NCBI GenBank assembly: GCA_032139905.1
Contig: JAQJDB010000007.1
Span: 62,001-126,000, forward strand
Reading direction: 5' to 3'
DNA length: 64,000 nucleotides
From: Nitrospira sp. MA-1
GTDB taxonomy: Bacteria; Nitrospirota; Nitrospiria; Nitrospirales; UBA8639
Shown: one piece after another, positions 1-64,000 of the stretch
How the letters are laid out: every line of letters begins with the position of its first letter
How positions within the stretch are numbered: the first letter of the stretch is position 1
Program-made: the position numbers and the translations under genes
The notes under the pieces: generated by a model
The model's input: the letters and a program-made list of their open reading frames with translations, nothing else
What the model was told of the DNA's origin: nothing
The model's database searches: none

Positions 1-1
1 T

Positions 2-361
2 GCGTTGGAAAATCACGACCTGGTCTGTTTGCATATTCCCTTTTATGAGTGGGCTTTCAAGGATGGGCAGGCAGTGTCACCGTCACAATTAGGTGAATAT
101 CTTGGGCAAGTGGACGAGCAGGTGATCGGAGCCATCCATCAGTCTGATGGAAGCAAGGACTCACATCGGATCGTCGTCCTGGTGACCCCAAGTCCGCATG
201 GGCACAATGATGGAGAGGCTCCTGTATCGCCATATCTGGTGTTTGAAGGGTCGGAGGGGAAATCCGAAATTCATGCGGTCCCATTGAATGAACGGGAAGT
301 GGCCAACCGTCCCCTCCGTGATGCCACCAAATTGTTTGAGCGGTTTCTGGGGACTCACTAA
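2..361 (+). CDS. C-terminal part of a phosphoglycerate mutase-like protein (partial)
   Basis: The reading frame is open to the left edge, so only the last ~120 residues are present and the start lies outside the window. A C-terminal pattern of a beta strand (RIVVLVTP), a histidine-containing loop (PSPHGHND), then [10 protein letters not shown] and a closing amphipathic helix ([11 protein letters not shown]) resembles the end of archaeal-type cofactor-independent phosphoglycerate mutases (ApgM, alkaline phosphatase superfamily). The DH pair usually seen in that loop appears as PSPH, so the match is imperfect. It ends 5 bp before lysC, which suggests one operon. ApgM-like genes next to threonine/lysine pathway genes are known and may act as homoserine kinase-type enzymes; that role is inference. 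Confidence 0.45.
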
Positions 362-366
362 ATCCT

Positions 367-1602
367 ATGGCACGGTATATTCAAAAATTCGGCGGGACGT
401 CGGTGGGGAGTCTGGAACGAATCCAAAACGTCGCCCGGCTTATTGAGCGGACCTACCGGGAGGGGCATCAACTGGTGGTCGTGTTGTCTGCGATGAGCGG
501 GGAAACGGATCGGCTCATGAAGCTGGCCAAGACGTTGAGCATCGACCCGGATGACCGGGAACTCGATGTCTTGCTGTCCTCCGGAGAGCGTGTCACGATA
601 GCGCTGATGGCGATGACCCTCAAAAGTCTTGGGATGAAGGCGCAATCCTTTACCGGACGTCAGGTGGGTATTGTCACCGATAGCATGCATACCAAGGCCC
701 GGGTTTCCCGGGTTGATACCGACCGGGTGCTGGGAGCCTTGCGTGACGGGATTATTCCCATCGTGGCCGGGTTTCAAGGGATCAACGCCGCCTCCGATGT
801 GACGACGTTAGGACGCGGGGGATCTGATTTGACAGCCGTGGTGTTGGCGGCGGCGCTCAAGGCCGATACCTGCTTTATTTATACCGATGTGGATGGGGTG
901 TACACGGCCGATCCGAATATTGTGCCCGGCGCGAGGCGGTTGGATAAAATCTCCTATGAAGAAATGTTAGAGTTAGCGAGTCTGGGGGCTAAAGTCTTAC
1001 AGTCTCGTTCGGTAGAGTTAGCGGCTAAATATCAGGTGCCGGTGGAAGTGCGATCCAGTTTTCAAGACGGGCCTGGAACCTGCGTGGTAAAAGAGGATGT
1101 CGATATGGAACAAGTTTTAGTCTCGGGGGTCACGGGCGATCGGAATCAAGCCAAGGTCACGGTGGTCGGGGTCCCGGATCACCCTGGAATTGCGGCCACC
1201 CTGTTCTGCTCCATTGCCGAGGCCGCCATCAATGTGGATATGATTATTCAAAATGTGAGTCAGGATTCCCTGACGGATATTTCCTTTACCGTGCCCAGAG
1301 CTGATCTGACGCGGGGAATGAGTCTTGTTAGAGATATCGCCAAATCAGTGGAAGCCCGGACGGTTGAGGTGAACGAATCCATTGCCAAAGTTTCGTTAGT
1401 GGGAGTGGGGATGCGTTCGCATTCCGGCGTCGCAGCCAGAATGTTTCAGACCCTCTCACGTGAAGGCATTAATATCATGATGATCAGTACCTCGGAAATT
1501 AAAATCTCTTGTGTGGTGGAAGAAAAATATATGGAGTTAGCAGTTCGGGCCTTGCACCAGGAGTTTGAATTGGAAGTACCTCTGGAGCGCAGAAAAGCCT
1601 AG
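367..1602 (+). CDS. lysC: Aspartate kinase
   Basis: Phosphorylates L-aspartate with ATP, the first step to lysine, threonine, methionine and diaminopimelate; cytosolic. The 411-residue length is that of the monofunctional LysC family. The N-terminal kinase domain carries KFGGTSVG at residues 7-14 and GRGGSDLTA near residue 157. Two ACT domains follow (about residues 265-340 and 342-406), the usual site of allosteric feedback by lysine or threonine. The ATG follows the previous gene by 5 bp and cimA starts 11 bp downstream, so translation is probably coupled along an amino-acid operon. No disruption or odd composition is seen. Confidence 0.97.
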
Positions 1603-1613
1603 CATGGGGATGT

Positions 1614-3230
1614 GTGTCGACACCGATGGGGCATACGCATGATATGAATTCTCAATTTCCCGTCATTGAAATCTACGATACGACCCTCCGGGATGGGGCT
1701 CAGGCCGAAGATGTCAGCTTTTCGGTGGAGGATAAGGTTCGTATCGCCCTTAAATTAGATGAGCTGGGGGTCCCGTTCATTGAAGGAGGGTGGCCGGGAG
1801 CCAACCCGAAGGACATTGAGTTTTTCCACGTCATGAAATCGACTCCATTGCAGCACGCCAAAATCGTGGCATTTGGTTCGACGCGAAAAGCCAAAAATAC
1901 GGCAAAGGCCGATCCGACGCTGGAAGCCCTTTTATCCGCTGAGACGGATATTGTGACCATCTTCGGGAAAAGTTGGACCCTGCATGTAACGGAGGCCTTG
2001 GAAACGACGCTGGCCATTAATTTAGAACTGATTGCCGATTCCATTGCCTATCTCCGATCAAGGGGGCGGCAGGTGTTTTACGATGCCGAACATTTTTTCG
2101 ATGGCTATAAAATGGACCCCGCCTACGCCATGAAAACCATTCAAGCCGCGGTAGAAGCCGGGGCGGAGCGGATCGTGTTGTGTGATACCAATGGCGGAAC
2201 AATGCCCTGGGATATTGGTGAGATCTTTGCGAAGGTTCGTAAGAACTGTTCTGTTCCCCTAGGTATTCACGCACACAATGATGCGGAGATGGGCGTCGCC
2301 AATTCATTGACTGCCGTGCAAGCGGGAGCGATCCAGGTCCAGGGAACCATCAATGGTATTGGAGAACGGTGCGGGAATGCCAACCTGTGTTCCGTGATGG
2401 CTAATTTAGAATTGAAAATGGAGCGAACCGCTCTGGGAGATGGTCGATTAGCACAGCTTCGCACGATTTCCAATTATGTGGCCGAGATGGCAAATTTGAC
2501 TCCCAACAAACGACAGCCTTATGTGGGAGATACCGCATTTGCGCATAAGGGGGGGGTGCATATTCATGCGGTGCAAAAAAACCCGCTTACCTATGAACAT
2601 GTGAACCCGGATGTCGTTGGCAACCATCGCCGCGTACTTATTTCCGATAGCAGTGGCCGAAGTGCCGTGTTTGGAAAAATGGAAACTTTCGGCCTGGACC
2701 TTCCTCAGAATAATCCCAAGGTGCTCGAATTACTCGATTCTCTTAAAACGTTGGAATATGAAGGCTACCAATTTGAAGGAGCGGAAGGGTCTTTTGAATT
2801 GTTAGTGCGGAAAGCGATGGGGACCTATACGCCATCGTTTGAATTATTGGGGTGCCGGATCATTGTCGAGAAACGGAAAACCAAAGAAGACCCTATTTCC
2901 GAAGCCACGATTATGGTCAAAGTCGGGGAAGTGGTTGAACATACCGCGGCGGTTGGTGATGGACCAGTGAATGCTCTGGATCATGCCCTTCGCAAAGCTC
3001 TGGAGCATTTTTATCCCCAGTTACAGGAAATGAAGCTGCTGGACTATAAGGTCCGCGTGTTGACCGGACGACATGGAACCGGTTCTCGTGTGCGGGTCCT
3101 CATTGAGTCTGGTGATCACAAAGAGAAATGGGGGACGGTCGGGGTGTCGGAGAACATCATTGAAGCCAGTTGGCAGGCGTTGGCCGATAGCATTGAGTTT
3201 AAACTCATGAAGGAGAAGCCGCAAACATAA
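1614..3230 (+). CDS. cimA: (R)-citramalate synthase
   Basis: Condenses pyruvate with acetyl-CoA to citramalate, the threonine-independent entry to isoleucine. At 538 residues it has the length of the CimA/isopropylmalate synthase-like family (TIGR00977 type). The TIM-barrel begins with YDTTLRDGAQAED near residue 22, and the metal-binding HAHND motif is near residue 220. A C-terminal LeuA-type regulatory domain covers about residues 400-530. Start choice is open: GTG 1614 has GGGGA only 3 bp upstream, while in-frame ATG codons lie at 1626 and 1644. It sits 11 bp after lysC, so aspartate-family and branched-chain synthesis appear to be co-transcribed. Confidence 0.94.
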   Translation: MSTPMGHTHDMNSQFPVIEIYDTTLRDGAQAEDVSFSVEDKVRIALKLDELGVPFIEGGWPGANPKDIEFFHVMKSTPLQHAKIVAFGSTRKAKNTAKADPTLEALLSAETDIVTIFGKSWTLHVTEALETTLAINLELIADSIAYLRSRGRQVFYDAEHFFDGYKMDPAYAMKTIQAAVEAGAERIVLCDTNGGTMPWDIGEIFAKVRKNCSVPLGIHAHNDAEMGVANSLTAVQAGAIQVQGTINGIGERCGNANLCSVMANLELKMERTALGDGRLAQLRTISNYVAEMANLTPNKRQPYVGDTAFAHKGGVHIHAVQKNPLTYEHVNPDVVGNHRRVLISDSSGRSAVFGKMETFGLDLPQNNPKVLELLDSLKTLEYEGYQFEGAEGSFELLVRKAMGTYTPSFELLGCRIIVEKRKTKEDPISEATIMVKVGEVVEHTAAVGDGPVNALDHALRKALEHFYPQLQEMKLLDYKVRVLTGRHGTGSRVRVLIESGDHKEKWGTVGVSENIIEASWQALADSIEFKLMKEKPQT

Positions 3231-3285
3231 TGCCCGTCTCTTTGACCTAGGCTGACAAAGGGGAATCATCTGAAGAGCCCGGTTC

Positions 3286-3314
3286 TTGACATCATCTGCG
3301 TCGCCCGTTACGTT
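3286..3314 (+). promoter_or_regulatory. Possible sigma-70-type promoter before ihfA
   Basis: TTGACA at 3286-3291, a 17-bp spacer, then TACGTT at 3309-3314. The -35 box is perfect but the -10 box is weak (3 of 6). It would give the IHF-like gene a leader of about 75 nt. Confidence 0.3.
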
Positions 3315-3397
3315 GCTGCCTGCAACAACGGTCAAAAGCGTGAATTCACAATCCGTATGAACGGTCTTCGATACTACTTGTGAGGGGGTTTTGATTT

Positions 3398-3673
3398 ATG
3401 CGCAAGGCTGACATTGCTGAAATCATTACAGAGACGGCAGCTATCCAAAAAACCGACTCAATGGAAATGGTGGAGCATGTTCTGGATTTAATTAAGTCCA
3501 TGCTTCAAAAAGGAGAGGTCGTCAAAATTGCCGGATTTGGCAACTTTGTTGTCCGGAACAAGGGAGAGCGGAAAGGCAGGAACCCAAGAACCGGAGAGGA
3601 AATTGCCATTACGCCAAGACGAGTGGTGACTTTCCGGCCAAGCCAACTTTTTAAGAAATATGTCAATACTTGA
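3398..3673 (+). CDS. ihfA: HU/IHF-family DNA-binding protein (IHF alpha-like)
   Basis: A 91-residue DNA-bending protein. It has the helical N-terminal dimerisation part, then the beta-arm signature GFGNFVVRNKGERKGRNPRT at residues 47-66 with the intercalating proline in RNPRTGEE. The ending RPSQLFKKYVN resembles IHF-alpha more than HU. It would bend DNA at promoters and recombination sites; a sigma-54 activator in this window (29.7 kb) is the kind of system that often uses IHF. GAGGGGG lies about 8 bp before the ATG. A MerR gene follows, the same neighbour pheT-ihfA-merR clusters show in many bacteria. Confidence 0.9.
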   Translation: MRKADIAEIITETAAIQKTDSMEMVEHVLDLIKSMLQKGEVVKIAGFGNFVVRNKGERKGRNPRTGEEIAITPRRVVTFRPSQLFKKYVNT

Positions 3674-3740
3674 CTGGCAAGAATTTCGCTATCGGTCTCG
3701 TTCACTCTCTTGATAGATACACCGTGGGGTGAGTGCAGGT

Positions 3741-4091
3741 ATGGGGGGTGGAACAAAACACGAGGATAAGGCCTTTTATAAAATAGGGGAAGTCGCCGAT
3801 TTGACGAATCTTCCTGCGTATGTCTTGCGGTTTTGGGAGTCGGAATTCATTTTCCTTAAACCGAAGAAAAGTCAGGGAAAACATCGAGTCTATTCGAAAA
3901 ACGACATTGAAACGGTCTTTGAAATTAAACGAATGCTCTACGATGAAGGGTATACCATTGCGGGTTTGAAGCGATATTGGTATCGCAAAAAACGGTCAGA
4001 AAAAACCGCTCAAGTCCCAAAAGACCGTGTGGAAAAAGCAAAGGTTGAACTGCAAGGTATTTTGAAGATCCTGGGACGAGCGACGATGTAG
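3741..4091 (+). CDS. MerR-family transcriptional regulator
   Basis: About 116 residues with an N-terminal winged helix-turn-helix: [20 protein letters not shown], then a basic segment and [20 protein letters not shown], the second MerR recognition block. The C-terminal helix is short and basic with no metal- or drug-binding cysteines, so it is the small MerR type that usually accompanies ihfA. ATG 3741 is preferred because GGTGAG sits 7 bp upstream; an in-frame GTG at 3729 would add four residues. Its target is unknown. It lies 67 bp after the IHF gene and just before tRNA-Pro. Confidence 0.85.
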
Positions 4092-4139
4092 GTCATCGGA
4101 CAAAATGAAGGATGGGAATACGACTGGTGAGAATCATGT

Positions 4140-4216
<77 letters not shown>

Positions 4217-4298
4217 TGTTTTCCTGCCAGCAGAAGGGGTTTTTTCGTCTCCTCGGTATGATCAGAGCGGAGAGTCGTTTGGGCAGTACGAAGGCTCG

Positions 4299-4553
4299 CT
4301 AGGCTTGTAAGTCCTCCTCTTCAGCCAGCTCCTCACCCTCGGGCATTCCATACGCTACATATTTTGCATAAGAAAGATAAATCTGGCTACTGTCTCTCAT
4401 GGCCTTTGAGCCGGCCTTCATTCTATGGAATCGGTTTTTGGATTCCTCATCGGTCTGAGTTCCGAGTTGGCTCACGTGGTCCTGTAACAACATGGAATAG
4501 CGCTGCATCGCTTGCTCTATTTCCAAATAGGCTTGCAGAATTTCTTCTTGCAT
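4299..4553 (-). CDS. Small helical protein of unknown function
   Basis: 84 residues, predicted almost entirely helical, rich in Glu/Gln/Met with an acidic tail (PEGEELAEEEDLQA). A clear GGAGG lies about 7 bp before the ATG on the minus strand, which supports translation. No recognised domain, signal peptide or membrane segment. It stands alone between tRNA-Pro and the glycosyltransferase gene. I do not recognise a function. Confidence 0.6.
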   Translation of the reverse strand: MQEEILQAYLEIEQAMQRYSMLLQDHVSQLGTQTDEESKNRFHRMKAGSKAMRDSSQIYLSYAKYVAYGMPEGEELAEEEDLQA

Positions 4554-4791
4554 GAATGTTCCTCCAAAATAATGTTCTCCACCTTACAAAAGGCCGTTCC
4601 CTTGGTCAACTTTCTGGAGTTATAGGTTGGGAGTTTAGCATGAAGATGACCGAAGCTCGGGAAGGGTCACTCGAGAAGAACGGCCGTTTGACCGGTTTTT
4701 TTGATATTCAGTAAAATGCTTACTGGGTAGGAGGGTTTGCAACGTGTATCCCATCATAACTTTGCTATCTGTGGCATAGTCTGACCGATTC

Positions 4792-5553
4792 ATGAGCCTC
4801 CACCCGCCGCGCCATTGGATTTCCGTTGTCATTCCCATTAAAGATGAGCGGGAGAACATCCCGCTCTTGGCGAGCCAATTGCTCAAGTTTTTTGAGTCCA
4901 GGCCTGAAAGTGGGGCCGCGGCGTTTGAACTCGTGTTTGTGGATGATGGGAGTGTGGACGGGAGTGGACCCTTGCTGGATCAATTAGCCGGACAGTTTCC
5001 TGCGGTACTGGTGATCCATTTAGACCGGAATCATGGACAAACGGCGGCATTCGATGCAGGCTTTCGGGAAGCCAGGGGAGAACTTGTTGCGACCATGGAC
5101 GGGGATCTGCAGTATGACCCGAATGACTTTGCGAAACTTCTCCCCTATGTGGAACGCTATGATTTAGTGTGTGGGCGACGACAAGCCAGACATGACAGTC
5201 TGGTCCGCCGGTGGTCGTCAAAAATTGCCAACCAGGTTCGCAATTGGGCGGTGCATGATGGTATTTCAGATACCGGCTGTTCCTTGAAAGTCTTTAGGCA
5301 GGCCGTGGTCAAACGACTTCCTCCATTTAAAAACATGCACCGATTTTACCCGGCGTTGGCGCAAATGTACGGGTTTACGGTGACTGAAATCCCCGTCCAG
5401 CATTTTCCAAGAGCCCATGGGACATCAAAATACGGAATTGGCAACAGGCTGTTTGCCGGTCTGTATGATCTCTTCGCAGTCAGGTGGATGCAAAAACGCT
5501 GTTTGAACTACACCAAAAAGGGGATCCATCCTCCCTGGAAATCCGAACTGTAG
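4792..5553 (+). CDS. Family 2 glycosyltransferase (polyprenyl-phosphate sugar transferase type)
   Basis: 253 residues with a GT-A fold: SVVIPIKDERENIP near the start, FVDDGSVDGS near residue 50, and the metal-binding DGDLQYDP near residue 104. RAHGTSKYG near residue 208 is typical of DPM1/ArnC-like enzymes that move a sugar from a nucleotide to undecaprenyl or dolichyl phosphate. Unlike ArnC it has no C-terminal membrane segments, so it probably acts as a peripheral cytoplasmic enzyme. The next two genes (LAB_N protein, GT39 transferase) would suit moving or using a lipid-linked sugar, so a lipid A or glycan-modification pathway is likely. The exact sugar cannot be read from the sequence. Confidence 0.88.
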   Translation: MSLHPPRHWISVVIPIKDERENIPLLASQLLKFFESRPESGAAAFELVFVDDGSVDGSGPLLDQLAGQFPAVLVIHLDRNHGQTAAFDAGFREARGELVATMDGDLQYDPNDFAKLLPYVERYDLVCGRRQARHDSLVRRWSSKIANQVRNWAVHDGISDTGCSLKVFRQAVVKRLPPFKNMHRFYPALAQMYGFTVTEIPVQHFPRAHGTSKYGIGNRLFAGLYDLFAVRWMQKRCLNYTKKGIHPPWKSEL

Positions 5554-5613
5554 CATTCTTGAAGTGACCACCTGCTGGAAACAATTGAGGCACCACAAAA
5601 CTAACATGCGATT

Positions 5614-5641
5614 AAAGGGTTCTGAATGGAGGGAACCCTTT
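5614..5641 (+). promoter_or_regulatory. 9-bp perfect hairpin overlapping the LAB_N gene start
   Basis: AAAGGGTTC (5614-5622) pairs with GAACCCTTT (5633-5641) around a 10-nt loop that holds the ATG at 5626, and it ends in TTTT. It could be an intrinsic terminator of the GT2 gene, or a structure that controls initiation of the next gene. Confidence 0.4.
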
Positions 5642-5982
5642 TGGCGATTCATTCCCTGCTGCTGACGATGTTCGAATCATTCACAAATACACTCATGACC
5701 ATGTCGTTTGAGGAACTCCTCTGGATCGGTTTTGGGTTTTTGGGGCAGGGCATTTTTTTCTCACGCTGGTTGGTGCAATGGGTGGTGTCGGAACGCAACG
5801 AGGAAAGCCAGATTCCCATGTCATTTTGGTATATGAGCCTGGTTGGGAGTGTGATTGTACTCACCTACGCCATTCATATTGCCGACCTGGTATTCATGGC
5901 CGGCCAAAGCGTCGGAACCGTGGTGTATGTCCGCAATATCATGCTGCTCCATCAGGCCAATAAGCGAGTCGTGAGTGGATAG
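5626..5982 (+). CDS. LAB_N-domain membrane protein (lipid A biosynthesis N-terminal domain)
   Basis: 118 residues with three hydrophobic segments. The sequence GQGIFFSRWLVQWVVSE followed by SQIPMSFWYMSLVGSV is the signature of the LAB_N family (PF07578), found alone or fused in lipid A and lipid-linked sugar modification loci. The family is thought to work with GT2 and GT39 enzymes in handling lipid-linked sugars in the inner membrane. ATG 5626 lies in a hairpin loop; ATG 5668 is an alternative that removes 14 residues. The 3' end overlaps the next gene by 8 bp, so the two are co-translated. Confidence 0.8.
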   Translation: MEGTLLAIHSLLLTMFESFTNTLMTMSFEELLWIGFGFLGQGIFFSRWLVQWVVSERNEESQIPMSFWYMSLVGSVIVLTYAIHIADLVFMAGQSVGTVVYVRNIMLLHQANKRVVSG

Positions 5983-7714
5983 CTCTCACACTCACACTCT
6001 CTTTCCGTCCTTTCTCCGCTCTTCAATAACGCAATCGCCTCTTTCCCATCTGGTGTGTGTCCTGCTTCTGGCTGCCTGGCTATTGGGAGTAGAGGGCGGA
6101 TGGCTTCTTGGTCCGGATCTGGGGGCCCTCGGGTTGACGGACCGGGATGAGGGGAGCAATGCGGAAGCGGCAAGGGAAATGCTGGAGACCGGTGATTGGA
6201 TTTCCCCGACTCTCAACTATGAACCTCGCTATGCCAAACCGGCTTTTGTGTATTGGCTCATCAGCGGGTCCTATGCCCTGTTTGGCATGAATGAATTTGC
6301 CGCGCGGTTGCCTTCGGCTTTATCAGGTCTTTGCCTCCTGTTCCTTCAATATGTGTTTGTTCGAAGGTGGGCTGGCCTCACCGTGGCCATTTTTGCGTCG
6401 TGCATGTTGCTGCTGAATTTGGAGTTTTTGGGCATCAATCGCATGGTGCTGACTGATCCGGAACTGGTCGTGTTCACCACATTGGCCGGCTATAGCTTTT
6501 GGCACGCACTCCATCATGAACAGACCAAGCGCTGGCTGTTCGCCATCTTTTATCTGGCTATGGGATGCGGCATGTTGGTCAAGGGGCCCGTGGGCATTAT
6601 CATTCCGCTGATGGGGGTGATTCCCTATCTGACGTTGACGCGCCAATGGGGAATATTCTGGCAACGGGGCTTTCCCCTTGTCGGGATCGTGTTAGTTGCC
6701 GCTGTCGCGGCTCCCTGGTATGTGATGATGTTTCAAATACATGGGGATGCCTATTGGGCCGCGGCACAGGCCAATACCACCGGACGGTTCATGAATCCTA
6801 TGGAAGGTCATGGGGGGACGCTCTTATTTTATGTGCCGGTGTTGTTGGTTGGGTTTTTCCCATGGAGTGCCTTTCTCTTTTCCGTACTGTATGACACGTT
6901 AAAACGCTGGAAGGCATTCTGGCAGGGACAAGGCCTTGCCACGCAAGAGCAACATTTGGAGTGTTTCCTGAGCCTCTGGGTGGTGGGATTGTTGCTGTTC
7001 TTTACCCTCTCGGCCACGCGCCTGCCCCATTACATCTATCCTCTGTTTCCGGCGGCAGCCCTGCTGGTCGCTCTGTGGTGGAAGCGTTTCTTGAGAGAGG
7101 ACGCGCCGGTTGGACTGATCGCTTCCACTCGAGTCCTCATTGCGGCGGGATACCTCCTGGGTATCGCGATGATGTTTGTGCCGGCGATTTTTCAGTTGTT
7201 CATGAAGCAAATTGCCAAAGAATTTCCCGCTGCGGTCAACATAGACCTGGCGTGGCTTCCCTCACTGGTAGGCCTCGTCATGGTGGTGGGAACCATGCTC
7301 ATGCGTCAGTGCATGCAATCTGACGCCAAACGCCATCTGGCTTTATGGGTGGGATGCGGGATGATGCTGATCTTTACGGTATTGGTCGCACGAGGAGGAC
7401 TCTCGATTTACCAACAGTATTTCATCGGCCCCCCGCAGGAATTAGCTGTCATTGCCGGTTATAACTTGGGCCCGGATGACCGATTGATACAATTCGGCCG
7501 GAAACGCCCCTCCCTCAGTTTTTATGCCAAACGCAAAGTACACTTTCTTGGAGTGAATGATGAAGAACTCCCCCAACACCTTAATGCTCCCGGCCGAAAA
7601 ATGGCCATTATCCAATCTCAGCTTCGCGGACAACTTCCTGAAGCCATGGCCCATTGGACTGTTGTTCTGGACCACGGCGGTTTTTCTCTCCTCACCAGCG
7701 AACCCCTCTTATAA
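5975..7714 (+). CDS. ArnT-like family 39 glycosyltransferase
   Basis: 579 residues with about 11-13 hydrophobic segments. The first periplasmic loop contains LTDRDEGSNAEAAREMLETG, the acidic active-site loop of the PMT/ArnT (GT39/GT83) family, followed by KPAFVYW and RLPSALSG. Such enzymes move a sugar from undecaprenyl phosphate to lipid A or a protein on the outer face of the inner membrane. The gene starts with GTG 5975, overlapping the LAB_N gene by 8 bp. The last ~43 codons are repeated 767 bp downstream (see 8352-8481), so the 3' end was duplicated by an insertion or recombination event while this copy stayed full length. Confidence 0.87.
   Translation: MDSSHTHTLFPSFLRSSITQSPLSHLVCVLLLAAWLLGVEGGWLLGPDLGALGLTDRDEGSNAEAAREMLETGDWISPTLNYEPRYAKPAFVYWLISGSYALFGMNEFAARLPSALSGLCLLFLQYVFVRRWAGLTVAIFASCMLLLNLEFLGINRMVLTDPELVVFTTLAGYSFWHALHHEQTKRWLFAIFYLAMGCGMLVKGPVGIIIPLMGVIPYLTLTRQWGIFWQRGFPLVGIVLVAAVAAPWYVMMFQIHGDAYWAAAQANTTGRFMNPMEGHGGTLLFYVPVLLVGFFPWSAFLFSVLYDTLKRWKAFWQGQGLATQEQHLECFLSLWVVGLLLFFTLSATRLPHYIYPLFPAAALLVALWWKRFLREDAPVGLIASTRVLIAAGYLLGIAMMFVPAIFQLFMKQIAKEFPAAVNIDLAWLPSLVGLVMVVGTMLMRQCMQSDAKRHLALWVGCGMMLIFTVLVARGGLSIYQQYFIGPPQELAVIAGYNLGPDDRLIQFGRKRPSLSFYAKRKVHFLGVNDEELPQHLNAPGRKMAIIQSQLRGQLPEAMAHWTVVLDHGGFSLLTSEPLL
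7585..7714 (+). repeat. Direct repeat, copy 1: 3' end of the GT39 gene
   Basis: These 130 bp recur at 8352-8481 with about 12 mismatches by hand count (roughly 91% identical), both ending at the stop codon. The repeats bracket the toxin-antitoxin remnant. Confidence 0.9.
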
Positions 7715-7857
7715 ATTCGTCAGACTGAGGTGTTTTATTCCTAGGAGGTCGAATGTGATGTTGAAGCAAATCTCTGTGGCGTAGGCTATTTGGCAATCGA
7801 GATCAATGCACATTCCCTATGGAGCAGTAAGATGAATGGATGGGTTTCTTGCCTGCG

Positions 7858-8046
7858 TTAGTTGGAATTTAAAGGATATTCCAAGGATATTCCAAGGAGA
7901 AGATTCCAATTGGGAGAGATCTCGACTGCCATGAAAATACGTTCGAGAAATTGTTTGGCGTAATCGGGAGAGTCTTTTGAGATGTACGTGTGGAGGTCCT
8001 GGAGGTCAGTTTTGGCTCGAAATGACCACTCGATTGTCATGGCCAA
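7858..8046 (-). pseudogene. Truncated ParE/RelE-type toxin
   Basis: 62 codons. The N-terminal half (IEWSFRAKTDLQDLHTYISK, then DYAKQFLERIF) fits the ParE/RelE toxin family, where the first half forms two helices. The C-terminal beta strands with the usual catalytic or gyrase-binding arginines are missing; after residue 43 the sequence no longer matches the family and soon stops. Family members are about 95 residues, so the toxin is probably inactive. It overlaps the antitoxin gene by 41 bp, more than usual, which may also reflect frameshifting. Confidence 0.6.
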
Positions 8047-8215
8047 GTATTTCAGCCTTCAGTTGTTGATGGGGAACGGTACGCCCCACCTCGATATCAG
8101 CCAACCCGGTTTCCAATTTCTGTTTCACATACAATTCATACATAATATCATTCCAGGTCACCTGATCAGATAGTCGTTCGAGAACTTCGCGGGCAGCTTC
8201 TTTGGCGGTGGCCAT
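8006..8215 (-). CDS. Antitoxin of a ParE/RelE-type module
   Basis: 69 residues: an N-terminal helical part and VTWNDIMYELYVKQKLETGL, a pattern shared with the antitoxin at 51687-51875 (TWDDLMHEIYVREAIEKGL). Such small proteins bind and neutralise ParE-like toxins and repress their own promoter. GGAGA lies about 8 bp before the ATG. The C-terminal ~12 residues overlap the toxin gene in another frame and may not be original. The partner toxin looks broken, so this may be a leftover antitoxin. Confidence 0.65.
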   Translation of the reverse strand: MATAKEAAREVLERLSDQVTWNDIMYELYVKQKLETGLADIEVGRTVPHQQLKAEILGHDNRVVISSQN

Positions 8216-8351
8216 GGACTTGTCTCCTTTTTATGGAAGGATTGAGTGAATGGTTCTTGATTCGATAATTTAAATAGTTTACCAGATCATTTATGCCTAA
8301 TATATCCGAGACGGATAGTGGAATGTCTCGATGTTTAGTTACTTGCCTCTC

Positions 8352-8481
8352 TGCTCCCGGCCGAAAAATGGCCATTATCCAAACTCACCTTCGAGGACAA
8401 CTTCCCGAAGGCATGGCCCAGTGGACTGTCGTTCTGGACCACGGCGGTTTTTCTCTCCTCACCAGCGAACCTTTGCTCTAA
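8352..8481 (+). pseudogene. Direct repeat, copy 2: detached 3' end of the GT39 gene
   Basis: Encodes APGRKMAIIQTHLRGQLPEG and the remaining C-terminal residues of the GT39 transferase in frame, ending at the TAA at 8479-8481, with no upstream gene body. It differs from the 7585-7714 copy at scattered, often synonymous positions, so it is either an old duplication or was brought in from a related strain. It has no start of its own. Confidence 0.85.
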
Positions 8482-8599
8482 ATGAAAATGGAAAGCCAGG
8501 GTTTTCCGGAATTTCTTCTGGCGTAAGGAGGTTTGATCCACCGAGTCAGTGAGTGCTCGGTCTCAAGAATTCCCAGCGAATCATCGCACATGCGCCTTT

Positions 8600-9142
8600 T
8601 TATTTGATAGCACAGGAGTCGTCTGCACACGAATGCTTCAACAGAAGCTCGGGTGTTGCCGGGAGTTCGGCTGAGGATGTTGCGTGCTCCCGTAATAATC
8701 CCAGTTCCGCTCCGAGAAAAAGATCGTCATGCACCCCGAACATCTGTCGGTGCAATCCGCCTTGTGCGTTAATCAACACCGTGGTTGGAGTTCCCTGCAT
8801 CGCATATGCCCGCATGGTGCGGGGGAGCGGATCGCCATCCGGTCCCGGCAGGTCGACGGCAACCGGAAAACGAATGCGGTACTCATGCAGAAACGCGCGA
8901 AGCGAGGCCACGCCCATGGCCTCGTGGTGTTCGAATACCGTATGCAATCCGATGACTCTGACATCCGGAAAGAGCTTGGCCACGCGCTGAGCCTGAGGCA
9001 GGCCATGCGACACGCAGCCGGGGCAGAGCATCTGGAAGGCATGAAGAAGCACGACTTGACCCCGAAGCCCGGACAGGCTGAGGGGCTCGGGAGTATTGAA
9101 CCAGTCTGTGGTCTGCCATTCTGGAGCTAACTGGGTTTTCAT
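8600..9142 (-). CDS. Redoxin (AhpC/TSA-TlpA-like) thiol protein
   Basis: 180 residues from the ATG at 9142, chosen because AAGGAG lies about 8 bp upstream; an upstream start at 9214 would add an unlikely 24-residue leader. The thioredoxin fold shows LRGQVVLLHAFQMLCPGCVS with a CPGC motif near residue 39, then the cis-proline region GTPTTVLIN. It would be a cytosolic thiol reductase or peroxidase. It is transcribed away from an HxlR regulator at 9245, an arrangement typical of redox-sensing regulators and their targets. A C-terminal CADDSC adds two more cysteines. Confidence 0.83.
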   Translation of the reverse strand: MKTQLAPEWQTTDWFNTPEPLSLSGLRGQVVLLHAFQMLCPGCVSHGLPQAQRVAKLFPDVRVIGLHTVFEHHEAMGVASLRAFLHEYRIRFPVAVDLPGPDGDPLPRTMRAYAMQGTPTTVLINAQGGLHRQMFGVHDDLFLGAELGLLREHATSSAELPATPELLLKHSCADDSCAIK

Positions 9143-9244
9143 CAAAGGTCTCCTTGTTTGGTGGTTGAGTATTGGTCTTTCATGCAAGATACTTAACTTG
9201 CAGGAGTCTCTCAAGAAGGCACTTTTTGGTAAGGGGGTGACTGA

Positions 9245-9706
9245 ATGGTTCAGGATGATCCATTGATGGGAGTGGAGTCGGAGTTGCAGGATGGCAGGAA
9301 AATTCCTGTGGCTTCGATGGTGGAGAGTATTGTGGGCTGTAAGTGGTCTGTCCGCTTACTCCAGCTTTGTGCCGAGGGGAACAATCGCCCTGGTATGGTG
9401 CTCCGGGCATGTCCAGGTTTGTCGGCCAAAGTGATGAATGAACGATGGAGAAAGATGATCCGTTTCGGCATCATGCGGCGCACGGTGTTGGGACTAAAGC
9501 CTCCGGTTGAAGTGGAATATCAACTCACCCCGTTCGGTCGTCGGTTCTTGAAAATTCTTGACGAAGTGCGCAGGCTACAGGAGGCTGTGGATGTTGGGGG
9601 CATCTCGGAAACCAGCCAAACCCCGAAGAAGGCTAAGTCGAGTGGTCGCAACACGTCTCCCAAAAAGGGGAGACGACCTTCGGTGTCTGGTTCTTCTTCA
9701 AGGTGA
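9245..9706 (+). CDS. HxlR-family transcriptional regulator
   Basis: 153 residues. The winged helix follows the HxlR pattern: SIVGCKWSVRLLQLC, then LSAKVMNERWRKMIRFGIMR and VEYQLTPFGRRFLKIL. A cysteine at the position after VG in the first helix could serve in redox sensing, as in some HxlR proteins. The C-terminal ~35 residues are basic and low complexity (Lys/Ser/Arg-rich). AAGGGGG precedes the ATG. It is divergent from the redoxin gene with about 100 bp between starts, so it probably regulates that gene and itself. Confidence 0.84.
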   Translation: MVQDDPLMGVESELQDGRKIPVASMVESIVGCKWSVRLLQLCAEGNNRPGMVLRACPGLSAKVMNERWRKMIRFGIMRRTVLGLKPPVEVEYQLTPFGRRFLKILDEVRRLQEAVDVGGISETSQTPKKAKSSGRNTSPKKGRRPSVSGSSSR

Positions 9707-9880
9707 AGTAATCCTCAGCTCAACTTCTGACTTACTTTTTCAGGATCATATAGAATTATTGGTTCAGGCCTAACAGCTTTAGGATATGTATTGGGCCTTT
9801 ATCTTGGGGTTTGCCAGAAAAAATTTGCTGATAGGTGAACGCATCGCACCCAACTCTCGTATCAATGTGTTGTTCTGTGT

Positions 9881-10085
9881 TGCCGGGTTTCGCCCCGGCA
9901 GGCGAGGCCCTTTTGTTTCGGCAAAAGGACCCAAAACCATTGACGCCCCGTCTGGACTCATTGGAAAGGATGGACGCCAGTCTTAGGAGGGCGGACCAAC
10001 TCGCTCCGCTCAAACAAGGCCCGCCAACTGAGGAGAGCGTCCATCCTTGTGGGCCAGCCGGCAGGCGTCGGAGCAGGGGAGACGA
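9881..10085 (+). repeat. Double-hairpin intergenic repeat, copy 1
   Basis: Begins with TGCCGGGTTTCGCCCCGGCA (hairpin), then CCTTTTGTTTCGGCAAAAGG (second hairpin), and ends near GGCAGGCGTCGGAGCAGGGG. Four more copies occur at 48161-48355, 51109-51305, 52661-52858 and 56261-56458. Short open frames across it are by-products of its composition. Confidence 0.9.
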
Positions 10086-10445
10086 ACAATTCGCTGGCGC
10101 ACATGAAACAGCGACGAGGCCTAAATTCTGTATGATCCCTTTTACAACCCCGCGGACTGTCTTCTCTCATGAGCATACGATCCTCAACAATAAACTTAGA
10201 GCTAAGAAAACTCATTTCATCTTGACATATTTTGGGGATTGAAGTTGAATTAGTCAGGTCTGTTCACCAATCATCAAATCCTACAAAAGTGTAAGAAGGT
10301 TTGGATGTTGATGAGGGTCATCCAGATTCTGCAAGGAATGCATTAGTTCGTTACTGAGTTTTTATCGACTTTTGTTGAGCCGAAGCAAAGAGCCAAACAA
10401 TGAAGGATCAATAAAAAACACTAATGATATTGGAAAGGAAAATCT
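10086..10445. other. Non-coding stretch before the DUF5343 gene
   Basis: AT-rich, no supported gene. It probably holds the promoter of the DUF5343-HEPN operon, but I cannot fix its boxes. Confidence 0.4.
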
Positions 10446-11081
10446 ATGGCAGGGTTACCCTACGTTACTGCGCCAGGAAATATTGAAAAGGCGTTAAATG
10501 GAATTAAGTCAGCTGCAACACCGGAGCGAGTAACCCAAGACTTCGTGAAAACGATTCTTCATATTCCCGGCGGATCAGGGGACCAAATTACCTCGTTTCT
10601 GAAAAAAATTGGTTTTGCGAATTCAGATGGTACCCCATCTAGTATTTATAAAAAATTTCGTAACGATGCTACTTCTGGGCAGGCAGTGGCTGAGGCATTG
10701 AAGATTGGTTATACCAATTTGTATATTCGAAATGAATACATGCATAGTTTGTCAGACAAGGAGTTGAAAGGATTAATTATTGAAGAAACTGGCCAGAGTG
10801 AGGGCTCAAATGCCGTCAGCTTTGCATTGGCATCAATTAAGGCACTTAAGAAATTCGCTGAATGGGGGAAATCGATTGTTGAGGAAGTTAAGGAAATGCC
10901 TTCGCCACCTAAAAGCCCTCAAGATTTACCTTTGCCTGGCGGTTCCAAAAATTCTGGAGTTGGTCTAAATCTGTCTTACACGATCAATCTAAATCTTCCT
11001 GCAACGTCGGACATTTCTGTTTTTAATGCAATATTCAAGAGCCTGAAAGACAACCTTTTAAAAGAGGCTGGAAGTGAGTAG
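10446..11081 (+). CDS. DUF5343-domain protein, partner of a HEPN protein
   Basis: 211 residues. The N-terminal ~140 match the DUF5343 pattern as I know it: LPYVTAPGNIEKALNGIKSA, VTQDFVKTIL, FLKKIGFANSDGTPSSIYKK and the segment NEYMHSLSDKELKGLI. A Pro/Ser linker follows and then a beta motif NLSYTINLNLPATSD with a closing helix, often seen at the end of DUF5343 proteins. AAAGGA lies 8 bp before the ATG. It overlaps the downstream HEPN gene by 8 bp, so the two are translationally coupled. The biochemical role is unknown; as the partner of a HEPN RNase-like protein it may be an antitoxin or sensor. Confidence 0.75.
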   Translation: MAGLPYVTAPGNIEKALNGIKSAATPERVTQDFVKTILHIPGGSGDQITSFLKKIGFANSDGTPSSIYKKFRNDATSGQAVAEALKIGYTNLYIRNEYMHSLSDKELKGLIIEETGQSEGSNAVSFALASIKALKKFAEWGKSIVEEVKEMPSPPKSPQDLPLPGGSKNSGVGLNLSYTINLNLPATSDISVFNAIFKSLKDNLLKEAGSE

Positions 11082-11661
11082 AACTGATGACCATGTGCGA
11101 TCCTTTGGGATGTCAGGATATATGATCACTGATGATCTGAGAAATGTTGAAGAGCGATATAGTATTGAGCTAGGACATGCATCAAAATCATTAAGCGACA
11201 CACCAACTGAGTACTATCCTCAGTTTGAGCAGAGTGTTCGTGCTGAGGCGAATGAAATGTCTCGGCACTATGAGTTGTTTTATTGTCTTGAAAATGCCAT
11301 AAGAAAATTGATTACAGAGACTCTTCATGAAAGTGAAGGGAGGGAATGGTGGGACAGTGGAAAAATACCAGCAGACATTGTTCGTCAAGTTAAAGGACGT
11401 ATTCTAAAGGAAATTGATAGCGGGGTGACCCGACGTTCAGATTCTGATATTGATTACACCAACTTTGGTGAGTTGTCAGTAATTATTACGACAAACTGGG
11501 ATCTGTTTGGAACGATTTTTTCAAGTAGGCGGGCTGTCGAGAAGGTAATGAGTAGCTTGAATTTGTTACGAGGACCAATAGCACACTGTTGTCCCTTGTC
11601 AGAAGATGAGATTGATAGGCTTAGGCTAACAGTTAAGGACTGGTTTCGAATGATAGGATAG
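11074..11661 (+). CDS. Swt1-type HEPN-domain protein (putative RNase)
   Basis: 195 residues. The C-terminal ~135 carry the Swt1-HEPN pattern: YELFYCLENAIRKLITETL, then DIDYTNFGELSVIITTNWDL and LNLLRGPIAHCCPLSEDEID. The last contains R166-x4-H171, the HEPN catalytic Rx4-6H motif, so the nuclease site looks intact. HEPN proteins of this sort cleave RNA in toxin-antitoxin and phage-defence systems. It overlaps the DUF5343 gene by 8 bp and is followed 114 bp later by a membrane protein gene cut by an insertion sequence. AT-rich composition points to horizontal acquisition. Confidence 0.78.
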   Translation: MSRTDDHVRSFGMSGYMITDDLRNVEERYSIELGHASKSLSDTPTEYYPQFEQSVRAEANEMSRHYELFYCLENAIRKLITETLHESEGREWWDSGKIPADIVRQVKGRILKEIDSGVTRRSDSDIDYTNFGELSVIITTNWDLFGTIFSSRRAVEKVMSSLNLLRGPIAHCCPLSEDEIDRLRLTVKDWFRMIG

Positions 11662-11775
11662 GGTCAATGACCTGCAACCTTCAGATATTACCTTTTTCCA
11701 GGGGCGGATTTAACGAAGGTCGGCCAGGAATTTGAGTACTAACTGAATTGGTGCCTAATTTCTATAGGCTATTTA

Positions 11776-12164
11776 ATGAATCGTTTTAATATCCAATTAG
11801 CAAAAACAATTGTTCCGATTCTGCTTTCCGTACTTAGCTTTGGTCTGGGTATGTGGAGCAAAATGGCCAATGGTTTACTCCTACAAAATTCGACCACCGA
11901 ATGGGTTGGTTTTATCCTTATTGCTTTGTTAATTCCTTTGTATACAATACAAATTTCGATCCAACTATCACTTTACCCTGATCTCAACTCTATAGCCGGA
12001 GATATAGGAAAAGCGATAAGTGAAGGAAAAGTAGTTTATGTGGGAAATGCAGTCGAGGCTGCTCCAATTGTGATTGATCGTCTAAAAACTGCCTCAGAGG
12101 CGCTAAACACGTATCTCATTTCTGATGAGGTGCCATTTCCAAAAAAGATTAGTGAACTGAGAAG
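11776..12164 (+). pseudogene. N-terminal part of a membrane protein gene split by an insertion sequence
   Basis: About 130 codons before the insertion at ~12165. Two hydrophobic segments (TIVPILLSVLSFGLGMW and WVGFILIALLIPLYTIQI) form a hairpin, followed by a soluble part (GDIGKAISEGKVVYVGNAVE). The reading frame then enters insertion-sequence DNA and stops at 12216 with insertion-encoded residues. The matching C-terminal part probably resumes at 14708. The gene is downstream of the DUF5343-HEPN pair on the same strand and could have been its third member, with a membrane role. I do not recognise the family. Confidence 0.6.
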
Positions 12165-12212
12165 TGGACCCCGATTTCTGGACAGCTTGATAAGTGAAAT
12201 TTCTGCTTTTCA

Positions 12213-12710
12213 TTAGGCTGCTTGTTTCTCTCTGGGATCGGCAAAATACACCGCGTCTGGTGTTTGGCGATTCAACGCCTGATGGCCCCGTTCCGTGTTA
12301 TAGAACTGAAAATAGTGAGTCAGGCCCATACGTAGAGCCGCTGGGGTTTCATATGCTTGCAGATACACGTCCTCATACTTGACGCTCCGCCAAAGCCGTT
12401 CGACGAACACATTGTCGACCCACCGACCTTTGCCATCCATACTGATCGTCACGCCGTGGGATTTGAGCACGGCCGTGAATGCTTCACTGGTGTATTGCGC
12501 TCCCTGATCCGTGTTGAAGATCTCCGGGGCTCTATAGCGCCCCAGGGCTTCTTCTAAGGCCTCCACGCAGGCCTCGGTCTCTAGGGTATTCGACACCCGC
12601 CAAGCCAAGACCCGGCGCGAATACCAGTCCATGATTACCGTGAGATACATAAAGCCTTTGGCCATCGGAATGTAGCAGATATCGCTCGCCCCGGCCTGAT
12701 TGGGCCGAGA
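12213..12710 (-). pseudogene. IS3-family transposase orfB, C-terminal part (outer copy)
   Basis: Encodes the DDE integrase core from NQAGASDICYIP to the end, with NTDQGAQYTS (second Asp) and VFVERLWRSVKYE (Glu). The Trp usual in NQVWASD is Gly here, a further sign of decay. It is separated from its N-terminal part by the inner insertion sequence, so no complete transposase can be made. Confidence 0.85.
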
Positions 12711-12762
12711 GAAGTGGACCCCGATTTCTGGACAGGGCGCTAAGTGAAACTTCTGCTGGGCA

Positions 12763-13608
12763 TTATGCCGCCTTCGTTGCCATTGGACCTGCCCAATATA
12801 CGGTATCCGGTGTCTGTCGATTCAAGGACTGGTGACGGCGTTCCGTGTTATAGAACGTGAAATAGCCAGTCAGCCCAGCCCGTAGCGCTGCGGGCGTCTC
12901 ATAGGCTCGCAGGTACACGTCCTCATACTTCACACTGCGCCATAGTCGTTCGACGAATACGTTGTCGACCCAACGCCCCTTACCATCCATACTGATTTGC
13001 ACCCCACGATCTTTGAGTGTCGCGGTGAATGCCTCACTGGTATATTGGGCACCCTGATCCGTATTGAAGATCTCTGGCGCCCCATAGCGCAAGAGGGCTT
13101 CTTCCAGCGCCTCCACACAGGCATCCGTTTCCAGCGTATTCGAAACGCGCCACGCCAACACCCGACGTGAGTACCAGTCTATGATGGCGGTGAGATACAT
13201 GAACCCCTTGGCCATCGGGATATAACAGATATCACTCGCCCACACCTGGTTTGGACGTTCAATTCTCAGGCCTCTTAATAAGTAGGGATAAATTTTGTGC
13301 CCCAGTCCTGGTTGACTCGTTCGCGGCTTCGGGTAAATCGCTCGGATCCCCATCTTGCGCATCAACCGTTGAACGCGTTTACGATTCACTCTATGGCCCT
13401 GTTGTTGAAGCTCAACACACAGGCGACGGCTGCCATAGAACGGCCATTTCAGATAGAGCTCGTCGAGTTGGCGCATCAAAACAAGGTCTGCCGCTGAGAC
13501 ATCCTGGGGCCGTGCATAGGCACTCGAACGCGGCACGGCTAACAGCTGACATTGACGAGTCACCGAAAGTCCTTGCTGGGCCTTGAGCATCGCTTTGCGC
13601 TCAGTCAT
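12763..13608 (-). CDS. IS3-family transposase OrfB (DDE integrase core)
   Basis: 281 residues. The N-terminal HTH_21-like part contains PFYGSRRLCVELQQQGHRVN. The rve domain runs from PNQVWASDICYIPM with the first catalytic Asp, through NTDQGAQYTS, to VFVERLWRSVKYED with the catalytic Glu; all three DDE residues are present. It is expressed as a fusion with OrfA by -1 frameshifting. The reading frame is intact, so this copy may still be mobile. Confidence 0.93.
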   Translation of the reverse strand: MTERKAMLKAQQGLSVTRQCQLLAVPRSSAYARPQDVSAADLVLMRQLDELYLKWPFYGSRRLCVELQQQGHRVNRKRVQRLMRKMGIRAIYPKPRTSQPGLGHKIYPYLLRGLRIERPNQVWASDICYIPMAKGFMYLTAIIDWYSRRVLAWRVSNTLETDACVEALEEALLRYGAPEIFNTDQGAQYTSEAFTATLKDRGVQISMDGKGRWVDNVFVERLWRSVKYEDVYLRAYETPAALRAGLTGYFTFYNTERRHQSLNRQTPDTVYWAGPMATKAA

Positions 13609-13916
13609 CGGCCGGGTCCGAGCGCGGTGGCTAAAAAATCCTTCTCCATGGTCAGCTGGCCAATCTTGGCATGCAGCTTCTGCTGGACCTGTTCATGGTC
13701 GGCAGCAGCAACGAGACTGGCGCCAAAAACATGTTCTGCCTTGCTCAGCAGCTGCTTCTTCCAATCTTGGATCTGATTCGGATGTACGTCAAACTGCTCG
13801 GCCAATTCCGCCAACGTGCGTTCGCCCTTGACGGCGGCCAAGGCCACCTTGGCCTTAAACGCTGGGGAATGATTCCGTCGGGATCGTCGTGCCATCTTCT
13901 GCTCCTTTCGTTGCAA
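13605..13916 (-). CDS. IS3-family transposase OrfA (helix-turn-helix protein, inner copy)
   Basis: 103 residues. The HTH_Tnp_1 pattern RRNHSPAFKAKVALAAVKGE followed by LAELAEQFDVHPNQIQDWKK binds the inverted repeats. A leucine-zipper-like C-terminus follows, ending with the slippery TTTTTTA and an ATGA overlap with orfB. GGAG lies upstream of the ATG. Confidence 0.92.
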   Translation of the reverse strand: MQRKEQKMARRSRRNHSPAFKAKVALAAVKGERTLAELAEQFDVHPNQIQDWKKQLLSKAEHVFGASLVAAADHEQVQQKLHAKIGQLTMEKDFLATALGPGR

Positions 13917-13983
13917 ACAAATATAGCGCAGAAGATTTCACTTAGCATCCTCATTATTCTGTCCAAGGACTGGGGACCACTTC

Positions 13984-14336
13984 TGAGTGATGGTGAGGCC
14001 ACGCAGGCGGTAGGGATAAATCTTGTGTCCGTGCCCGGGAAGACTGGTCCGTGGCTTTGGATAGATGGCCCGCAGGCCCATCTGTCGCATCAGACGCTGC
14101 ACCCGCTTGCGATTGACTCCATGTCCTCGTTGTTGGAGGACCGCGCACAGGCGACGGCTGCCATAGAAGGGCCACTTCAGATACACTTCATCCAGGATAC
14201 GCATGAACGTGAGGTCGGCTGCTGCGACCGGCTGTGAGCGTGCGTACGCACTGGAGCGTGGCACGGTCAGCAACTGACACTGCCGCGTGACGGGAAGGGG
14301 TTGCCGAGTCCTAATCATCGCTTTGCGCTCAGTCAT
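13984..14336 (-). pseudogene. IS3-family transposase orfB, N-terminal part (outer copy)
   Basis: Encodes the first ~115 residues (MTERKAMIRTRQPLPVTRQC onward, with PFYGSRRLCAVLQQRGHGVN) up to LRGLTI, where the inner insertion sequence begins. The frame then runs briefly into inner-element DNA and stops. The remainder of the gene is at 12213-12710. Confidence 0.85.
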
Positions 14337-14623
14337 CGGCTGTGCCCAAGCGCGTGTGCTAAAAAATCCTTCTCCATCGTCAACTGCCCGATCTTGGCGT
14401 GAAGTTGTTGTTGCCGCTGCTCCTGGGTGGCCGTTTCGGCTAGACCGGAGCCAAACACATGGTCGGCTTTCGCGATGAGCTGTTTCTTCCAGTCTTGAAT
14501 CTGATTGGGATGGACGTCAAAATGCTCAGCCAACTCGGCGAGAGTCCGGTCGCCCCGAACGGCGGCTAACGCCACCTTCGCTTTAAACGCCGGGGAATGA
14601 TTGCGTCGTGATCGTCGGGCCAT
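14333..14623 (-). CDS. IS3-family transposase OrfA (outer copy)
   Basis: 96 residues, close to the inner copy: RRNHSPAFKAKVALAAVRGD, then LAELAEHFDVHPNQIQDWKK. The slippery TTTTTTA is at 14360-14366 (minus strand). The frame is intact but its orfB is split, so it can supply only OrfA, which in IS3 elements can act as a repressor of transposition. Confidence 0.9.
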   Translation of the reverse strand: MARRSRRNHSPAFKAKVALAAVRGDRTLAELAEHFDVHPNQIQDWKKQLIAKADHVFGSGLAETATQEQRQQQLHAKIGQLTMEKDFLAHALGHSR

Positions 14624-14707
14624 CTTCTGCTCCTTTCGTTGAAGAGGAATATACCGCAGAAGATTTCACTTAGCATCCGAGATGTTCTGTCCAAGACATG
14701 GGGTCCA

Positions 14708-15072
14708 CTGCTCTGGTTGAGGGGGGCATAAGGGAATTTGTTAAACGAAATGACACAAGTTTTGAGGAAACATGTTCTGAAAAGGGTAAGGAGCGGGCAG
14801 ACAATTTAAAGAAAAATTTTAACGGCACCCTCCCAACTTCATATAAGGTTCGTGTAATTAATAAAAGTGAGTTTCCGGCGTGCAATTTCATTATCCTTAC
14901 TCGTAAGGCTTCTGACCCGATACCGCAGGAGATCTTCTTCGGTTGGGGTTTTTTTCGAGGGAATCATAATGAATCAGTCTTTTGGAGCAACGACAAAGAT
15001 CTTATTGGATTCTTTAAGGGTTATCACAAGGCTCTACGAACTAACGATATCTCATCTAGCTACAAGCCCTGA
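14708..15072 (+). pseudogene. C-terminal part of the membrane protein gene split by the insertion sequence
   Basis: About 120 codons in one open frame that runs in from the element end without a start of its own. It encodes a basic helical stretch (GKERADNLKKNFNG) and a conserved-looking end (IPQEIFFGWGFF, NESVFWSNDKDLIGFFKGYH). Left and right parts are both at codon position 2 at the joints. Composition matches the AT-rich genes upstream, which supports one original gene of about 250 residues. Family unknown. Confidence 0.5.
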
Positions 15073-15341
15073 TCAATGCGATGAAAAATTAGATTGGATC
15101 CTTTGACGGTGAATCTACACTTATCCTTTATCTGCCCCCTCCACTCGTATGGTATTAGATGTAGTAATTAAAGCCTACTATTGGGAATGCCCAAAAATAT
15201 TACGAGATTAGGTTGCAGGGTCTAGGTCGATGTTCCCTGGCCAAAAATCAAAATTGAATACTTATATGGGTTAGAAGTAATTTGGGCGGTTCTGGGTGAA
15301 AAATGGGTTCAGATCTTGCGATCAAGCATCACGCTAGTTTT

Positions 15342-16049
15342 TTATTGCAAGGGGGACATAACCTTTTTGGGGACAAATTCTAGGAAGTATTGGCGGGGGA
15401 GGAAGGTGTGTTCTTTGGCTAAGGTAAAGCCGGCTTGTTCCATGTCCTTGATCACTTGTTCTTTCGGAACAAGGTGGCGTTTTGAAAAGCCGAGTGTGCC
15501 TGATCGCTCATCGGCATAGTAGTCGATGATGACCACACGTCCGTTTGGCTTGAGGGCAGGCTTGGTGTTGGCCAGATAGTCGATCTGATCTTCCAGGTGA
15601 TGATAGACATCGCACAAGAATACGATGTCGGCGTTGTTCCCGGAAAATGTGGGACCTTCTGACTCGGCCAGAACAAAACGGACTCTGTTGGCGAGTCCAA
15701 TTTTTTCCAACTTTCCTTTGTTGTAATTCAACATTTTCTGTTCGACATCGATGGCGATGACCTGCCCCTTTTCTCCCACCGATTCGGCAAAGCGACGGGT
15801 GAAATAACCCGAGCCTGCCCCGATATCGATTACCATCATGCCAGGCGTGAGGTTCAGGGCCTCAATGACTTTTTCGGGTTGTTGGTGCTGATCCCGTTCC
15901 GGGCGTTCAAGAGCGTGAATGTATCTGTTGATATCCCATGTTTTATGGGCGCAACTTGCGGTAAGACTGGCGAAAAAAGAGACAAGCAGGAGGCAATGCC
16001 ACAAGGGCCGGTTGTATGGCTTTATTTGAGAGACGATTCGACCCTTCAT
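15342..16049 (-). CDS. SAM-dependent methyltransferase with a lipoprotein-like signal
   Basis: 235 residues. The class I Rossmann fold has the SAM loop MVIDIGAGSGYFTRRFAE near residue 73, then VIAIDVEQKML and DIVFLCDVYHHL. Before this is a basic N-terminus, a hydrophobic segment (WHCLLLVSFFASLTASC) and Cys-33 in a lipobox-like context. It would therefore sit outside the cytoplasm, where SAM is not expected. Such secreted methyltransferase-like proteins are found in several Gram-negative groups; substrate unknown. The hydrophobic stretch may instead be a membrane anchor with the catalytic domain inside. It stands alone, just downstream of the accessory island. Confidence 0.82.
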   Translation of the reverse strand: MKGRIVSQIKPYNRPLWHCLLLVSFFASLTASCAHKTWDINRYIHALERPERDQHQQPEKVIEALNLTPGMMVIDIGAGSGYFTRRFAESVGEKGQVIAIDVEQKMLNYNKGKLEKIGLANRVRFVLAESEGPTFSGNNADIVFLCDVYHHLEDQIDYLANTKPALKPNGRVVIIDYYADERSGTLGFSKRHLVPKEQVIKDMEQAGFTLAKEHTFLPRQYFLEFVPKKVMSPLQ

Positions 16050-16652
16050 AGTTCCTACCTTTCAATTCGTGTGTGAGTTTTGGGTTAACTTTCGAAAGGA
16101 AATTGATTTACTTACATAACGTTTGTGCCGTTGAATTACAAGTATCATTCAAGAATTTGATGAGGAGATTGTCGGTCTTGCGTATCACGAAGATTGGCAT
16201 GCAGATATTCAGCACATGAAATGTACTCTCATCAGGGACATGGGTACATTGATTTTTAAGGGATTTAGCTCTTTCTTTTGAATTCGATCCTCCACACCTG
16301 ATTTTTCCAGAATACCCGGCACATGCCTTTTGACTGATTTTTGGCGACTTATCCTAAAATATCAAAAATTTGCCTTCAAGGGTTTTTGACAGTTACGGCT
16401 TGGCTGGCGAGGTATAGGATGAAGTCAATACCAGTAAATTTCCATGTGCTGAGAGCCTCACCTATTTTGTTCTAAAGTTTTATCGGAAAGGAGGCGTACA
16501 AGAAGGCATTTTTCTTCTGGCCTAAACTGGAGACTTCGAGCCCATTTCCGGGTGCAGTTTTAGGAAGAGGAAAATGGAGTATGAGGATCGAGGGAATTTC
16601 TGGATATGACAAGATTGACGAGCCCTACAAATAAATCAAATCAGGAGGCATT
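16050..16652. other. 600-bp non-coding stretch
   Basis: No supported gene on either strand. It separates two divergent genes. A TTGACA occurs at 16386-16391 and TATAGG at 16413, but with a 21-bp gap, too long for a confident promoter. Confidence 0.4.
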
Positions 16653-17153
16653 ATGAAAAACGTACTAAAAGAAAAATCTATCGTATTATTGGGAAGTTTG
16701 GCCGGAACCTGTTTGCTGGCGACAGTAGCCTTTGCCAATCCATCTATGTTGCCGGATCACGCCGGTTACCCGATGAAAGAAACGAAAAGTCCGGTGACTG
16801 GCTCATCCACGGCTTATGACTCAGGGCAAGAAAACTTGTATGGCCAAAAAGCCTTGAATGCTGCAACTAAAGAATACACTGAAGACCTGGAAACCCGTCG
16901 GTCTGGTTCTATGAGAGGAAACGAGTCAGAGAGCCAGAAACCAATGGGTGATCAATCTCAAATAGGTGGCCAGGACCAGGACCAGATGGCGGGCCAGGAG
17001 CATATGACGGGCCAGGACCAGATGGCGGGAAAGGAACATATGACGGGAAAGAATCAAACTACCGGACAGGACCAAAATGAAGGTCAAAACCAGATGAGAG
17101 GGCTAGACCAAATAAAGAGCCAGAGCCAAAGCGAGCTGGACACCGGAAAGTAG
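16653..17153 (+). CDS. Secreted Gln/Gly/Met-rich repeat protein
   Basis: 166 residues. A signal peptide (VLLGSLAGTCLLATVAFA) precedes a short region and then a low-complexity tail of GQDQM, GQEHM and GKEHM repeats. AGGAGG lies about 7 bp before the ATG. The frame stops at TAG 17151, but the +2 frame continues the same composition (TGQSQNPGQSPNSTQDSR) to a TGA at 17210-17212, so a recent frameshift has probably shortened the protein by about 19 residues. Location is likely periplasm or surface. Function not recognised; stress-related repeat proteins can look like this. Confidence 0.65.
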   Translation: MKNVLKEKSIVLLGSLAGTCLLATVAFANPSMLPDHAGYPMKETKSPVTGSSTAYDSGQENLYGQKALNAATKEYTEDLETRRSGSMRGNESESQKPMGDQSQIGGQDQDQMAGQEHMTGQDQMAGKEHMTGKNQTTGQDQNEGQNQMRGLDQIKSQSQSELDTGK

Positions 17154-17233
17154 TGACGGGGCAAAGCCAGAATCCTGGACAATCTCCAAATTCTACACAG
17201 GACTCCCGCTGAGGTAATAGATTAACTATCATT

Positions 17234-17261
17234 CCGAGGGGGATGTTATGGGCCCCCTCGG
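17234..17261 (+). terminator. Terminator-like hairpin after the repeat protein gene
   Basis: CCGAGGGGG (17234-17242) pairs perfectly with CCCCCTCGG (17253-17261); a mixed AAAAAGATTTT follows instead of a clean T run. It lies between convergent genes. Confidence 0.55.
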
Positions 17262-17334
17262 CAAAAAGATTTTGTAGGCTAATTTCTGGAGGAAGCTCCT
17301 GAACCCGATAGACAGTGAAAAGTGAGTTCTTTTA

Positions 17335-18444
17335 TTAAGCGGGCAAAAGTGAACCTGATCGAATGATAAAAGTCAGGAGGGCAAGAAAAAACATGCCGAG
17401 TCCTATGAATGCTTCAATCCAAATGGGATTGAGCCCTGCCAATAAGCTATTCTGGTCTTCAGTTGTTAATTCGTAATGACTTCCCATCCACCAAATCATT
17501 CCCGTCATTAGACCTGCTCCAAGAACTACCACACTTCCCGTTGTGGTCGCTAATCCAAGTCCCATAAGCAGGCGCGGCCATTGAGGTGGTAATCGTCCTG
17601 AAGATGAGCTTCCTGGGGAAGAAAGTTCCCGAATCCACCAGAGTCTGAGACCCAATCCTACCCCTAACGCCATTAGCCCGAGAAAAAGTGAGAGAGACGG
17701 TTCCAACTCAATGCCTGGATGGGGAACAATAATCCAAACCATTCCAAATGCCGTGACCAGCCAGGGGAGTCCATGTGTGAGTGTGTGCTGAGAGAGCCTC
17801 TTCCACTTGTGTGGAGGATGAATGATGATCAGGGCGGTTCCGATCCCCACCAGTATTCCCCCCAGCACATCCGTAGGAAAATGGGCGCCGGTGATGACAC
17901 GGCATATTCCACCAAACGCGGCTAACCCGAACCACAGGTATCGGGCATTGGGAAAATAATGCGCAAGAACCGTGGCCACGGAAAATGAAGCGGTGGTATG
18001 ACCGGATGGAAAGGAGTCCCATCCACTTTCAAATGACGGGGCGATTTCCCAGTCCTGACCTTGCTTGAGTCTTGGGCGGGGGCGGCCGATGGTGTGTTTC
18101 AATATTTGAGTGAAAAGTCCGGCGACGCCATGGGCGAGTAAGGTATGAATACATGCAGACTTCCAGGCCGGCCATCCAAGCCGGAATCCCACTGCCCCAA
18201 TTCCCAATGAAATGAGCACCAGAGTCAGTCCGTCTCCTAAATGATTTCCTACATTGCCAATGTGGTCGATGGCCGGATGCGTGAAACTGTGAACGATCTG
18301 GATGGTCGGGCCATCGACCAGAGCCAGAGAAGCGAACAAGCCAAAAAAGAGGAGCCCGGATAGTCCGAATACCACAAGAGGGGACTGGGGGAGGAGAAAT
18401 TGCGAACGTCGAGGTGAAGGAGATGCGGGTGATTGGTCAGTCAC
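17335..18444 (-). CDS. PAP2-family membrane phosphatase
   Basis: 369 residues with about eight membrane segments. The three acid-phosphatase motifs are visible: KHTIGRPRPRLK, FPSGHTTAS, and CRVITGAHFPTDVLGG (with Cys where Ser is usual). PAP2 enzymes of this type remove phosphate from lipid phosphates such as undecaprenyl pyrophosphate or phosphatidic acid in the inner membrane. The C-terminal third adds membrane segments beyond the core, making it longer than UppP2/PgpB (about 200-250). No operon partner. Confidence 0.87.
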   Translation of the reverse strand: MTDQSPASPSPRRSQFLLPQSPLVVFGLSGLLFFGLFASLALVDGPTIQIVHSFTHPAIDHIGNVGNHLGDGLTLVLISLGIGAVGFRLGWPAWKSACIHTLLAHGVAGLFTQILKHTIGRPRPRLKQGQDWEIAPSFESGWDSFPSGHTTASFSVATVLAHYFPNARYLWFGLAAFGGICRVITGAHFPTDVLGGILVGIGTALIIIHPPHKWKRLSQHTLTHGLPWLVTAFGMVWIIVPHPGIELEPSLSLFLGLMALGVGLGLRLWWIRELSSPGSSSSGRLPPQWPRLLMGLGLATTTGSVVVLGAGLMTGMIWWMGSHYELTTEDQNSLLAGLNPIWIEAFIGLGMFFLALLTFIIRSGSLLPA

Positions 18445-18541
18445 AGGATACTAGCGAGAACCATATGGATGGATTTCTACCCTGGCAGGAAGGCCCGCAC
18501 AGAGAGGATTTTGGTTTCTGAATCCTCCCCTTTGTAAGGGA

Positions 18542-18666
18542 TTTCATTCCGAAGAGGAATGAAAGAGGTGGGGTAGCGATACGAAAAGAAGAGAGCATAC
18601 CGCAAAATGAGACTAGTTGATTTTTGCATGTTTCTACTTCCCCATCACCCCTCCTTACAAAGGAGG
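18542..18666. terminator. Two hairpins downstream of the TolB-like gene
   Basis: TTTCATTCC/GGAATGAAA (18542-18564, 5-nt loop) and CCTCCTT/AAGGAGG (18650-18666, 3-nt loop). Neither has a clean T run in the minus direction, but their position after the 18684 stop codon suggests 3' end formation or REP-like sequences. Confidence 0.35.
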
Positions 18667-18683
18667 AAAAAATTCAAGATGAT

Positions 18684-19793
18684 TTACGGTACCCAGTCAG
18701 CGAGAAAGATATTGAATTCTTTTGGGTTGGCGGCATTCCGATCGGATGACCATACCACCTGTTTTCCGTCTGGCGAGAACATCGGAAAACTATTGAAGTG
18801 CCCATTGAAGGTAATTTGTTCGGGGTGCGTGCCATCCTCGTTGATGATATGCAGGTGAAAGGATGGCCGCCCCTGATGATCGGGCGGGGTCGACAAGTTG
18901 GAGGAATAGATGATGCGTTTTCCATCCTGAGTAAAGAAGGGAGCAAAATTCGATCGCCCGTTGTGAGTGACCTGTATTTTGTCGGAACCATCAGCATTCA
19001 TGATGAAGATTTCCAGGTTTGACGGCTCCACAAGGTTTTGACTGAGCAGGTCACGATAGGCCTTCAGGTCTTCGTCAGTTTTCGGATGGTGGGCCCGATA
19101 GACAATCCTTTTGTTGTCGGGAGAAAAAAAGGCTCCGCCATCATACCCGACTTCCTGCGTCAGGCGTTTCAGATTCTTTCCATCGATATCCATCGTGTAC
19201 ACATCTAAATCTCCATCACGTATGGAAGTGAAGACAATGCGTTTTCCATCCGGGGAGATGGTGGCTTCTGCATCGTAGCCCTGGGCGGAGGTCAACCGTT
19301 GTAAGTCCCGTCCGCCGATATTCATGGAGAAGATGTCATAATCATCCAGGGCCCACCGGTAGCGTTCCGTCCTCTCGGGGGCGGGTGGACAAAATTGACT
19401 CATGATATGGGTGGAGGAAAAGAGCACACGCCGGCCACCGGGGAAAAAGTATCCGCATGTGGAGCCGCCCAGCCCGAGGCTGACTCGCCGGACATTTGTA
19501 CCGTCCAGGTCCATGATATAGATTTGATAGCAGGATCTGAGCGTCTTGCCATCAGGTTCCAGGGTTGATTGGTACACCAACCGGTTACCCTCGGCTGAAA
19601 AATAGGCCTCAGCATTTTTCCCCGAAAACGTGAGCTGCCGGATATTGGCCAGATGCGGTTCCGGTTGATCCTGCTTGGCGGGGGGTTCCCCGGCCAGAGC
19701 CGTATTCCACAACAGCAGGAAGGACAGCAGGCTAAACAGGAGCATGTTTTGTATCGAAATTTTTGATGGATGAACAGAGAAGGTCGGATGCAT
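18684..19793 (-). CDS. Periplasmic TolB-like beta-propeller protein
   Basis: 369 residues with a signal peptide (LLFSLLSFLLLWNTALA). It carries repeated PD40/WD40-like blades, each with the motif SPDGKRIVFTS or variants (FSPDNKRIVYRA, FTQDGKRIIYSS, FSPDGKQVVWSS), forming a beta-propeller in the periplasm. It lacks the TolB N-terminal domain, so it is a TolB-C-terminal-like protein rather than TolB. It is 9 bp downstream of the M1 peptidase gene and likely co-transcribed, possibly as a binding partner. Ligand unknown. Confidence 0.82.
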   Translation of the reverse strand: MHPTFSVHPSKISIQNMLLFSLLSFLLLWNTALAGEPPAKQDQPEPHLANIRQLTFSGKNAEAYFSAEGNRLVYQSTLEPDGKTLRSCYQIYIMDLDGTNVRRVSLGLGGSTCGYFFPGGRRVLFSSTHIMSQFCPPAPERTERYRWALDDYDIFSMNIGGRDLQRLTSAQGYDAEATISPDGKRIVFTSIRDGDLDVYTMDIDGKNLKRLTQEVGYDGGAFFSPDNKRIVYRAHHPKTDEDLKAYRDLLSQNLVEPSNLEIFIMNADGSDKIQVTHNGRSNFAPFFTQDGKRIIYSSNLSTPPDHQGRPSFHLHIINEDGTHPEQITFNGHFNSFPMFSPDGKQVVWSSDRNAANPKEFNIFLADWVP

Positions 19794-19802
19794 TCATGAA
19801 CC

Positions 19803-21977
19803 TCACGGTGAATGGAGAATAATCTCGCGTGCAGAGTGTACGGGTTGAAACATCCCCCGGGCAATCACTTTTCCTTGTTGGAAAACCAGATAGCTATCCC
19901 ACCCGTAAAAAAACAACAGCCGTGAAACGGGCGTAACGGCATCAGGAGACCACCCGAAAAAAAATGTGACGGTATGGTTCGCATCCCGGGGATGGGCGCA
20001 AGAAATCAGGAAGGCCATCTCCGGGCCTTCGAATGTCTGTTCCTGAATGGAGATGTGTCCCGGATGCATGTCTATGCTTTTTTCACAACTATTGAAGGAA
20101 CCGGATTCTAATATGCGTTGGGCAGAGGATCCGATGACCAGATATGAGGCCGATTCAGAAATGACCGGATCATCGGATAGGATGGTCTCAATGCCGGGTT
20201 GTGTCTCAAGACGTTGAAGCAGCGTTTCCAGGCTTTGCGCCTCATCCGTGGTCATGGTCTGAGGTCTGATGAGAATGCGACGGGTGTCGGTTTCCCACCT
20301 ATTCAACATGGGCGGAATTTGTGCACGGTGAAGGCCGAGGAGAAGATGGTGCTCGGGATCAATGGCGAGTGTCGTTGGATTTGCGGGGAGATGCAGGGTA
20401 AAAGGTTGTGCGGCCTGATTCACATTGAGAACGGCTTCATGAATGCGTTCTCCTTGGAGATGGAGATGGAGGGGAAGACGGATGGTGAATACGGGTTCGT
20501 CCTGCAGGATTGTTCCCGTCAATGTGAATCGTCCCTGTTGCGTGGGATCTTCCTGGATAAGGATGTCCTGGATATCCAGGGTTGGAGCACCGGGTTGATC
20601 GATCCATTGATGAAAAAACCACCCGAGGTCTCTTTCAGCGGCTTTTGAAAATATCCGGAGAAGATCGTTCCACTCCAGATAGGTTCCGGTCCCTTCCTGA
20701 ATAATCCCGCGAACCCCCTTGAAAAATGCCACGTCTCCCATTTCCTGGCGAAGCATGTGAAATGCCATGGCGGTTTTTTGGTACCCAATGGCATTATCCA
20801 GCCTGGTTTCTTTGTGGTGGAAGGCCCGTACCGGATATTCCTTGTCCGGCTCCGCATACAGATTATATTCATAGACCATCCGTCGTCGGGTGTTGAAGGC
20901 CTCCTGCTGATTGCCCCTGGCCTCGTCATAATAGTAATTGGAGAGATAGGTGGTGAGCCCTTCCACCCAGTTGCCTTGAGCAAAGTTATTAAAGACAGAA
21001 TTTCCGAACCAGGAATGGACGATTTCATGGCCAAGAGAATAGGGTTGGGTATATCCGCGCCGAATCACTCCTTCTCCTAGGAGGGTGAATGAGGGGAGTC
21101 CAAGTCCGCTTGGGAAAAAATTTTCCACGACAGCAAATTTTGTAAACGGGTAAGGACCCAGGAGCTCGGTATACATTTGAAGGTAGTCGATGGTCGCTTC
21201 TATATATTGCGTAGCCAGGTGGGCGTCTTCCGGGTAGAGGTAGGTGGCGAGTTGAATGCCTTTCCATTCCTGTTTCTGCACCACAAAATGATTGGCAGCC
21301 AACGTCAACGCTTCACTCGGAAGGTTCACTCTCCAATGGGTGGTTCGGTGCCCGTCGGTAACGGCATTGGCAACTTCCCGGCCCTGGGTGATTGCTTCCC
21401 AGTCTGAAGGGAGGCGGAGGGTGAGATCATACGTCGAAAGGGTCTGTTCCCAGGTGGGATACCAGAATGTTTCATACGTCAGATACACGCCGTTGGGTCC
21501 AATATGTCCGTTGGTGTCATCCGGCCTGACAAAGCGAAGTCCGCCCGAGGCTGTTGGAGAATCATCAATCTGCCCATGGTACGTCAGTGTGAGGACCGCC
21601 GGTTGGTCCGGACCGTCAAGGGGAGGCAGGGGAATTTCAATAACCCGACGCGTTGATCCCGGCTGCACGGTCTGGCCTTCAGAGGGGGGAGGGACCGGAA
21701 GCAATTTGCCGTTGAATTCGACCCGATCGATTGTGAGTTGAGGATTCAGGATGAAGGAGACGGATGAGTTGGCGCGATGGGATGGTGGAAGATTGATGGT
21801 GTCCAATCCGGTCATGGCATGGGTGTCAGGATTCAGTTCAATCTCTAATTTATGGTGAATGGGCGTCAATGGGTTGGCTTGGAGCGGACTCGCGCTCGCC
21901 AGCCACAGCCATGCCAACGCCAGGATAAATGATGGGACTTGAATTGCTGGAGGAAGGATTGGGTGACTGAAACTCAC
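19803..21977 (-). CDS. M1-family aminopeptidase (exported)
   Basis: About 725 residues from the GTG at 21977, preferred because AAGGAAAT precedes it and it places the hydrophobic signal (FILALAWLWLASASPLQA) at the N-terminus; the longest frame starts at 22097 but overlaps ftsY. The zinc site is complete: HEIVHSWFGN followed by GNWVEGLTTYLS, i.e. HExxH-x18-E. The usual N-terminal beta domain precedes it, and a long C-terminal region follows. It probably removes N-terminal residues from peptides in the periplasm. The first gene of the trailing pair, it lies between ftsY and the TolB-like gene. Confidence 0.87.
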   Translation of the reverse strand: MSFSHPILPPAIQVPSFILALAWLWLASASPLQANPLTPIHHKLEIELNPDTHAMTGLDTINLPPSHRANSSVSFILNPQLTIDRVEFNGKLLPVPPPSEGQTVQPGSTRRVIEIPLPPLDGPDQPAVLTLTYHGQIDDSPTASGGLRFVRPDDTNGHIGPNGVYLTYETFWYPTWEQTLSTYDLTLRLPSDWEAITQGREVANAVTDGHRTTHWRVNLPSEALTLAANHFVVQKQEWKGIQLATYLYPEDAHLATQYIEATIDYLQMYTELLGPYPFTKFAVVENFFPSGLGLPSFTLLGEGVIRRGYTQPYSLGHEIVHSWFGNSVFNNFAQGNWVEGLTTYLSNYYYDEARGNQQEAFNTRRRMVYEYNLYAEPDKEYPVRAFHHKETRLDNAIGYQKTAMAFHMLRQEMGDVAFFKGVRGIIQEGTGTYLEWNDLLRIFSKAAERDLGWFFHQWIDQPGAPTLDIQDILIQEDPTQQGRFTLTGTILQDEPVFTIRLPLHLHLQGERIHEAVLNVNQAAQPFTLHLPANPTTLAIDPEHHLLLGLHRAQIPPMLNRWETDTRRILIRPQTMTTDEAQSLETLLQRLETQPGIETILSDDPVISESASYLVIGSSAQRILESGSFNSCEKSIDMHPGHISIQEQTFEGPEMAFLISCAHPRDANHTVTFFFGWSPDAVTPVSRLLFFYGWDSYLVFQQGKVIARGMFQPVHSAREIILHSP

Positions 21978-22062
21978 AAGATAATTTCCTTGTTGAATTG
22001 ATGAATACAGTTTCGCTTTCCGGCAGAATATTTTGGGAGGAAGAAGGCCGTGCTGTTTTAGG

Positions 22063-22983
22063 CTAGGGGGGGTCCCTTGGGAGTAAGGCCTCGACAAACG
22101 CTGAAGCGTTAAAATCCTGGAGGTCCGCTTCTCCTTCTCCTACGCCGATCAAACGAATGGGAAGATTGAGTTCGTCGACGATTGCCACGACCACTCCGCC
22201 TTTGGAGGTTCCATCCAGTTTGGTCAAGGCTAATCCGGTGACGCCGAGTGACTCATGGAATTGTCGGGCTTGTGCAATGGCATTCTGCCCCAATGTGCCA
22301 TCCAGGACGAGGAGGGTTTCGTGGGGGGCGCCGGGCATTTCCCGCGCAATGATTCGTTTGATCTTTTTCAATTCATCCATTAAATTGATTTTGGTGTGCA
22401 GCCGTCCGGCGGTATCGATGAGGACGACGTCCACATTTCGTGCTTTCGCGGCGACCATGCCATCAAACACCACGGCGGCAGGATCGGAGCCCTGCTTCTG
22501 CTTGATCACCTCGATGCCTGTGCGCTTTCCCCAAATATCCAATTGTTCAATTGCCGCAGCCCGGAAAGTGTCGCCGGCGACAAAGAGTGTGTGTAACCCT
22601 TGTTGCTTCAACTGGTTCCCGAGTTTGGCAATGGTCGTGGTTTTGCCGACACCGTTGATGCCTATGGTCAAGATAATAAAGGGACGTGGGCCGCGTCGAA
22701 TGAGTTGTTCCAGCGGTTCGGTCTCGCCCTTACGAAGAATGTCCATGAGAAGAGTATGGAGGACCGCTGTCGGATCGGTCCCGCTGAACACCCGAGTTTT
22801 ATCTTTAAGCATCTCAAGGAATTGCTCGATGGTGTGTATGCCGACATCGGCTTCCAGGAGACTGGCTTCGACCTCTTCCAGGGCGACGGGGTCCAGGTGG
22901 CCCCGCCCCAGGCGACGCAATGACTTTTGCACGGACTGGCGTGTTTTTGCTAATCCATTTTGAAGACGTTCAACCCATTTCAT
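22063..22983 (-). CDS. ftsY: Signal recognition particle receptor FtsY
   Basis: 306 residues: the N helical bundle and the G domain without the long acidic A domain. GTPase motifs are all visible: GINGVGKTTTIAKL (P loop), DTFRAAAIEQL, VLIDTAGRLH, and ALTKLDGTSKGGVVV. It receives SRP-ribosome complexes at the inner membrane for co-translational insertion. It lies about 50 bp after ybeY in the order phoH-ybeY-ftsY, a common housekeeping arrangement. Confidence 0.97.
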   Translation of the reverse strand: MKWVERLQNGLAKTRQSVQKSLRRLGRGHLDPVALEEVEASLLEADVGIHTIEQFLEMLKDKTRVFSGTDPTAVLHTLLMDILRKGETEPLEQLIRRGPRPFIILTIGINGVGKTTTIAKLGNQLKQQGLHTLFVAGDTFRAAAIEQLDIWGKRTGIEVIKQKQGSDPAAVVFDGMVAAKARNVDVVLIDTAGRLHTKINLMDELKKIKRIIAREMPGAPHETLLVLDGTLGQNAIAQARQFHESLGVTGLALTKLDGTSKGGVVVAIVDELNLPIRLIGVGEGEADLQDFNASAFVEALLPRDPP

Positions 22984-23031
22984 AGTGTATGTACCCGAAT
23001 ATCATGGCAAGTGAATGATCCCTGTCCTATG

Positions 23032-23481
23032 TTATGCGAGAAGACGGGGAACAGGCGAAAGACGACGGAAAATTGTCTGCTCTTTTCGTTTCATCCGTTT
23101 GGCTTCCCGTTCGGTTGTTTCATGGTCATACCCCAGGAGATGAAGGGTGCCATGGATGAGCAAACGCAGGATTTCTTCATCGGCCGTGTTGTTAAACCTT
23201 GAGGCTTGAGCCAGGGCCACGGGGATACAAATCACGACATCTCCCACGAATGCCAGTGACGACTGTAAGACATCCTGCATGGGGAAGGCTAGCACATCAG
23301 TTGCATAGTCCCGCTCCCGGTAGGTCCGGTTAAGTTTCTGCATGCGAGTCTTGCCGACGAAGGTGAGACTCAGATTGGCCGAAGGATACCCTGCCTGTTG
23401 TAACACAGCTTGCGTCAGTCGGCGAACTGTCGTGGGGCGAACGGCTACTCGCCGGAGGTGAGAACGAAGCCACACAGCCAT
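23032..23481 (-). CDS. ybeY: Endoribonuclease YbeY (rRNA maturation)
   Basis: 149 residues. The zinc-binding HGTLHLLGYDH motif is near residue 117 and YATDVLAFPM near residue 63, both diagnostic. YbeY acts in 16S rRNA 3' maturation and ribosome quality control. It starts 7 bp after phoH, its usual partner. Confidence 0.95.
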   Translation of the reverse strand: MAVWLRSHLRRVAVRPTTVRRLTQAVLQQAGYPSANLSLTFVGKTRMQKLNRTYRERDYATDVLAFPMQDVLQSSLAFVGDVVICIPVALAQASRFNNTADEEILRLLIHGTLHLLGYDHETTEREAKRMKRKEQTIFRRLSPVPRLLA

Positions 23482-23487
23482 CGTGTT

Positions 23488-24534
23488 TTACCGCGTGGGC
23501 CTCTGGCCATTGGTGTCGGATTTTGAATGATTTCCAGGCGATGCGGTCGAATGGTCGGAAGAGATGTTGTGCGGGATATTGTTGGGCAGTTGGTGTTCAA
23601 ACCGATCGTACGCTTTGATAATTTCTTTGACCAACCGATGTCGGACCACATCCTGTTCGGAAAAATAGACAAACTGTATGCCGTCAATATTGAGGAGAAT
23701 ATCGGCAATCTGCGCCAACCCGGATTTCTGTGAATCGGGAAGATCGATTTGGGTGATATCACCGGTCACAATGGCCTTGGAATTGAGTCCGAGTCTGGTT
23801 AAAAACATTTTCATTTGTTCCGTGGTGGCGTTTTGAGCTTCGTCCAGGATGACAAAGGCATCGTCGAGCGTTCGTCCCCGCATGAACGCCAGGGGAGCGA
23901 TTTCAATTTCACCACGTTCGAGGAGCCGATTGGCCCGATCAATGTCCATCATGTTGTACAACGCATCGTATAGGGGACGTAAATAGGGGTGCACTTTGGC
24001 AAAGAGGTCTCCCGGGAGAAAGCCGAGATGTTCCCCTGCTTCCACGGCTGGCCGTGCGAGGATGATCCGACTGACCTGTTTATGCGTGAGCGCTGCCAAC
24101 GCCATGGCCATGGCCAGATAGGTTTTCCCGGTGCCGGCCGGGCCAATGGCAATGACGAGATCTGATTGATTAATGGCTTCGAGATAGGCTTGCTGATTGG
24201 GGGTTTTCGGGTTAACGGTTCCTTTTTTTGTCGGAAGCGCGCTTGCCGAAACAGTATAGGGTTTGAGTGGAGTGTCCGGTTTTTCTTCTGTCGCCAGTAT
24301 GGCTCGTGAAATATCGTCAGGTTTCAGTTCGTAATAGGTTCGAGTCCAATCGGCTAATTCCCGCAAAATATGTTCGGCCCGCAGAACTGACTCCGGTTGA
24401 CCATGAAGGGTGATTTCATCCCCGCGGGCCGCCATTCGGACCTGGAGTTCCCCTTCGATCATTTTGAGGTGCAGATCATGCGGGCCGAAAAGATTCGCTA
24501 AATCGACCCCTTCTCGTAGTTTAAATTTTCGCAC
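23488..24534 (-). CDS. phoH: PhoH-family ATPase
   Basis: 348 residues. An N-terminal KH-like part is followed by the ATPase core with Walker A GPAGTGKTYLAMA near residue 130 and Walker B AFVILDEAQNA near residue 228. Members next to ybeY (YbeZ) are linked to RNA metabolism with YbeY and are probably RNA helicase-like. The C-terminal ~30 residues are low complexity (Asn/Ser/His-rich). Confidence 0.95.
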   Translation of the reverse strand: MRKFKLREGVDLANLFGPHDLHLKMIEGELQVRMAARGDEITLHGQPESVLRAEHILRELADWTRTYYELKPDDISRAILATEEKPDTPLKPYTVSASALPTKKGTVNPKTPNQQAYLEAINQSDLVIAIGPAGTGKTYLAMAMALAALTHKQVSRIILARPAVEAGEHLGFLPGDLFAKVHPYLRPLYDALYNMMDIDRANRLLERGEIEIAPLAFMRGRTLDDAFVILDEAQNATTEQMKMFLTRLGLNSKAIVTGDITQIDLPDSQKSGLAQIADILLNIDGIQFVYFSEQDVVRHRLVKEIIKAYDRFEHQLPNNIPHNISSDHSTASPGNHSKSDTNGQRPTR

Positions 24535-24628
24535 GTAGGATTCGATTCACCTCCGGTTAGCCACAAGAACACTCATAGACCGATTCTAGCAAAGGTTTAA
24601 GGTTGGCTCAAGGAACGAAATGGAAGGA

Positions 24629-25459
24629 TTACCGTCTCTTTTGGCAGGTCGAACAAAAAAATGAGCTGCGCTCACTTTGCATGCGCGTGATGAGAGTTGA
24701 ACACCCATGCGAACATGGCAATCCTGCTTTCTGATAGACCTGATGCGCTTCCTGGAAGTGACCTTGTGATCCATCGGGAGCACGAAAGTCTCTGATGGAA
24801 GAGCCTCCGGCAAGAATGGCCTCCTGTAATACGGTCTGCATGGTGTCATAGAGCCGTTGACAGGTTGAGACGCTCAGCCGATAGCCGTGAGCCTGGGGGT
24901 GCACTCCGGCGCGAAATAAAATTTCATTGGCGTAAATGTTTCCAATTCCAGCGAGGCGATGTTGATCGAGGAGAAAGGGTTTCAGTCTGCCTCGACAGCT
25001 TTGAATGAGCTTAATGAAGGGTTGGGCACCGATATTCATGGCGTCAGAGCCGAATCGGCGTTGCATGAAAGCTTCCAATTCCGGTGCGGCGAACAGCCAG
25101 AGCCGGCCAAATCGTCGAGGATTCCAGTAATGCAACTCACTGGTCGGAGCTCCGGAAATCTCGATGCGGCAATGGATATGTTGTGGAGTTGAGGCCAAGG
25201 CTGGATGGAAAAACCAGAGTCCGGTCATGCCCTGCTCCGAAAGCAGATACCGGGTTTCGTTGTCTCGATGGCAGGTGAAGATGAGACATTTACCCCTCCG
25301 GGTAATATTGGTGATCGTGGAGTGCTGAAACCAGGGAATGAAGGCATGTCCGGTGCGGACAATATCCGAACGGTGAATGGTGAGCCTTTCAATGGTCCCA
25401 CCCAGGACATGCCGGTTCAGATGGTTGAGGATGACTTCGACTTCAGGGAGCTCGGGCAT
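24629..25459 (-). CDS. mutM: Formamidopyrimidine-DNA glycosylase
   Basis: 276 residues starting MPELPEVE, whose Pro-2 and Glu-3 form the catalytic pair after Met removal. RRGKCLIF near residue 56 supplies the beta-hairpin lysine, and GIGNIYANEILF is the helix-two-turn-helix. It excises oxidised purines (8-oxoG) from DNA. The C-terminal zinc finger reads PCSHGCSTLI then FFCSTCQ: the first cysteine pair is spaced by three residues rather than two, a small deviation that may still bind zinc. It is upstream of phoH on the same strand. Confidence 0.95.
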   Translation of the reverse strand: MPELPEVEVILNHLNRHVLGGTIERLTIHRSDIVRTGHAFIPWFQHSTITNITRRGKCLIFTCHRDNETRYLLSEQGMTGLWFFHPALASTPQHIHCRIEISGAPTSELHYWNPRRFGRLWLFAAPELEAFMQRRFGSDAMNIGAQPFIKLIQSCRGRLKPFLLDQHRLAGIGNIYANEILFRAGVHPQAHGYRLSVSTCQRLYDTMQTVLQEAILAGGSSIRDFRAPDGSQGHFQEAHQVYQKAGLPCSHGCSTLITRMQSERSSFFCSTCQKRR

Positions 25460-25763
25460 AGAAGATTACGCGGGGAAACTCAATAGGTTGAGTGTACGTG
25501 GGTCAGTTTTTCCTTAATTTGGTCTGGAAGGTTGTATCAGATTCGACGTAGCACTGGGTATTGCCATGTTCATTTATTGGTGAGGTGTCTAATTCGGGCA
25601 AGGCAATAGACTCCGGCTCACGTGTGATCGGATGGGATTGAGCTAATCTCTGAACGGGAGACCTGGCCCGTGTAGAGAATTTAGAGGGTTTGGTTGCGGG
25701 ATCTCTGGCAGGAAGCCTATACTTTGACCAGGGCATGTTCATCAGTGTGGATAAGGAAGAAGA
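25460..25763. other. 300-bp stretch without a supported gene
   Basis: Lies between divergent genes (mutM and the zinc-ribbon gene) and must contain both promoters. An 89-codon minus-strand frame is present but has no family resemblance. Confidence 0.35.
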
Positions 25764-26123
25764 ATGACACAATTAAGCATCAAGCAGGTTGAAGAACGGT
25801 TAGGGGAAGTGAAGTGCCCAATTTGTAAGGCCAATCGCTTTGGAATCGACTCCAGGACGGCAACGGAAGACGGGGAATGGAAAGCGATTTGTATCGGGTG
25901 TCATTATATGTTTCCCGTCCATACCGATATGGAGTTTTATGTACAGACACAGCCGGATATTCCCTATCATCTTAAAGAAATTCCCTGTCCATCTTGTCGA
26001 CATCGCGGGGTGTCCCTGGATTTGAGGGCGGTGCTCTCGGTTCGTGAATCGGTCTATTTTGTGACTTGTCCCGGTTGCCAACACAAGTTCCCTGAGCGGT
26101 CACATCTGGAATCGTTTGAGTAA
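25764..26123 (+). CDS. Small protein with four CxxC zinc-ribbon knuckles
   Basis: 119 residues with four cysteine pairs: CPIC, CIGC, CPSC and CPGC. They are arranged as two zinc ribbons, each knuckle pair followed by an aromatic/Phe-Pro turn (MFPVHT, KFPERS), which suggests an internal duplication. Likely a cytosolic nucleic-acid- or protein-binding module. It is the first gene of a short run with the 70-residue gene 24 bp later. No known name. Confidence 0.7.
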   Translation: MTQLSIKQVEERLGEVKCPICKANRFGIDSRTATEDGEWKAICIGCHYMFPVHTDMEFYVQTQPDIPYHLKEIPCPSCRHRGVSLDLRAVLSVRESVYFVTCPGCQHKFPERSHLESFE

Positions 26124-26146
26124 TCATTGTAGAGGAGATTGTCATC

Positions 26147-26359
26147 ATGGATCACAAAAATACATCTGAAGAACCCAACGATTCTGAAAAAGCCGAGGCC
26201 AAAGAACCCAAGCCCGACTCTCCCAAAAAAATCAAAAAAGAATTGTCTGTTGTCTCTCTCCCTCATGATAATGATGTGATGGCTCAAGAAATGGCGGATA
26301 TGTTTGACGAAGATCGAGTCACGCATAAACATGGGAATGCTGAGCCGGAAAAAGATTAG
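26147..26359 (+). CDS. Small charged protein of unknown function
   Basis: 70 residues, Lys/Glu/Asp-rich and probably disordered for the first half (SEEPNDSEKAEAKEPKPD), then a hydrophobic-containing stretch ELSVVSLPHDNDVMAQEMAD. AGAGGAGA lies before the ATG. It follows the zinc-ribbon gene by 24 bp. Not recognised. Confidence 0.55.
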   Translation: MDHKNTSEEPNDSEKAEAKEPKPDSPKKIKKELSVVSLPHDNDVMAQEMADMFDEDRVTHKHGNAEPEKD

Positions 26360-26600
26360 CAAAAAAAAGAACAATCGTACGTTTCTCCCTCTCCTGAACT
26401 TCTTTTCCCATTCCCCTCTATCGTGGTTTTATTCCTTACGGTTTCTCAATAGAGAGTTACGCTGGTTGGGTTAGCCATAGAGGCTTTCACTGTGTAACTT
26501 TCCGTCTTGTTCCCTTTTTTTATCAATGTTAGGATATCTTCGCTTAAGGGGTGTTCCCTAGGACGTAGAAGTTATTGACCTACCTCGTGGAGTGACAACT

Positions 26601-27227
26601 ATGAGTGCAACCGAACCCTCAAAAAAACCATTCAAGACCGTGGCGTATGAAGTCTCGACCTCTCAGGGAACTTCGTCTTCCCAGGATGGAGAATGGTCGG
26701 CACAGTCGGATGCAGGGAGCCTGGATAAGGTTAGGGATATTCTTTTCGGTGCCCAAAGTCGGGACATTGAAAAACGGTTCGCTGCGTTGGAGGATCGGTT
26801 GTTTCAGGAAAGCAGTCGCCTACGAGAGGATCTGACCAAATCTGTTGATGATCTGAAAACGCACATGAATCAGGAAATCCAAGGGTTAGTCGGGAAATTA
26901 CAGCAGGAACAGGATCGACGTGTTGCCACCATTCAGGATATGGGACAAACAGTCAAGACGGTTGAATCTCAAATAAGTAAACGGATTGTGGAATTAACAG
27001 AGCATGCTTCGAATCAGTTCCAGGCGATGAGCGCAGAAATGCAGCGACAAAAACATGAGCTGATTGAGCAGGATCAGGAGGCCATGAGCCGAATGGAGTC
27101 TCAATTCGAACAAGCAGTCAATGAGTTGAAGGTTGAGAAAACCGATCGGGCGGTATTGGCCGAAATGTTGATGGAAGTCGCCTTGCGCCTAAAAGTGGGG
27201 GCCCAGGGTATTGAGACCCAATCATGA
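26601..27227 (+). CDS. Coiled-coil protein upstream of the OmpA/GTPase pair
   Basis: About 209 residues. A disordered Ser/Thr-rich N-terminus precedes a long heptad coiled coil (about residues 50-200) with repeated Gln/Glu/Arg patterns, such as DIEKRFAALEDRLFQESSRL. ATG 26601 is preferred over GTG 26592 because GTGGAG lies about 8 bp before it. No signal peptide. It is 115 bp ahead of the OmpA-like gene on the same strand, so it may be the cytoplasmic scaffold of that system. Related genes are often called SMC-like or hypothetical. Confidence 0.7.
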   Translation: MSATEPSKKPFKTVAYEVSTSQGTSSSQDGEWSAQSDAGSLDKVRDILFGAQSRDIEKRFAALEDRLFQESSRLREDLTKSVDDLKTHMNQEIQGLVGKLQQEQDRRVATIQDMGQTVKTVESQISKRIVELTEHASNQFQAMSAEMQRQKHELIEQDQEAMSRMESQFEQAVNELKVEKTDRAVLAEMLMEVALRLKVGAQGIETQS

Positions 27228-27341
27228 AGCCTTGAATTCTATTGGGGTATACCTCCCATGGCAAAGGCTGACGATCAATTTCACGTGTTTTTTCCCCCTC
27301 TCTCTAACAGAAAAATGGCAGCTTCCTCCTGAAGGCCAATT

Positions 27342-29138
27342 ATGGAACGTACGCCTCGTTCGTCTCCTCTTCGCCCATCGATGGGATATGACAAGGGAGA
27401 GTCTGAAGATTTTTCGGCCCTTCGCCGCTTGTTGCTGTCTCCCGAGCAAATTCAATTAGATCGTTTACGACAACGCATGGATACGTTGGTGATAGGGCCG
27501 CAGGAAGTGAGTCGTGTCCTGCCCGATGCCATTCGCCTTCGGGCTCAACAGGATAATCGGTTATTGGCTTCTCTGCTCCCGATTACACAAGAAGCGTTGG
27601 CTCTTTCCATCAAACAATCTCCCCAGCTTATAAGTGATTCAATCGCGCCTATCTTGGGATCCGCCATCCGAAAGGCGATTTCTCGTGCCATGCGGGAAAT
27701 GTTCCAATCTCTCAACCAGACCTTAGAATATAGTATGTCCTGGCAAGGACTTCAGTGGCGTTGGGAGGCGTGGAAAACAGGCAGGCCTTTTGTGGAAGTG
27801 GTGGTGTTGCATACCCTTCGGTTTAGAGTCGAGCAGGTATTTTTGATTCATAAAAAAACGGGATTATTACTCAATCATGTGATGGCCGAAGGGATATCTA
27901 GCCAGGGGGAAGCGGCCATTTCCGGCATGTTGACAGCCATACAGGATTTTGTAAGGGATTCGTTTCAGCAAGGTCAGGAGGAAGGATTGGAGTCGCTCAG
28001 GATTGGTGATTTGACTGTCTGGATAGAACAGGGGTCCAGCGCGATTTTGGCCACCGTGATTCGGGGCACTCCTCCTGTGAAATTGCGGGATTTCCTTCAA
28101 AGCACGCTCGAAACCCTTCATGTCCAATATTCGGATTTCCTGAAAGATTTTCATGGCGACACCGCTGTGTTTTTAGAAACCAGACCCCATTTGGAGGATT
28201 GCCTCCAAGCACAATTCGTAAAAAAACGAAAAGGCCTTCCGGTCGTATTTTGGGTGTGTAGTGGTCTTCTTCTGGCTCTTTTGGGATGGTGGGCCTATCA
28301 GTTTACTCTCAGTCATCAACAATGGAATGAGTTGTTGAAGCGGATTGCGGCTGAACCGGGTATTGTGGTGACGACTATTCAGGAAGAAGATGGGCGAACG
28401 GTGTTTCACGGGTTGAGGGACCCGCTGGCGGTTGACCCCGAACAGTTGCTGGAAGAGGTGGGATATCCTCCCCATGCGGCCGGGTTTCATTTTGAACCGT
28501 TTATTGCCCTCACTCCGGAGATGGTTCGTAAGCGGGCAATCATAGTTTTGCAGCCACCCGGATCGGTGGAGGTGAGCATTGAGGGTAGCCGGATTATTTT
28601 GATGGGAGAAAGTTCCCATGCCTGGATTGCGAGAGCGACTCGATCCGCCTCGGCAATTCCCGGGGTTTCGGAGATTTCCTTGGAACGTCTCATTGACACG
28701 GACGTGAAACAATTTGAGGCACTTCAAGTCGAATTGGAAGGGAAAGCCATTTTCTTTTTCCCGGGTCAGGGGAGATTGCCGGATCGGGAATTGGTGAAAA
28801 TTCAACAGGTGAAATTCATTCTTCAGGAATTGGATGAGAAAGCCATACAGCTCGGTCGGAAACCCTCTATTGATGTCATGGGATATAGCAGTCCCGTGGG
28901 CACTCAACCGATCAATGTTTCACTGAGTGAGAGGCGAGCGAACAACGTTCTGGAAATGCTCAATGAAATGACCTTTCAAGTGTTAAAACTGTCTGCCGTG
29001 GGTAAAGGGGTTGATCCCGATGTACAATCCGGTTCCGGTGGGGAGCAGGGGTATTCGGCGAGTCGGCGAGTGTCCTTCAAGGTGGTGGAACCAGGGGGCC
29101 CCCTGCACAGGGAAGTGGGTGTGGGGAACAGCCCGTGA
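27342..29138 (+). CDS. OmpA-domain protein with a single membrane segment
   Basis: 598 residues. The N-terminal ~300 are soluble and mostly helical (LLSPEQIQLDRLRQRMDTLV and so on), presumably cytoplasmic. One membrane segment, PVVFWVCSGLLLALLGWWAY, lies near residue 305-325. The periplasmic part has a BON-like region and a C-terminal OmpA/MotB peptidoglycan-binding domain (IDVMGYSSPVGTQPINVSLS, then RRANNVLEML). The topology, long cytoplasmic part and periplasmic OmpA, resembles a transmembrane link. It overlaps the Rab-like GTPase gene by 4 bp (GTGA), so the two products probably interact. Confidence 0.8.
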   Translation: MERTPRSSPLRPSMGYDKGESEDFSALRRLLLSPEQIQLDRLRQRMDTLVIGPQEVSRVLPDAIRLRAQQDNRLLASLLPITQEALALSIKQSPQLISDSIAPILGSAIRKAISRAMREMFQSLNQTLEYSMSWQGLQWRWEAWKTGRPFVEVVVLHTLRFRVEQVFLIHKKTGLLLNHVMAEGISSQGEAAISGMLTAIQDFVRDSFQQGQEEGLESLRIGDLTVWIEQGSSAILATVIRGTPPVKLRDFLQSTLETLHVQYSDFLKDFHGDTAVFLETRPHLEDCLQAQFVKKRKGLPVVFWVCSGLLLALLGWWAYQFTLSHQQWNELLKRIAAEPGIVVTTIQEEDGRTVFHGLRDPLAVDPEQLLEEVGYPPHAAGFHFEPFIALTPEMVRKRAIIVLQPPGSVEVSIEGSRIILMGESSHAWIARATRSASAIPGVSEISLERLIDTDVKQFEALQVELEGKAIFFFPGQGRLPDRELVKIQQVKFILQELDEKAIQLGRKPSIDVMGYSSPVGTQPINVSLSERRANNVLEMLNEMTFQVLKLSAVGKGVDPDVQSGSGGEQGYSASRRVSFKVVEPGGPLHREVGVGNSP

Positions 29139-29632
29139 TTCAAAAAAAAATTTGTATGCTGGGTGGGTTTGCCGTCGGGAAAACGAGCCTGGTGAAACGA
29201 TTGATCTCCGGCATTTTTTCCGAAAAATATCTCACCACGGTTGGGGTCAAGATTGATCAAAAATCTTTGTCGGTTTGCGGGCAGGACCTCCTGCTGGTTC
29301 TTTGGGATCTCTACGGCGATGATGACTTCCAAAAAGTTCGGGCGTCATATTTGCAGGGGTCATCGGGATATATCCTGGTGATAGATGGAACTAGAAAAGA
29401 AACGGTTGATGTGGCAGGCAAGTTACATGAATTAGCCCTGAAGACGATCGGTCCTGTTCCTTTTGTCATTCTGCTCAATAAACATGATTTGGTAAACGAG
29501 TGGGTGGTTGAGTCTCCCATGGTTTCTGATCTCAGTAATCAAGCCTGCCTGGTATCCATGGTGAGCGCAAAAACCGGCGAAGGTGTCGAAGCAGCGTTTT
29601 CCGCGTTGTCCGAGGCGATGCTGAAATCCTGA
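29135..29632 (+). CDS. Rab/Ras-like small GTPase
   Basis: 165 residues, one G domain. All five motifs are visible: G1 GGFAVGKTSL, G2 Thr in TTVGVKI, G3 WDLYG (DxxG), G4 NKHD, G5 SAK. Catalytic Gln after G3 is absent (YGDDDF), so intrinsic hydrolysis may be slow or need an activating partner. No lipid-anchor cysteine at the end. It starts with GTG overlapping the OmpA-like gene by 4 bp. Bacterial Ras-like proteins next to envelope proteins are known (MglA-like and Rup-type families); a role controlling the OmpA protein or polarity is inference. Confidence 0.87.
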   Translation: MIQKKICMLGGFAVGKTSLVKRLISGIFSEKYLTTVGVKIDQKSLSVCGQDLLLVLWDLYGDDDFQKVRASYLQGSSGYILVIDGTRKETVDVAGKLHELALKTIGPVPFVILLNKHDLVNEWVVESPMVSDLSNQACLVSMVSAKTGEGVEAAFSALSEAMLKS

Positions 29633-29733
29633 CGCAGGACGTGGATCGAATACGTGTCGCCTGGTGAGTATGTGTCGGTGAACTCAATCAGATTCCCGTA
29701 TCCTCTCGTCATTATCAGAGATTGGTGAGACTC

Positions 29734-31521
29734 ATGTCCGGTTCCTTACCCGATCCTGCTTTCCTCAGTGTCTTTGATGCGTTAATTTTTCAAAAAACTG
29801 CAGAACGGTTCGACCATTTGGGTGACCTTCCCAGTTGGTTTCCTCCGCCTGGCTTGAGACAGGACCCCGACTTGCCTCCTGAGCAGCTAATGGACCGTTC
29901 ATTTTTTCTTCAACATTTTCTCCATGAAGCCCGGGAATGGTGGGAATCCGGCAGGACGGGACAATGTAAGTCCGGTTTATGGAGCGAACCCGCATTATTT
30001 GGGGAAGACGTCGTCCTGGAAGCCACTGCCGTCCGTCATCGGTCTCTCCGGTATGTCATTCTGCAACGCTTTGGACCCGATATCCTTCCTATCCAGCCCT
30101 TGCTGCAAAAGGCACGTGAAGAACAGCTTTCACATCGTCAGGCTGTCAACCAACATGAACGCACCGAAGCCCAACTGGGCAGTCGTTTAGCGAAAAGCGA
30201 ACAAGAACGGGATGATGTGATGGCTGTGCTTGACGGTTTGGGATTGGGGACCATCATGCTCAATGCGAATCGTGCCGTGACCTTTATCAGTGGAAAGGCC
30301 AGCGAGTTATTGCAAACGGATCCGGCCAGAATGATCGGACGCACTCTTGTTGAGGGTTTTCCGTGGAAACCAGCGGATAGTGTTCGGGTCGAGGAAATGG
30401 GACGGTTGCCGAGGTCGCAACGTCAGGTTGTGCCGGTGGTGATGGATGGCAAAAACCATTCTGCAACCGCGTTGGAAGTTGAGGTTCAAGATGATCCGCG
30501 AGATCCGAGAAAAACCATTCTATTATTAAAAGATGTCAGCGAGATGGAAGCGTTGCGCCGTCAATTGGTGGGGCCAACACAATTTCACAATCTGGTTGGA
30601 AAATGTCCCGCCATGCGCGCGGTGTATGAGCGGATTGGAGACATCGCCGTGGTGGATGTGCCGGTGCTCATTGATGGGGAAACTGGGACTGGCAAAGAAT
30701 TGGTTGCCCGGGCTTTGCATCAATTAAGCCCGCGTCACGAACATCCATTCTTACCCGTCAATTGCGCCGGATTGACAGATTCGCTGTTGGGGAGTCAATT
30801 GTTTGGGCACAAACGCGGCGCCTTTACCGGAGCGACGAGTGACCATGAAGGATTTTTCGAATCGGCTGAAGGCGGCACGTTATTGTTAGATGAAATCGGA
30901 GATATGCCGTTACCCATTCAGACCACCCTGCTCCGTGTGCTTCAAGAGGGAGAAATTATTCGTCTCGGGGAGTCTCGCCCACGGAAAGTGAATGTCCGGG
31001 TATTGGCGGCCACTAATCAGCCTCTTCAGGAATTGGTTGACAGGGGTGCCTTTCGTGCAGATTTACTCTATCGGATTCGTGTCGCACGATTACGGCTTCC
31101 TCCACTGCGAGAGCGCCGAGAGGATATTCCCTTGTTAAGTACGGCTTTTTTCGAAAAAAGCCGTGTCGCATTTGGCAAGATGCAGGTTCTCGGTATAGCT
31201 CCGGAAACGATGCAGCGGTTCTTACGTTATTCCTGGCCGGGGAATGTCCGTGAATTACAAGCGGCCTTGGAATATGCATTGATACATTGCCGGAGTGAAA
31301 ACATCCTTCCGACCGATCTACCTCCTGAGTTGTGCGACGTTTTTCCGGCTGTTCAGTCATCGCCGTTGTTAAAACCGAATGAACGCCAGCGAATCCTTGA
31401 TGCCCTGGCACAAACAAAAGGAAAACGTGCGCAAGCCGCAAAACTGGTCGGTATGAGCCGTTCTACCTTTTATCGACGTTTAACAGAGTTGAATATTGCT
31501 CACGAGGAATCGTCCATCTGA
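29734..31521 (+). CDS. Sigma-54-dependent transcriptional activator with PAS domain
   Basis: About 595 residues. N-terminal unknown helical region (to ~150), a PAS domain (about 165-265: VLDGLGLGTIMLNANRAVTF), then a sigma-54 AAA+ domain (about 290-525) with Walker A GETGTGKELVARALH, the sigma-54-contacting loop GAFTGAT and Walker B LLLDEIGDMP. A Fis-type helix-turn-helix ends it (RAQAAKLVGMSRSTFYRRLT). It activates promoters with a -24/-12 element; no receiver domain, so PAS or N-terminal input is likely. ATG 29734 with GGTGAG just upstream is preferred to TTG 29722. It follows the GTPase gene by about 100 bp and may control that operon or genes downstream. Confidence 0.9.
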   Translation: MSGSLPDPAFLSVFDALIFQKTAERFDHLGDLPSWFPPPGLRQDPDLPPEQLMDRSFFLQHFLHEAREWWESGRTGQCKSGLWSEPALFGEDVVLEATAVRHRSLRYVILQRFGPDILPIQPLLQKAREEQLSHRQAVNQHERTEAQLGSRLAKSEQERDDVMAVLDGLGLGTIMLNANRAVTFISGKASELLQTDPARMIGRTLVEGFPWKPADSVRVEEMGRLPRSQRQVVPVVMDGKNHSATALEVEVQDDPRDPRKTILLLKDVSEMEALRRQLVGPTQFHNLVGKCPAMRAVYERIGDIAVVDVPVLIDGETGTGKELVARALHQLSPRHEHPFLPVNCAGLTDSLLGSQLFGHKRGAFTGATSDHEGFFESAEGGTLLLDEIGDMPLPIQTTLLRVLQEGEIIRLGESRPRKVNVRVLAATNQPLQELVDRGAFRADLLYRIRVARLRLPPLRERREDIPLLSTAFFEKSRVAFGKMQVLGIAPETMQRFLRYSWPGNVRELQAALEYALIHCRSENILPTDLPPELCDVFPAVQSSPLLKPNERQRILDALAQTKGKRAQAAKLVGMSRSTFYRRLTELNIAHEESSI

Positions 31522-31651
31522 TTCCGGAATTTCCGGATAACCTCTGAACCTGCGGCGGTGATTACAACCGGGATAAATGTGTTGGGTTTTCGTCGACATC
31601 GATTCCAATCGACGGTCCATCTGCCTATGGGACGGTTAAAAGGAATTTTTT

Positions 31652-32036
31652 TGTGACGAACCGGTTCTATATTTTACCGGTGTGTTGATTGAACTGGATA
31701 CGTTTCAGGATCTGAATCTTCGTTCATCTTTCTTTTGCCTGACCGGAGTATTTTGACGAGAACGTTAAACGTTCAGAAGATCTCAATTATTTTACCGGTC
31801 GATGGGCGGTGAATTTTCATTGGCCGATTCTCTCCAATCTGACGCTATTTCATCAGCATCAAGGTTTTCTCTCCCATTAAAAAACCAGTGATTGGTATGT
31901 GACGTACCAACAGGGAATTCGTACGAATATCTGGGAAGACCTCATTTCGACTATTCAGATTAATTGGCGGTACGATAACTCCCCGGCTCCTGGAACCAAA
32001 AAAGCGGATACGCAATACATCCTGTCGCTCGGATAG
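31652..32036 (+). pseudogene. Decayed DUF481-type outer-membrane protein gene
   Basis: Three reading-frame fragments, read by hand, follow each other in the order of a DUF481 protein: FVTNRFYILPV, then ELDTFQDLNLRSSF, then FHWPILSNLTLFHQHQGFLS and WYVTYQQGIRTNIWED up to INWRYDNSPAPGTKKADTQY and a final ILSLG at a TAG. At least two frameshifts and an in-frame TAA (31878) break it. The ending WRYDNSPAPGxxKxDxxY is characteristic of DUF481 (salt-stress outer-membrane beta-barrel) proteins. The upstream half is gone. Not transcribed into a functional protein. Confidence 0.65.
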
Positions 32037-32252
32037 GTATTTGAGTCGTAAGGTGAAGTTGTAATTGAGAGCCCGAGCATCGCAGGTGTTCAGTTCCTTA
32101 CTGTTTTTCCTTTCCTGTGGTTTCTCCTCCTTCCTCTCTTTCCCTCGTGATTCAAAAATTTCCCTGAAACACTTTGAGACAATCGGATGTTTCAAAATGG
32201 GAAACTTTTTAAATTAAAAATCCAAGCAATTGAAATGTAAGGGTATTTTGTC

Positions 32253-32267
32253 TGGCACCATTATTGT
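32253..32267 (+). promoter_or_regulatory. Possible sigma-54 promoter (-24/-12)
   Basis: TGGCAC at 32253-32258, 5-bp spacer, TTGT at 32264-32267; the -24 box is perfect and the -12 differs at one base (GC becomes GT). It is about 0.7 kb after the sigma-54 activator and points to the small frameshifted gene at 32319. Confidence 0.45.
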
Positions 32268-32318
32268 TAGTAAAAGTTAATGAATATGGGTAATCAATGG
32301 GTAGATGGATGCCAACCA

Positions 32319-32575
32319 ATGAAGATTCAAAACACTCATATAGTTTTTTCCATGGGTCTTTGCAGTGCACTTGGAATGTTCGCCATGTTGATTTTCACCT
32401 TGGGAATAAAACGGAGGGGCTGGAACCACAGATTGTGTGGAATGGCAAAGACATTGCCCCAAGGGTAGCCATTTATTCCGGATGTGAGGGGAAGGACCGA
32501 GAAAGGATCCCGGTCCTCAAAGTGGTCAAAAAAGCTAAGGGAGCGGTCATCACGGTGCGGAGCTATAATTTCTGA
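32319..32575 (+). pseudogene. Small secreted protein, frameshifted
   Basis: Two overlapping frames read like one protein. The first gives a start and a signal segment (HIVFSMGLCSALGMFAMLIF); the other gives the mature end (PQIVWNGKDIAPRVAIYSGC, then IPVLKVVKKAKGAVITVRSY). The switch falls around 32400-32415 near an AAAA run. The intact ancestor would have about 85 residues and be exported. A sigma-54-like promoter lies just upstream. Alternatively both frames are chance. Confidence 0.4.
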
Positions 32576-32647
32576 GTTATCAAGGGATGTGTTCTATCAA
32601 GCAAAATTCACATCGGATTCATATGGTCCCTGGCAAAAAGTTGCCTT

Positions 32648-33259
32648 GTGCTGGCTTTAGAAATGGACAAGACAAATCAGAAATCAGTGAGTCAGGCGAT
32701 GGAGGGGAATCTGTCTGAACGTGAGGAGAGAATTGGACTTTTTCCAAATGGGGATTCACACATGCTGAAAAGTGAGGAATCAACTCCGAGCGGGGCGTGG
32801 TTCGACCGGACGTTTTTGCCAAGTCTTTGGGGAAAATGTGACCTTATGCGAACGACGAAAAATAAGAACTTTAATTCGAACGCCTCTTTAGGTCGCGTCG
32901 TGATCGTCAGTCGGAATGACTTAATTCGTGATTTCCTTGGGCAGATAATAAAGCTGCACGGGTATGATTGCGAATATTTTGAGGAATGGCCAAAGGTCTT
33001 GGTGGAAAAAAATGGGCAGAGCTTTGATGCCCTATTCATTGACGACCACTTTCTGGACCAATGTAAGCGTGGCTTGGGCCATGGACTTTCCTACGTCCCG
33101 GGTGCCCCTTTGGTCGTGATTTTGGGAGAGCTTCCTCCATCGGAGGATGCGGGATTTTTCCATGTGCTGAAAAAACCGTTGGATTATCGTCAGATAGGAA
33201 GAGTCATGGATGAATGTCTTTCACTGAAAACGCAAAGACGCGTATCTCCAGACGAGTAA
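32648..33259 (+). CDS. Response-regulator receiver-like protein
   Basis: Up to 203 residues. The C-terminal ~115 form a CheY-like fold: GRVVIVSRNDLIRDFLG, then FDALFIDDHFLDQCK with the candidate phospho-acceptor Asp, LVVILGELPP in place of the usual Thr strand, and LKKPLDYRQIGRVMDECL with the conserved Lys-Pro. The acidic pair after the first strand is replaced by SRND, so it may be a degenerate receiver that does not take phosphate. The start is uncertain: GTG 32648, ATG 32663, 32762 and 32846 are all in frame and none has a strong ribosome site. No output domain. Near the sigma-54 activator, so possibly regulatory. Confidence 0.6.
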   Translation: MLALEMDKTNQKSVSQAMEGNLSEREERIGLFPNGDSHMLKSEESTPSGAWFDRTFLPSLWGKCDLMRTTKNKNFNSNASLGRVVIVSRNDLIRDFLGQIIKLHGYDCEYFEEWPKVLVEKNGQSFDALFIDDHFLDQCKRGLGHGLSYVPGAPLVVILGELPPSEDAGFFHVLKKPLDYRQIGRVMDECLSLKTQRRVSPDE

Positions 33260-33609
33260 GCGTCGGAGCGGAGCTGTTTAAAATTCTGGTCATTGTGCAA
33301 ATTGCCGAGGGCGACCACTTATCCGAGTTGATCTTGACAGTTGGGGCTTTTAGAGGGGGTCTTCAACTGGAAATTGGCGAGGACAGGCTGGTCGCCCCGG
33401 GATTTTTTACGGAAGTTGATCCGTTTGTTCCATGGGCCGCAGAAGGAGTAGAGGAGAAAGGCTGGTTAGTTGAAGAACAGTGAGCCAGGAAGGATCTTGC
33501 ATTTGTTCATGTGTTACGAGAGGATGATGTGCCTTTTGTGACCCCCTCAAGTGTGTAATTCTGGAGAACAAACGGTTCTATCTTTCACTCTCATAATAAG
33601 GAGGATGTA

Positions 33610-34071
33610 ATGCTTAAAGAGTTCAAAGAGTTTGCCATGCGAGGCAATGTTGTCGATATGGCCGTCGGTGTCATTATTGGAGGGGCCTTCGGCACCATTG
33701 CCAAATCGCTGGTGGCCGATGTGTTGATGCCCCCTATTGGACTCTTGTTGGGTGGCGTTGATTTTTCCAACCTGTTTCTCACCCTTAAGGACGGAGTGCC
33801 TCCAGGGCCCTATCTGGCATTGTCCGATGCTCAGGCAGCGGGAGCGGTCACCATGAATTATGGAGTGTTTCTCAATTCGGTTATTAGCTTTCTTATTGTG
33901 GCCTTTTCCGTTTTTATGGTGATTAAAGCCATTAATCAGATGAAACGTGAAGAAAAAGAGGCCCCGCCTGCGGATCCCACAACGAAAGAATGCAAATTTT
34001 GTCAGATGACGATTCCGATAAAGGCTCTACGGTGTGGTCATTGCACCTCGGAGTTGGCCAAAACTGCCTAA
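33610..34071 (+). CDS. mscL: Large-conductance mechanosensitive channel with C-terminal zinc ribbon
   Basis: 153 residues. The N-terminal MscL signature [20 protein letters not shown] and first transmembrane helix precede a periplasmic loop and the second helix ([20 protein letters not shown]). It opens under membrane tension to release solutes in osmotic downshock. After the cytoplasmic helix ([12 protein letters not shown]) is an added [19 protein letters not shown] zinc ribbon, seen in some MscL proteins. AAGGAGG lies before the ATG. Stands alone. Confidence 0.96.
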
Positions 34072-34214
34072 TGGTTCATGAGGAAATGCCCTGTCATCAA
34101 GTATAGCCTACAGATATGCGGATCCTGTGTGTTGAACGGGTTGTCCGGAAATACATTTATGTATTGGGCGCTTATTTGTAGTAAATAGCAGTTCCTCATA
34201 CAGGGCGAGCCAGA

Positions 34215-34248
34215 AAGACGGCATTCTCAGTAAGCGGAATGCCGTCTT
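34215..34248 (+). terminator. Terminator-like hairpin after mscL
   Basis: Perfect 12-bp inverted repeat AAGACGGCATTC / GAATGCCGTCTT around a 10-nt loop, about 145 bp after the mscL stop. There is no T run after it. Confidence 0.5.
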
Positions 34249-34577
34249 CGCTATGCCAAAAATTCATATTCCAATAATCAAATCTTCCCTATATCGGGTT
34301 GAACGAATTTTTCCAGAATCTGTGGAATTGGGCTTCAGGTGGAATTACGTTTTCCCCTTTGTTACGGTTGAACTCTGTGCTGGCTCTATAGCTACCTTTC
34401 GTATTCTCTCCAGAAATTAGCCATAAATTCTTTTGTCGAACAGTCCGTCACCAGAAAATACATCTGATTGGGCTAGTGGTGTATTTCCTGCTTCTCTGTG
34501 GTTTGGCTGTGGGGAGTTCTCCTATCCCCATGATCAGCCGTAATCTGATGCCGGTGTCGTGTCTGGCCATCCACAAT

Positions 34578-34639
34578 GGTGAGCGCAACATTGTGAGCAG
34601 GTAGCATCAAATTGATGTCTGCTCTCAACGATGCTCACC
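34578..34639 (-). terminator. Long hairpin downstream of the cytochrome gene
   Basis: GGTGAGC pairs with GCTCACC (outer stem) and TTGTGAGCAG with CTGCTCTCAA (inner stem, one mismatch), starting 26 bp after the minus-strand stop at 34665. Probable 3' end structure of the Rieske-cytochrome operon. Confidence 0.5.
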
Positions 34640-34664
34640 GATTTCCATAGGGGAGGAAGAAGCG

Positions 34665-35987
34665 TTATTCACTCTTGAGAGTCAGTATGTAATTGGTGAG
34701 GTCGTTTAGCTGTTTGTCGTTTAGAGGAAATTTTGGCATGAAGGATCCTGGGGAAACGGATTGCGGATCCTTAAAATGTTGAAGATGCCAATCCCGGTCC
34801 GGTCGTCGATCGGCGACAAAAGAAAGGTCTGGGGCAACATTCACACCTTCCCCGTGAATGCGATGACAGGTTTTGCAATGGAATTGTTCCACTAAGGCAA
34901 TACCTCGAACCACCGAAGGATCACGTTTGGGAACGGCATACAGGTCACGGAGGGAAATACTCAACAGGCCGAATACGATAATCAAAAAACCCAATCCCGC
35001 CCCCAATACGACCCGGCGTGAGGACGGTTGTCGCTCAGGGTTACGATCTAGAAAGGGCAGGAGCAGCAATCCGGTAAAAAAAAGTGTGGGAAGGAGCCAG
35101 GTGGCCAGAGGTCCCCATGCCCCGGGAGCATATTTGAGAAGCTGGTAAAAAAACAGAAAATACCATTCCGGGACGGGAATAAATGAATGGTCCGAAGGAT
35201 CCGCCCGATCAGCCAATGGGAATTCCACGCTGAATGCCAGCAGCGATACGATTCCAAACACGACAAGCATCACCACGGCATCCATGAAGACTTGCCGTGG
35301 ATAGAATGTTTCACTTCCGGCTTTGGCTTTTGCTTCATCATGAGGACCGGCAGGTCCAACCCTCCGGAGAATAAAGAGATGGAGCATGATCCCGAACATA
35401 ATCGCGGCCGGAAGAAAAGCGACGTGAATCGCAAAAAACCGTGAAATGGTCAAGGCGCCAAGAGTTTCGCCTCCTCGAAGGATTTTCACGAGGAAATCAC
35501 CAATAAGCGGAACGCTGCCAACCATGTTAATCCCGACCTGGGTCGCCCAATAGGCGTTTTGATCCCAGGGTAGCAAATACCCGGTGAATCCGAACCCCAA
35601 CATGATGGCTAACAAGATGATCCCGACAAACCACATGAGTTCCCGAGGGCGTTTATACGCGCCGTCAAAAAAGACCTGCAACATATGGAGCCCGATGGCC
35701 ATCATGACGGCCGAGGCGCCCCAATGATGCAGGCCACGGACAAACCATCCCCCCCACACTTCATGTTGAATATACTGAACGGTATCGTAGGCATGGTCAG
35801 TCGCGGGCACGTAATACACCATGAGAAACATGCCAGTGAGTGCTTGTAATCCAAAGAGGAAAAGGGTGGCGGAGCCGAAGATATAGTTCCAGCTGGCACC
35901 GCCGGGAATGGGCTCATTCAGGAGGGTTTGCTCCAGGGGCTTTAATTTCAGGCGCTGGTCGATCCACTGATACAGACGTGAGGCCAT
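34665..35987 (-). CDS. Cytochrome b fused to a cytochrome c domain (bc complex)
   Basis: 440 residues. The cytochrome b6-like N-terminal part (about 1-210) has four membrane helices with haem-ligand histidines (FVRGLHHWGASAVMM, then RFFAIHVAFLP). The subunit IV-like part has the quinol-site signature PEWYFLFFYQLL. A further helix leads to a C-terminal cytochrome c domain with CKTCH near residue 362 and Met ligand in GSFMPKFP. It moves electrons from quinol through the Rieske protein to the fused haem c. It follows the Rieske gene by 2 bp. Such three-part fusions occur in Nitrospirota and related lineages. Confidence 0.93.
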   Translation of the reverse strand: MASRLYQWIDQRLKLKPLEQTLLNEPIPGGASWNYIFGSATLFLFGLQALTGMFLMVYYVPATDHAYDTVQYIQHEVWGGWFVRGLHHWGASAVMMAIGLHMLQVFFDGAYKRPRELMWFVGIILLAIMLGFGFTGYLLPWDQNAYWATQVGINMVGSVPLIGDFLVKILRGGETLGALTISRFFAIHVAFLPAAIMFGIMLHLFILRRVGPAGPHDEAKAKAGSETFYPRQVFMDAVVMLVVFGIVSLLAFSVEFPLADRADPSDHSFIPVPEWYFLFFYQLLKYAPGAWGPLATWLLPTLFFTGLLLLPFLDRNPERQPSSRRVVLGAGLGFLIIVFGLLSISLRDLYAVPKRDPSVVRGIALVEQFHCKTCHRIHGEGVNVAPDLSFVADRRPDRDWHLQHFKDPQSVSPGSFMPKFPLNDKQLNDLTNYILTLKSE

Positions 35988-35989
35988 GC

Positions 35990-36511
35990 TTAGAGTTCAA
36001 CTTTCTTCGCCAGACCGGATTTAAATTCTTCGTACTGAACGAGCAATTCGCCATTTTCTATTTTGGATGGCAGCGTGTCCAGAGGGCGTGGAGCGGGCCC
36101 TGCCTTCACGGTTCCCTCAAGGTCATAAATACTTCCATGGCAGGGGCATTTAAAGAGACGGTCCTGTTGATCCCATCGATACCCACAGCCTAAATGCGGA
36201 CAGATGGGTGAAAAGACCGTCACCTCTCCATTGGACTGTTTCACCGCCCACACGCCTTTCGTGGTTTGGGTTTCCTGCCATCCATCCTTTTCGGTCATGG
36301 TGTAATCCATCGCCTTGGGTTCACCAACTGGTAATGCATCGGCTTTACCCAGTGACATCCATTCTTTCTTTCGTCGTTGAAAGGCGGGGGTGATGATGTA
36401 TCCGATTAACGGGACTGCAAGGGAGATTCCGATAAGGGAGGAAATGAACACGGTGGTTTTTACAAAGAAGGACCGGCGGGTTCCCACCGGGGTGGATAAG
36501 CCATCTTCCAT
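35990..36511 (-). CDS. Rieske iron-sulfur protein of the bc complex
   Basis: 173 residues. An N-terminal TRRSFFVK twin-arginine motif precedes one membrane helix (ISSLIGISLAVPLIGYII). The Rieske fold has both cluster loops: CPHLGCGY and CPCHGSIYD, giving the 2Cys-2His [2Fe-2S] site. It carries electrons from quinol to cytochrome c. Transcribed 2 bp before the cytochrome b/c gene. Confidence 0.95.
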   Translation of the reverse strand: MEDGLSTPVGTRRSFFVKTTVFISSLIGISLAVPLIGYIITPAFQRRKKEWMSLGKADALPVGEPKAMDYTMTEKDGWQETQTTKGVWAVKQSNGEVTVFSPICPHLGCGYRWDQQDRLFKCPCHGSIYDLEGTVKAGPAPRPLDTLPSKIENGELLVQYEEFKSGLAKKVEL

Positions 36512-37035
36512 TTTAGGGTTCCTTTTGGATAAGCAGACAATAAGATCCCGGATTCACTTTAGGAGCGTATGCTTCATGCTGTTCACAGAAAGATATCATC
36601 GTTGGGGATGAGAACCGGAACGATGCCGTATTCAGATTAAAGACCATTTGAAAAACGCTCCCGTAAAAGGCTAGCACAGAAGCATGGATAGTCAAAATCA
36701 AAAAATTTCATCGACAGGGTCGAGTGTGGGAAGACCTGTATTTTTCAACGGGCTGACTGACACCGTCGAAGCATCAATGTATGGGAATAGGTAAAGAGGT
36801 GGTAAATGTGGGTGCGGATCTTTTCGCCAGGGGAAAATGGCTCCTCTTTCCGGACTTAGAATACGATGTTTGGCTTACTTGCGAAGCACCCGGTCTGTCA
36901 GGTTGAACACCGTTTAATATGAAGGTAAAGGTGGCCGCAGCAAAAGGCTCGAGAATTTCACACAGGGGACTTGTACCAGGTTGGAGGTGTCCTCCTACCC
37001 CAATCTCCTCCTTATCCCGAAACTGAAAGAAGGAA
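36512..37035. other. 520-bp stretch without a supported gene
   Basis: Upstream of the Rieske gene and downstream of the DUF882 gene. Several short frames but no ribosome site or family pattern. It must hold the Rieske-cytochrome operon promoter; I cannot fix its boxes. Confidence 0.4.
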
Positions 37036-37602
37036 TTACCAGTACCGGACCGGTCCGGAATCGATATGGACGAATCCCTGCCGGCCGTAATAGCCGACCC
37101 CACCCAACCGAAGCTTCACAGCGGCCCGTCGTATTTTGGAAAGTCGAACGCCGGGAATCGAGAAGTCCATTGCCTGTCCGACGGTATGAAGACTGTTTGG
37201 CGCGGCCCCTCGACCAAGGCGAATCAGCAATTTGTTGTATGAGGGCGACCGGTAGCCGGAGTAGATTTGAATTTCCTTCCCCTGTCCGACTAACTTTTCC
37301 ACCTGATTCACATATTCCAGCAATTGAATGTCCATCTGGCAGACCTTTTTGGAATGATGGCACCGCAAAAGATAATTAATGTCCTTCAGGGCTTCCTGGT
37401 CATAGCGGCCTGATTGATTGCGATACGTTACCTGGAGTCGTTCGTCAGTGTGGGCGTTGTAGAGGCGAAGTCTGCCTTCAGGGAGTGAATGGGCCGCGGC
37501 GGATTCTGGAAACATCAAGCGGCTGCCAAGAATCAGCATTCCCGCAAGAGAGGATTTCAGAAAGAAGCGCCTTGACCAGATTTCTTCTGTCTCCTGAGAC
37601 AT
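37036..37602 (-). CDS. DUF882 / YcbK-like peptidoglycan peptidase, Tat-exported
   Basis: About 188 residues from the ATG at 37602 (GGAGGG upstream); a longer frame to 37671 would add 23 unlikely residues. SRRFFLKSSLAGMLILG is a twin-arginine signal. The mature domain has EIQIYSGYRSPSYNKLL, SLHTVGQAMDFSIPGV and QGFVHIDSGPVRYW, the M15/DUF882 zinc peptidase pattern (His-x6-Asp and His-x-Asp). It probably trims peptidoglycan peptides in the periplasm. Confidence 0.9.
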   Translation of the reverse strand: MSQETEEIWSRRFFLKSSLAGMLILGSRLMFPESAAAHSLPEGRLRLYNAHTDERLQVTYRNQSGRYDQEALKDINYLLRCHHSKKVCQMDIQLLEYVNQVEKLVGQGKEIQIYSGYRSPSYNKLLIRLGRGAAPNSLHTVGQAMDFSIPGVRLSKIRRAAVKLRLGGVGYYGRQGFVHIDSGPVRYW

Positions 37603-38574
37603 GGTGACACCCTCCGAACAGTGAATGGGGAAATGGAGCGGGAGAATAAAACGGAATGAAACACTGATCATTTAACAAAATAGAATGATGAGGTCAACCA
37701 ATGAATGGAAATTTTTTAATCATCCCCTCACCCACGTTTATTCATTTCCGCTGTGGACTGAATGAAAATGGGCAATCGCCTCCTTTGGTTCCTCTGGGTT
37801 TTTTACGGAAACTCACTTGTGCGGTTGCTGTTCATTCCGACGTTCTGCCTTTAGAACTCAATTTTCAGAGGACTCATGTCCGATATGTTGAATTCAGCAT
37901 TGATCGTTGAGGTGTTTTGGTTTGATATCTCCTTACCGCCATCCGGAACCAATGCAGGGTAGGATTTTGCTTCTACTCCGCTCAGCAAGAGGGGTTGGCG
38001 CTGGAAAGGCCTTTGGCGTTTCTACATCAAACCTCAACTGATTGCGTATTCCTCTGCTTAAGACAGAGCAATCCCTGTAACAGAAATCGCAAAATCTCCA
38101 CTTGATTTTCGCTGGTCGGTGGGTGCTGGTATCGAAACTCACCGGTTCATTTCACGCCTTCCCCCCTAGCCGTAATCTCCGAAGTCTCTTTCTCATTCCT
38201 TTGAGACATGGCTTTTCCATTCTTTGGTTAACCTCGTGCGGTAGGGGAGGATACCTGTGGATCTGAAAGTCAATCTTGTCTCCCATAAGAATGTTCAACA
38301 AATCAGGAAGGAGGCTCAGTTATCTAAATAGATAAAAATATTCCACGATCAGATACATCCTTAACGTTTTAAATAGAACACGATTGTCAGATGAGCTCAG
38401 GAGGCGAGTTTGGAAATGCTTGAAAGACAAAGGAGATACATCCGCACGACAGTCGTCGTCCCGCCACATTCAAGTCGGGAATAAGTCTTGCTCACGTCAA
38501 TAAATATATGGGCCCAATTATTTAATTTCCACGTATCCTGTAAAGGGTACGTCTTACTGTAAGGAGGAGTCGTC
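37603..38574. other. 970-bp non-coding stretch upstream of the paralogous pair
   Basis: No gene can be supported; short frames lack ribosome sites. Near the end AAGGAGG at 38559-38565 serves the next gene. The length suggests a complex regulatory region or lost genes. Confidence 0.4.
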
Positions 38575-40152
38575 ATGCCACAGGTTGAACCGAGCGTTAT
38601 GCTTAATTCGATTATGGGGAAAATCTACAATGTGCTGACCAATGGGGATGATACCGTCCCCAAATCGGAAGACAATTTTTTTAGTTGGTGCACACCCGGA
38701 TTGGCTGTTGAACCTGATGATTTTGATTTTTTAACACAAGGGTTAACGGGTGTGGTGAAAAAGAAAGCTCTGAAGGACATGGTGATCGAAGGTGAGGGAG
38801 GGGAATCGAATGCACCGGAGCTGACACCGGCAGTCTTAGAAGGATTGCGTGCGCAAGATGCCAGCAAACAGTATATGAATGCAGAGAGCTTCGCGCGGCT
38901 TGTCGATTTTGTCCCCGACCTGGCGGCCACAACGAATAATCAATTTGCGGCCATGAGCATCATGAACAATGAGGGATCGCTTTCAGAGCGGTTCGAATAC
39001 ATTTTACGCATGAGTCAAATCATGGAAACCAAATTAGATGACAAAACAAAAGAAAAAATTGAAAAGTTCAGGGGACTGCTCTCGACGACAAGGGTCAAAA
39101 AAAATCTTGTGACTGACGAGGAGGTTGAGGTTTCAGAACCCAGTGCCTTAGTGAATCTGTATAACCAAAAGCTGACGGAATATGAGGCGGCGGCATTGGC
39201 CTATAACGGTGCCCGCATTGATGCCCTGACAGCCGACAATGTCAAAGCGGTTCATTATTGGGGAATGAACGCCAACATTCTACGCAACAGGGTCAAGGCG
39301 GCTATGGGTGATTGGGTCAGTAATGGGTACAAAAATGATTATGAAGGCATTAACGCTTTTATTGATCAGGTTATGAGGCGGGATATGGCGCTGCTCAAAG
39401 CCCAATATCAGGATGATTTGGAAAAAGCCAGAATCACCGGGATATCCTCCGGCAGCGATTTTTTCTATACATCGCTGGTGCCCAGTAACCCCATGCAGGC
39501 CGCAGGATGGACAAACTTTAGTTTTCAATCCACGGATTATAATAATTCTTCCAATTCCAGCTACCAAATGAAACGGTCTAAAACCAGTGCCGGAGGCGGA
39601 TGGTTAGGCATTTTCGGCGGTGGCGGGTCTGCCAGCAGCGCCAGTGGACAATCGGAATCCAAAGTCACATTTGACAGCAACCATTTTTATATGAATTTTT
39701 CGATTACCCAATGCCAAATTGTGAGGCCTTGGTTCAAGACAAGTTTTATTAATAGTAAGTTATGGCGTTTTGATCAAAATAATCCCGAATCCTCAAAGCA
39801 AATAGTCAGCGATGGCGGCAAACCTGCTACAGGACTCTGCCCGGCTTATCCCACCGCAATCATTTTCATCAAGGATCTTGTCATTGGCTGCCGGAATAGC
39901 AGTGGCTTTTCAGAGGCGGCACAAAGTTGGCAACGGTCGTCGGCGAGTGGTGGTGGGGCCGTGCATTTTGGTCCATTTCATTTCGGTGGATCGCATGGCC
40001 GTAGTTCCGCCAGTGGAGAGCGTTCCTCAAAATTCCACTATGATTCAGAAAAGCAAGAAATGCGAGTGCCGGGTCATCAAATCATTGGATTTAAATGCCA
40101 TGTCTTACCAAAGAGCCCTGATCCGTTAAGCGAAATCACGGATTGGATTTAA
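38575..40152 (+). CDS. Protein of unknown function, paralogue of the next gene
   Basis: 525 residues, no signal peptide, no membrane helix. The N-terminal ~300 are helical with SNGYKNDYEGINAFIDQ near residue 247. A C-terminal beta region has RPWFKTSFINSKLWRF near residue 382, SDGGKP near 411, PAYPTAIIFIKDLVIG after it, and a closing GFKCHVLPKSPDPLSE. Two Gly/Ser-rich insertions (about 336-360, and a Gly/His/Ser one at 454-485) interrupt it. The downstream gene shares the RxWF, FWR, SDGG, PAYxTAI and LPKSPDP elements in the same order. Strong ribosome site. I recognise no named family; comparable proteins are seen as hypotheticals. Confidence 0.75.
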   Translation: MPQVEPSVMLNSIMGKIYNVLTNGDDTVPKSEDNFFSWCTPGLAVEPDDFDFLTQGLTGVVKKKALKDMVIEGEGGESNAPELTPAVLEGLRAQDASKQYMNAESFARLVDFVPDLAATTNNQFAAMSIMNNEGSLSERFEYILRMSQIMETKLDDKTKEKIEKFRGLLSTTRVKKNLVTDEEVEVSEPSALVNLYNQKLTEYEAAALAYNGARIDALTADNVKAVHYWGMNANILRNRVKAAMGDWVSNGYKNDYEGINAFIDQVMRRDMALLKAQYQDDLEKARITGISSGSDFFYTSLVPSNPMQAAGWTNFSFQSTDYNNSSNSSYQMKRSKTSAGGGWLGIFGGGGSASSASGQSESKVTFDSNHFYMNFSITQCQIVRPWFKTSFINSKLWRFDQNNPESSKQIVSDGGKPATGLCPAYPTAIIFIKDLVIGCRNSSGFSEAAQSWQRSSASGGGAVHFGPFHFGGSHGRSSASGERSSKFHYDSEKQEMRVPGHQIIGFKCHVLPKSPDPLSEITDWI

Positions 40153-40159
40153 CTTTCCA

Positions 40160-40199
40160 GGTAGCCCCGCCCCAAAATTAAAAAAGGGGTGGGGCTACC
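40160..40199 (+). promoter_or_regulatory. Strong hairpin between the two paralogous genes
   Basis: GGTAGCCCCGCCCC (40160-40173) pairs with GGGGTGGGGCTACC (40186-40199) over 14 bp with one G-T wobble and a 12-nt A-rich loop. No T run follows, so it may act as a transcript-processing or stability element between the two genes rather than a terminator. Confidence 0.6.
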
Positions 40200-40248
40200 A
40201 TAGGAGAAAACAATATTCCACCACCATATCGACTTGATGAGGTAATAC

Positions 40249-41811
40249 ATGGCTATCGACTCCATCGTGCAATTGGCCTTGATGTCTAAAGCCAAAAAAG
40301 TCTTTGAAAAGGAAGGAACGTTTTTGAGTTTTCCTGTGACACCGTTGGCCTATACCAAAGAGGATCTGGATTTCTTTTCACAGGAAACCGGGAGTGATCT
40401 TCTCCAGAGCAAGGCCAACCTGGCGGCTTTTTCCACGCTCGTGAATCTGATTCCCCGTGATGAGGCCTGGTTGCCCACTGATGCACGCTTTTTGTGGAAT
40501 GAGTTGGAGTATGTTCTGAGAGAAGGAAATCTTGCATTGTCGACTCGTACACAGGAAGAAGAAGTAGCCTATCGGGAGGCCTTGACCTTTTTGAAAGTCC
40601 CGGGTGAGGGAGGCCTTCTACAGGACAGCCCTAAGGTCAAGGTCTATAACCAGTATAAGGATGCCTACATTATGGCGGAGCAGGAATTCATGGAGGCCAG
40701 AAGTACGGGTGAGGCCGCGGAGGATGAATTGGAGAAAAAACGCTGGCGGGAGGTCGATGAACCTGCGTTTCGGGCAAAACTCAAGGATCTGGATAATCAG
40801 TGGATCCTGGAGGGATACAAGAATGAAGTCAATATTGCCAGAAGTCAGTACCAGAACCTTGGAGCCAAATCACCCTCAATGACGTGGGATGAGTGGAAAG
40901 GAAGTTTCAATCAGGATCTCGACAGTGAGACTAATGCTCAGGATAATTTTACGGTTTTCCCAAGCAGCTTTACTCCCTCGAATGCCTTAGAAGAGGGTTC
41001 ATGGAATCCTTTTTCTCTGAGCGAGGCGGAAATCAACACGTTAGTGAATGAAGCGCCGGCAGATCTCCGTACGCGGTTCTCAGCTGAGGGAGCAGTGTCT
41101 TCGAAGAAATCCGTGACCTTGGAATTCAGTTCTGCGGCTATCAAACGGTCCTGGTTTGATTCGGAAATATTCCGGTCGCGATTCTGGCGGTTGTCAGATT
41201 CCACGAAGGTTTTTTCTGACGGTGGCAGCCCGCCTTCCGGAGATTGTCCGGCCTATGTCACCGCTATCGTGTTTGCCCGGAAGGTCGTCGTCGAGGAGAA
41301 ACAAGCTCATCCGAATACTTCCAATCCAAAAGTGTCTATGGATTTGCGTTTTAACTATGCAGTGAAAGATCAAAATTCGATACAAAAGATCAATCCTGCT
41401 GTCCTGCAAGCCGTGCAACCGCAATTGATGAAAAGGCCATCTGTCCACCCACAACCCATAAAGGCTCAACCTGTCCAACCTTTAATGATGAAAATGCAGC
41501 CGAAAGCGATGGCCTCATTTAAGTCAACGGCCATTAGGGTGCCGACACAGCCAACCAGAGGGAACGTCTTGGTAAGACCGGCGGTGAGGACTCCGGTGGT
41601 CGCTCGCCCGGCTTACTCCCGATCCATGGTGAATCTGCAGGCGTCGTCCTATACCCGTCTGCCATCTACGCCTATACGGAAGCCGGCGCCACGTCCTGCA
41701 ACGCCGCCAACGCCCCAATCAACTGTCCCTGACGAGAACATTTATATCTTGGCATTCATTTGTAAGCCGTTACCGAAAAGCCCCGATCCCGATATGACCT
41801 TACAATGGTGA
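40249..41811 (+). CDS. Protein of unknown function, paralogue of the previous gene
   Basis: 520 residues, soluble. Helical N-terminus with VYNQYKDAYIMAEQEF near residue 130 and WILEGYKNEVNIARSQYQ near 184, then a beta region with RSWFDSEIFRSRFWRL near residue 300, FSDGGSPPSGDCPAYVTAIV and, at the end, ILAFICKPLPKSPDPD. Between these lies a Pro/Gln/Met-rich linker of about 110 residues (382-490) where the first paralogue has its Gly/Ser/His insertions. So the same core carries different inserts. It follows after 96 bp and a hairpin. Function unknown. Confidence 0.75.
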   Translation: MAIDSIVQLALMSKAKKVFEKEGTFLSFPVTPLAYTKEDLDFFSQETGSDLLQSKANLAAFSTLVNLIPRDEAWLPTDARFLWNELEYVLREGNLALSTRTQEEEVAYREALTFLKVPGEGGLLQDSPKVKVYNQYKDAYIMAEQEFMEARSTGEAAEDELEKKRWREVDEPAFRAKLKDLDNQWILEGYKNEVNIARSQYQNLGAKSPSMTWDEWKGSFNQDLDSETNAQDNFTVFPSSFTPSNALEEGSWNPFSLSEAEINTLVNEAPADLRTRFSAEGAVSSKKSVTLEFSSAAIKRSWFDSEIFRSRFWRLSDSTKVFSDGGSPPSGDCPAYVTAIVFARKVVVEEKQAHPNTSNPKVSMDLRFNYAVKDQNSIQKINPAVLQAVQPQLMKRPSVHPQPIKAQPVQPLMMKMQPKAMASFKSTAIRVPTQPTRGNVLVRPAVRTPVVARPAYSRSMVNLQASSYTRLPSTPIRKPAPRPATPPTPQSTVPDENIYILAFICKPLPKSPDPDMTLQW

Positions 41812-42155
41812 TTTGGAAATAAAGATGAGTGGTAAAGCCAAGCCATGTATGGAAATTCATACATTTGAAAGTTAATCGGGCGATTATGAATGATGAAGAA
41901 AGTCAAGATGGTTTTGGAGTGTGTTCCAGATTTCATGGATGAAAAAATGGTTTATTCTTCTGTGTGTCATGAAAGGGCAGATCCAGATAGTGCAGGACAA
42001 CTCATTCCATCTAGAGAATATGAGGTACATAAAATGATGGAGGGAAGAAATAAGGAGAGAATAAATAAGAAAACCGTAAGAGGTGTTCAGTAAAAATGAA
42101 CGGTGAGGTGAGTCGAGTGGTTGTGGAGTTCCCAGGTGTTCCGGTCCGGCCTTCT
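41812..42155. other. 340-bp stretch without a supported gene
   Basis: Only short unlikely frames; AT-rich. Confidence 0.35.
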
Positions 42156-42404
42156 CTATTGCTGAATATCGGCAGGGGGCGTGACGGATACGGGAGGAGG
42201 AGTGGTGTGAATAGTCTCCCCGGATTTGACCTCGACAGAGACGTTGGTGCCTTGAATGGCATGATCGATAGGAGTCATCCGACAGGATGAATCGTTCTTC
42301 CGGCTTTCTTGAAAAAAATGAGTCGAATTGGAGAGTTCGTCGAGTATTTTTGTGGCGGCGTTGATTGCGTGTTGCATACAAAGCATGTGTATGGATTTGG
42401 TCAT
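42156..42404 (-). CDS. Possible small protein, Pro/Thr-rich tail
   Basis: About 82 residues from the ATG at 42404. The first half is helical (SIHMLCMQHAINAATKILDE) and the end is low complexity (TTPPPVSVTPPADIQQ). GTGGA lies about 8 bp upstream. No family is recognised and the frame could be chance. Confidence 0.3.
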   Translation of the reverse strand: MTKSIHMLCMQHAINAATKILDELSNSTHFFQESRKNDSSCRMTPIDHAIQGTNVSVEVKSGETIHTTPPPVSVTPPADIQQ

Positions 42405-42911
42405 GGTCATTTCCACATCGATCAGGTTTGTTTTATGTGAGAATCCTATTCTTCTCTTTTCTGACTATTGAGATATGAAAAGCATAAAGCGTGCCAATTG
42501 CATGCGACTTTATGCACTTGTGCGTCCTGCCAGAGGATGAATTGATTCAAATGGGAATGTTCCTGAAATCTCTTGACATCTTTCTGTCTGAGAAATCTCC
42601 TGCTTCCTTCGATTCCAGAAAGATGAAGGCCTTGGTTCTGGAGTAAACGACAAATTGATCCATATCACGACAGTTTTTCTTATCCTCAAATTGACTGTGT
42701 TGGTTCAGCAATATCGATAACCATGTGCTCTATTCCTGAAGATTTCAAAAAGGAATAGGGCCGGTGTTTCCCGATACGGAAACCGATGGCAATTTGTGTG
42801 AAGGGTCTGTCTAGTAAAAAGAAAGGGGGGCGAGGTCCAAGAGAAACCGGAATGAGAACCTCCGAACGACAATCTGAACGAATTGGGCGGTGCCCTCAAG
42901 GAAGATTGAAG
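42405..42911. other. 500-bp stretch without a supported gene
   Basis: AT-rich, no frame with family resemblance, no clear structure. Confidence 0.35.
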
Positions 42912-43664
42912 TTAAAAGTGTATGCGAAGGTCGGCGACAAGCGGAAGGTGATCTGATGCGATCAGTGCAGTACGAGATTTGGGAAGATGGACATGAGTCA
43001 CGTCAATCTGGCCTTCATAAAAAATATGGTCGAGATGTAACAGGGGCAAAAATCCCGGATAGGTCCGGCGTCGTTTCACAAAGGGGCGAATGTCCAGGCT
43101 CTGAAATCGTGGGGTGAGGATATCGGTGGTGACGCCGCGCCCCCATTCGTTAAAATCGCCAAGAATGATTTTTGGACCGGCTGCTTGATGCTGGTCCAGG
43201 ATCATAGCCAGGCGTTCCGCCTGATACTTGCGTTCCCGCATTCCGGTGCCCATATGCACGTTGTAGACATGTAAGGTCTGATTGCCCAGCCGGAGGTCAG
43301 CGCGTTGACAACAGCGGCCGCGCCGGGTTCTCCAGGACAAGTCATGTCGCGCATCATCCACAATTGGAAATCGGCTCAGAATCATATTTCCGAAGGGATA
43401 CCCGTGACGTTGCCGGGCAGATGCCATTACCCATCCCATGCCCATCAAAGCACCAAGAAGTTCGTCCTGTCCCCGGCCTTTGGGTCCAAGTCCCAGGACT
43501 TCTTGTAGAGCTATAACATCCGGATGCAGGGCCGATAGGACCTCCGCGATCCGTCTGGGCATGATCCGACGATCCATCCCGCAACACCGGTGAATGTTAT
43601 AGGTCACGATTCGAATATCGAGGGAAGTCGGTGGTTGGGGAACCTGTTGAAGTACTCTGGCCAT
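42912..43664 (-). CDS. Endonuclease/exonuclease/phosphatase (EEP) family protein
   Basis: 250 residues. The EEP motifs appear in order: RIVTYNIHRC near residue 20, PDVIALQEV with the metal-binding Glu, LHVYNVHMGTG, IILGDFNEWG, and ALIASDHLPLVADL with the catalytic Asp-His. These Mg-dependent enzymes cleave phosphodiesters or phosphomonoesters in nucleic acids, lipids or small molecules. No signal peptide, so probably cytoplasmic. Substrate cannot be told. It stands alone. Confidence 0.87.
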   Translation of the reverse strand: MARVLQQVPQPPTSLDIRIVTYNIHRCCGMDRRIMPRRIAEVLSALHPDVIALQEVLGLGPKGRGQDELLGALMGMGWVMASARQRHGYPFGNMILSRFPIVDDARHDLSWRTRRGRCCQRADLRLGNQTLHVYNVHMGTGMRERKYQAERLAMILDQHQAAGPKIILGDFNEWGRGVTTDILTPRFQSLDIRPFVKRRRTYPGFLPLLHLDHIFYEGQIDVTHVHLPKSRTALIASDHLPLVADLRIHF

Positions 43665-44224
43665 GAGTGAATAGAAAGACCTTTTAAATCACTGAGCTAC
43701 CATTGCTCTATAGACCATATCATGACGGGAAAAGATGTGAGGCATTATAAAAATTGCCCATTATCGTGATTGGCAAAATGCAGACCAGAATAGAAAAATG
43801 CCGTCCACAAATTTTGTGGATAACCTGGTGGCTACCGGCAACAAAAGCGGTATTTTTGAAGGATTGATAGAGAAATGAGCAAATTGCGTAAATTTTAGGC
43901 ATTGTGTTGATAATATTTTTCAATACTAAATATAGTGGTGTGAATTTTTTGGCGTAGTCGTAAAGGTAGAATGATGATTTTATCTTGACTTTTTTGATTC
44001 AGTTGATCCTTTTGAGTTTCATCAAAAGCTCATAATGATCTCCTGAAAATGGTTTATCCACAGAAAGGTTTTTCCCTTGTTGATAGGTGAACAAAATGAG
44101 AATGGTTTTGTCGGCGCCTGTAGGGTCTTTTCGCCTGGACAATAAATTTTGGCCTGTGTTCATCATGGATTTTTCAGATATTGACACGTTTCACTCGCTA
44201 CCCACGATTCTTTGTCGGTTCCGA
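43665..44224. other. 560-bp stretch without a supported gene
   Basis: AT-rich (a run of long A/T tracts around 43,900-44,000). No supported frame. Confidence 0.4.
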
Positions 44225-44700
44225 TCACCGGAAATTGAATAGCGGATTCCTTGCGATGAATGGGAATGGCTTCTCCTGCCTGCACATCGGAGCCCTCGAA
44301 ATTTCGAGGGCTATCCCACGAGGGACCGCACCAACCGATTCCTTCGCCCATTCGAGTACGGATGTCGGGAGCCGGCTCACCAATGCCGCCCCAAATCTAA
44401 TGGCATCGGTGCCACCCAAGATGGCCAGATAAATTCCCAGGTATTTTCGCGCGCGCTGACAGAACACCTCAATGGCCGGAGTGGCGCGAGGATCCGGTTG
44501 CTCGCGGAGGGCTTGGAGAAGGTGGGGCAAGTCGGAGGTCAGGCTGGACAAGTTCAACAGGCCGGATCGGGAATTCAACTGAGGGTCGATCTTTTCAAGG
44601 GAAAGCCGATTATGCCCGGCGACCTATCCGATAATGGTCAGGTCGGGATTTCCACGTGTGCCCATCACGAGGCCTTCTAGCCGGTGAATCCCATTGAGGC
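44225..44700 (-). pseudogene. ackA: Decayed acetate kinase (ackA) fragment
   Basis: The 3' half of an acetate kinase gene. In order: LEGLVMGTRGNPDLTIIG (ends at a stop), then SRSGLLNLSSLTSDLPHLLQ, then AIEVFCQRARKYLGIYLAIL and GGTDAIRFGAALVSRLP, all close to the AckA C-terminal domain (LLGVSG, RVRKYIGAYLAxLGGxDAIVFT). At least one frameshift lies upstream (MGFTG precedes in another frame) and a TAG follows IIG. The N-terminal domain is missing. AckA makes acetyl phosphate; this copy cannot. Confidence 0.75.
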
Positions 44701-44754
44701 CTCGCCCACAGCTCTATTTTTGATGGCGCTAACTGAGCACCATTTTCCCAAAGG

Positions 44755-45381
44755 TTAATTTGAAGGAGAGACGGCGCGAAGCTCCGTATGAGCCCCGCGC
44801 AAGACATATAGGGAAGACCGGAGAAAAAGAGCCGCGAGTCCAAAACCCACGAGAATGTCAGGCCAGCCTGAACCGGTAAGCCATACCCCTGCGGCGGCAC
44901 ACAGCACCGAGACATTCGCAATAATGTCATTGCGGGAACATAGCCACACGGAACTCATATTGATGTCATCGGCCCGATGGCGCCAGAGCAAGAGAAGGCA
45001 AAGGCTATTGGCCGCAAGTGCCAGTAGGCCAATGGCGCCAATGGCCTCAAATACGGGAACCTGCGGAAAAATCATCTTGTAGCCCGCCTGTCCGAGAACA
45101 AAGAGCCCGAAGGCCGCCATGACGCCGCCCTTGAGGAGGGCGGCCTTGGCTTTCATCCTTGCGCCTCGCGCCACCACGTAAATGCTGAAGCCATACACCA
45201 ATGCATCCCCCAACATATCTAGTGAATCCGCGATCAAAGAAACAGAACCGGCGAGCAGTCCTGCTGTGAGTTCTATCAGGAACATCACCGCATTAATGGC
45301 CAACACGATTTTGAGTATTGAGCTTTGGCGATCCTGAAGCGCCTCGATCTCACATGCTTTGTCATTGCAACAATCAGCCAT
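44755..45381 (-). CDS. Cation diffusion facilitator-type transporter
   Basis: 208 residues with about five to six membrane segments. The N-terminus has CCNDKAC, a likely metal-binding patch, and the first membrane helices include LIELTAGLLAGSVSLIADSL followed by DMLGDAL, the CDF pattern with two acidic residues. It is shorter than full CDF proteins, lacking the C-terminal cytoplasmic domain. Probably exports zinc, cobalt or cadmium. It is next to a decayed acetate kinase gene, on the edge of the accessory region. Confidence 0.83.
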   Translation of the reverse strand: MADCCNDKACEIEALQDRQSSILKIVLAINAVMFLIELTAGLLAGSVSLIADSLDMLGDALVYGFSIYVVARGARMKAKAALLKGGVMAAFGLFVLGQAGYKMIFPQVPVFEAIGAIGLLALAANSLCLLLLWRHRADDINMSSVWLCSRNDIIANVSVLCAAAGVWLTGSGWPDILVGFGLAALFLRSSLYVLRGAHTELRAVSPSN

Positions 45382-46029
45382 AGTTGAATCTTTGAGAATT
45401 TGTAGCGGGATAACTAAAGAAGCTTAACACTTTAAAGAGGATATCATAGTAAATGAGAGTCCGTGAACATTGAGGGAGGAAACGGCTCGGCTCAACATTT
45501 AGGGTTTTTCAATAACCTGATGAAGGGCTATTGCCGGAATGAGGGCAAGGACACCCTAACACAGTGGGAAAACTTGGAAAACTTGCGAAGATAGAGCCAT
45601 CAACCGGTTGTCATCTGAGCCGGCGGGGAAGGATCCGTGCCCGGCTTGAGAGTCCAGGTTCAGGGAAATCGTTTGTTTCCGTCAGGAGGCAATCGGTTTC
45701 CATGTCACTTGCGGGTTATTGATTGTCCACCATTCAGCAGACACCTCAGGAAGAGGTAAGAATGAAAAAATCATTCTTGACTTTTTTGCAACCCCGAACA
45801 AGAATGCTGTCGCATTGAAACTGGCTGAATTGTGAGCCTCATGTTGTTCGAGGGCACACATGAGTGATCGAAAATGACAGGGAACGCCATGAATAGGGGA
45901 AAAGGTTAAGCGAAACCAAGAAAGCATAAAATGCGCTGCACGCGGCATCAGGCCGCAGTCACGTTTGCTCGCAGTTCCGGTGGCCGTTGTCAAATACCTT
46001 TCCACTTCACCATCATTTCAAGAGAGACA
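45382..46029. repeat. Repeat-filled intergenic stretch
   Basis: No gene. At 45600-45660 it has a copy of the GTCATCCTGA/GAAGGATC repeat (also 50905-50960 and 52489-52540), and at 45745-45900 a copy of the repeat with TGTCGCATTGA and GAGGGACCGAAAATGCCAGG-like segments (also 48655, 51380 and 53150). Confidence 0.65.
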
Positions 46030-46614
46030 ATGTCAGCACCGTCTGTAACAGGCGCATTACTATCCGACTACGATAGGTCAATCGCCGCTCTCGTCACCGC
46101 GTTTATCTCCGATCCGTTCATTCGCTGGATGTTGCCCGATGCCAAGCAGTATCTTCATTACTTCCCACTAGTCCTGAAGTATTTTGCTGGACGCGCCTTC
46201 GATCACGGATCGGCCTATCGTTCGGAAGATTATAAAGCCGCAGCGCTCTGGCTGCCTCCCGGCGTCGGTCCTGACGAGGAGGCGGTTGCTGCTGTCATGC
46301 AAGAAGGTGTGGCCCCTGAACTGCAAGGGGATGCGTTCGCCTTACTGGAACGGGCAGGCGCGTCACATCCGCCGGTTCCACATTGGTACCTGCCTGCCAT
46401 TGGGGTTGAGCCAATGCTTCAAGGTGAGGGGTATGGCTCTGCCCTGCTCGCACATGGGCTTGAAGTCTGTGATAAGGGCCACGTCGCTGCTTATCTGGAA
46501 GCGACTAATTCGGCTAACATTCCGCTCTACCAGTGTTTCGGCTTCGAGATTGTGGGAGAAATTCAGGCCGGCAGTTCACCACCGATAAAGCCAATGTTCC
46601 GGGCTGCCCGTTAA
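46030..46614 (+). CDS. GNAT-family N-acetyltransferase
   Basis: About 194 residues from the ATG at 46030 (AGAGAGAC just upstream); an upstream frame would start at 45931 in repeat DNA. The acetyl-CoA motif A reads YLPAIGVEPMLQGEGYGSAL, and motif B AAYLEATNSANIPLYQCFGF is typical. It transfers an acetyl group from acetyl-CoA to an unknown amine. Bounded on both sides by repeat copies, so it may be a captured gene. Confidence 0.87.
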   Translation: MSAPSVTGALLSDYDRSIAALVTAFISDPFIRWMLPDAKQYLHYFPLVLKYFAGRAFDHGSAYRSEDYKAAALWLPPGVGPDEEAVAAVMQEGVAPELQGDAFALLERAGASHPPVPHWYLPAIGVEPMLQGEGYGSALLAHGLEVCDKGHVAAYLEATNSANIPLYQCFGFEIVGEIQAGSSPPIKPMFRAAR

Positions 46615-46830
46615 GTGATCTGGCCCTTATGGTTTGAGAGCACACCTGAATGAAAATGCCAGGGTATTGTATGAACAATTGAGGTAAGAAAAAAAAGCGT
46701 CCCCGAATCTCATCCACTAGAACAAGCTTCTGAAGGGCAAACAAAGCCATCGACGACAAGAGGAAAGAGCGTAGCTTCGCTCGATGTCTCCTGGAAATAT
46801 GACGAAGGTTAGATTTTATCCGGAGCTGCC
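46615..46830. repeat. Short repeat remnant between GNAT and AlkC-like genes
   Basis: At about 46636-46700 the text GAGAGCACACCTGAATGAAA with ATGCCAGGGTATTG matches the repeat seen at 45870, 48750, 51440 and 53230. No gene. Confidence 0.5.
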
Positions 46831-47688
46831 ATGACGAGGTCGCATAGCCTTCCCTGCATTCCCGATGCGCCACGTTCGATTCGGAAGGGCGTCCCCCTCA
46901 AGACTTTGCTTGGCTCGGAAGCAGTTGACTGCTTGGCGCGAAACGTCCGTTTCGTGCATCCGGGGTTTGATGCAACGTCATTTCGGAAGAAAGCCCTCTC
47001 CGGGCTGGAGGATTTGGAGTTTTTGCCGCGTGGTCAGCATATCGCAGTTGCACTAAGGCAATTCCTGCCCGATGCTTACAGAAATGCTCTTCAAATCCTT
47101 CTGGATTCTCTTACACCGCCGCAAACAGAAGCTGATGAGTTCGGGTTAGCTGAGTTCTTCTATCTCCCACATAGCTTCTTTATTGCCAGCTACGGCATCG
47201 ATCCGGAATACAACGGAGGAGAAGACCCCTTCGACATTTCTATGAATGCCCTGCACGCCCTGACCACTCGATTCACATCGGAATTTGCCATTCGTCCGTT
47301 TCTTATTCAACAGCAGAATCGAACGTTGTCACAGGTCATGAAATGGACGCATGATCAAAATCCACACGTCCGGCGCCTGTGTTCGGAGGGTCTGCGGCCA
47401 CGGCTGCCTTGGGCAAAGCGGATCCCCGCATTCATCAAGGATCCATCACCAACATTCCCGATTCTGGAGCTTCTCAAGGATGATTCGTCCTTGTATGTAC
47501 GGCGCAGCGTGGCAAACCATCTTGGAGACATTGTCAAAGACCATCCAGAATTGGTTATCGAGACTTGCCGTCGCTGGCTAAGTGGGAACTCGTCCAACGA
47601 TTCCAAGTGGCTTGTCCGGCACGCCATACGTCATCTTGTGAAGAAGAAAAACGGCGCGGCGTTAGCACTCCGGAATTCTGCAACATAG
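46831..47688 (+). CDS. AlkC-like DNA alkylation repair protein (HEAT repeats)
   Basis: 285 residues. It matches the COG4335 AlkC pattern: GVPLKTLLGSEAVDCLARNV at the N-terminus, ALTTRFTSEFAIRPFL, QNPHVRRLCSEGLRPRLPWA and LYVRRSVANHLGDIVKDHPE (ALK/HEAT-like helices), ending SKWLVRHAIRHLVKKKNG. Such enzymes excise 3-methyladenine-type bases from DNA. Family members I know run to about 370 residues with a further C-terminal region, which seems absent here, so the protein may be shortened. It lies within repeat DNA on both sides, suggesting acquisition. Confidence 0.72.
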   Translation: MTRSHSLPCIPDAPRSIRKGVPLKTLLGSEAVDCLARNVRFVHPGFDATSFRKKALSGLEDLEFLPRGQHIAVALRQFLPDAYRNALQILLDSLTPPQTEADEFGLAEFFYLPHSFFIASYGIDPEYNGGEDPFDISMNALHALTTRFTSEFAIRPFLIQQQNRTLSQVMKWTHDQNPHVRRLCSEGLRPRLPWAKRIPAFIKDPSPTFPILELLKDDSSLYVRRSVANHLGDIVKDHPELVIETCRRWLSGNSSNDSKWLVRHAIRHLVKKKNGAALALRNSAT

Positions 47689-48862
47689 TCAAAACGGAAG
47701 GGTGGGCAATGGCGGTATATCCAGAAGTAGGGTCTAGGCGCTGAACCGGGCGGCTTCCGTCACGCTGAAGGCTACCGGTGAGCTTGGGTGTTCAGCCGCC
47801 AGCAGGCGGCGGAGGGGATGCCAATCAAAATTAAAAATGCTGTGCCTACATTTTCTGTAGAGTGACAAAAAAATTGTCTCTATTTTTCAGTTGGATTCTG
47901 CGTCTGCTGCTTGAACTCAGCTACCCTTGTTTGCGACATGTCCAAGGTGGTGAGTTAAGCAGAAATCGTTTGCCATGAGGCTCAGGTCTAATCTCGAATT
48001 TGGACCAGCGATAAGGATTCAAAAATCCAGGAGCAAGCTGACGGGGTATCAAAGGCTAAAAGAGTTTTAACTGTTAGAGATCATCTTTTGGCCAACTATG
48101 GTGTTGGATATCATGTTTCACCATGCTCTCTTATGTGAGTCACGGGAGGGGTCGTTTCTTCTGCTCCGGCGCCTGCCGTCTGATCCAAAGGAGGGACGCT
48201 CTGATGCCTTGGCGGGCCATGTTTGAGCAGAGCGAGTTGGTCCGCCCTCCTCAAGCTAGCGTCCGACCGCTTTCATGAGCCAGACGGGGCGGCAATGGTT
48301 TTGGGTCCTTTTCCCGAAAGAAAAGGACCTCGCCTGCCGGGGCGAAACCCTGCAATACAGAACAGAGCGTGGGCCCCAGAGTTGAGTATGTCAGTATAGG
48401 GTCAAATCTATTGTTGCCGAATCTCTGTTTCCACCAGTTTCTTGAAGTCTTTGCCTGCGGACTGCTTCTTCATTCCTTCATACGAAACTCTCAATAAAAT
48501 ATTTGATCACTGGTTTTTTCTCAAGAAGGCCTATCGCCTCAATCTTGATCTGGCATGAAACGGAATTGAGCGAAACAATGTTGAGGATTTCATCTGGACC
48601 CGAGCAGGTTTTAACTGGCAGGAAGCGAAGAAAAATCACAAGAAGCGTTATGATTGCAGATCAAAATTCTGGACGTAATTCCTTCGTTGCCTAAGAATTT
48701 GTCGCATCAAGTGTAGTAGTATTGTGTGTTTTAATTGTGCTTCGAGAGCACAAAAACGTGAGAGGATTTGTCAGTCAACTCCATGAATAATTGAGGGAAG
48801 ACGATGGTGCCGGATGCCATTTGGGGGGAACATATAATTTTCCTACTTTAGAATAACCAGGA
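47689..48862. repeat. 1.2-kb repeat mosaic
   Basis: No gene. It holds several copies in series: 47971-48160 (matches 56071-56260), the double-hairpin repeat at 48161-48355 (minus), the CAAATCTGTTGTTGACGAAT-like repeat at 48405-48500 with its continuation to 48640 (matches 52870-53110), and the TGTCGCATCA/ATGAATAATTGAGGGA repeat at 48655-48830. Confidence 0.75.
48161..48355 (-). repeat. Double-hairpin intergenic repeat, copy 2
   Basis: Reverse orientation to the first copy; begins (on the minus strand) TTGCAGGGTTTCGCCCCGGC and ends GGCAGGCGCCGGAGCAG. The first hairpin carries changes in its stem. Confidence 0.88.
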
Positions 48863-50398
48863 GTGCACCGGATTACTCCGGCAAAAAACACTATGCCCAA
48901 TCATTATCATTCTCTGCCCGGCAAATCGAATTCACTCTGGCTCGACACGACCCCGGAAACAAGTTTTCCATCCTTACAAAGCGGATTGACTGTGGATGTG
49001 GCCATTATTGGCGGTGGCCTTGTCGGCTTAACGGCGGCCACGCTGCTCAAGGCTCAGGGAAAAACCGTCGCGGTGCTGGAAGCCGAGCGCATTATTCAGG
49101 GCGTGACCGGCCACACGACCGCCAAAATAACTTCACAGCACAAATTGATTTATGATGACCTCATTCGCCATTTCGGGGAAGAGAAGGCGCGTGCTTACGC
49201 CGAGGCGAACCAGGCCGCTATCGAACAGATCGCCGATCTTGTTCGAGCTAAACACATCGACTGCGATTTCTTCCGCACCGAGGCCTACACCTATACGGAG
49301 TCCGAGGACGAGGTAAATCAGATCAAGGCTGAAGCGGACGCGGCATTGAAGCTTGGGCTTCCGGCCACTTTCACCCATGAAACGCCGTTGCCTTTTGCGG
49401 TAAAAGCCGCTGTGCGCTTCGACAATCAGGCACAATTCCATCCGCGTAAATACTTGCTGGCTTTGGCGCAAGACATCCCCGGCGAGGGCAGTTTCATCTT
49501 TGAAAGAACTCGCGTCGTGAATGTGGAAGAAGGCGAGCCGTGCGCCATCACCACCGAGCAAGGCGCGATTGCCGCGCGCTCGGTCATCGTTGCCAGCCAC
49601 TTTCCTTTTAACGACAAAGCTCTGTACTCCTTTCGTCTGCATTCGCATCGGTCCTATGTGTTGGCTGCCCGCGTGGTGGAGCCGGGCCCCCTTGGCATGT
49701 TTATCAGCACGGAGCCGTCTTACTCTGTGCGGAGCTATCCGGTGCCCGGAGGTGACTGGCTTTTGGTCGGCGGCGAAGGACACAAAACCGGACAGGGCGA
49801 TGATACGGTGGCCCGATATCAAAGGCTTGAGCAATGGGCGCGCGAGCGGTTCACTATCGAGTCGGTGGAATACCGCTGGTCAACACAGGACAATCGCACC
49901 ATTGACGGAGTGCCGTACATCGGATGGTATGGACCATCTTCACGGCATCTCTATGTCGCCACCGGCTTTGCCGGCTGGGGCATGACCAATAGCACCGTGG
50001 CCGGAATGCTCTTGCGCGACTTGATTTTAGAACGCGAGAATTCGTGGTCGGAAGTGTTCGACCCGAACCGCGCAAATCTGGCGGGAGTCCCGGATTTAGT
50101 CGGGCAGGGAGCCGATATTGTTAAACATTTCGTCGGCGACCGCATGACGAACGAAACACCTGATAGTATCGCGCTTGGTGAGGGTAAGATTGTGAAAACG
50201 GAACGGGGGAAAGTGGCGATGTATAAAGCGGAAGACGATACGGTGAGTACCCTGTCGCCGGTCTGTACTCATATGGGTTGCTTCGTACAATGGAACCCGG
50301 CGGAAAAGAGTTGGGATTGTCCGTGTCACGGCTCGCGTTTCGCCGCTGACGGCAAAGTACTGCATGGACCGGCCATCAAAGATATGGAGAAAATGTAA
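48863..50398 (+). CDS. FAD-dependent oxidoreductase with C-terminal Rieske domain
   Basis: 511 residues. The N-terminal FAD-binding Rossmann motif is VDVAIIGGGLVGLTAATLLK near residue 45, and a D-amino-acid-oxidase-like domain continues to about 400. The last ~90 residues form a Rieske [2Fe-2S] domain with CTHMGC and CPCHGSRF. The enzyme likely oxidises an amine or sugar-like substrate and passes electrons through the cluster. The start is uncertain: GTG 48863 overlaps AGGAG, and an ATG at 48893 has no ribosome site. It is flanked by repeat DNA on both sides. Confidence 0.88.
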   Translation: MHRITPAKNTMPNHYHSLPGKSNSLWLDTTPETSFPSLQSGLTVDVAIIGGGLVGLTAATLLKAQGKTVAVLEAERIIQGVTGHTTAKITSQHKLIYDDLIRHFGEEKARAYAEANQAAIEQIADLVRAKHIDCDFFRTEAYTYTESEDEVNQIKAEADAALKLGLPATFTHETPLPFAVKAAVRFDNQAQFHPRKYLLALAQDIPGEGSFIFERTRVVNVEEGEPCAITTEQGAIAARSVIVASHFPFNDKALYSFRLHSHRSYVLAARVVEPGPLGMFISTEPSYSVRSYPVPGGDWLLVGGEGHKTGQGDDTVARYQRLEQWARERFTIESVEYRWSTQDNRTIDGVPYIGWYGPSSRHLYVATGFAGWGMTNSTVAGMLLRDLILERENSWSEVFDPNRANLAGVPDLVGQGADIVKHFVGDRMTNETPDSIALGEGKIVKTERGKVAMYKAEDDTVSTLSPVCTHMGCFVQWNPAEKSWDCPCHGSRFAADGKVLHGPAIKDMEKM

Positions 50399-50529
50399 AC
50401 CTTCCGGACACTTGAGAATTTGCAGATTAGTTCCGCAAGTGCCCGAACAGCGGGCTGGCAAGGGGGAATACCCCACTGCCTTCAGTCTCGTCCGTTCCAG
50501 CCGTCTGCCGCAGCTGAATGCCCTTCTAG

Positions 50530-50731
50530 ACTGACTCGTCGCGTTTCCCCCCGTTTTAAACTCAGCGCGGGCTTCTGAGATAAGCCCGTCGAGCTTCCCT
50601 CCCTTGAGATCAGCTTCAATCTGCTGATCCCAGACACGCGCATCGAACTCAAGGAACCATTCCCGAAACTGAGCCAGGTCTTGGGGCGGCAGATTCAGTA
50701 CCTGTTGCTCAAGCTGTTCCAGTTCATTCAT
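50530..50731 (-). pseudogene. Frameshifted antitoxin-type gene remnant
   Basis: The first ~65 codons fit an addiction-module antitoxin family: ELEQQVLNLPPQDLAQFREW, then WDQQIEADLKGGKLDGLISE. At 50550 a run of six C (G on the gene strand) breaks the frame; one base fewer would give TGGKRDESV and a stop, a normal ending. Past the break the open frame continues into unrelated codons to 50096, which I do not accept as coding. A possible decayed toxin downstream is only faintly suggested (NLQILKCPEGLHF). Confidence 0.6.
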
Positions 50732-51686
50732 GAGTTACCCTCCTTCCATCGGTTGCCTCAATTCTACATGAATCCCTATGTCCACCCTAACCAAAAGTAA
50801 CTTGAGGGGGAGAAGTTCAGCGGAAGTTTATCGGCTGGAAAGTTTCCCTGATTATGGGCGAATTACTACACACGTCGAAGGCCGGTTCGAAAAATAAGAC
50901 AAAGTGAGCCATCAAGAGGCTGTCATCCTGAACCGGCGGGAAGGATCTGCGACCAGGTGGAGAGGCCAGGGCCTTTGCGCAATTTTTCCTGAACTTATCC
51001 TGAACTTGCCGAATGGATCAGGATACATGGGCTCCGAGTAAATCGTGTGGGCAGGTGAGGGCATCGCACATGTGTTCCCCACTTATGCGCTCATCTGGTT
51101 TTCTGTGTTGCCGGGTTTCGCCCCGGCAGGCGAGGTCCTTTTGTTTCGGCAAAAGGACCCAAAACCAGTGACGCCCCGCCCGTCTCATCTGATTAGATCG
51201 GACGCTAAACACGGGAGAGCGGACCAACTCGCCAGGCTCACACAAGGCCCGCCAGGAAAAAGAGCGTCCGATCATGGGACGGGCGGCAGGCGTCGGGACC
51301 GTGGAGAAAAAATGACTGGCAGGAGTCGAAGAAAGAACTCCGGAAGTGGCATGAATGAAAATCAGGATTCTTGACTTAATTCCTTCGTTGTACAAGAATC
51401 CGTCGCATTGAGACTGGCTGTATTGTGTGCCCCAAGTGTGTCGATAGCACACAGGAGGGACCGACAATGCCAGGGAACTGCATGAACAAATAAGGAAAGA
51501 AGACGCGACCGGATGTCATTCGGGTGAACTCATTGAAATGGCCACGATCATGTCGTTAGTTTCAGGAAATTCGATGGCGTATTATACGGACAGAAATAGG
51601 CAAAGCCGGCTCTTATGCCCATCCGCCTAAACATTGTTCAGCAAAATAGATAATCTGACAGGTGACCATTCACGTGGAGGTGAGAG
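50732..51686. repeat. Repeat-filled intergenic stretch
   Basis: No gene. In series: the GTCATCCTGAACCGG/GAAGGATCT repeat at about 50905-50960, the double-hairpin repeat at 51109-51305, then the TGTCGCATTGA/GAGGGACCGACAATGCCAGG repeat at about 51350-51590. Confidence 0.75.
51109..51305 (+). repeat. Double-hairpin intergenic repeat, copy 3
   Basis: TGCCGGGTTTCGCCCCGGCA, CCTTTTGTTTCGGCAAAAGG, then GACGCCCCGCCCGTCTCATC and GGCAGGCGTCGGGACCG at the end. Both hairpin stems are intact. Confidence 0.9.
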
Positions 51687-51875
51687 ATGTCTAACGTCGT
51701 AAGAAAAGAAGATGCACACAAACTAGTAGATCGATTGCCGCCCAATGCCACGTGGGATGATCTGATGCACGAAATATATGTGCGGGAAGCCATCGAAAAA
51801 GGCCTTGATGATAGCAGGGCAGGCAGAACAAAGGATGTGTCAGAAATTAGGAAGAAATACGGTCTACCCGAATGA
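51687..51875 (+). CDS. Antitoxin of a ParE/RelE-type module
   Basis: 62 residues, helical: RKEDAHKLVDRLPPNATWDD, then LMHEIYVREAIEKGLDDSRA. GGAGGTGAGAG lies about 6 bp before the ATG. It overlaps the toxin gene by 4 bp (ATGA). It shares the TWxDxMxExYVxxxxExGL pattern with the antitoxin at 8006-8215, so the two modules are related. It would bind and neutralise the toxin and repress the operon. Confidence 0.87.
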   Translation: MSNVVRKEDAHKLVDRLPPNATWDDLMHEIYVREAIEKGLDDSRAGRTKDVSEIRKKYGLPE

Positions 51876-52165
51876 AAATCCATTGGACGAAGACAGCGGA
51901 GGCACATTTGGATGCCATCTATGCGCATATATCTCAGGACTCAAAGACCTATGCCTTGCGAATAGTGGATCGAATTACAAAAAGATCAAAGCAAATCGGC
52001 ATGTTTCCTCTGTCGGGTCGGCAGGTACCAGAATACGATGTAGACCAAATACGAGAAGTATTTTTCGGTTCATACAGAATCATCTATCACATTAAAGCAG
52101 ATCAAATAGATGTCGTTGCAGTGGTTCATGGCGCAATGAACGTGCTTCATGAGGAGGAAGAGTGA
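51872..52165 (+). CDS. ParE/RelE-type toxin
   Basis: 97 residues, full length. MKIHWTKTAEAHLDAIYAHI opens the two helices and then QIGMFPLSGRQVPEYDVDQI, REVFFGSYRIIYHIKADQID and VVAVVHGAMNV match the ParE fold. It lies 4 bp inside the antitoxin gene end. Likely target: DNA gyrase (ParE-type) or ribosome (RelE-type); the sequence alone does not say. Confidence 0.9.
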   Translation: MKIHWTKTAEAHLDAIYAHISQDSKTYALRIVDRITKRSKQIGMFPLSGRQVPEYDVDQIREVFFGSYRIIYHIKADQIDVVAVVHGAMNVLHEEEE

Positions 52166-53481
52166 AAAATTCGAACAAGGCGCTTTTCTCGGATGCTCGT
52201 TCACTTGCGTCGGTTAGTGCTGACGTTCAGCCGATCGCAGGCGGAGAAAAGGATGCAAAGGGGGTTGAAGAGAGTTGTGGCTGCTCGATGTGGGATAGGA
52301 TATAGGGTCAAATTTGTTATTGACGAATCTCTGCTTCCACCGGTTCTTGAAGCCTTTGCCTGCGGATTGCTTCTCCATACCTACGCACGAAACTTTCTAC
52401 AACAAACTTGAATCCTGTTTGGTTTCTTTTGAACATCCTAAAGGGGTGGCATGCAAGGGGCCCCGTGCACCTTAGGAGAGAGACATCAACAGGCTGTCAT
52501 CCTGAGCTATTAGCGAAGGATCTGTGCCCAGGGGGAATAGCCAGGGTCTAGCAAAATATTTCCTGAAACCTGTCCTGAGTTTGCCAGTAAAAGGTGTGGG
52601 CGGGGGAATACATCGCACGTATTATGTTCCCCAACCTTATGCTCATGTAATGTTCTGTGTTGCCGGGTCTCGCCTCGGCAGGCGAGCCACTTTTGTTCAG
52701 GCAAAAGTAGCCAAAACCAGTGACGCCCCGCCCGTCTCATCTGATTGATCGGACGCTAACCACGGGAGAGCGGGCCAACTCGCCAGGCTCACACAAGGCC
52801 CGCCAGGAAAAAGAGCGTCCGATCAGGGGACGGGCGGCAGGCGTCGGATCAGGGGAGATGAAACTTTTAGGGTCAGGGTATGGGAACAAATCTGTTGGTG
52901 ACGAAATTCTGTCTCCATCTGTCCCATCCGCTTTTTGAAGCATTTGCCTGCGGATTTCTTTCCCATTCCTCCACACGAAACTCTCAACAAAAGACTTGAC
53001 CCCTGTTTTTTCTCAAGAAGGCCCATCGCTTCAATCCCTGTCTGGCATGAAACGTTATTGGGCGAAACAACGCTGAGGGTCCCATCCGGACCGGAGCAAA
53101 TTATTGAATATCAGAAGAGGAAAAAAACTCCGGAAGCGGTATGAATGAAAATCAGAAGCCTTGACATATTTACAACGTTGTACAAGAATCTGTCGCATCG
53201 ATACTGGCCGTATTGTGTGGCCCAGGTGTTTCGAGTACACACATGAGGGACCGAAAATGCCAGGGAACTGCATGAACACTTGAGGGATGAGGATGGCATA
53301 GGATGCCATTCGGGTGAACGCATTGAAATGCCAACGATCATGTCGTTATTTTCAGAAAATTCGATGGTGTGTTATACGGCCAAGAATACGCAGATCCGTC
53401 TTTTATGCGGATCCCCCTAAACATTTTTAAATGTCTTGCTATATCGAAATAACCATTATATGAACAAAACAGAGATAAGTG
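52166..53481. repeat. 1.3-kb repeat mosaic before the DGQHR gene
   Basis: No gene. In series: the CAAATTTGTTATTGACGAAT repeat at 52305-52412, the GTCATCCTGAGC/GAAGGATCT repeat at 52489-52560, the double-hairpin repeat at 52661-52858, the CTGTTGGTGACGAA repeat with its continuation at 52870-53110, and the TGTCGCATCG/GAGGGACCGAAAATGCCAGG repeat at 53137-53390. Confidence 0.75.
52661..52858 (+). repeat. Double-hairpin intergenic repeat, copy 4
   Basis: TGCCGGGTCTCGCCTCGGCA, then CTTTTGTTCAGGCAAAAG (stem kept, loop changed), ending GGCAGGCGTCGGATCAGGGG. Preserved pairing despite base changes. Confidence 0.88.
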
Positions 53482-54450
53482 ATGACAGAGAAAAAACGTA
53501 GATACTCAATCAGCCAAGTTACTCAAGGAAGCCATAAGTTTTATACATGCACAATCCCTAGCGATGTGTTGGCGAAGTGTTGTTTCGTTTCCACAAGGGA
53601 TGAGGACCCTCAAAAAGGGTTTCAGCGAATATTAGACAAGAAGCGGGCTGCAGAAATAGCCAAGTATATTGACTCAGGCTTAGGCACTATCCCTAGCTCA
53701 ATTATTCTTTCAGCCCAAGAAGAAGCGGACCTCAAAATTGTTGGGAAAGGGAAAACAGTTGAATTTAACGATACTCCAAAGGCATTTTTAATTCTAGATG
53801 GGCAGCACAGGGTGTATGGATTTTCTTTAGCCGAATCTACATTGAGGATTCCAGTAGTTATATATAACGATTTATCCCGCCGCGATGAATCAAGACTATT
53901 TATTGATATCAATTCTAAGCAGCGAGGCGTTCCCAATGAGCTTTTGTTAGACATTAAAAATTTAGCTGAATATGAAAGCAACGAGGAAAACTTGATGAGA
54001 GAGGTATTTGATCTCTTTAACAGTGATCCAGAAAGTGCATTCTTAAATAAGTTTTCTGCTTCTTCCAGGGCGAAAAAAAAGATCACGAGAGTCACTTTCA
54101 ACAATTCAATAAAACCCTTGCTTAACGTATTTAGAGGAAAAGATGCTGAAGAAATATATTCCGTATTAAATAGTTATTTTTTGGCTTTTATTATTGGCTT
54201 GAAAGAAATTAATTGCGATGAGTCGATATTAGGAGCTGTTGTGTTCCGTGCTATATCAAACTTTTTCCCAATCGCTGCCTCGAAATTGAAAGACCGGCAT
54301 GGTGCTAATTACTCTGTGGATAATTTCTACGAAGCTATGGAGGGGTTATTTTCGCGTATTAAACCGGCCAGATTTAATAGCCCTGGAACCTCTTATAAAG
54401 CTCTATCAGATCATCTAGAAGATAACATCAAGTCAGAATTTACTTTGTAA
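53482..54450 (+). CDS. DGQHR-domain protein (DndB-like)
   Basis: About 322 residues from the ATG at 53482. The signature LILDGQHRVYGF sits near residue 105-116, preceded by FQRILDKKRAAEIAKYI and followed by RLFIDINSKQRGVPNELL. This is the DGQHR family, which includes DndB, the regulator of DNA phosphorothioation. It lacks DndCDE neighbours, so it is a stand-alone member. It overlaps the next gene by one base (TAATG), a strong sign of a two-gene unit. AT-rich, unlike the backbone. A defence role is plausible from such pairs but not shown. Confidence 0.85.
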   Translation: MTEKKRRYSISQVTQGSHKFYTCTIPSDVLAKCCFVSTRDEDPQKGFQRILDKKRAAEIAKYIDSGLGTIPSSIILSAQEEADLKIVGKGKTVEFNDTPKAFLILDGQHRVYGFSLAESTLRIPVVIYNDLSRRDESRLFIDINSKQRGVPNELLLDIKNLAEYESNEENLMREVFDLFNSDPESAFLNKFSASSRAKKKITRVTFNNSIKPLLNVFRGKDAEEIYSVLNSYFLAFIIGLKEINCDESILGAVVFRAISNFFPIAASKLKDRHGANYSVDNFYEAMEGLFSRIKPARFNSPGTSYKALSDHLEDNIKSEFTL

Positions 54451-55409
54451 TGAAGCATATAGAACTACTTAGGCCAATATTGCTTCAGGGGCTATTAAAC
54501 ACCGAAATACCTGTCGAAACTACGGACTTCAAGAAATGGGTATCATCTGGCAACTATATAGTAAGAGATATTCCTTCAAACAAAGTTATAGAAATAGAAG
54601 TTAACAATGAATATGCTTTTAACCATATGGTTGCTTTTGACAGCTGTAGAATGGCAAGTGCGTCCTTTGAAACAATGGAAAGCATTCATTCCATATCTTC
54701 ATTGCCTAAATCTTTTGCATGGATAGCTATCAAATCCTATTACGCAGCTTTTTTTTCTGCGCACTCCATCATGAGATGCTTTGGCAATATCTGTAGTCAG
54801 CTGGAACGGAGTCATGTTACCCAGTTAAATAGTTATGGTTTGACGGTTGGGTTAAAAAACTCTATTCGGTCAGATGCAGGGTTTTTTGCCGGCAAATATG
54901 ATCCCCTTACTAGATTGCTTGTGCTGGAGAAGATGAGCAATACACATGAGGATACCTGGAGAGCATTTAAAAAATGTTTGCAAATCATTAGTAATAAAGT
55001 GCTTACTGTTTCGGGTTTGACAGTTCATAAGCAACAAGTATCCGCAACGGTTGATGATATTATTTTTAGACTAACTGATAGAGGTCGACTTTCAAAAGGA
55101 AACTACCTTTCTCAATACAGAAACGCCGTCAATTATCGGCAGGAACACGATGCTTGGCATCCATATGGAAAGAACTCAATAAAATCAGAAAAGATCATTG
55201 GAATTTTGTCTGGATGGAGACAAGAAGACAGCATATCTCCTGCTGTTTGGAAAGAATCAAAAGATTCGTATAGTTTTTTTCTAACCTGCAGAGACGTGGT
55301 AAGTCTAAACCACCAAATTATTAACTTGGTGATCAGTAACTCCGAAAATGCGGCAAATATGTACAGGCGATGGCCAGGCAAATTGCTTAGCCTAGCAACA
55401 GCGGCATGA
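54450..55409 (+). CDS. Protein of unknown function paired with the DGQHR protein (possible HEPN-like)
   Basis: 319 residues, no signal or clear membrane segment. A helical stretch PKSFAWIAIKSYYAAFFSAH followed by SIMRCFG resembles the HEPN-type helix pattern. Further on NYRQEHDAWHPYG contains R-x6-H, which fits the HEPN motif but may be chance. It starts inside the stop codon of the DGQHR gene (TAATG) and ends 207 bp before the DUF2283-like cassette. Its strong coupling suggests a partner or toxin to the DGQHR protein. Not a family I know. Confidence 0.65.
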   Translation: MKHIELLRPILLQGLLNTEIPVETTDFKKWVSSGNYIVRDIPSNKVIEIEVNNEYAFNHMVAFDSCRMASASFETMESIHSISSLPKSFAWIAIKSYYAAFFSAHSIMRCFGNICSQLERSHVTQLNSYGLTVGLKNSIRSDAGFFAGKYDPLTRLLVLEKMSNTHEDTWRAFKKCLQIISNKVLTVSGLTVHKQQVSATVDDIIFRLTDRGRLSKGNYLSQYRNAVNYRQEHDAWHPYGKNSIKSEKIIGILSGWRQEDSISPAVWKESKDSYSFFLTCRDVVSLNHQIINLVISNSENAANMYRRWPGKLLSLATAA

Positions 55410-55483
55410 CCGCATTTAGCAATCTGTTGCTAGGGACTGCATTTCGCTATACTCCATGCAGCCACAGAAACAAGGGTATGAGA

Positions 55484-55593
55484 TCAAATCTGTTGTTAAC
55501 GAATTTCTGCCTCCACCTTTCCCACCTACTTCTTGAAGCCTTTCCCTGCGGACTGCTTCCCCATACCTGCGGACGAAACTCCCAACAACCTAC
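55484..55593 (+). repeat. CAAATCTGTTGTTAACGAAT-type intergenic repeat
   Basis: About 110 bp, close to 48405-48500, 52305-52412 and 52880-52990 (shared: TCTTGAAGCCTTTGCCTGCG-like core and ACGAAACTC ending). It lies immediately upstream of the DUF2283-like gene. Confidence 0.8.
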
Positions 55594-55616
55594 TTGTCCC
55601 CTCTTCTAGAGAGCTA

Positions 55617-55949
55617 ATGCCAACATTCGAATCAATCCTACCAGACTTAGCTACGGAAGTTGGAGCTGTCCTGGCTGGGGAAGGCCGCACTGCGCTTATA
55701 CCACAAATCGCATCAGTAATTGTTGATCGGTGTACCTATGATGAAACAGCTTATGCTGGTTATATCTATTTTATTCGTCCATCTCCAAGCCCCCACTTCG
55801 CGAATCTTGCGGCACCTGTTGCTGAAACAATTCCATTCTTAAAAGATGGTTTCAATATCGACGTCGATCACGACGGCAATCTCTTTGGAATTGAATTTTT
55901 GAGCCGACCAGATGTTATCAAAAAGCTAAGGAAAGCAAATACACTCTAG
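55617..55949 (+). CDS. DUF2283-like protein, integron cassette gene
   Basis: 110 residues from the ATG at 55617; the longer frame to 55533 runs into the repeat. The C-terminal part DGFNIDVDHDGNLFGIEFLS resembles DUF2283 proteins (strand, D-x-D-G, GIE, hydrophobic strand), a small protein fold of unknown function. The N-terminal half is helical (PDLATEVGAVLAGEGRTALI). Its stop codon TAG lies inside the left end of an attC site (55944-56033), the typical arrangement of integron gene cassettes. Confidence 0.65.
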   Translation: MPTFESILPDLATEVGAVLAGEGRTALIPQIASVIVDRCTYDETAYAGYIYFIRPSPSPHFANLAAPVAETIPFLKDGFNIDVDHDGNLFGIEFLSRPDVIKKLRKANTL

Positions 55950-56033
55950 CAAGGTGTTCGAAGCGGACGCGATGAGACGGCGGATCGTTTCCAGTTATAT
56001 CAGCGGCCCGCGCCGCTCCACACAGTGTTAGGC
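55944..56033 (+). other. attC site of an integron gene cassette
   Basis: Right end GTTAGGC (56027-56033) fits the GTTRRRY core; the left end CTCTAGC is a degenerate match to RYYYAAC and includes the stop codon of the cassette gene. The inner arms AAGCGGACGC (55961-55970) and GCGCCGCTCC (56010-56019) are complementary with one extra base, as in attC folds. About 90 bp. No integrase or second attC is visible in the window. Confidence 0.72.
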
Positions 56034-56059
56034 AACGCCTCTAAAACCTTGCAACCCAT

Positions 56060-56258
56060 CAATGCCATTTGCCATGAGGGTCATGTCTACTTTCGTAGTA
56101 TCTGCACAAGCAATAAGGAATGAAAAATTTCGCAGCAAGCATTCGGGGTATCAAAGGCTAAAAGAGTTTTAGCTGTTGGAGATCCTTCTTTGGGCAACCG
56201 TGGTATTGGACATCACGTTCCACCATGCTCTTTTAGGTGCGTCGCTGAAAGGCTTGTC
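56060..56258 (+). repeat. Intergenic repeat with a GGGGTATCAAAGGCTAAAAG core
   Basis: Close to 47960-48160 in the same orientation, sharing TTGCCATGAGG, GGGGTATCAAAGGCTAAAAG, CACCATGCTC. Follows the attC site and precedes the double-hairpin repeat, as at the other location. Confidence 0.85.
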
Positions 56259-56260
56259 TC

Positions 56261-56458
56261 TCCTGCTCCGACGCCTGCCGTTCGGTCCTTGGGTCGGACG
56301 CTCTTATGAGCCGGCGGACTTTGTTTGAGCGCAGCGAGTTAGGCCGCCCTCCTAAGGTTCGCGTCCGTCCCATCTCAATGAGACCGGACGGGGCGTCAAT
56401 GGTTTTGGGACCTTTTGCCGAAACAAAAGGTCCTCGCCTGCCGGGGCGAAACCCGGCA
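56261..56458 (-). repeat. Double-hairpin intergenic repeat, copy 5
   Basis: Minus orientation: TGCCGGGTTTCGCCCCGGCA, then CCTTTTGTTTCGGCAAAAGG, ending near GCAGGCGTCGGAGCAGGAGA. The best preserved copy together with copies 1 and 3. Confidence 0.9.
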
Positions 56459-56546
56459 ACACAGCAAATCACGTGAGCACAAGAATGGGGGACGCCGAGT
56501 GCCTCATCCTTCTATTTACCTAGCCAATCTTTAAATTGCCCCAGCC

Positions 56547-57446
56547 TTACCCCGCTTTCACGTATTGGTGAAAACGCTCGGTGAGAAACGGCAGACCTTT
56601 GATGTCGGAATAATTCTTTAAAAGGGTATCGATTTTGGAGATACGGAGGGTGGTGGAAGGATGCGTGGTGAAAAACTTGGATTCCACATGCCCTTCTTCT
56701 TTGGCCAATGTCTGCAGATAATCTTCCAGTCCCTGCGGGTTATAGCCTGCCCGATAGGCATACTCTACCCCAACCACGTCGGCTTCAAATTCTTTGTCTT
56801 TATCCAGTCCTTTCGTGAATAAGAGGTCCGTCATTTCATCGATGACGCTGGAGAACATCGCCGGATCCTGTTTCATGGCGGTGAGGGACAGTTCCGAGAC
56901 ACTGCCCATCAGGGCTCCCCGGCGAATGGCGTCCAGCATGTGTTTCTGGGTGACATGCGCAATCTCATGGGCCAACACGCCGGCTAATTCGGCTTCATTG
57001 TTCAGGGTCTTCAGGAGGCCGACGGTGATGAATATATAGCCACCGGGAGCGGCAAAGGCATTCTGTTCCTGGCTGTTAAGAATGGCGAAATGATAGTTCA
57101 GGGTTGGCCGGTCCGAGACTTCCGCCACCGTCTTTCCCACTAGATTGATATAGCGTGTCCAGGCTGGATTCGAATATTCACCGCCGAAACGGCTAAAGGC
57201 TTCCACCGCGACGGCTTCCCCCAACGTGATTTCCTCTTCTTCTCCAATAGGCTCCATCGCTTGAACAACCCCGACGCCTTTTTTCAGAAGATCGATTTTT
57301 TGTTGTTTCATGCCGAGGGCCGCACCGAGACCTCCTATGAGATCCGTTTGTTGCGACGATTGCCCGGATTGTGATCCCCCGCACCCCATGCTGGACAAGA
57401 GGAGACTCAAAATGGTGACATTCGCAAGAAATTTACCGATATTCAT
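56547..57446 (-). CDS. M48-family metallopeptidase, lipoprotein
   Basis: 299 residues. The N-terminus has a lipoprotein signal (LSLLLSSMGC, with cysteine at about residue 22). The zinc site is HEIAHVTQKH near residue 165 with the third ligand in DKEFEADVVGVEYA. It is related to the BepA/LoiP-type peptidases that act on outer-membrane or periplasmic proteins. The 5' end overlaps the preceding SH3 gene by 4 bp (ATGA), so the two are translated together. Confidence 0.92.
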   Translation of the reverse strand: MNIGKFLANVTILSLLLSSMGCGGSQSGQSSQQTDLIGGLGAALGMKQQKIDLLKKGVGVVQAMEPIGEEEEITLGEAVAVEAFSRFGGEYSNPAWTRYINLVGKTVAEVSDRPTLNYHFAILNSQEQNAFAAPGGYIFITVGLLKTLNNEAELAGVLAHEIAHVTQKHMLDAIRRGALMGSVSELSLTAMKQDPAMFSSVIDEMTDLLFTKGLDKDKEFEADVVGVEYAYRAGYNPQGLEDYLQTLAKEEGHVESKFFTTHPSTTLRISKIDTLLKNYSDIKGLPFLTERFHQYVKAG

Positions 57447-57970
57447 TGGGCACCTCCCGAAAATTCTCCTAAGTTCCCAGCTTTTTTAAACTGCATGAAT
57501 TCCTCCGGGGCAATGGAAAAGGCCTCCATGTGATCCACGGCATCACGGTCTTCCTTTTTAATATTTTTGGCTTTGGCATATTGTTCGGTGGATTCCTTGA
57601 GGCCTCGAATGCTGCCTCCTGCCCGGGACTCTCGGGCGGCAATGGTGTTCCGCCCCGTGAGGCCGGAGAGGCCAAGCCCGCCGCCACCCGTGGAAGGTTT
57701 TTCTTCTGCCAGCCGGAATTTAAATACCCAGCCTGTTTTTCCTGTGGCGGTTTTGACTTTGGCGAGTCGACCTTCTTCGGACAAGACGGTCACGGCATCT
57801 CCTAGCGCCAGGGTGGCGACGACGGCGGAGGTGGGAGATTTCTCAGCATTGACTTTGACGTCATCCTGTTTGGCGTAAAGTGTCGCTGCCCAATTGGTTG
57901 TTGGAATCATCCAGGCAGCCAATGTGAGGAAGACGACTCCGACGATTACTCGAGCGATACGGTCTGGCAT
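57443..57970 (-). CDS. Periplasmic SH3-domain protein
   Basis: 175 residues with a signal peptide (VIVGVVFLTLAAWMIPTTNW). A bacterial SH3 domain follows: LYAKQDDVKVNAEKSPTSAV, VVATLALGDAVTVL, GKTGWVFKFRLAE. These domains bind peptidoglycan peptides or proteins. A Gly-rich linker and a helical end (EQYAKAKNIKKEDRDAVDHM) follow. It leads the M48 peptidase gene and is probably part of the same envelope-maintenance unit. Confidence 0.85.
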   Translation of the reverse strand: MPDRIARVIVGVVFLTLAAWMIPTTNWAATLYAKQDDVKVNAEKSPTSAVVATLALGDAVTVLSEEGRLAKVKTATGKTGWVFKFRLAEEKPSTGGGGLGLSGLTGRNTIAARESRAGGSIRGLKESTEQYAKAKNIKKEDRDAVDHMEAFSIAPEEFMQFKKAGNLGEFSGGAQ

Positions 57971-58207
57971 GAGGCCCCCTTTCAGCGTGGAACTATAGGG
58001 CGTGATTATTGGACTGTTGAATATTGAAAATTTTCACTAGTTTCAATTATCGCTATATTATTAGCGTGGCAGCGAAGCGCATGGGGAGGGTTCAAAAAGG
58101 CCGTCCACCAAGGCCGCAGCCCGTTTGGCACGCGGAACGTACATGGGGGGTACGTGAGCATGACAAATGGGCGAGAACGCCGGTGGCGGCTTTTTTCAAC
58201 ACTCCCA
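57971..58207. other. 240-bp stretch before the SH3 gene
   Basis: Between the SH3 gene start and the end of the CHAT gene, both on the minus strand. It must hold the promoter of the SH3-M48 operon; no boxes can be fixed with confidence. Confidence 0.35.
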
Positions 58208-61200
58208 TTATTGATAGTCTCCGATTAAACTAAACCCGGCCCAATAGGACGGGTGGGGAAAATCCTTTTTGACGAGGAGTTGCGCTTGCCGCAAGCTTCT
58301 GGCTTTATTCGCCGTGACGTAATTCCGGTAAAAATGTTTCATGAGCACCGAGGTGGAGAGGTCGTCCACCCGCCAAAGGGCGGACACCAGGGCATGCGTG
58401 CCGGCATAGACAAAGGCGCGGTTCAGGCCGATAAGTTCACCGGCTTCCAGTTTGCCCAGGCCTGTTTGGCAGGCGCTTAAGGTTACCAGATCCGCGTTTA
58501 ATTCCAACCCAAAAATCTCCTTGACGGTCAGTCGGCGGTTTTCGGGGTTTTCTGAAGCCAGCCAGAGTGAGGACAACAGCGGATTGCCCTCATCAAATTC
58601 ACCATGGGCCGCTAAGTGAATGATGCCATATCGGGAGATATTCTTCACCACCCATTCCTTGGTGGCCTTTGTTCCGGTCAGAATATCCATGTTGGGATAA
58701 TTCCATTTGATGCTTTGGGCCTCCAATTCGGCTAGTGGAAGATCGTAATTAAAATTTCCCAAATCGGGATTTCCGATGGCAAGGACTTTGTCATTTTTGA
58801 CGGCTTGACGTTTGGCAAAGGTGAATTGGAAGACGGAAGCCGAGGGTGCGTAAAAAAGCGGGATCTCATCCACGAGATAGGCGGGGCCGTGTTTGAGTGC
58901 CGCAAAGGAGAGAAAATGTAAAGGGCCATCGGGAATAATTCCCAAATACTCCAGGTTTTTGATGTCGGGTTCAATCGGTTGAATCAGAGACCCATAAAGT
59001 TTTTGTAATTCATCATCAACCGGTTCCAGATGCTGAACGAGTTGCCGATAACGGGTCACTAAGCGGGTGAGGTCTTCTTCCTTCGCTGACACAGATTTGA
59101 AAATGGTTCGCTCGTTCGTGATGAGCCACAGGTAGAGCTGGTCTTTTGTCAGAAAATAGGTGAGCAGTCCCACTTTAGGGGCCAGGAGCTGTTGGACTCC
59201 TTCCAGATTGAGCGGATCCACGGAGACAAAACTGCTGAGCGCTGGATTCTCCTGTTTGACCTCCAGGATGGCTTCTTCATACAGGGCTTTCGTATTGTGA
59301 TACCGTTCCTGAAGGTCGGCCGGCGGTTCCTCATATGATCCCAGTTCCGATTTGAGCGAATCCAGGGTGGAAGCCATCATGTTGATTTTTGTCCAGGTCT
59401 CCTGATCACCTTCAGTTTTGAAGGAGAGTTTTTGATTACCCAGCAGGTCGATAAAACTTCTGGATCGGGAGCGCTCTAAAAAGTTAAAGGCGTCATCGGT
59501 CCGATTCATCGTGATGAGCAGGGTGATGATGTCCCCGTACAGATCCAGTTTGTTAGTCTGGAAACTATTGCGGAGTTCATCGATTTTTAGCGCGGCCCGC
59601 ATGCCTTCTACCACCTCGACCCCTTTGGTAAACCAGTTCAAGGCATCCGGGAGCTTTCCCTCCTCCCGTAACAACGTGGCCTTGCCTGCTGCCGCGCGCC
59701 ATTCCACTTCCTTGATGCCGTATCGCTGAGAGATCTCATGCGCCCGCTCGTAATAGCCGAGAGCCGGTTCTGGTCGCCCCAGCGCTTTATTGACGTTACC
59801 CAGTTCGAGTAAGGCCTTGACCCAGTTGATGACATTGTTGATCTCGGCGCTGATCTGCTCAGCTTTCAGAAAATGCCCTTCGGCTTCTTCCAACTGTCCC
59901 AGGGCTAATAGGGAGATGCCGATATTCCGATGGTCGTAGCCTAAACCCCATTGGCTCTTGAGGGACTCGTCCAGCGTTTTGGCCTGTTGAAAATAGTCCA
60001 GGGCGGCGGCATGGTCGCCCCGTTGCCGGTAGATCAATCCAAGGTTGTTGAGCGAAGAGGCTAACTCGGTTTGAATATTGGAGGACCGGCTCAGCGTGAC
60101 CGCATCGTGTAAATGGACGAGTCCTTTGTCGGTGTCATTGAGTGTCCAGTAGATCAGCCCGCGGGTATTTTTCACCATAATGCGTAATTGCGGGTCTTTG
60201 GCCTGTTCGGCTTTTTTGTCGGCCTGGGTTAAGAATTGAAAGGCGGTTTGATAGTTCCCCTGGAACCAGGCCACATTGGCGAGGTAGAGGTCGCCCGTCG
60301 TGAGGAGCTTGGGGTCATCCAGTTCTTTCGCAATGGCCAGGGCCTGGTGGTAGCGGTCCGCGGCCTGGTCGAACAGGCCGACTTTTTCATACGTCAGTCC
60401 CACTTCATACAGCGTTTCGGCTTCTCCCTGCGGATCGCCTTGCTCCTGATACAGTTTCAGGGCGGCCAGAAAGTTTTCCCGGGCTTTCTCGTACCGGCCT
60501 AATCGAAGGTAATAAATACGCCCGATTCGACGGTATTGAAACGCCGTGTGACCCATTTCCCCGATTTCCTGATACAGGGAAAACGACTGGTTGAATTGTT
60601 CCAGGGCTTCCGGATAGGCCCCCATGTTTTCACGGACAATGCCCAATGTGGCCATGCCTTCCGCGAGTCGGTCAAGCTCGTCGCCCTGATCCCAAATCTG
60701 ATTGGCCTGTTCGAGATGTTGCACGGCGATGTCGAAATGTTCGAGTCGGGAATGCAAGATGCCCAAACGATATTCCGCCTCGGCTCGCTCACTGGCAGGG
60801 GTTTCCGCGGTGAGGGAATCCAGCAGCTTCTGTTGAAAGAAGATTCCCTTTTCATAATCGTTGACTTCAAAGGCGGTTTCCACAGCCAGGGTGGTGAGTT
60901 CTTTGAAGTCCTGTCGTTTTTTTGCATGCTCGATAAGGGCGAGCGCATGTTCGATATGCAGGAGGGAGGCGGGAAAGTCTTTGGTCTCAAATGCGTGAAT
61001 GGCCTCTGCGACTTCTTGGTCGTAGATAGAGGCGGCATATTCCTGACGTTCGTCCGGACCCATGCCGGCAAATCCGTAATGGCGGAAGGGATATTTCCCC
61101 TGATCCGGTCCCCAGATATCCTTCGATGCGGCCACGACGGCCTCATCGGGAGAAAGCGTATCGAGATGCGTGAGATATTGATTCAGAAACCTGGTAGCGG

Positions 61201-64000
61201 TTTGGGAATCGAGCGCTGTCCGGCTCACGATGACATGAGGAAATCCGGCGCGCAGGAGAGAGGAAACCAGCACCCATGGGGAAGGGGATGAGGAGGGGAT
61301 CCCGCCGAAGAGCAGGATCGAATGATGTTGGCTGCCGGCAAAATCGAGCACGGAAACATATTCCCGAACATCCTGATCTTCCTGTACCTCAAAGGCGAAT
61401 GTATCCGGATTTTTGATAAATGCGGCAATGTTGGTGTGGGTAGCCAGCGGATGATCATGAGCCTCGACCCCGTTAAATTGCTGGAGCACAAATGGAATTT
61501 CCCCCGCACTCGGGGGCGTGGAAGGGACAAGCGTGCTCGGGGTGGTGATGTAAGAAAAAAAGAGGCTGCGCTGATGATAGCCATTCAGGAAGTCATAGAA
61601 GTTACTGACCCACGTGAGCGGTTTCTGATCGAGTCCCAGTGAAGGGAGGGTGGATTCCAGTTCCTGCGGCATTGCCACATAGGCTGATGCCGATTGTGTG
61701 AGCCGCTTGTGAAATTCTTCATCCCCGGCGACTCCTTTTTCCGTGACCGCCAGAGGGCTGTAATGGAGGGTCTCCCCGTCATGAACAAAGCCATGATAGC
61801 CTTGCCTTCCTTTGAGAATTTTCAGGTAGGGATGTGAGGCGTCAACGCCCAAAAATATCAGGTCCCTGGTCGGAGGATAGGCCCAGAAGGACGCGGTGGC
61901 CCAGGGATATTCTTCAAACAGGGCATAGAGCGTGTCCTGAAGGGCAGGAGCCAGTTCTTCAATGGCCGCAACGTTCCCCTGATTTCTGGCTTGCCGGAGT
62001 TCCCCGAGTAAGGAGCGTAGTTCCGGTTCATAGTCTCCCAAGCCTTTGAGAAACAGATCTTCTCCCACGGCTTCATAGACGGCGCTGGTCATGTGTCGAA
62101 TGCTCAGTTGCTCGGCCACGGTAAAGGCGTCGTCGGGCCGGCCTTCTTCAGTCAATTGGTCAACAGAGAGCTGAATCAGACGTTCGTATGCGGGCCAGGT
62201 GTTGGTCTGACCTGTTGGAGGGTCGGTTTGCGCGGGGAAACGAAGGACCGCTTCAACGGATTGGGTGAGAAACTTCTTTCGCATGGAGGGATCAGCGGCT
62301 TCTTCGGCTTGAGACAGATACCACAACCAGCTATTGGGGGCTTGCCGGTCTTCCACCAGTTTGAGTAAGTCGTCCTGAATCCGGCGATAGACCTGAGACT
62401 GATCCGATGTTCGTGCTAATTCGGCCTGGTTCAACTTCACCAGAAATTGAGCAGGCAGACGTTCAGAATCTGAGAATAAGGCAGGCTTGAGAAGGAGCGA
62501 GTCCGCCTTCTGATAATAGGACCACGGAAGCGTCTGATAGGTGAACTGCTCATGCATGCGTTGGACGGCCTCAGCCGGCCTGAGTCCCTGATCCGGCGAT
62601 GGGTCGGGAAGAAGCGAGAGGAGCATGGCGGTGTTGGTGAGGGTGAAGAACAGATTGCGGTCTTCATAGTTTCGTTGCTGGAGATCCCGAATCCCCGAGG
62701 TGATGGCCTCCACAAGGCTTTGGTCCGGGGTTTGCCCTTGCAGGAGGCTTTCGACCGCCAATGTCGAAAGATTATAGACGTTGACGCTGGTCCCGAACGG
62801 GATATTTAAGGTCCGGGTGTAATTCAAGGATTGACGAAAGGACTCCATCGCCTGTTCAGGTTCATCTAATTGGTGGGACAGCACTCCCAGCCGATTGAGG
62901 ACAATGGCTTTTTCTGTCAGAGCGGCCGCATCCTGTGTAGCCGGTGTCACCTGATTGAGGAGAGCGAGTTTTTTGCGATAATAATCTCGAGCGGGACCGG
63001 GTTCGTCTAATTGCTCATAGGTGCTGGCGATATAACTGAACATGAGCTTTTGCTCGCCGATCCGATCGAATCCGCTGGCCGCTTGAGACCCCTTTTCATT
63101 GAGGGCCACATTCACATTGAACAGGCCTGGTCCCTTGGAAAGAGTTTTGCCGCCGCCTATGGTGAGGTGGTCCAGGCTGGTAAAGTAACTGCCCAAAGCC
63201 TGTTTGAGTTCCTCGCGTCCACCGGTTTCACTGGCGCGGCTCAGGTTGAACAGGTTGACCCCGATATTTCTCTGGAGCAATGTGACATTTTGTTCCTGTC
63301 CTAACTCACGGTTCAGGACCAAGGCCTGAGAGAACGCCTCAATGGCTTTGGCATATTGTCCGATGTCCTGATGGGACAATCCGATGCGTTCCAGGATTTC
63401 GGCTTGTAGATTTGGCTGCTCGGGAGGGACCTTTCGTAAGGCCAACTGATATTGCACTAACGATTCCTCGGTGCGTCCGGATTTAAAACAGGCTTCTCCA
63501 TAATTTTTGCGATAGAGCAATTCGGTGATAGTCTCGCCGGACGGAGCGAATTGCTCCTCACGCTGTCGGTAATGTCGATAGGCTTCGCGGGCATTCGAGA
63601 GAGCCAGGTAGGTATTTCCTAAATTCAAGAGCAGTTGGGATTCCACGTCGGGAAAGCGACCGGCATCGTTGATCTCCAGCGCGATGCGATATTCCTGCTC
63701 GGCCTTTTCAAGATATCCTTTGTTGCCGGACGTCCGTTCGGTTTGTTCGTAGGCCCATCCGAGCGTTTGGTGGACATACCCCAGGGCGGGATCTTTTTTC
63801 ATGGCGCGTTGGAGAAGGCGGATGACTAACGGGAGGTCGGGCGGTTCGGTATAGGACAATGCCAGGGCCTGACCATATTGATAGACGGCGTGATCGGGAT
63901 GGGTCTTGACTAAGGTGGTGTACCAGTCCTGGACCTCCGCCGTGTCGTGGAGCATGACTTTAGTTTCAATATAGGCCCGATGGGCTTCTACCGATTCGGG
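58208..64000 (-). CDS. Giant TPR/CHAT-domain protein (partial, start outside the window)
   Basis: At least 1930 residues; the frame is open to the right edge. Long TPR arrays occupy about the first 600 and the 1000-1500 region (repeats such as ALGSYFTSL, AIEAFSQALVLNRELG). A C-terminal CHAT (caspase-like) domain has GIIHLAAHGEFDEGNPLLSS with the catalytic His and LVTLSACQTGLGKLEAGELI with the catalytic Cys. A second, degenerate CHAT-like region lies about 690-1000 (SVLDFAGSQHHSILLFGG, FPHVIVSRTALDSQTATRFL), without the Cys. CHAT proteins are proteases, some in defence or cell death, others in development; here no partner gene is adjacent. Function unknown. Confidence 0.85.
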   Translation of the reverse strand, partial: PESVEAHRAYIETKVMLHDTAEVQDWYTTLVKTHPDHAVYQYGQALALSYTEPPDLPLVIRLLQRAMKKDPALGYVHQTLGWAYEQTERTSGNKGYLEKAEQEYRIALEINDAGRFPDVESQLLLNLGNTYLALSNAREAYRHYRQREEQFAPSGETITELLYRKNYGEACFKSGRTEESLVQYQLALRKVPPEQPNLQAEILERIGLSHQDIGQYAKAIEAFSQALVLNRELGQEQNVTLLQRNIGVNLFNLSRASETGGREELKQALGSYFTSLDHLTIGGGKTLSKGPGLFNVNVALNEKGSQAASGFDRIGEQKLMFSYIASTYEQLDEPGPARDYYRKKLALLNQVTPATQDAAALTEKAIVLNRLGVLSHQLDEPEQAMESFRQSLNYTRTLNIPFGTSVNVYNLSTLAVESLLQGQTPDQSLVEAITSGIRDLQQRNYEDRNLFFTLTNTAMLLSLLPDPSPDQGLRPAEAVQRMHEQFTYQTLPWSYYQKADSLLLKPALFSDSERLPAQFLVKLNQAELARTSDQSQVYRRIQDDLLKLVEDRQAPNSWLWYLSQAEEAADPSMRKKFLTQSVEAVLRFPAQTDPPTGQTNTWPAYERLIQLSVDQLTEEGRPDDAFTVAEQLSIRHMTSAVYEAVGEDLFLKGLGDYEPELRSLLGELRQARNQGNVAAIEELAPALQDTLYALFEEYPWATASFWAYPPTRDLIFLGVDASHPYLKILKGRQGYHGFVHDGETLHYSPLAVTEKGVAGDEEFHKRLTQSASAYVAMPQELESTLPSLGLDQKPLTWVSNFYDFLNGYHQRSLFFSYITTPSTLVPSTPPSAGEIPFVLQQFNGVEAHDHPLATHTNIAAFIKNPDTFAFEVQEDQDVREYVSVLDFAGSQHHSILLFGGIPSSSPSPWVLVSSLLRAGFPHVIVSRTALDSQTATRFLNQYLTHLDTLSPDEAVVAASKDIWGPDQGKYPFRHYGFAGMGPDERQEYAASIYDQEVAEAIHAFETKDFPASLLHIEHALALIEHAKKRQDFKELTTLAVETAFEVNDYEKGIFFQQKLLDSLTAETPASERAEAEYRLGILHSRLEHFDIAVQHLEQANQIWDQGDELDRLAEGMATLGIVRENMGAYPEALEQFNQSFSLYQEIGEMGHTAFQYRRIGRIYYLRLGRYEKARENFLAALKLYQEQGDPQGEAETLYEVGLTYEKVGLFDQAADRYHQALAIAKELDDPKLLTTGDLYLANVAWFQGNYQTAFQFLTQADKKAEQAKDPQLRIMVKNTRGLIYWTLNDTDKGLVHLHDAVTLSRSSNIQTELASSLNNLGLIYRQRGDHAAALDYFQQAKTLDESLKSQWGLGYDHRNIGISLLALGQLEEAEGHFLKAEQISAEINNVINWVKALLELGNVNKALGRPEPALGYYERAHEISQRYGIKEVEWRAAAGKATLLREEGKLPDALNWFTKGVEVVEGMRAALKIDELRNSFQTNKLDLYGDIITLLITMNRTDDAFNFLERSRSRSFIDLLGNQKLSFKTEGDQETWTKINMMASTLDSLKSELGSYEEPPADLQERYHNTKALYEEAILEVKQENPALSSFVSVDPLNLEGVQQLLAPKVGLLTYFLTKDQLYLWLITNERTIFKSVSAKEEDLTRLVTRYRQLVQHLEPVDDELQKLYGSLIQPIEPDIKNLEYLGIIPDGPLHFLSFAALKHGPAYLVDEIPLFYAPSASVFQFTFAKRQAVKNDKVLAIGNPDLGNFNYDLPLAELEAQSIKWNYPNMDILTGTKATKEWVVKNISRYGIIHLAAHGEFDEGNPLLSSLWLASENPENRRLTVKEIFGLELNADLVTLSACQTGLGKLEAGELIGLNRAFVYAGTHALVSALWRVDDLSTSVLMKHFYRNYVTANKARSLRQAQLLVKKDFPHPSYWAGFSLIGDYQ

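Follow-up and report, generated by a model that had tools for sequence, protein, structure and literature searches.

The window, that is, the whole stretch of 64,000 nucleotides of Nitrospira sp. MA-1 DNA that was analysed, contains two adjacent genes, A and B, encoding a DUF5343 protein and a Swt1-type HEPN protein, respectively (Table 1). Both reading frames are intact, and the family matches of both products lie far beyond chance. The stop of A and the start of B overlap by 8 bp, just as the sequence-only reading had described, and the two genes are likely to be translationally coupled through this overlap. The pair was also correctly described as AT-rich, the G+C contents of the two genes being 0.43 and 0.40, against about 0.50 in the surroundings.

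Table 1. Coordinates of the gene pair, its functional segments and the surrounding accessory segment (nucleotide positions of the window; residues of the encoded proteins)
Feature	Position	Strand	Description
Accessory segment containing the pair	10072..17372	.	blastn against same-genus genomes
Gene A	10446..11081	+	211 aa; DUF5343 domain, linker, conserved C-terminal tail; PADLOC PDC-M34A, E 1.9e-37
DUF5343 domain of gene A	residues 5-142		Pfam PF17278, E 1.2e-38
Variable linker of gene A	residues about 143-174		
Conserved C-terminal tail of gene A	residues 175-206; codons 10968..11063	+	NLSYTINLNLPATSDISVFNAIFKSLKDNLLK
Overlap of A stop and B start	11074..11081	+	8 bp; sequence
Gene B	11074..11661	+	195 aa, GTG start; predicted RNase effector; Pfam PF18731, PADLOC PDC-M34B
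HEPN Rx4H motif R166-G-P-I-A-H171 of gene B	codons 11569..11586	+	R166 and H171 conserved in all 20 B sequences aligned

Gene A carries the DUF5343 domain at its N-terminus, as had been recognized from the sequence, with a Pfam score of 133 bits (cut-off 27). The C-terminal motif, noted earlier as NLxYTINLNLP, is present as NLSYTINLNLP at residues 175-185. Within A, conservation (mean top-residue fraction) is highest in the tail (0.67), lies at 0.45-0.50 in the DUF5343 domain and is lowest in the linker (0.22). When the tail profile was searched alone in 290 genomes, its matches were confined to DUF5343 ORFs. PDB sequence searches with the A profile yielded weak matches only, including one to MJ223, a protein of winged-helix type (1ku9, E 0.011), and the DUF5343 part of A is possibly winged-helix-like. 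The AlphaFold models, computed from six-row alignments, were of low confidence (pLDDT 40 for A and 47 for B).

Gene B matches HEPN_Swt1 with 52.3 bits (E 8.1e-14; curated cut-off 27.5 bits). The Rx4H motif reported in the second gene (LRGPIAHCC) is intact, and its numbering as R166 and H171 was correct; in an alignment of 20 B sequences sharing 24-71% identity, these are two of only 12 invariant residues. The low-confidence model of B is all-helical, and a PDB sequence search with the B profile returned nothing. B is, by profile, a member of the Swt1-like HEPN proteins (the Swt1/Abi2 group), which belong, together with the Ymh and DUF4145 families, to the HEPN RNases described from defence and toxin-antitoxin systems (Anantharaman et al. 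2013, PMC3710099). It shares the active Rx4H form with the bacterial members of the group. Eukaryotic Swt1, a fusion with a PIN domain, is probably inactive, and the known bacterial Swt1-like proteins often occur in fusions with ATPases and other domains; B, by contrast, stands alone, and its DUF5343 partner is encoded separately. Based on these sequence features, B is predicted to be an RNase effector.

The sequence-only reading knew of no described function for such a pairing. The pairing itself is already catalogued: PADLOC-DB 2.0.0 lists it as PDC-M34, and its models PDC-M34A (PDLC04589) and PDC-M34B (PDLC04592, E 3.8e-39) cover the two proteins almost from end to end (residues 5-204 of A and 5-195 of B). 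With both models matched and the genes adjacent, no difference from PDC-M34 was found, and the pair is a member of this catalogued candidate kind. PDC systems are guilt-by-embedding candidates, mostly without experimental validation (PMC12988326). As for function, the earlier statement may still stand: preprints aside, no paper in the literature searched named DUF5343 or PDC-M34 or showed a function for the pair, although PDC-M34 may have been validated elsewhere.

The blastn matches to four same-genus genomes (L110, L111, L112 and L113) all stop at 10071/10072, and those to L112 and L113 restart at about 17372-17633; this places the pair in an accessory segment, together with the IS3 copies. 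The claim that the pair is next to insertion sequences holds for the downstream side, where IS3-type transposase genes (rve, HTH_21) occupy 12.2-14.6 kb, but no insertion sequence was seen immediately upstream. The region 12159-14712 holds a pair of related IS3-type copies that share 76-77% identity, with one apparently lying inside or beside the other. A 146-aa membrane-protein ORF (11776-12216) runs up to the IS3 element, on the far side of which lies an orphan ORF (14698-15072); the two ORFs may be parts of one interrupted gene. The membrane-protein ORF was considered as a third component of the system and rejected, as it was present only at the window locus among the pair loci searched. 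On the other side, a G+C-rich intergenic stretch (9881-10072) is kept in several same-genus genomes in differing contexts, after HxlR in G997 and after an ArnT-like gene in others, and every match ends at 10072. This stretch could represent a repeat or boundary element found throughout the genus.

We searched for DUF5343 in samples of four phyla, and matches were found in 14 of 295 genomes of the window's own phylum, 11 of 398 in the phylum of a Pseudomonas genome (G299), 26 of 297 in that of an Acidobacteria MAG (G296) and 4 of 39 in that of a further MAG (G295). These searches yielded 33 DUF5343 genes bearing the conserved tail, namely the window gene, three from genomes reached through B and 29 found independently of B. 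All 33 are directly followed by a small gene on the same strand. Conversely, a B-profile search of 584 genomes from two phyla retrieved 12 B-family genes (E 1e-26 or better; one, in G220, truncated), each with A directly upstream. The weaker matches of the B profile lay within longer open frames of 321-763 aa. The single remnant that searching with B turned up, a 27-residue B fragment, comes from a Bradyrhizobium genome from which A is absent. The pairing is reciprocal, with A as the constant partner, and the expected co-occurrence of DUF5343 and Swt1-HEPN genes across genomes was thereby confirmed.

The identity of the downstream gene, on the other hand, varies. The partner is a Swt1-HEPN protein in 21 cases, a Ymh-HEPN protein in seven, a DUF4145-like HEPN protein in four and a protein without a family assignment in one. 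Five of the Ymh partners were tested directly against PF09509 and gave E values of 1e-25 to 1e-29, and the remaining two were assigned by alignment or by eye; one of the DUF4145-like proteins exceeds the Pfam cut-off, and the other three, 60-62% identical to it, fall just below. The HEPN status of these partner families rests on Pfam and on their prior description (PMC3710099), and profile-profile comparison of the families detected no homology beyond the motif. The Ymh partners keep Rx4H as RNPRGHE (RNPVTHE in one), whereas in the DUF4145-like partners the standard motif is replaced by GDKS[AS]H, and therefore not all partners need be catalytic. The remaining partner, in G719, carries no family assignment: a PIN nuclease was rejected for this protein, given its score of 19 bits against a cut-off of 21.9 and its RNECAH motif. 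None of the Ymh, DUF4145-like and G719 partners tested matched PDC-M34B, so the relatives with Ymh or DUF4145-like partners match the catalogued system in their A protein only. The Ymh-type partners match the HEPN part of PD-Lambda-3 and Aga, while the models of these systems are not matched by B of the window.

The phylum of G296 also contains a separate family of weak DUF5343-like proteins lacking the tail (L046-L061). None of these 16 loci has a HEPN gene next to it, and the seven included in the tree formed a clade of their own; the family was set aside. After many of these genes comes one for a conserved helical protein, about 150-170 aa long (e.g. MEKSEKNFLEKLADAIPGLSGYR), which has no family match and is not HEPN.

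The phylogeny of A places the Swt1-partnered genes in one group (97/92 support), and the partner types require five changes on the tree compared to 16.9 with shuffled labels. The partner types are thus far more clustered than expected from shuffling, indicating that few changes of partner type took place. One supported pair of sisters, L034 and L062, differs in partner, with L062 on a long branch. In this tree, A of the window clusters with Acidobacteriota and Pseudomonadota copies and apart from the copy of its own family, a placement that points to horizontal transfer. Within the genus, DUF5343 was found in one of 20 genomes, that of the window. The A and B distances are highly correlated (r 0.92 for 19 pairs; none of 10000 permutations as high), a correlation that is also expected from joint inheritance alone. 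Synonymous sites are saturated relative to the nearest relatives and dN is 0.23-0.31, which points to purifying selection on both A and B.

The neighbourhoods of the pairs were less telling. Around 16 pairs we found few defence genes (one DarTG and a few PDC genes), and the 128 neighbours showed no clear excess of defence genes over 128 control ORFs, so that a location of the pairs in defence islands is not supported. No copy of A was present in the phage, plasmid and viral-contig collections, and a search of the phage and plasmid collections with B found only distant Swt1-HEPN proteins, on plasmids. The proposal of a candidate defence or toxin-antitoxin system is nevertheless favoured by the co-occurrence of the two genes, the invariant Rx4H, the patchy accessory distribution and the relatedness across phyla.

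Two further regions of the window deserve description. A DndB/DpdB-like gene (Pfam DndB, E 4.6e-17), directly followed by a 319-aa ORF without a Pfam match, occupies 53479-55409, the most AT-rich part of the window (G+C content 0.37), and the two are possibly another defence-related pair. In addition, the 3' end of the ArnT-like gene (5975-7714) is duplicated (7585-7704 and 8352-8471; 94% identity over 120 bp). The duplication encloses a ParE-like toxin gene on the reverse strand (7858-8046; ParE_toxin at the cut-off) and, upstream of it on the same strand, a small gene (8006-8215). Two genomes of the genus, G996 and G997, do not have the insert, which suggests a site of insertion at the gene end.

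We propose that A and B make up a mobile effector/regulator module, toxin-antitoxin or abortive-infection in type, with B as the HEPN RNase effector and A as its obligate partner, acting as regulator or trigger; this proposal we rate at about an even chance. From the sequences we infer RNase activity, inhibition by A, docking of the tail, sensing and phage defence, in the following manner. A would be translated first and coupled to B through the 8-bp overlap. The tail of A (YTINLNLP plus helix), carried on the flexible linker, would dock onto the partner HEPN, and the DUF5343 part would sense a trigger, such as a phage nucleic acid or protein. In uninfected cells, A would hold B inactive; infection would free or activate B, which, through R166 and H171, would cut cellular or phage RNA, so that growth would stop. 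Counting against this proposal are the defence-gene content around the pairs, not clearly above that of the controls, the absence of A from the phage and plasmid collections, and the altered motif of the DUF4145-like partners.

The chief rivals are a plain toxin-antitoxin module and a host RNA-processing RNase. As a type II-like addiction module without phage sensing, the pair would consist of an RNase toxin, B, and an antitoxin, A, whose N-terminal part would bind operator DNA and whose C-terminal tail would block B. We consider this possible, if rather unlikely. The obligate, reciprocal pairing (12 of 12 B genes with A, 33 of 33 tail-bearing A genes with a downstream gene) is as in type II systems, as are the small overlapping genes with the regulator first, and the layout of A, an N-terminal domain, a linker and a conserved C-terminal tail, recalls many DNA-binding antitoxins; its weak match to MJ223 is also in favour. 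However, the plasmid collection contained no A, the sequence upstream of the pair showed no operator-like repeats, and patchy distribution and exchangeable effectors are typical of defence systems too. The pair also resembles the HEPN-MNT toxin-antitoxin systems in having two small adjacent genes, one of them HEPN. The partner in those systems is a minimal nucleotidyltransferase, whereas A is a DUF5343 protein with no nucleotidyltransferase match in Pfam, and therefore control by AMPylation is not expected.

Another explanation would be that B is a regulated RNase of host RNA processing or the stress response, with A as its adaptor and no anti-phage role. Some HEPN proteins do have housekeeping RNA roles (PMC3710099), and ordinary metabolism genes flank many pairs. 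However, the pair is carried by at most a few per cent of genomes and by a single genome of its genus, and it has apparently been exchanged across phyla; this pattern is not that of a housekeeping system and makes the explanation improbable. Least probable is a non-functional passenger on mobile DNA, to which the IS3 copies in the accessory segment and the neighbouring gene abutting them might point, since the frames are intact, the catalytic residues are kept and dN has remained low despite saturated synonymous sites.

Returning to the effector/regulator module, the range of partners leads us to a broader proposal, which we regard as evenly poised: DUF5343 with its tail would be a constant sensor/adaptor platform on which HEPN-type RNase effectors can be exchanged. 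Of its effector forms (Swt1, Ymh, DUF4145-like and one without a family assignment), the Swt1 form alone is catalogued, as PDC-M34, and the window pair would be one instance of the platform. The association of one DUF5343 partner with several HEPN families extends beyond the PDC-M34 catalogue, and our comparisons provide independent support for PDC-M34 as a defence candidate. They suggest that the DUF5343 protein, rather than the RNase, is the defining part, and therefore that searches based on Swt1-HEPN overlook 12 of the 33 related systems found here, or about a third. Our findings also raise the question of whether HEPN RNases unrelated to one another may be controlled by one sensor/inhibitor design, by way of the same short tail.
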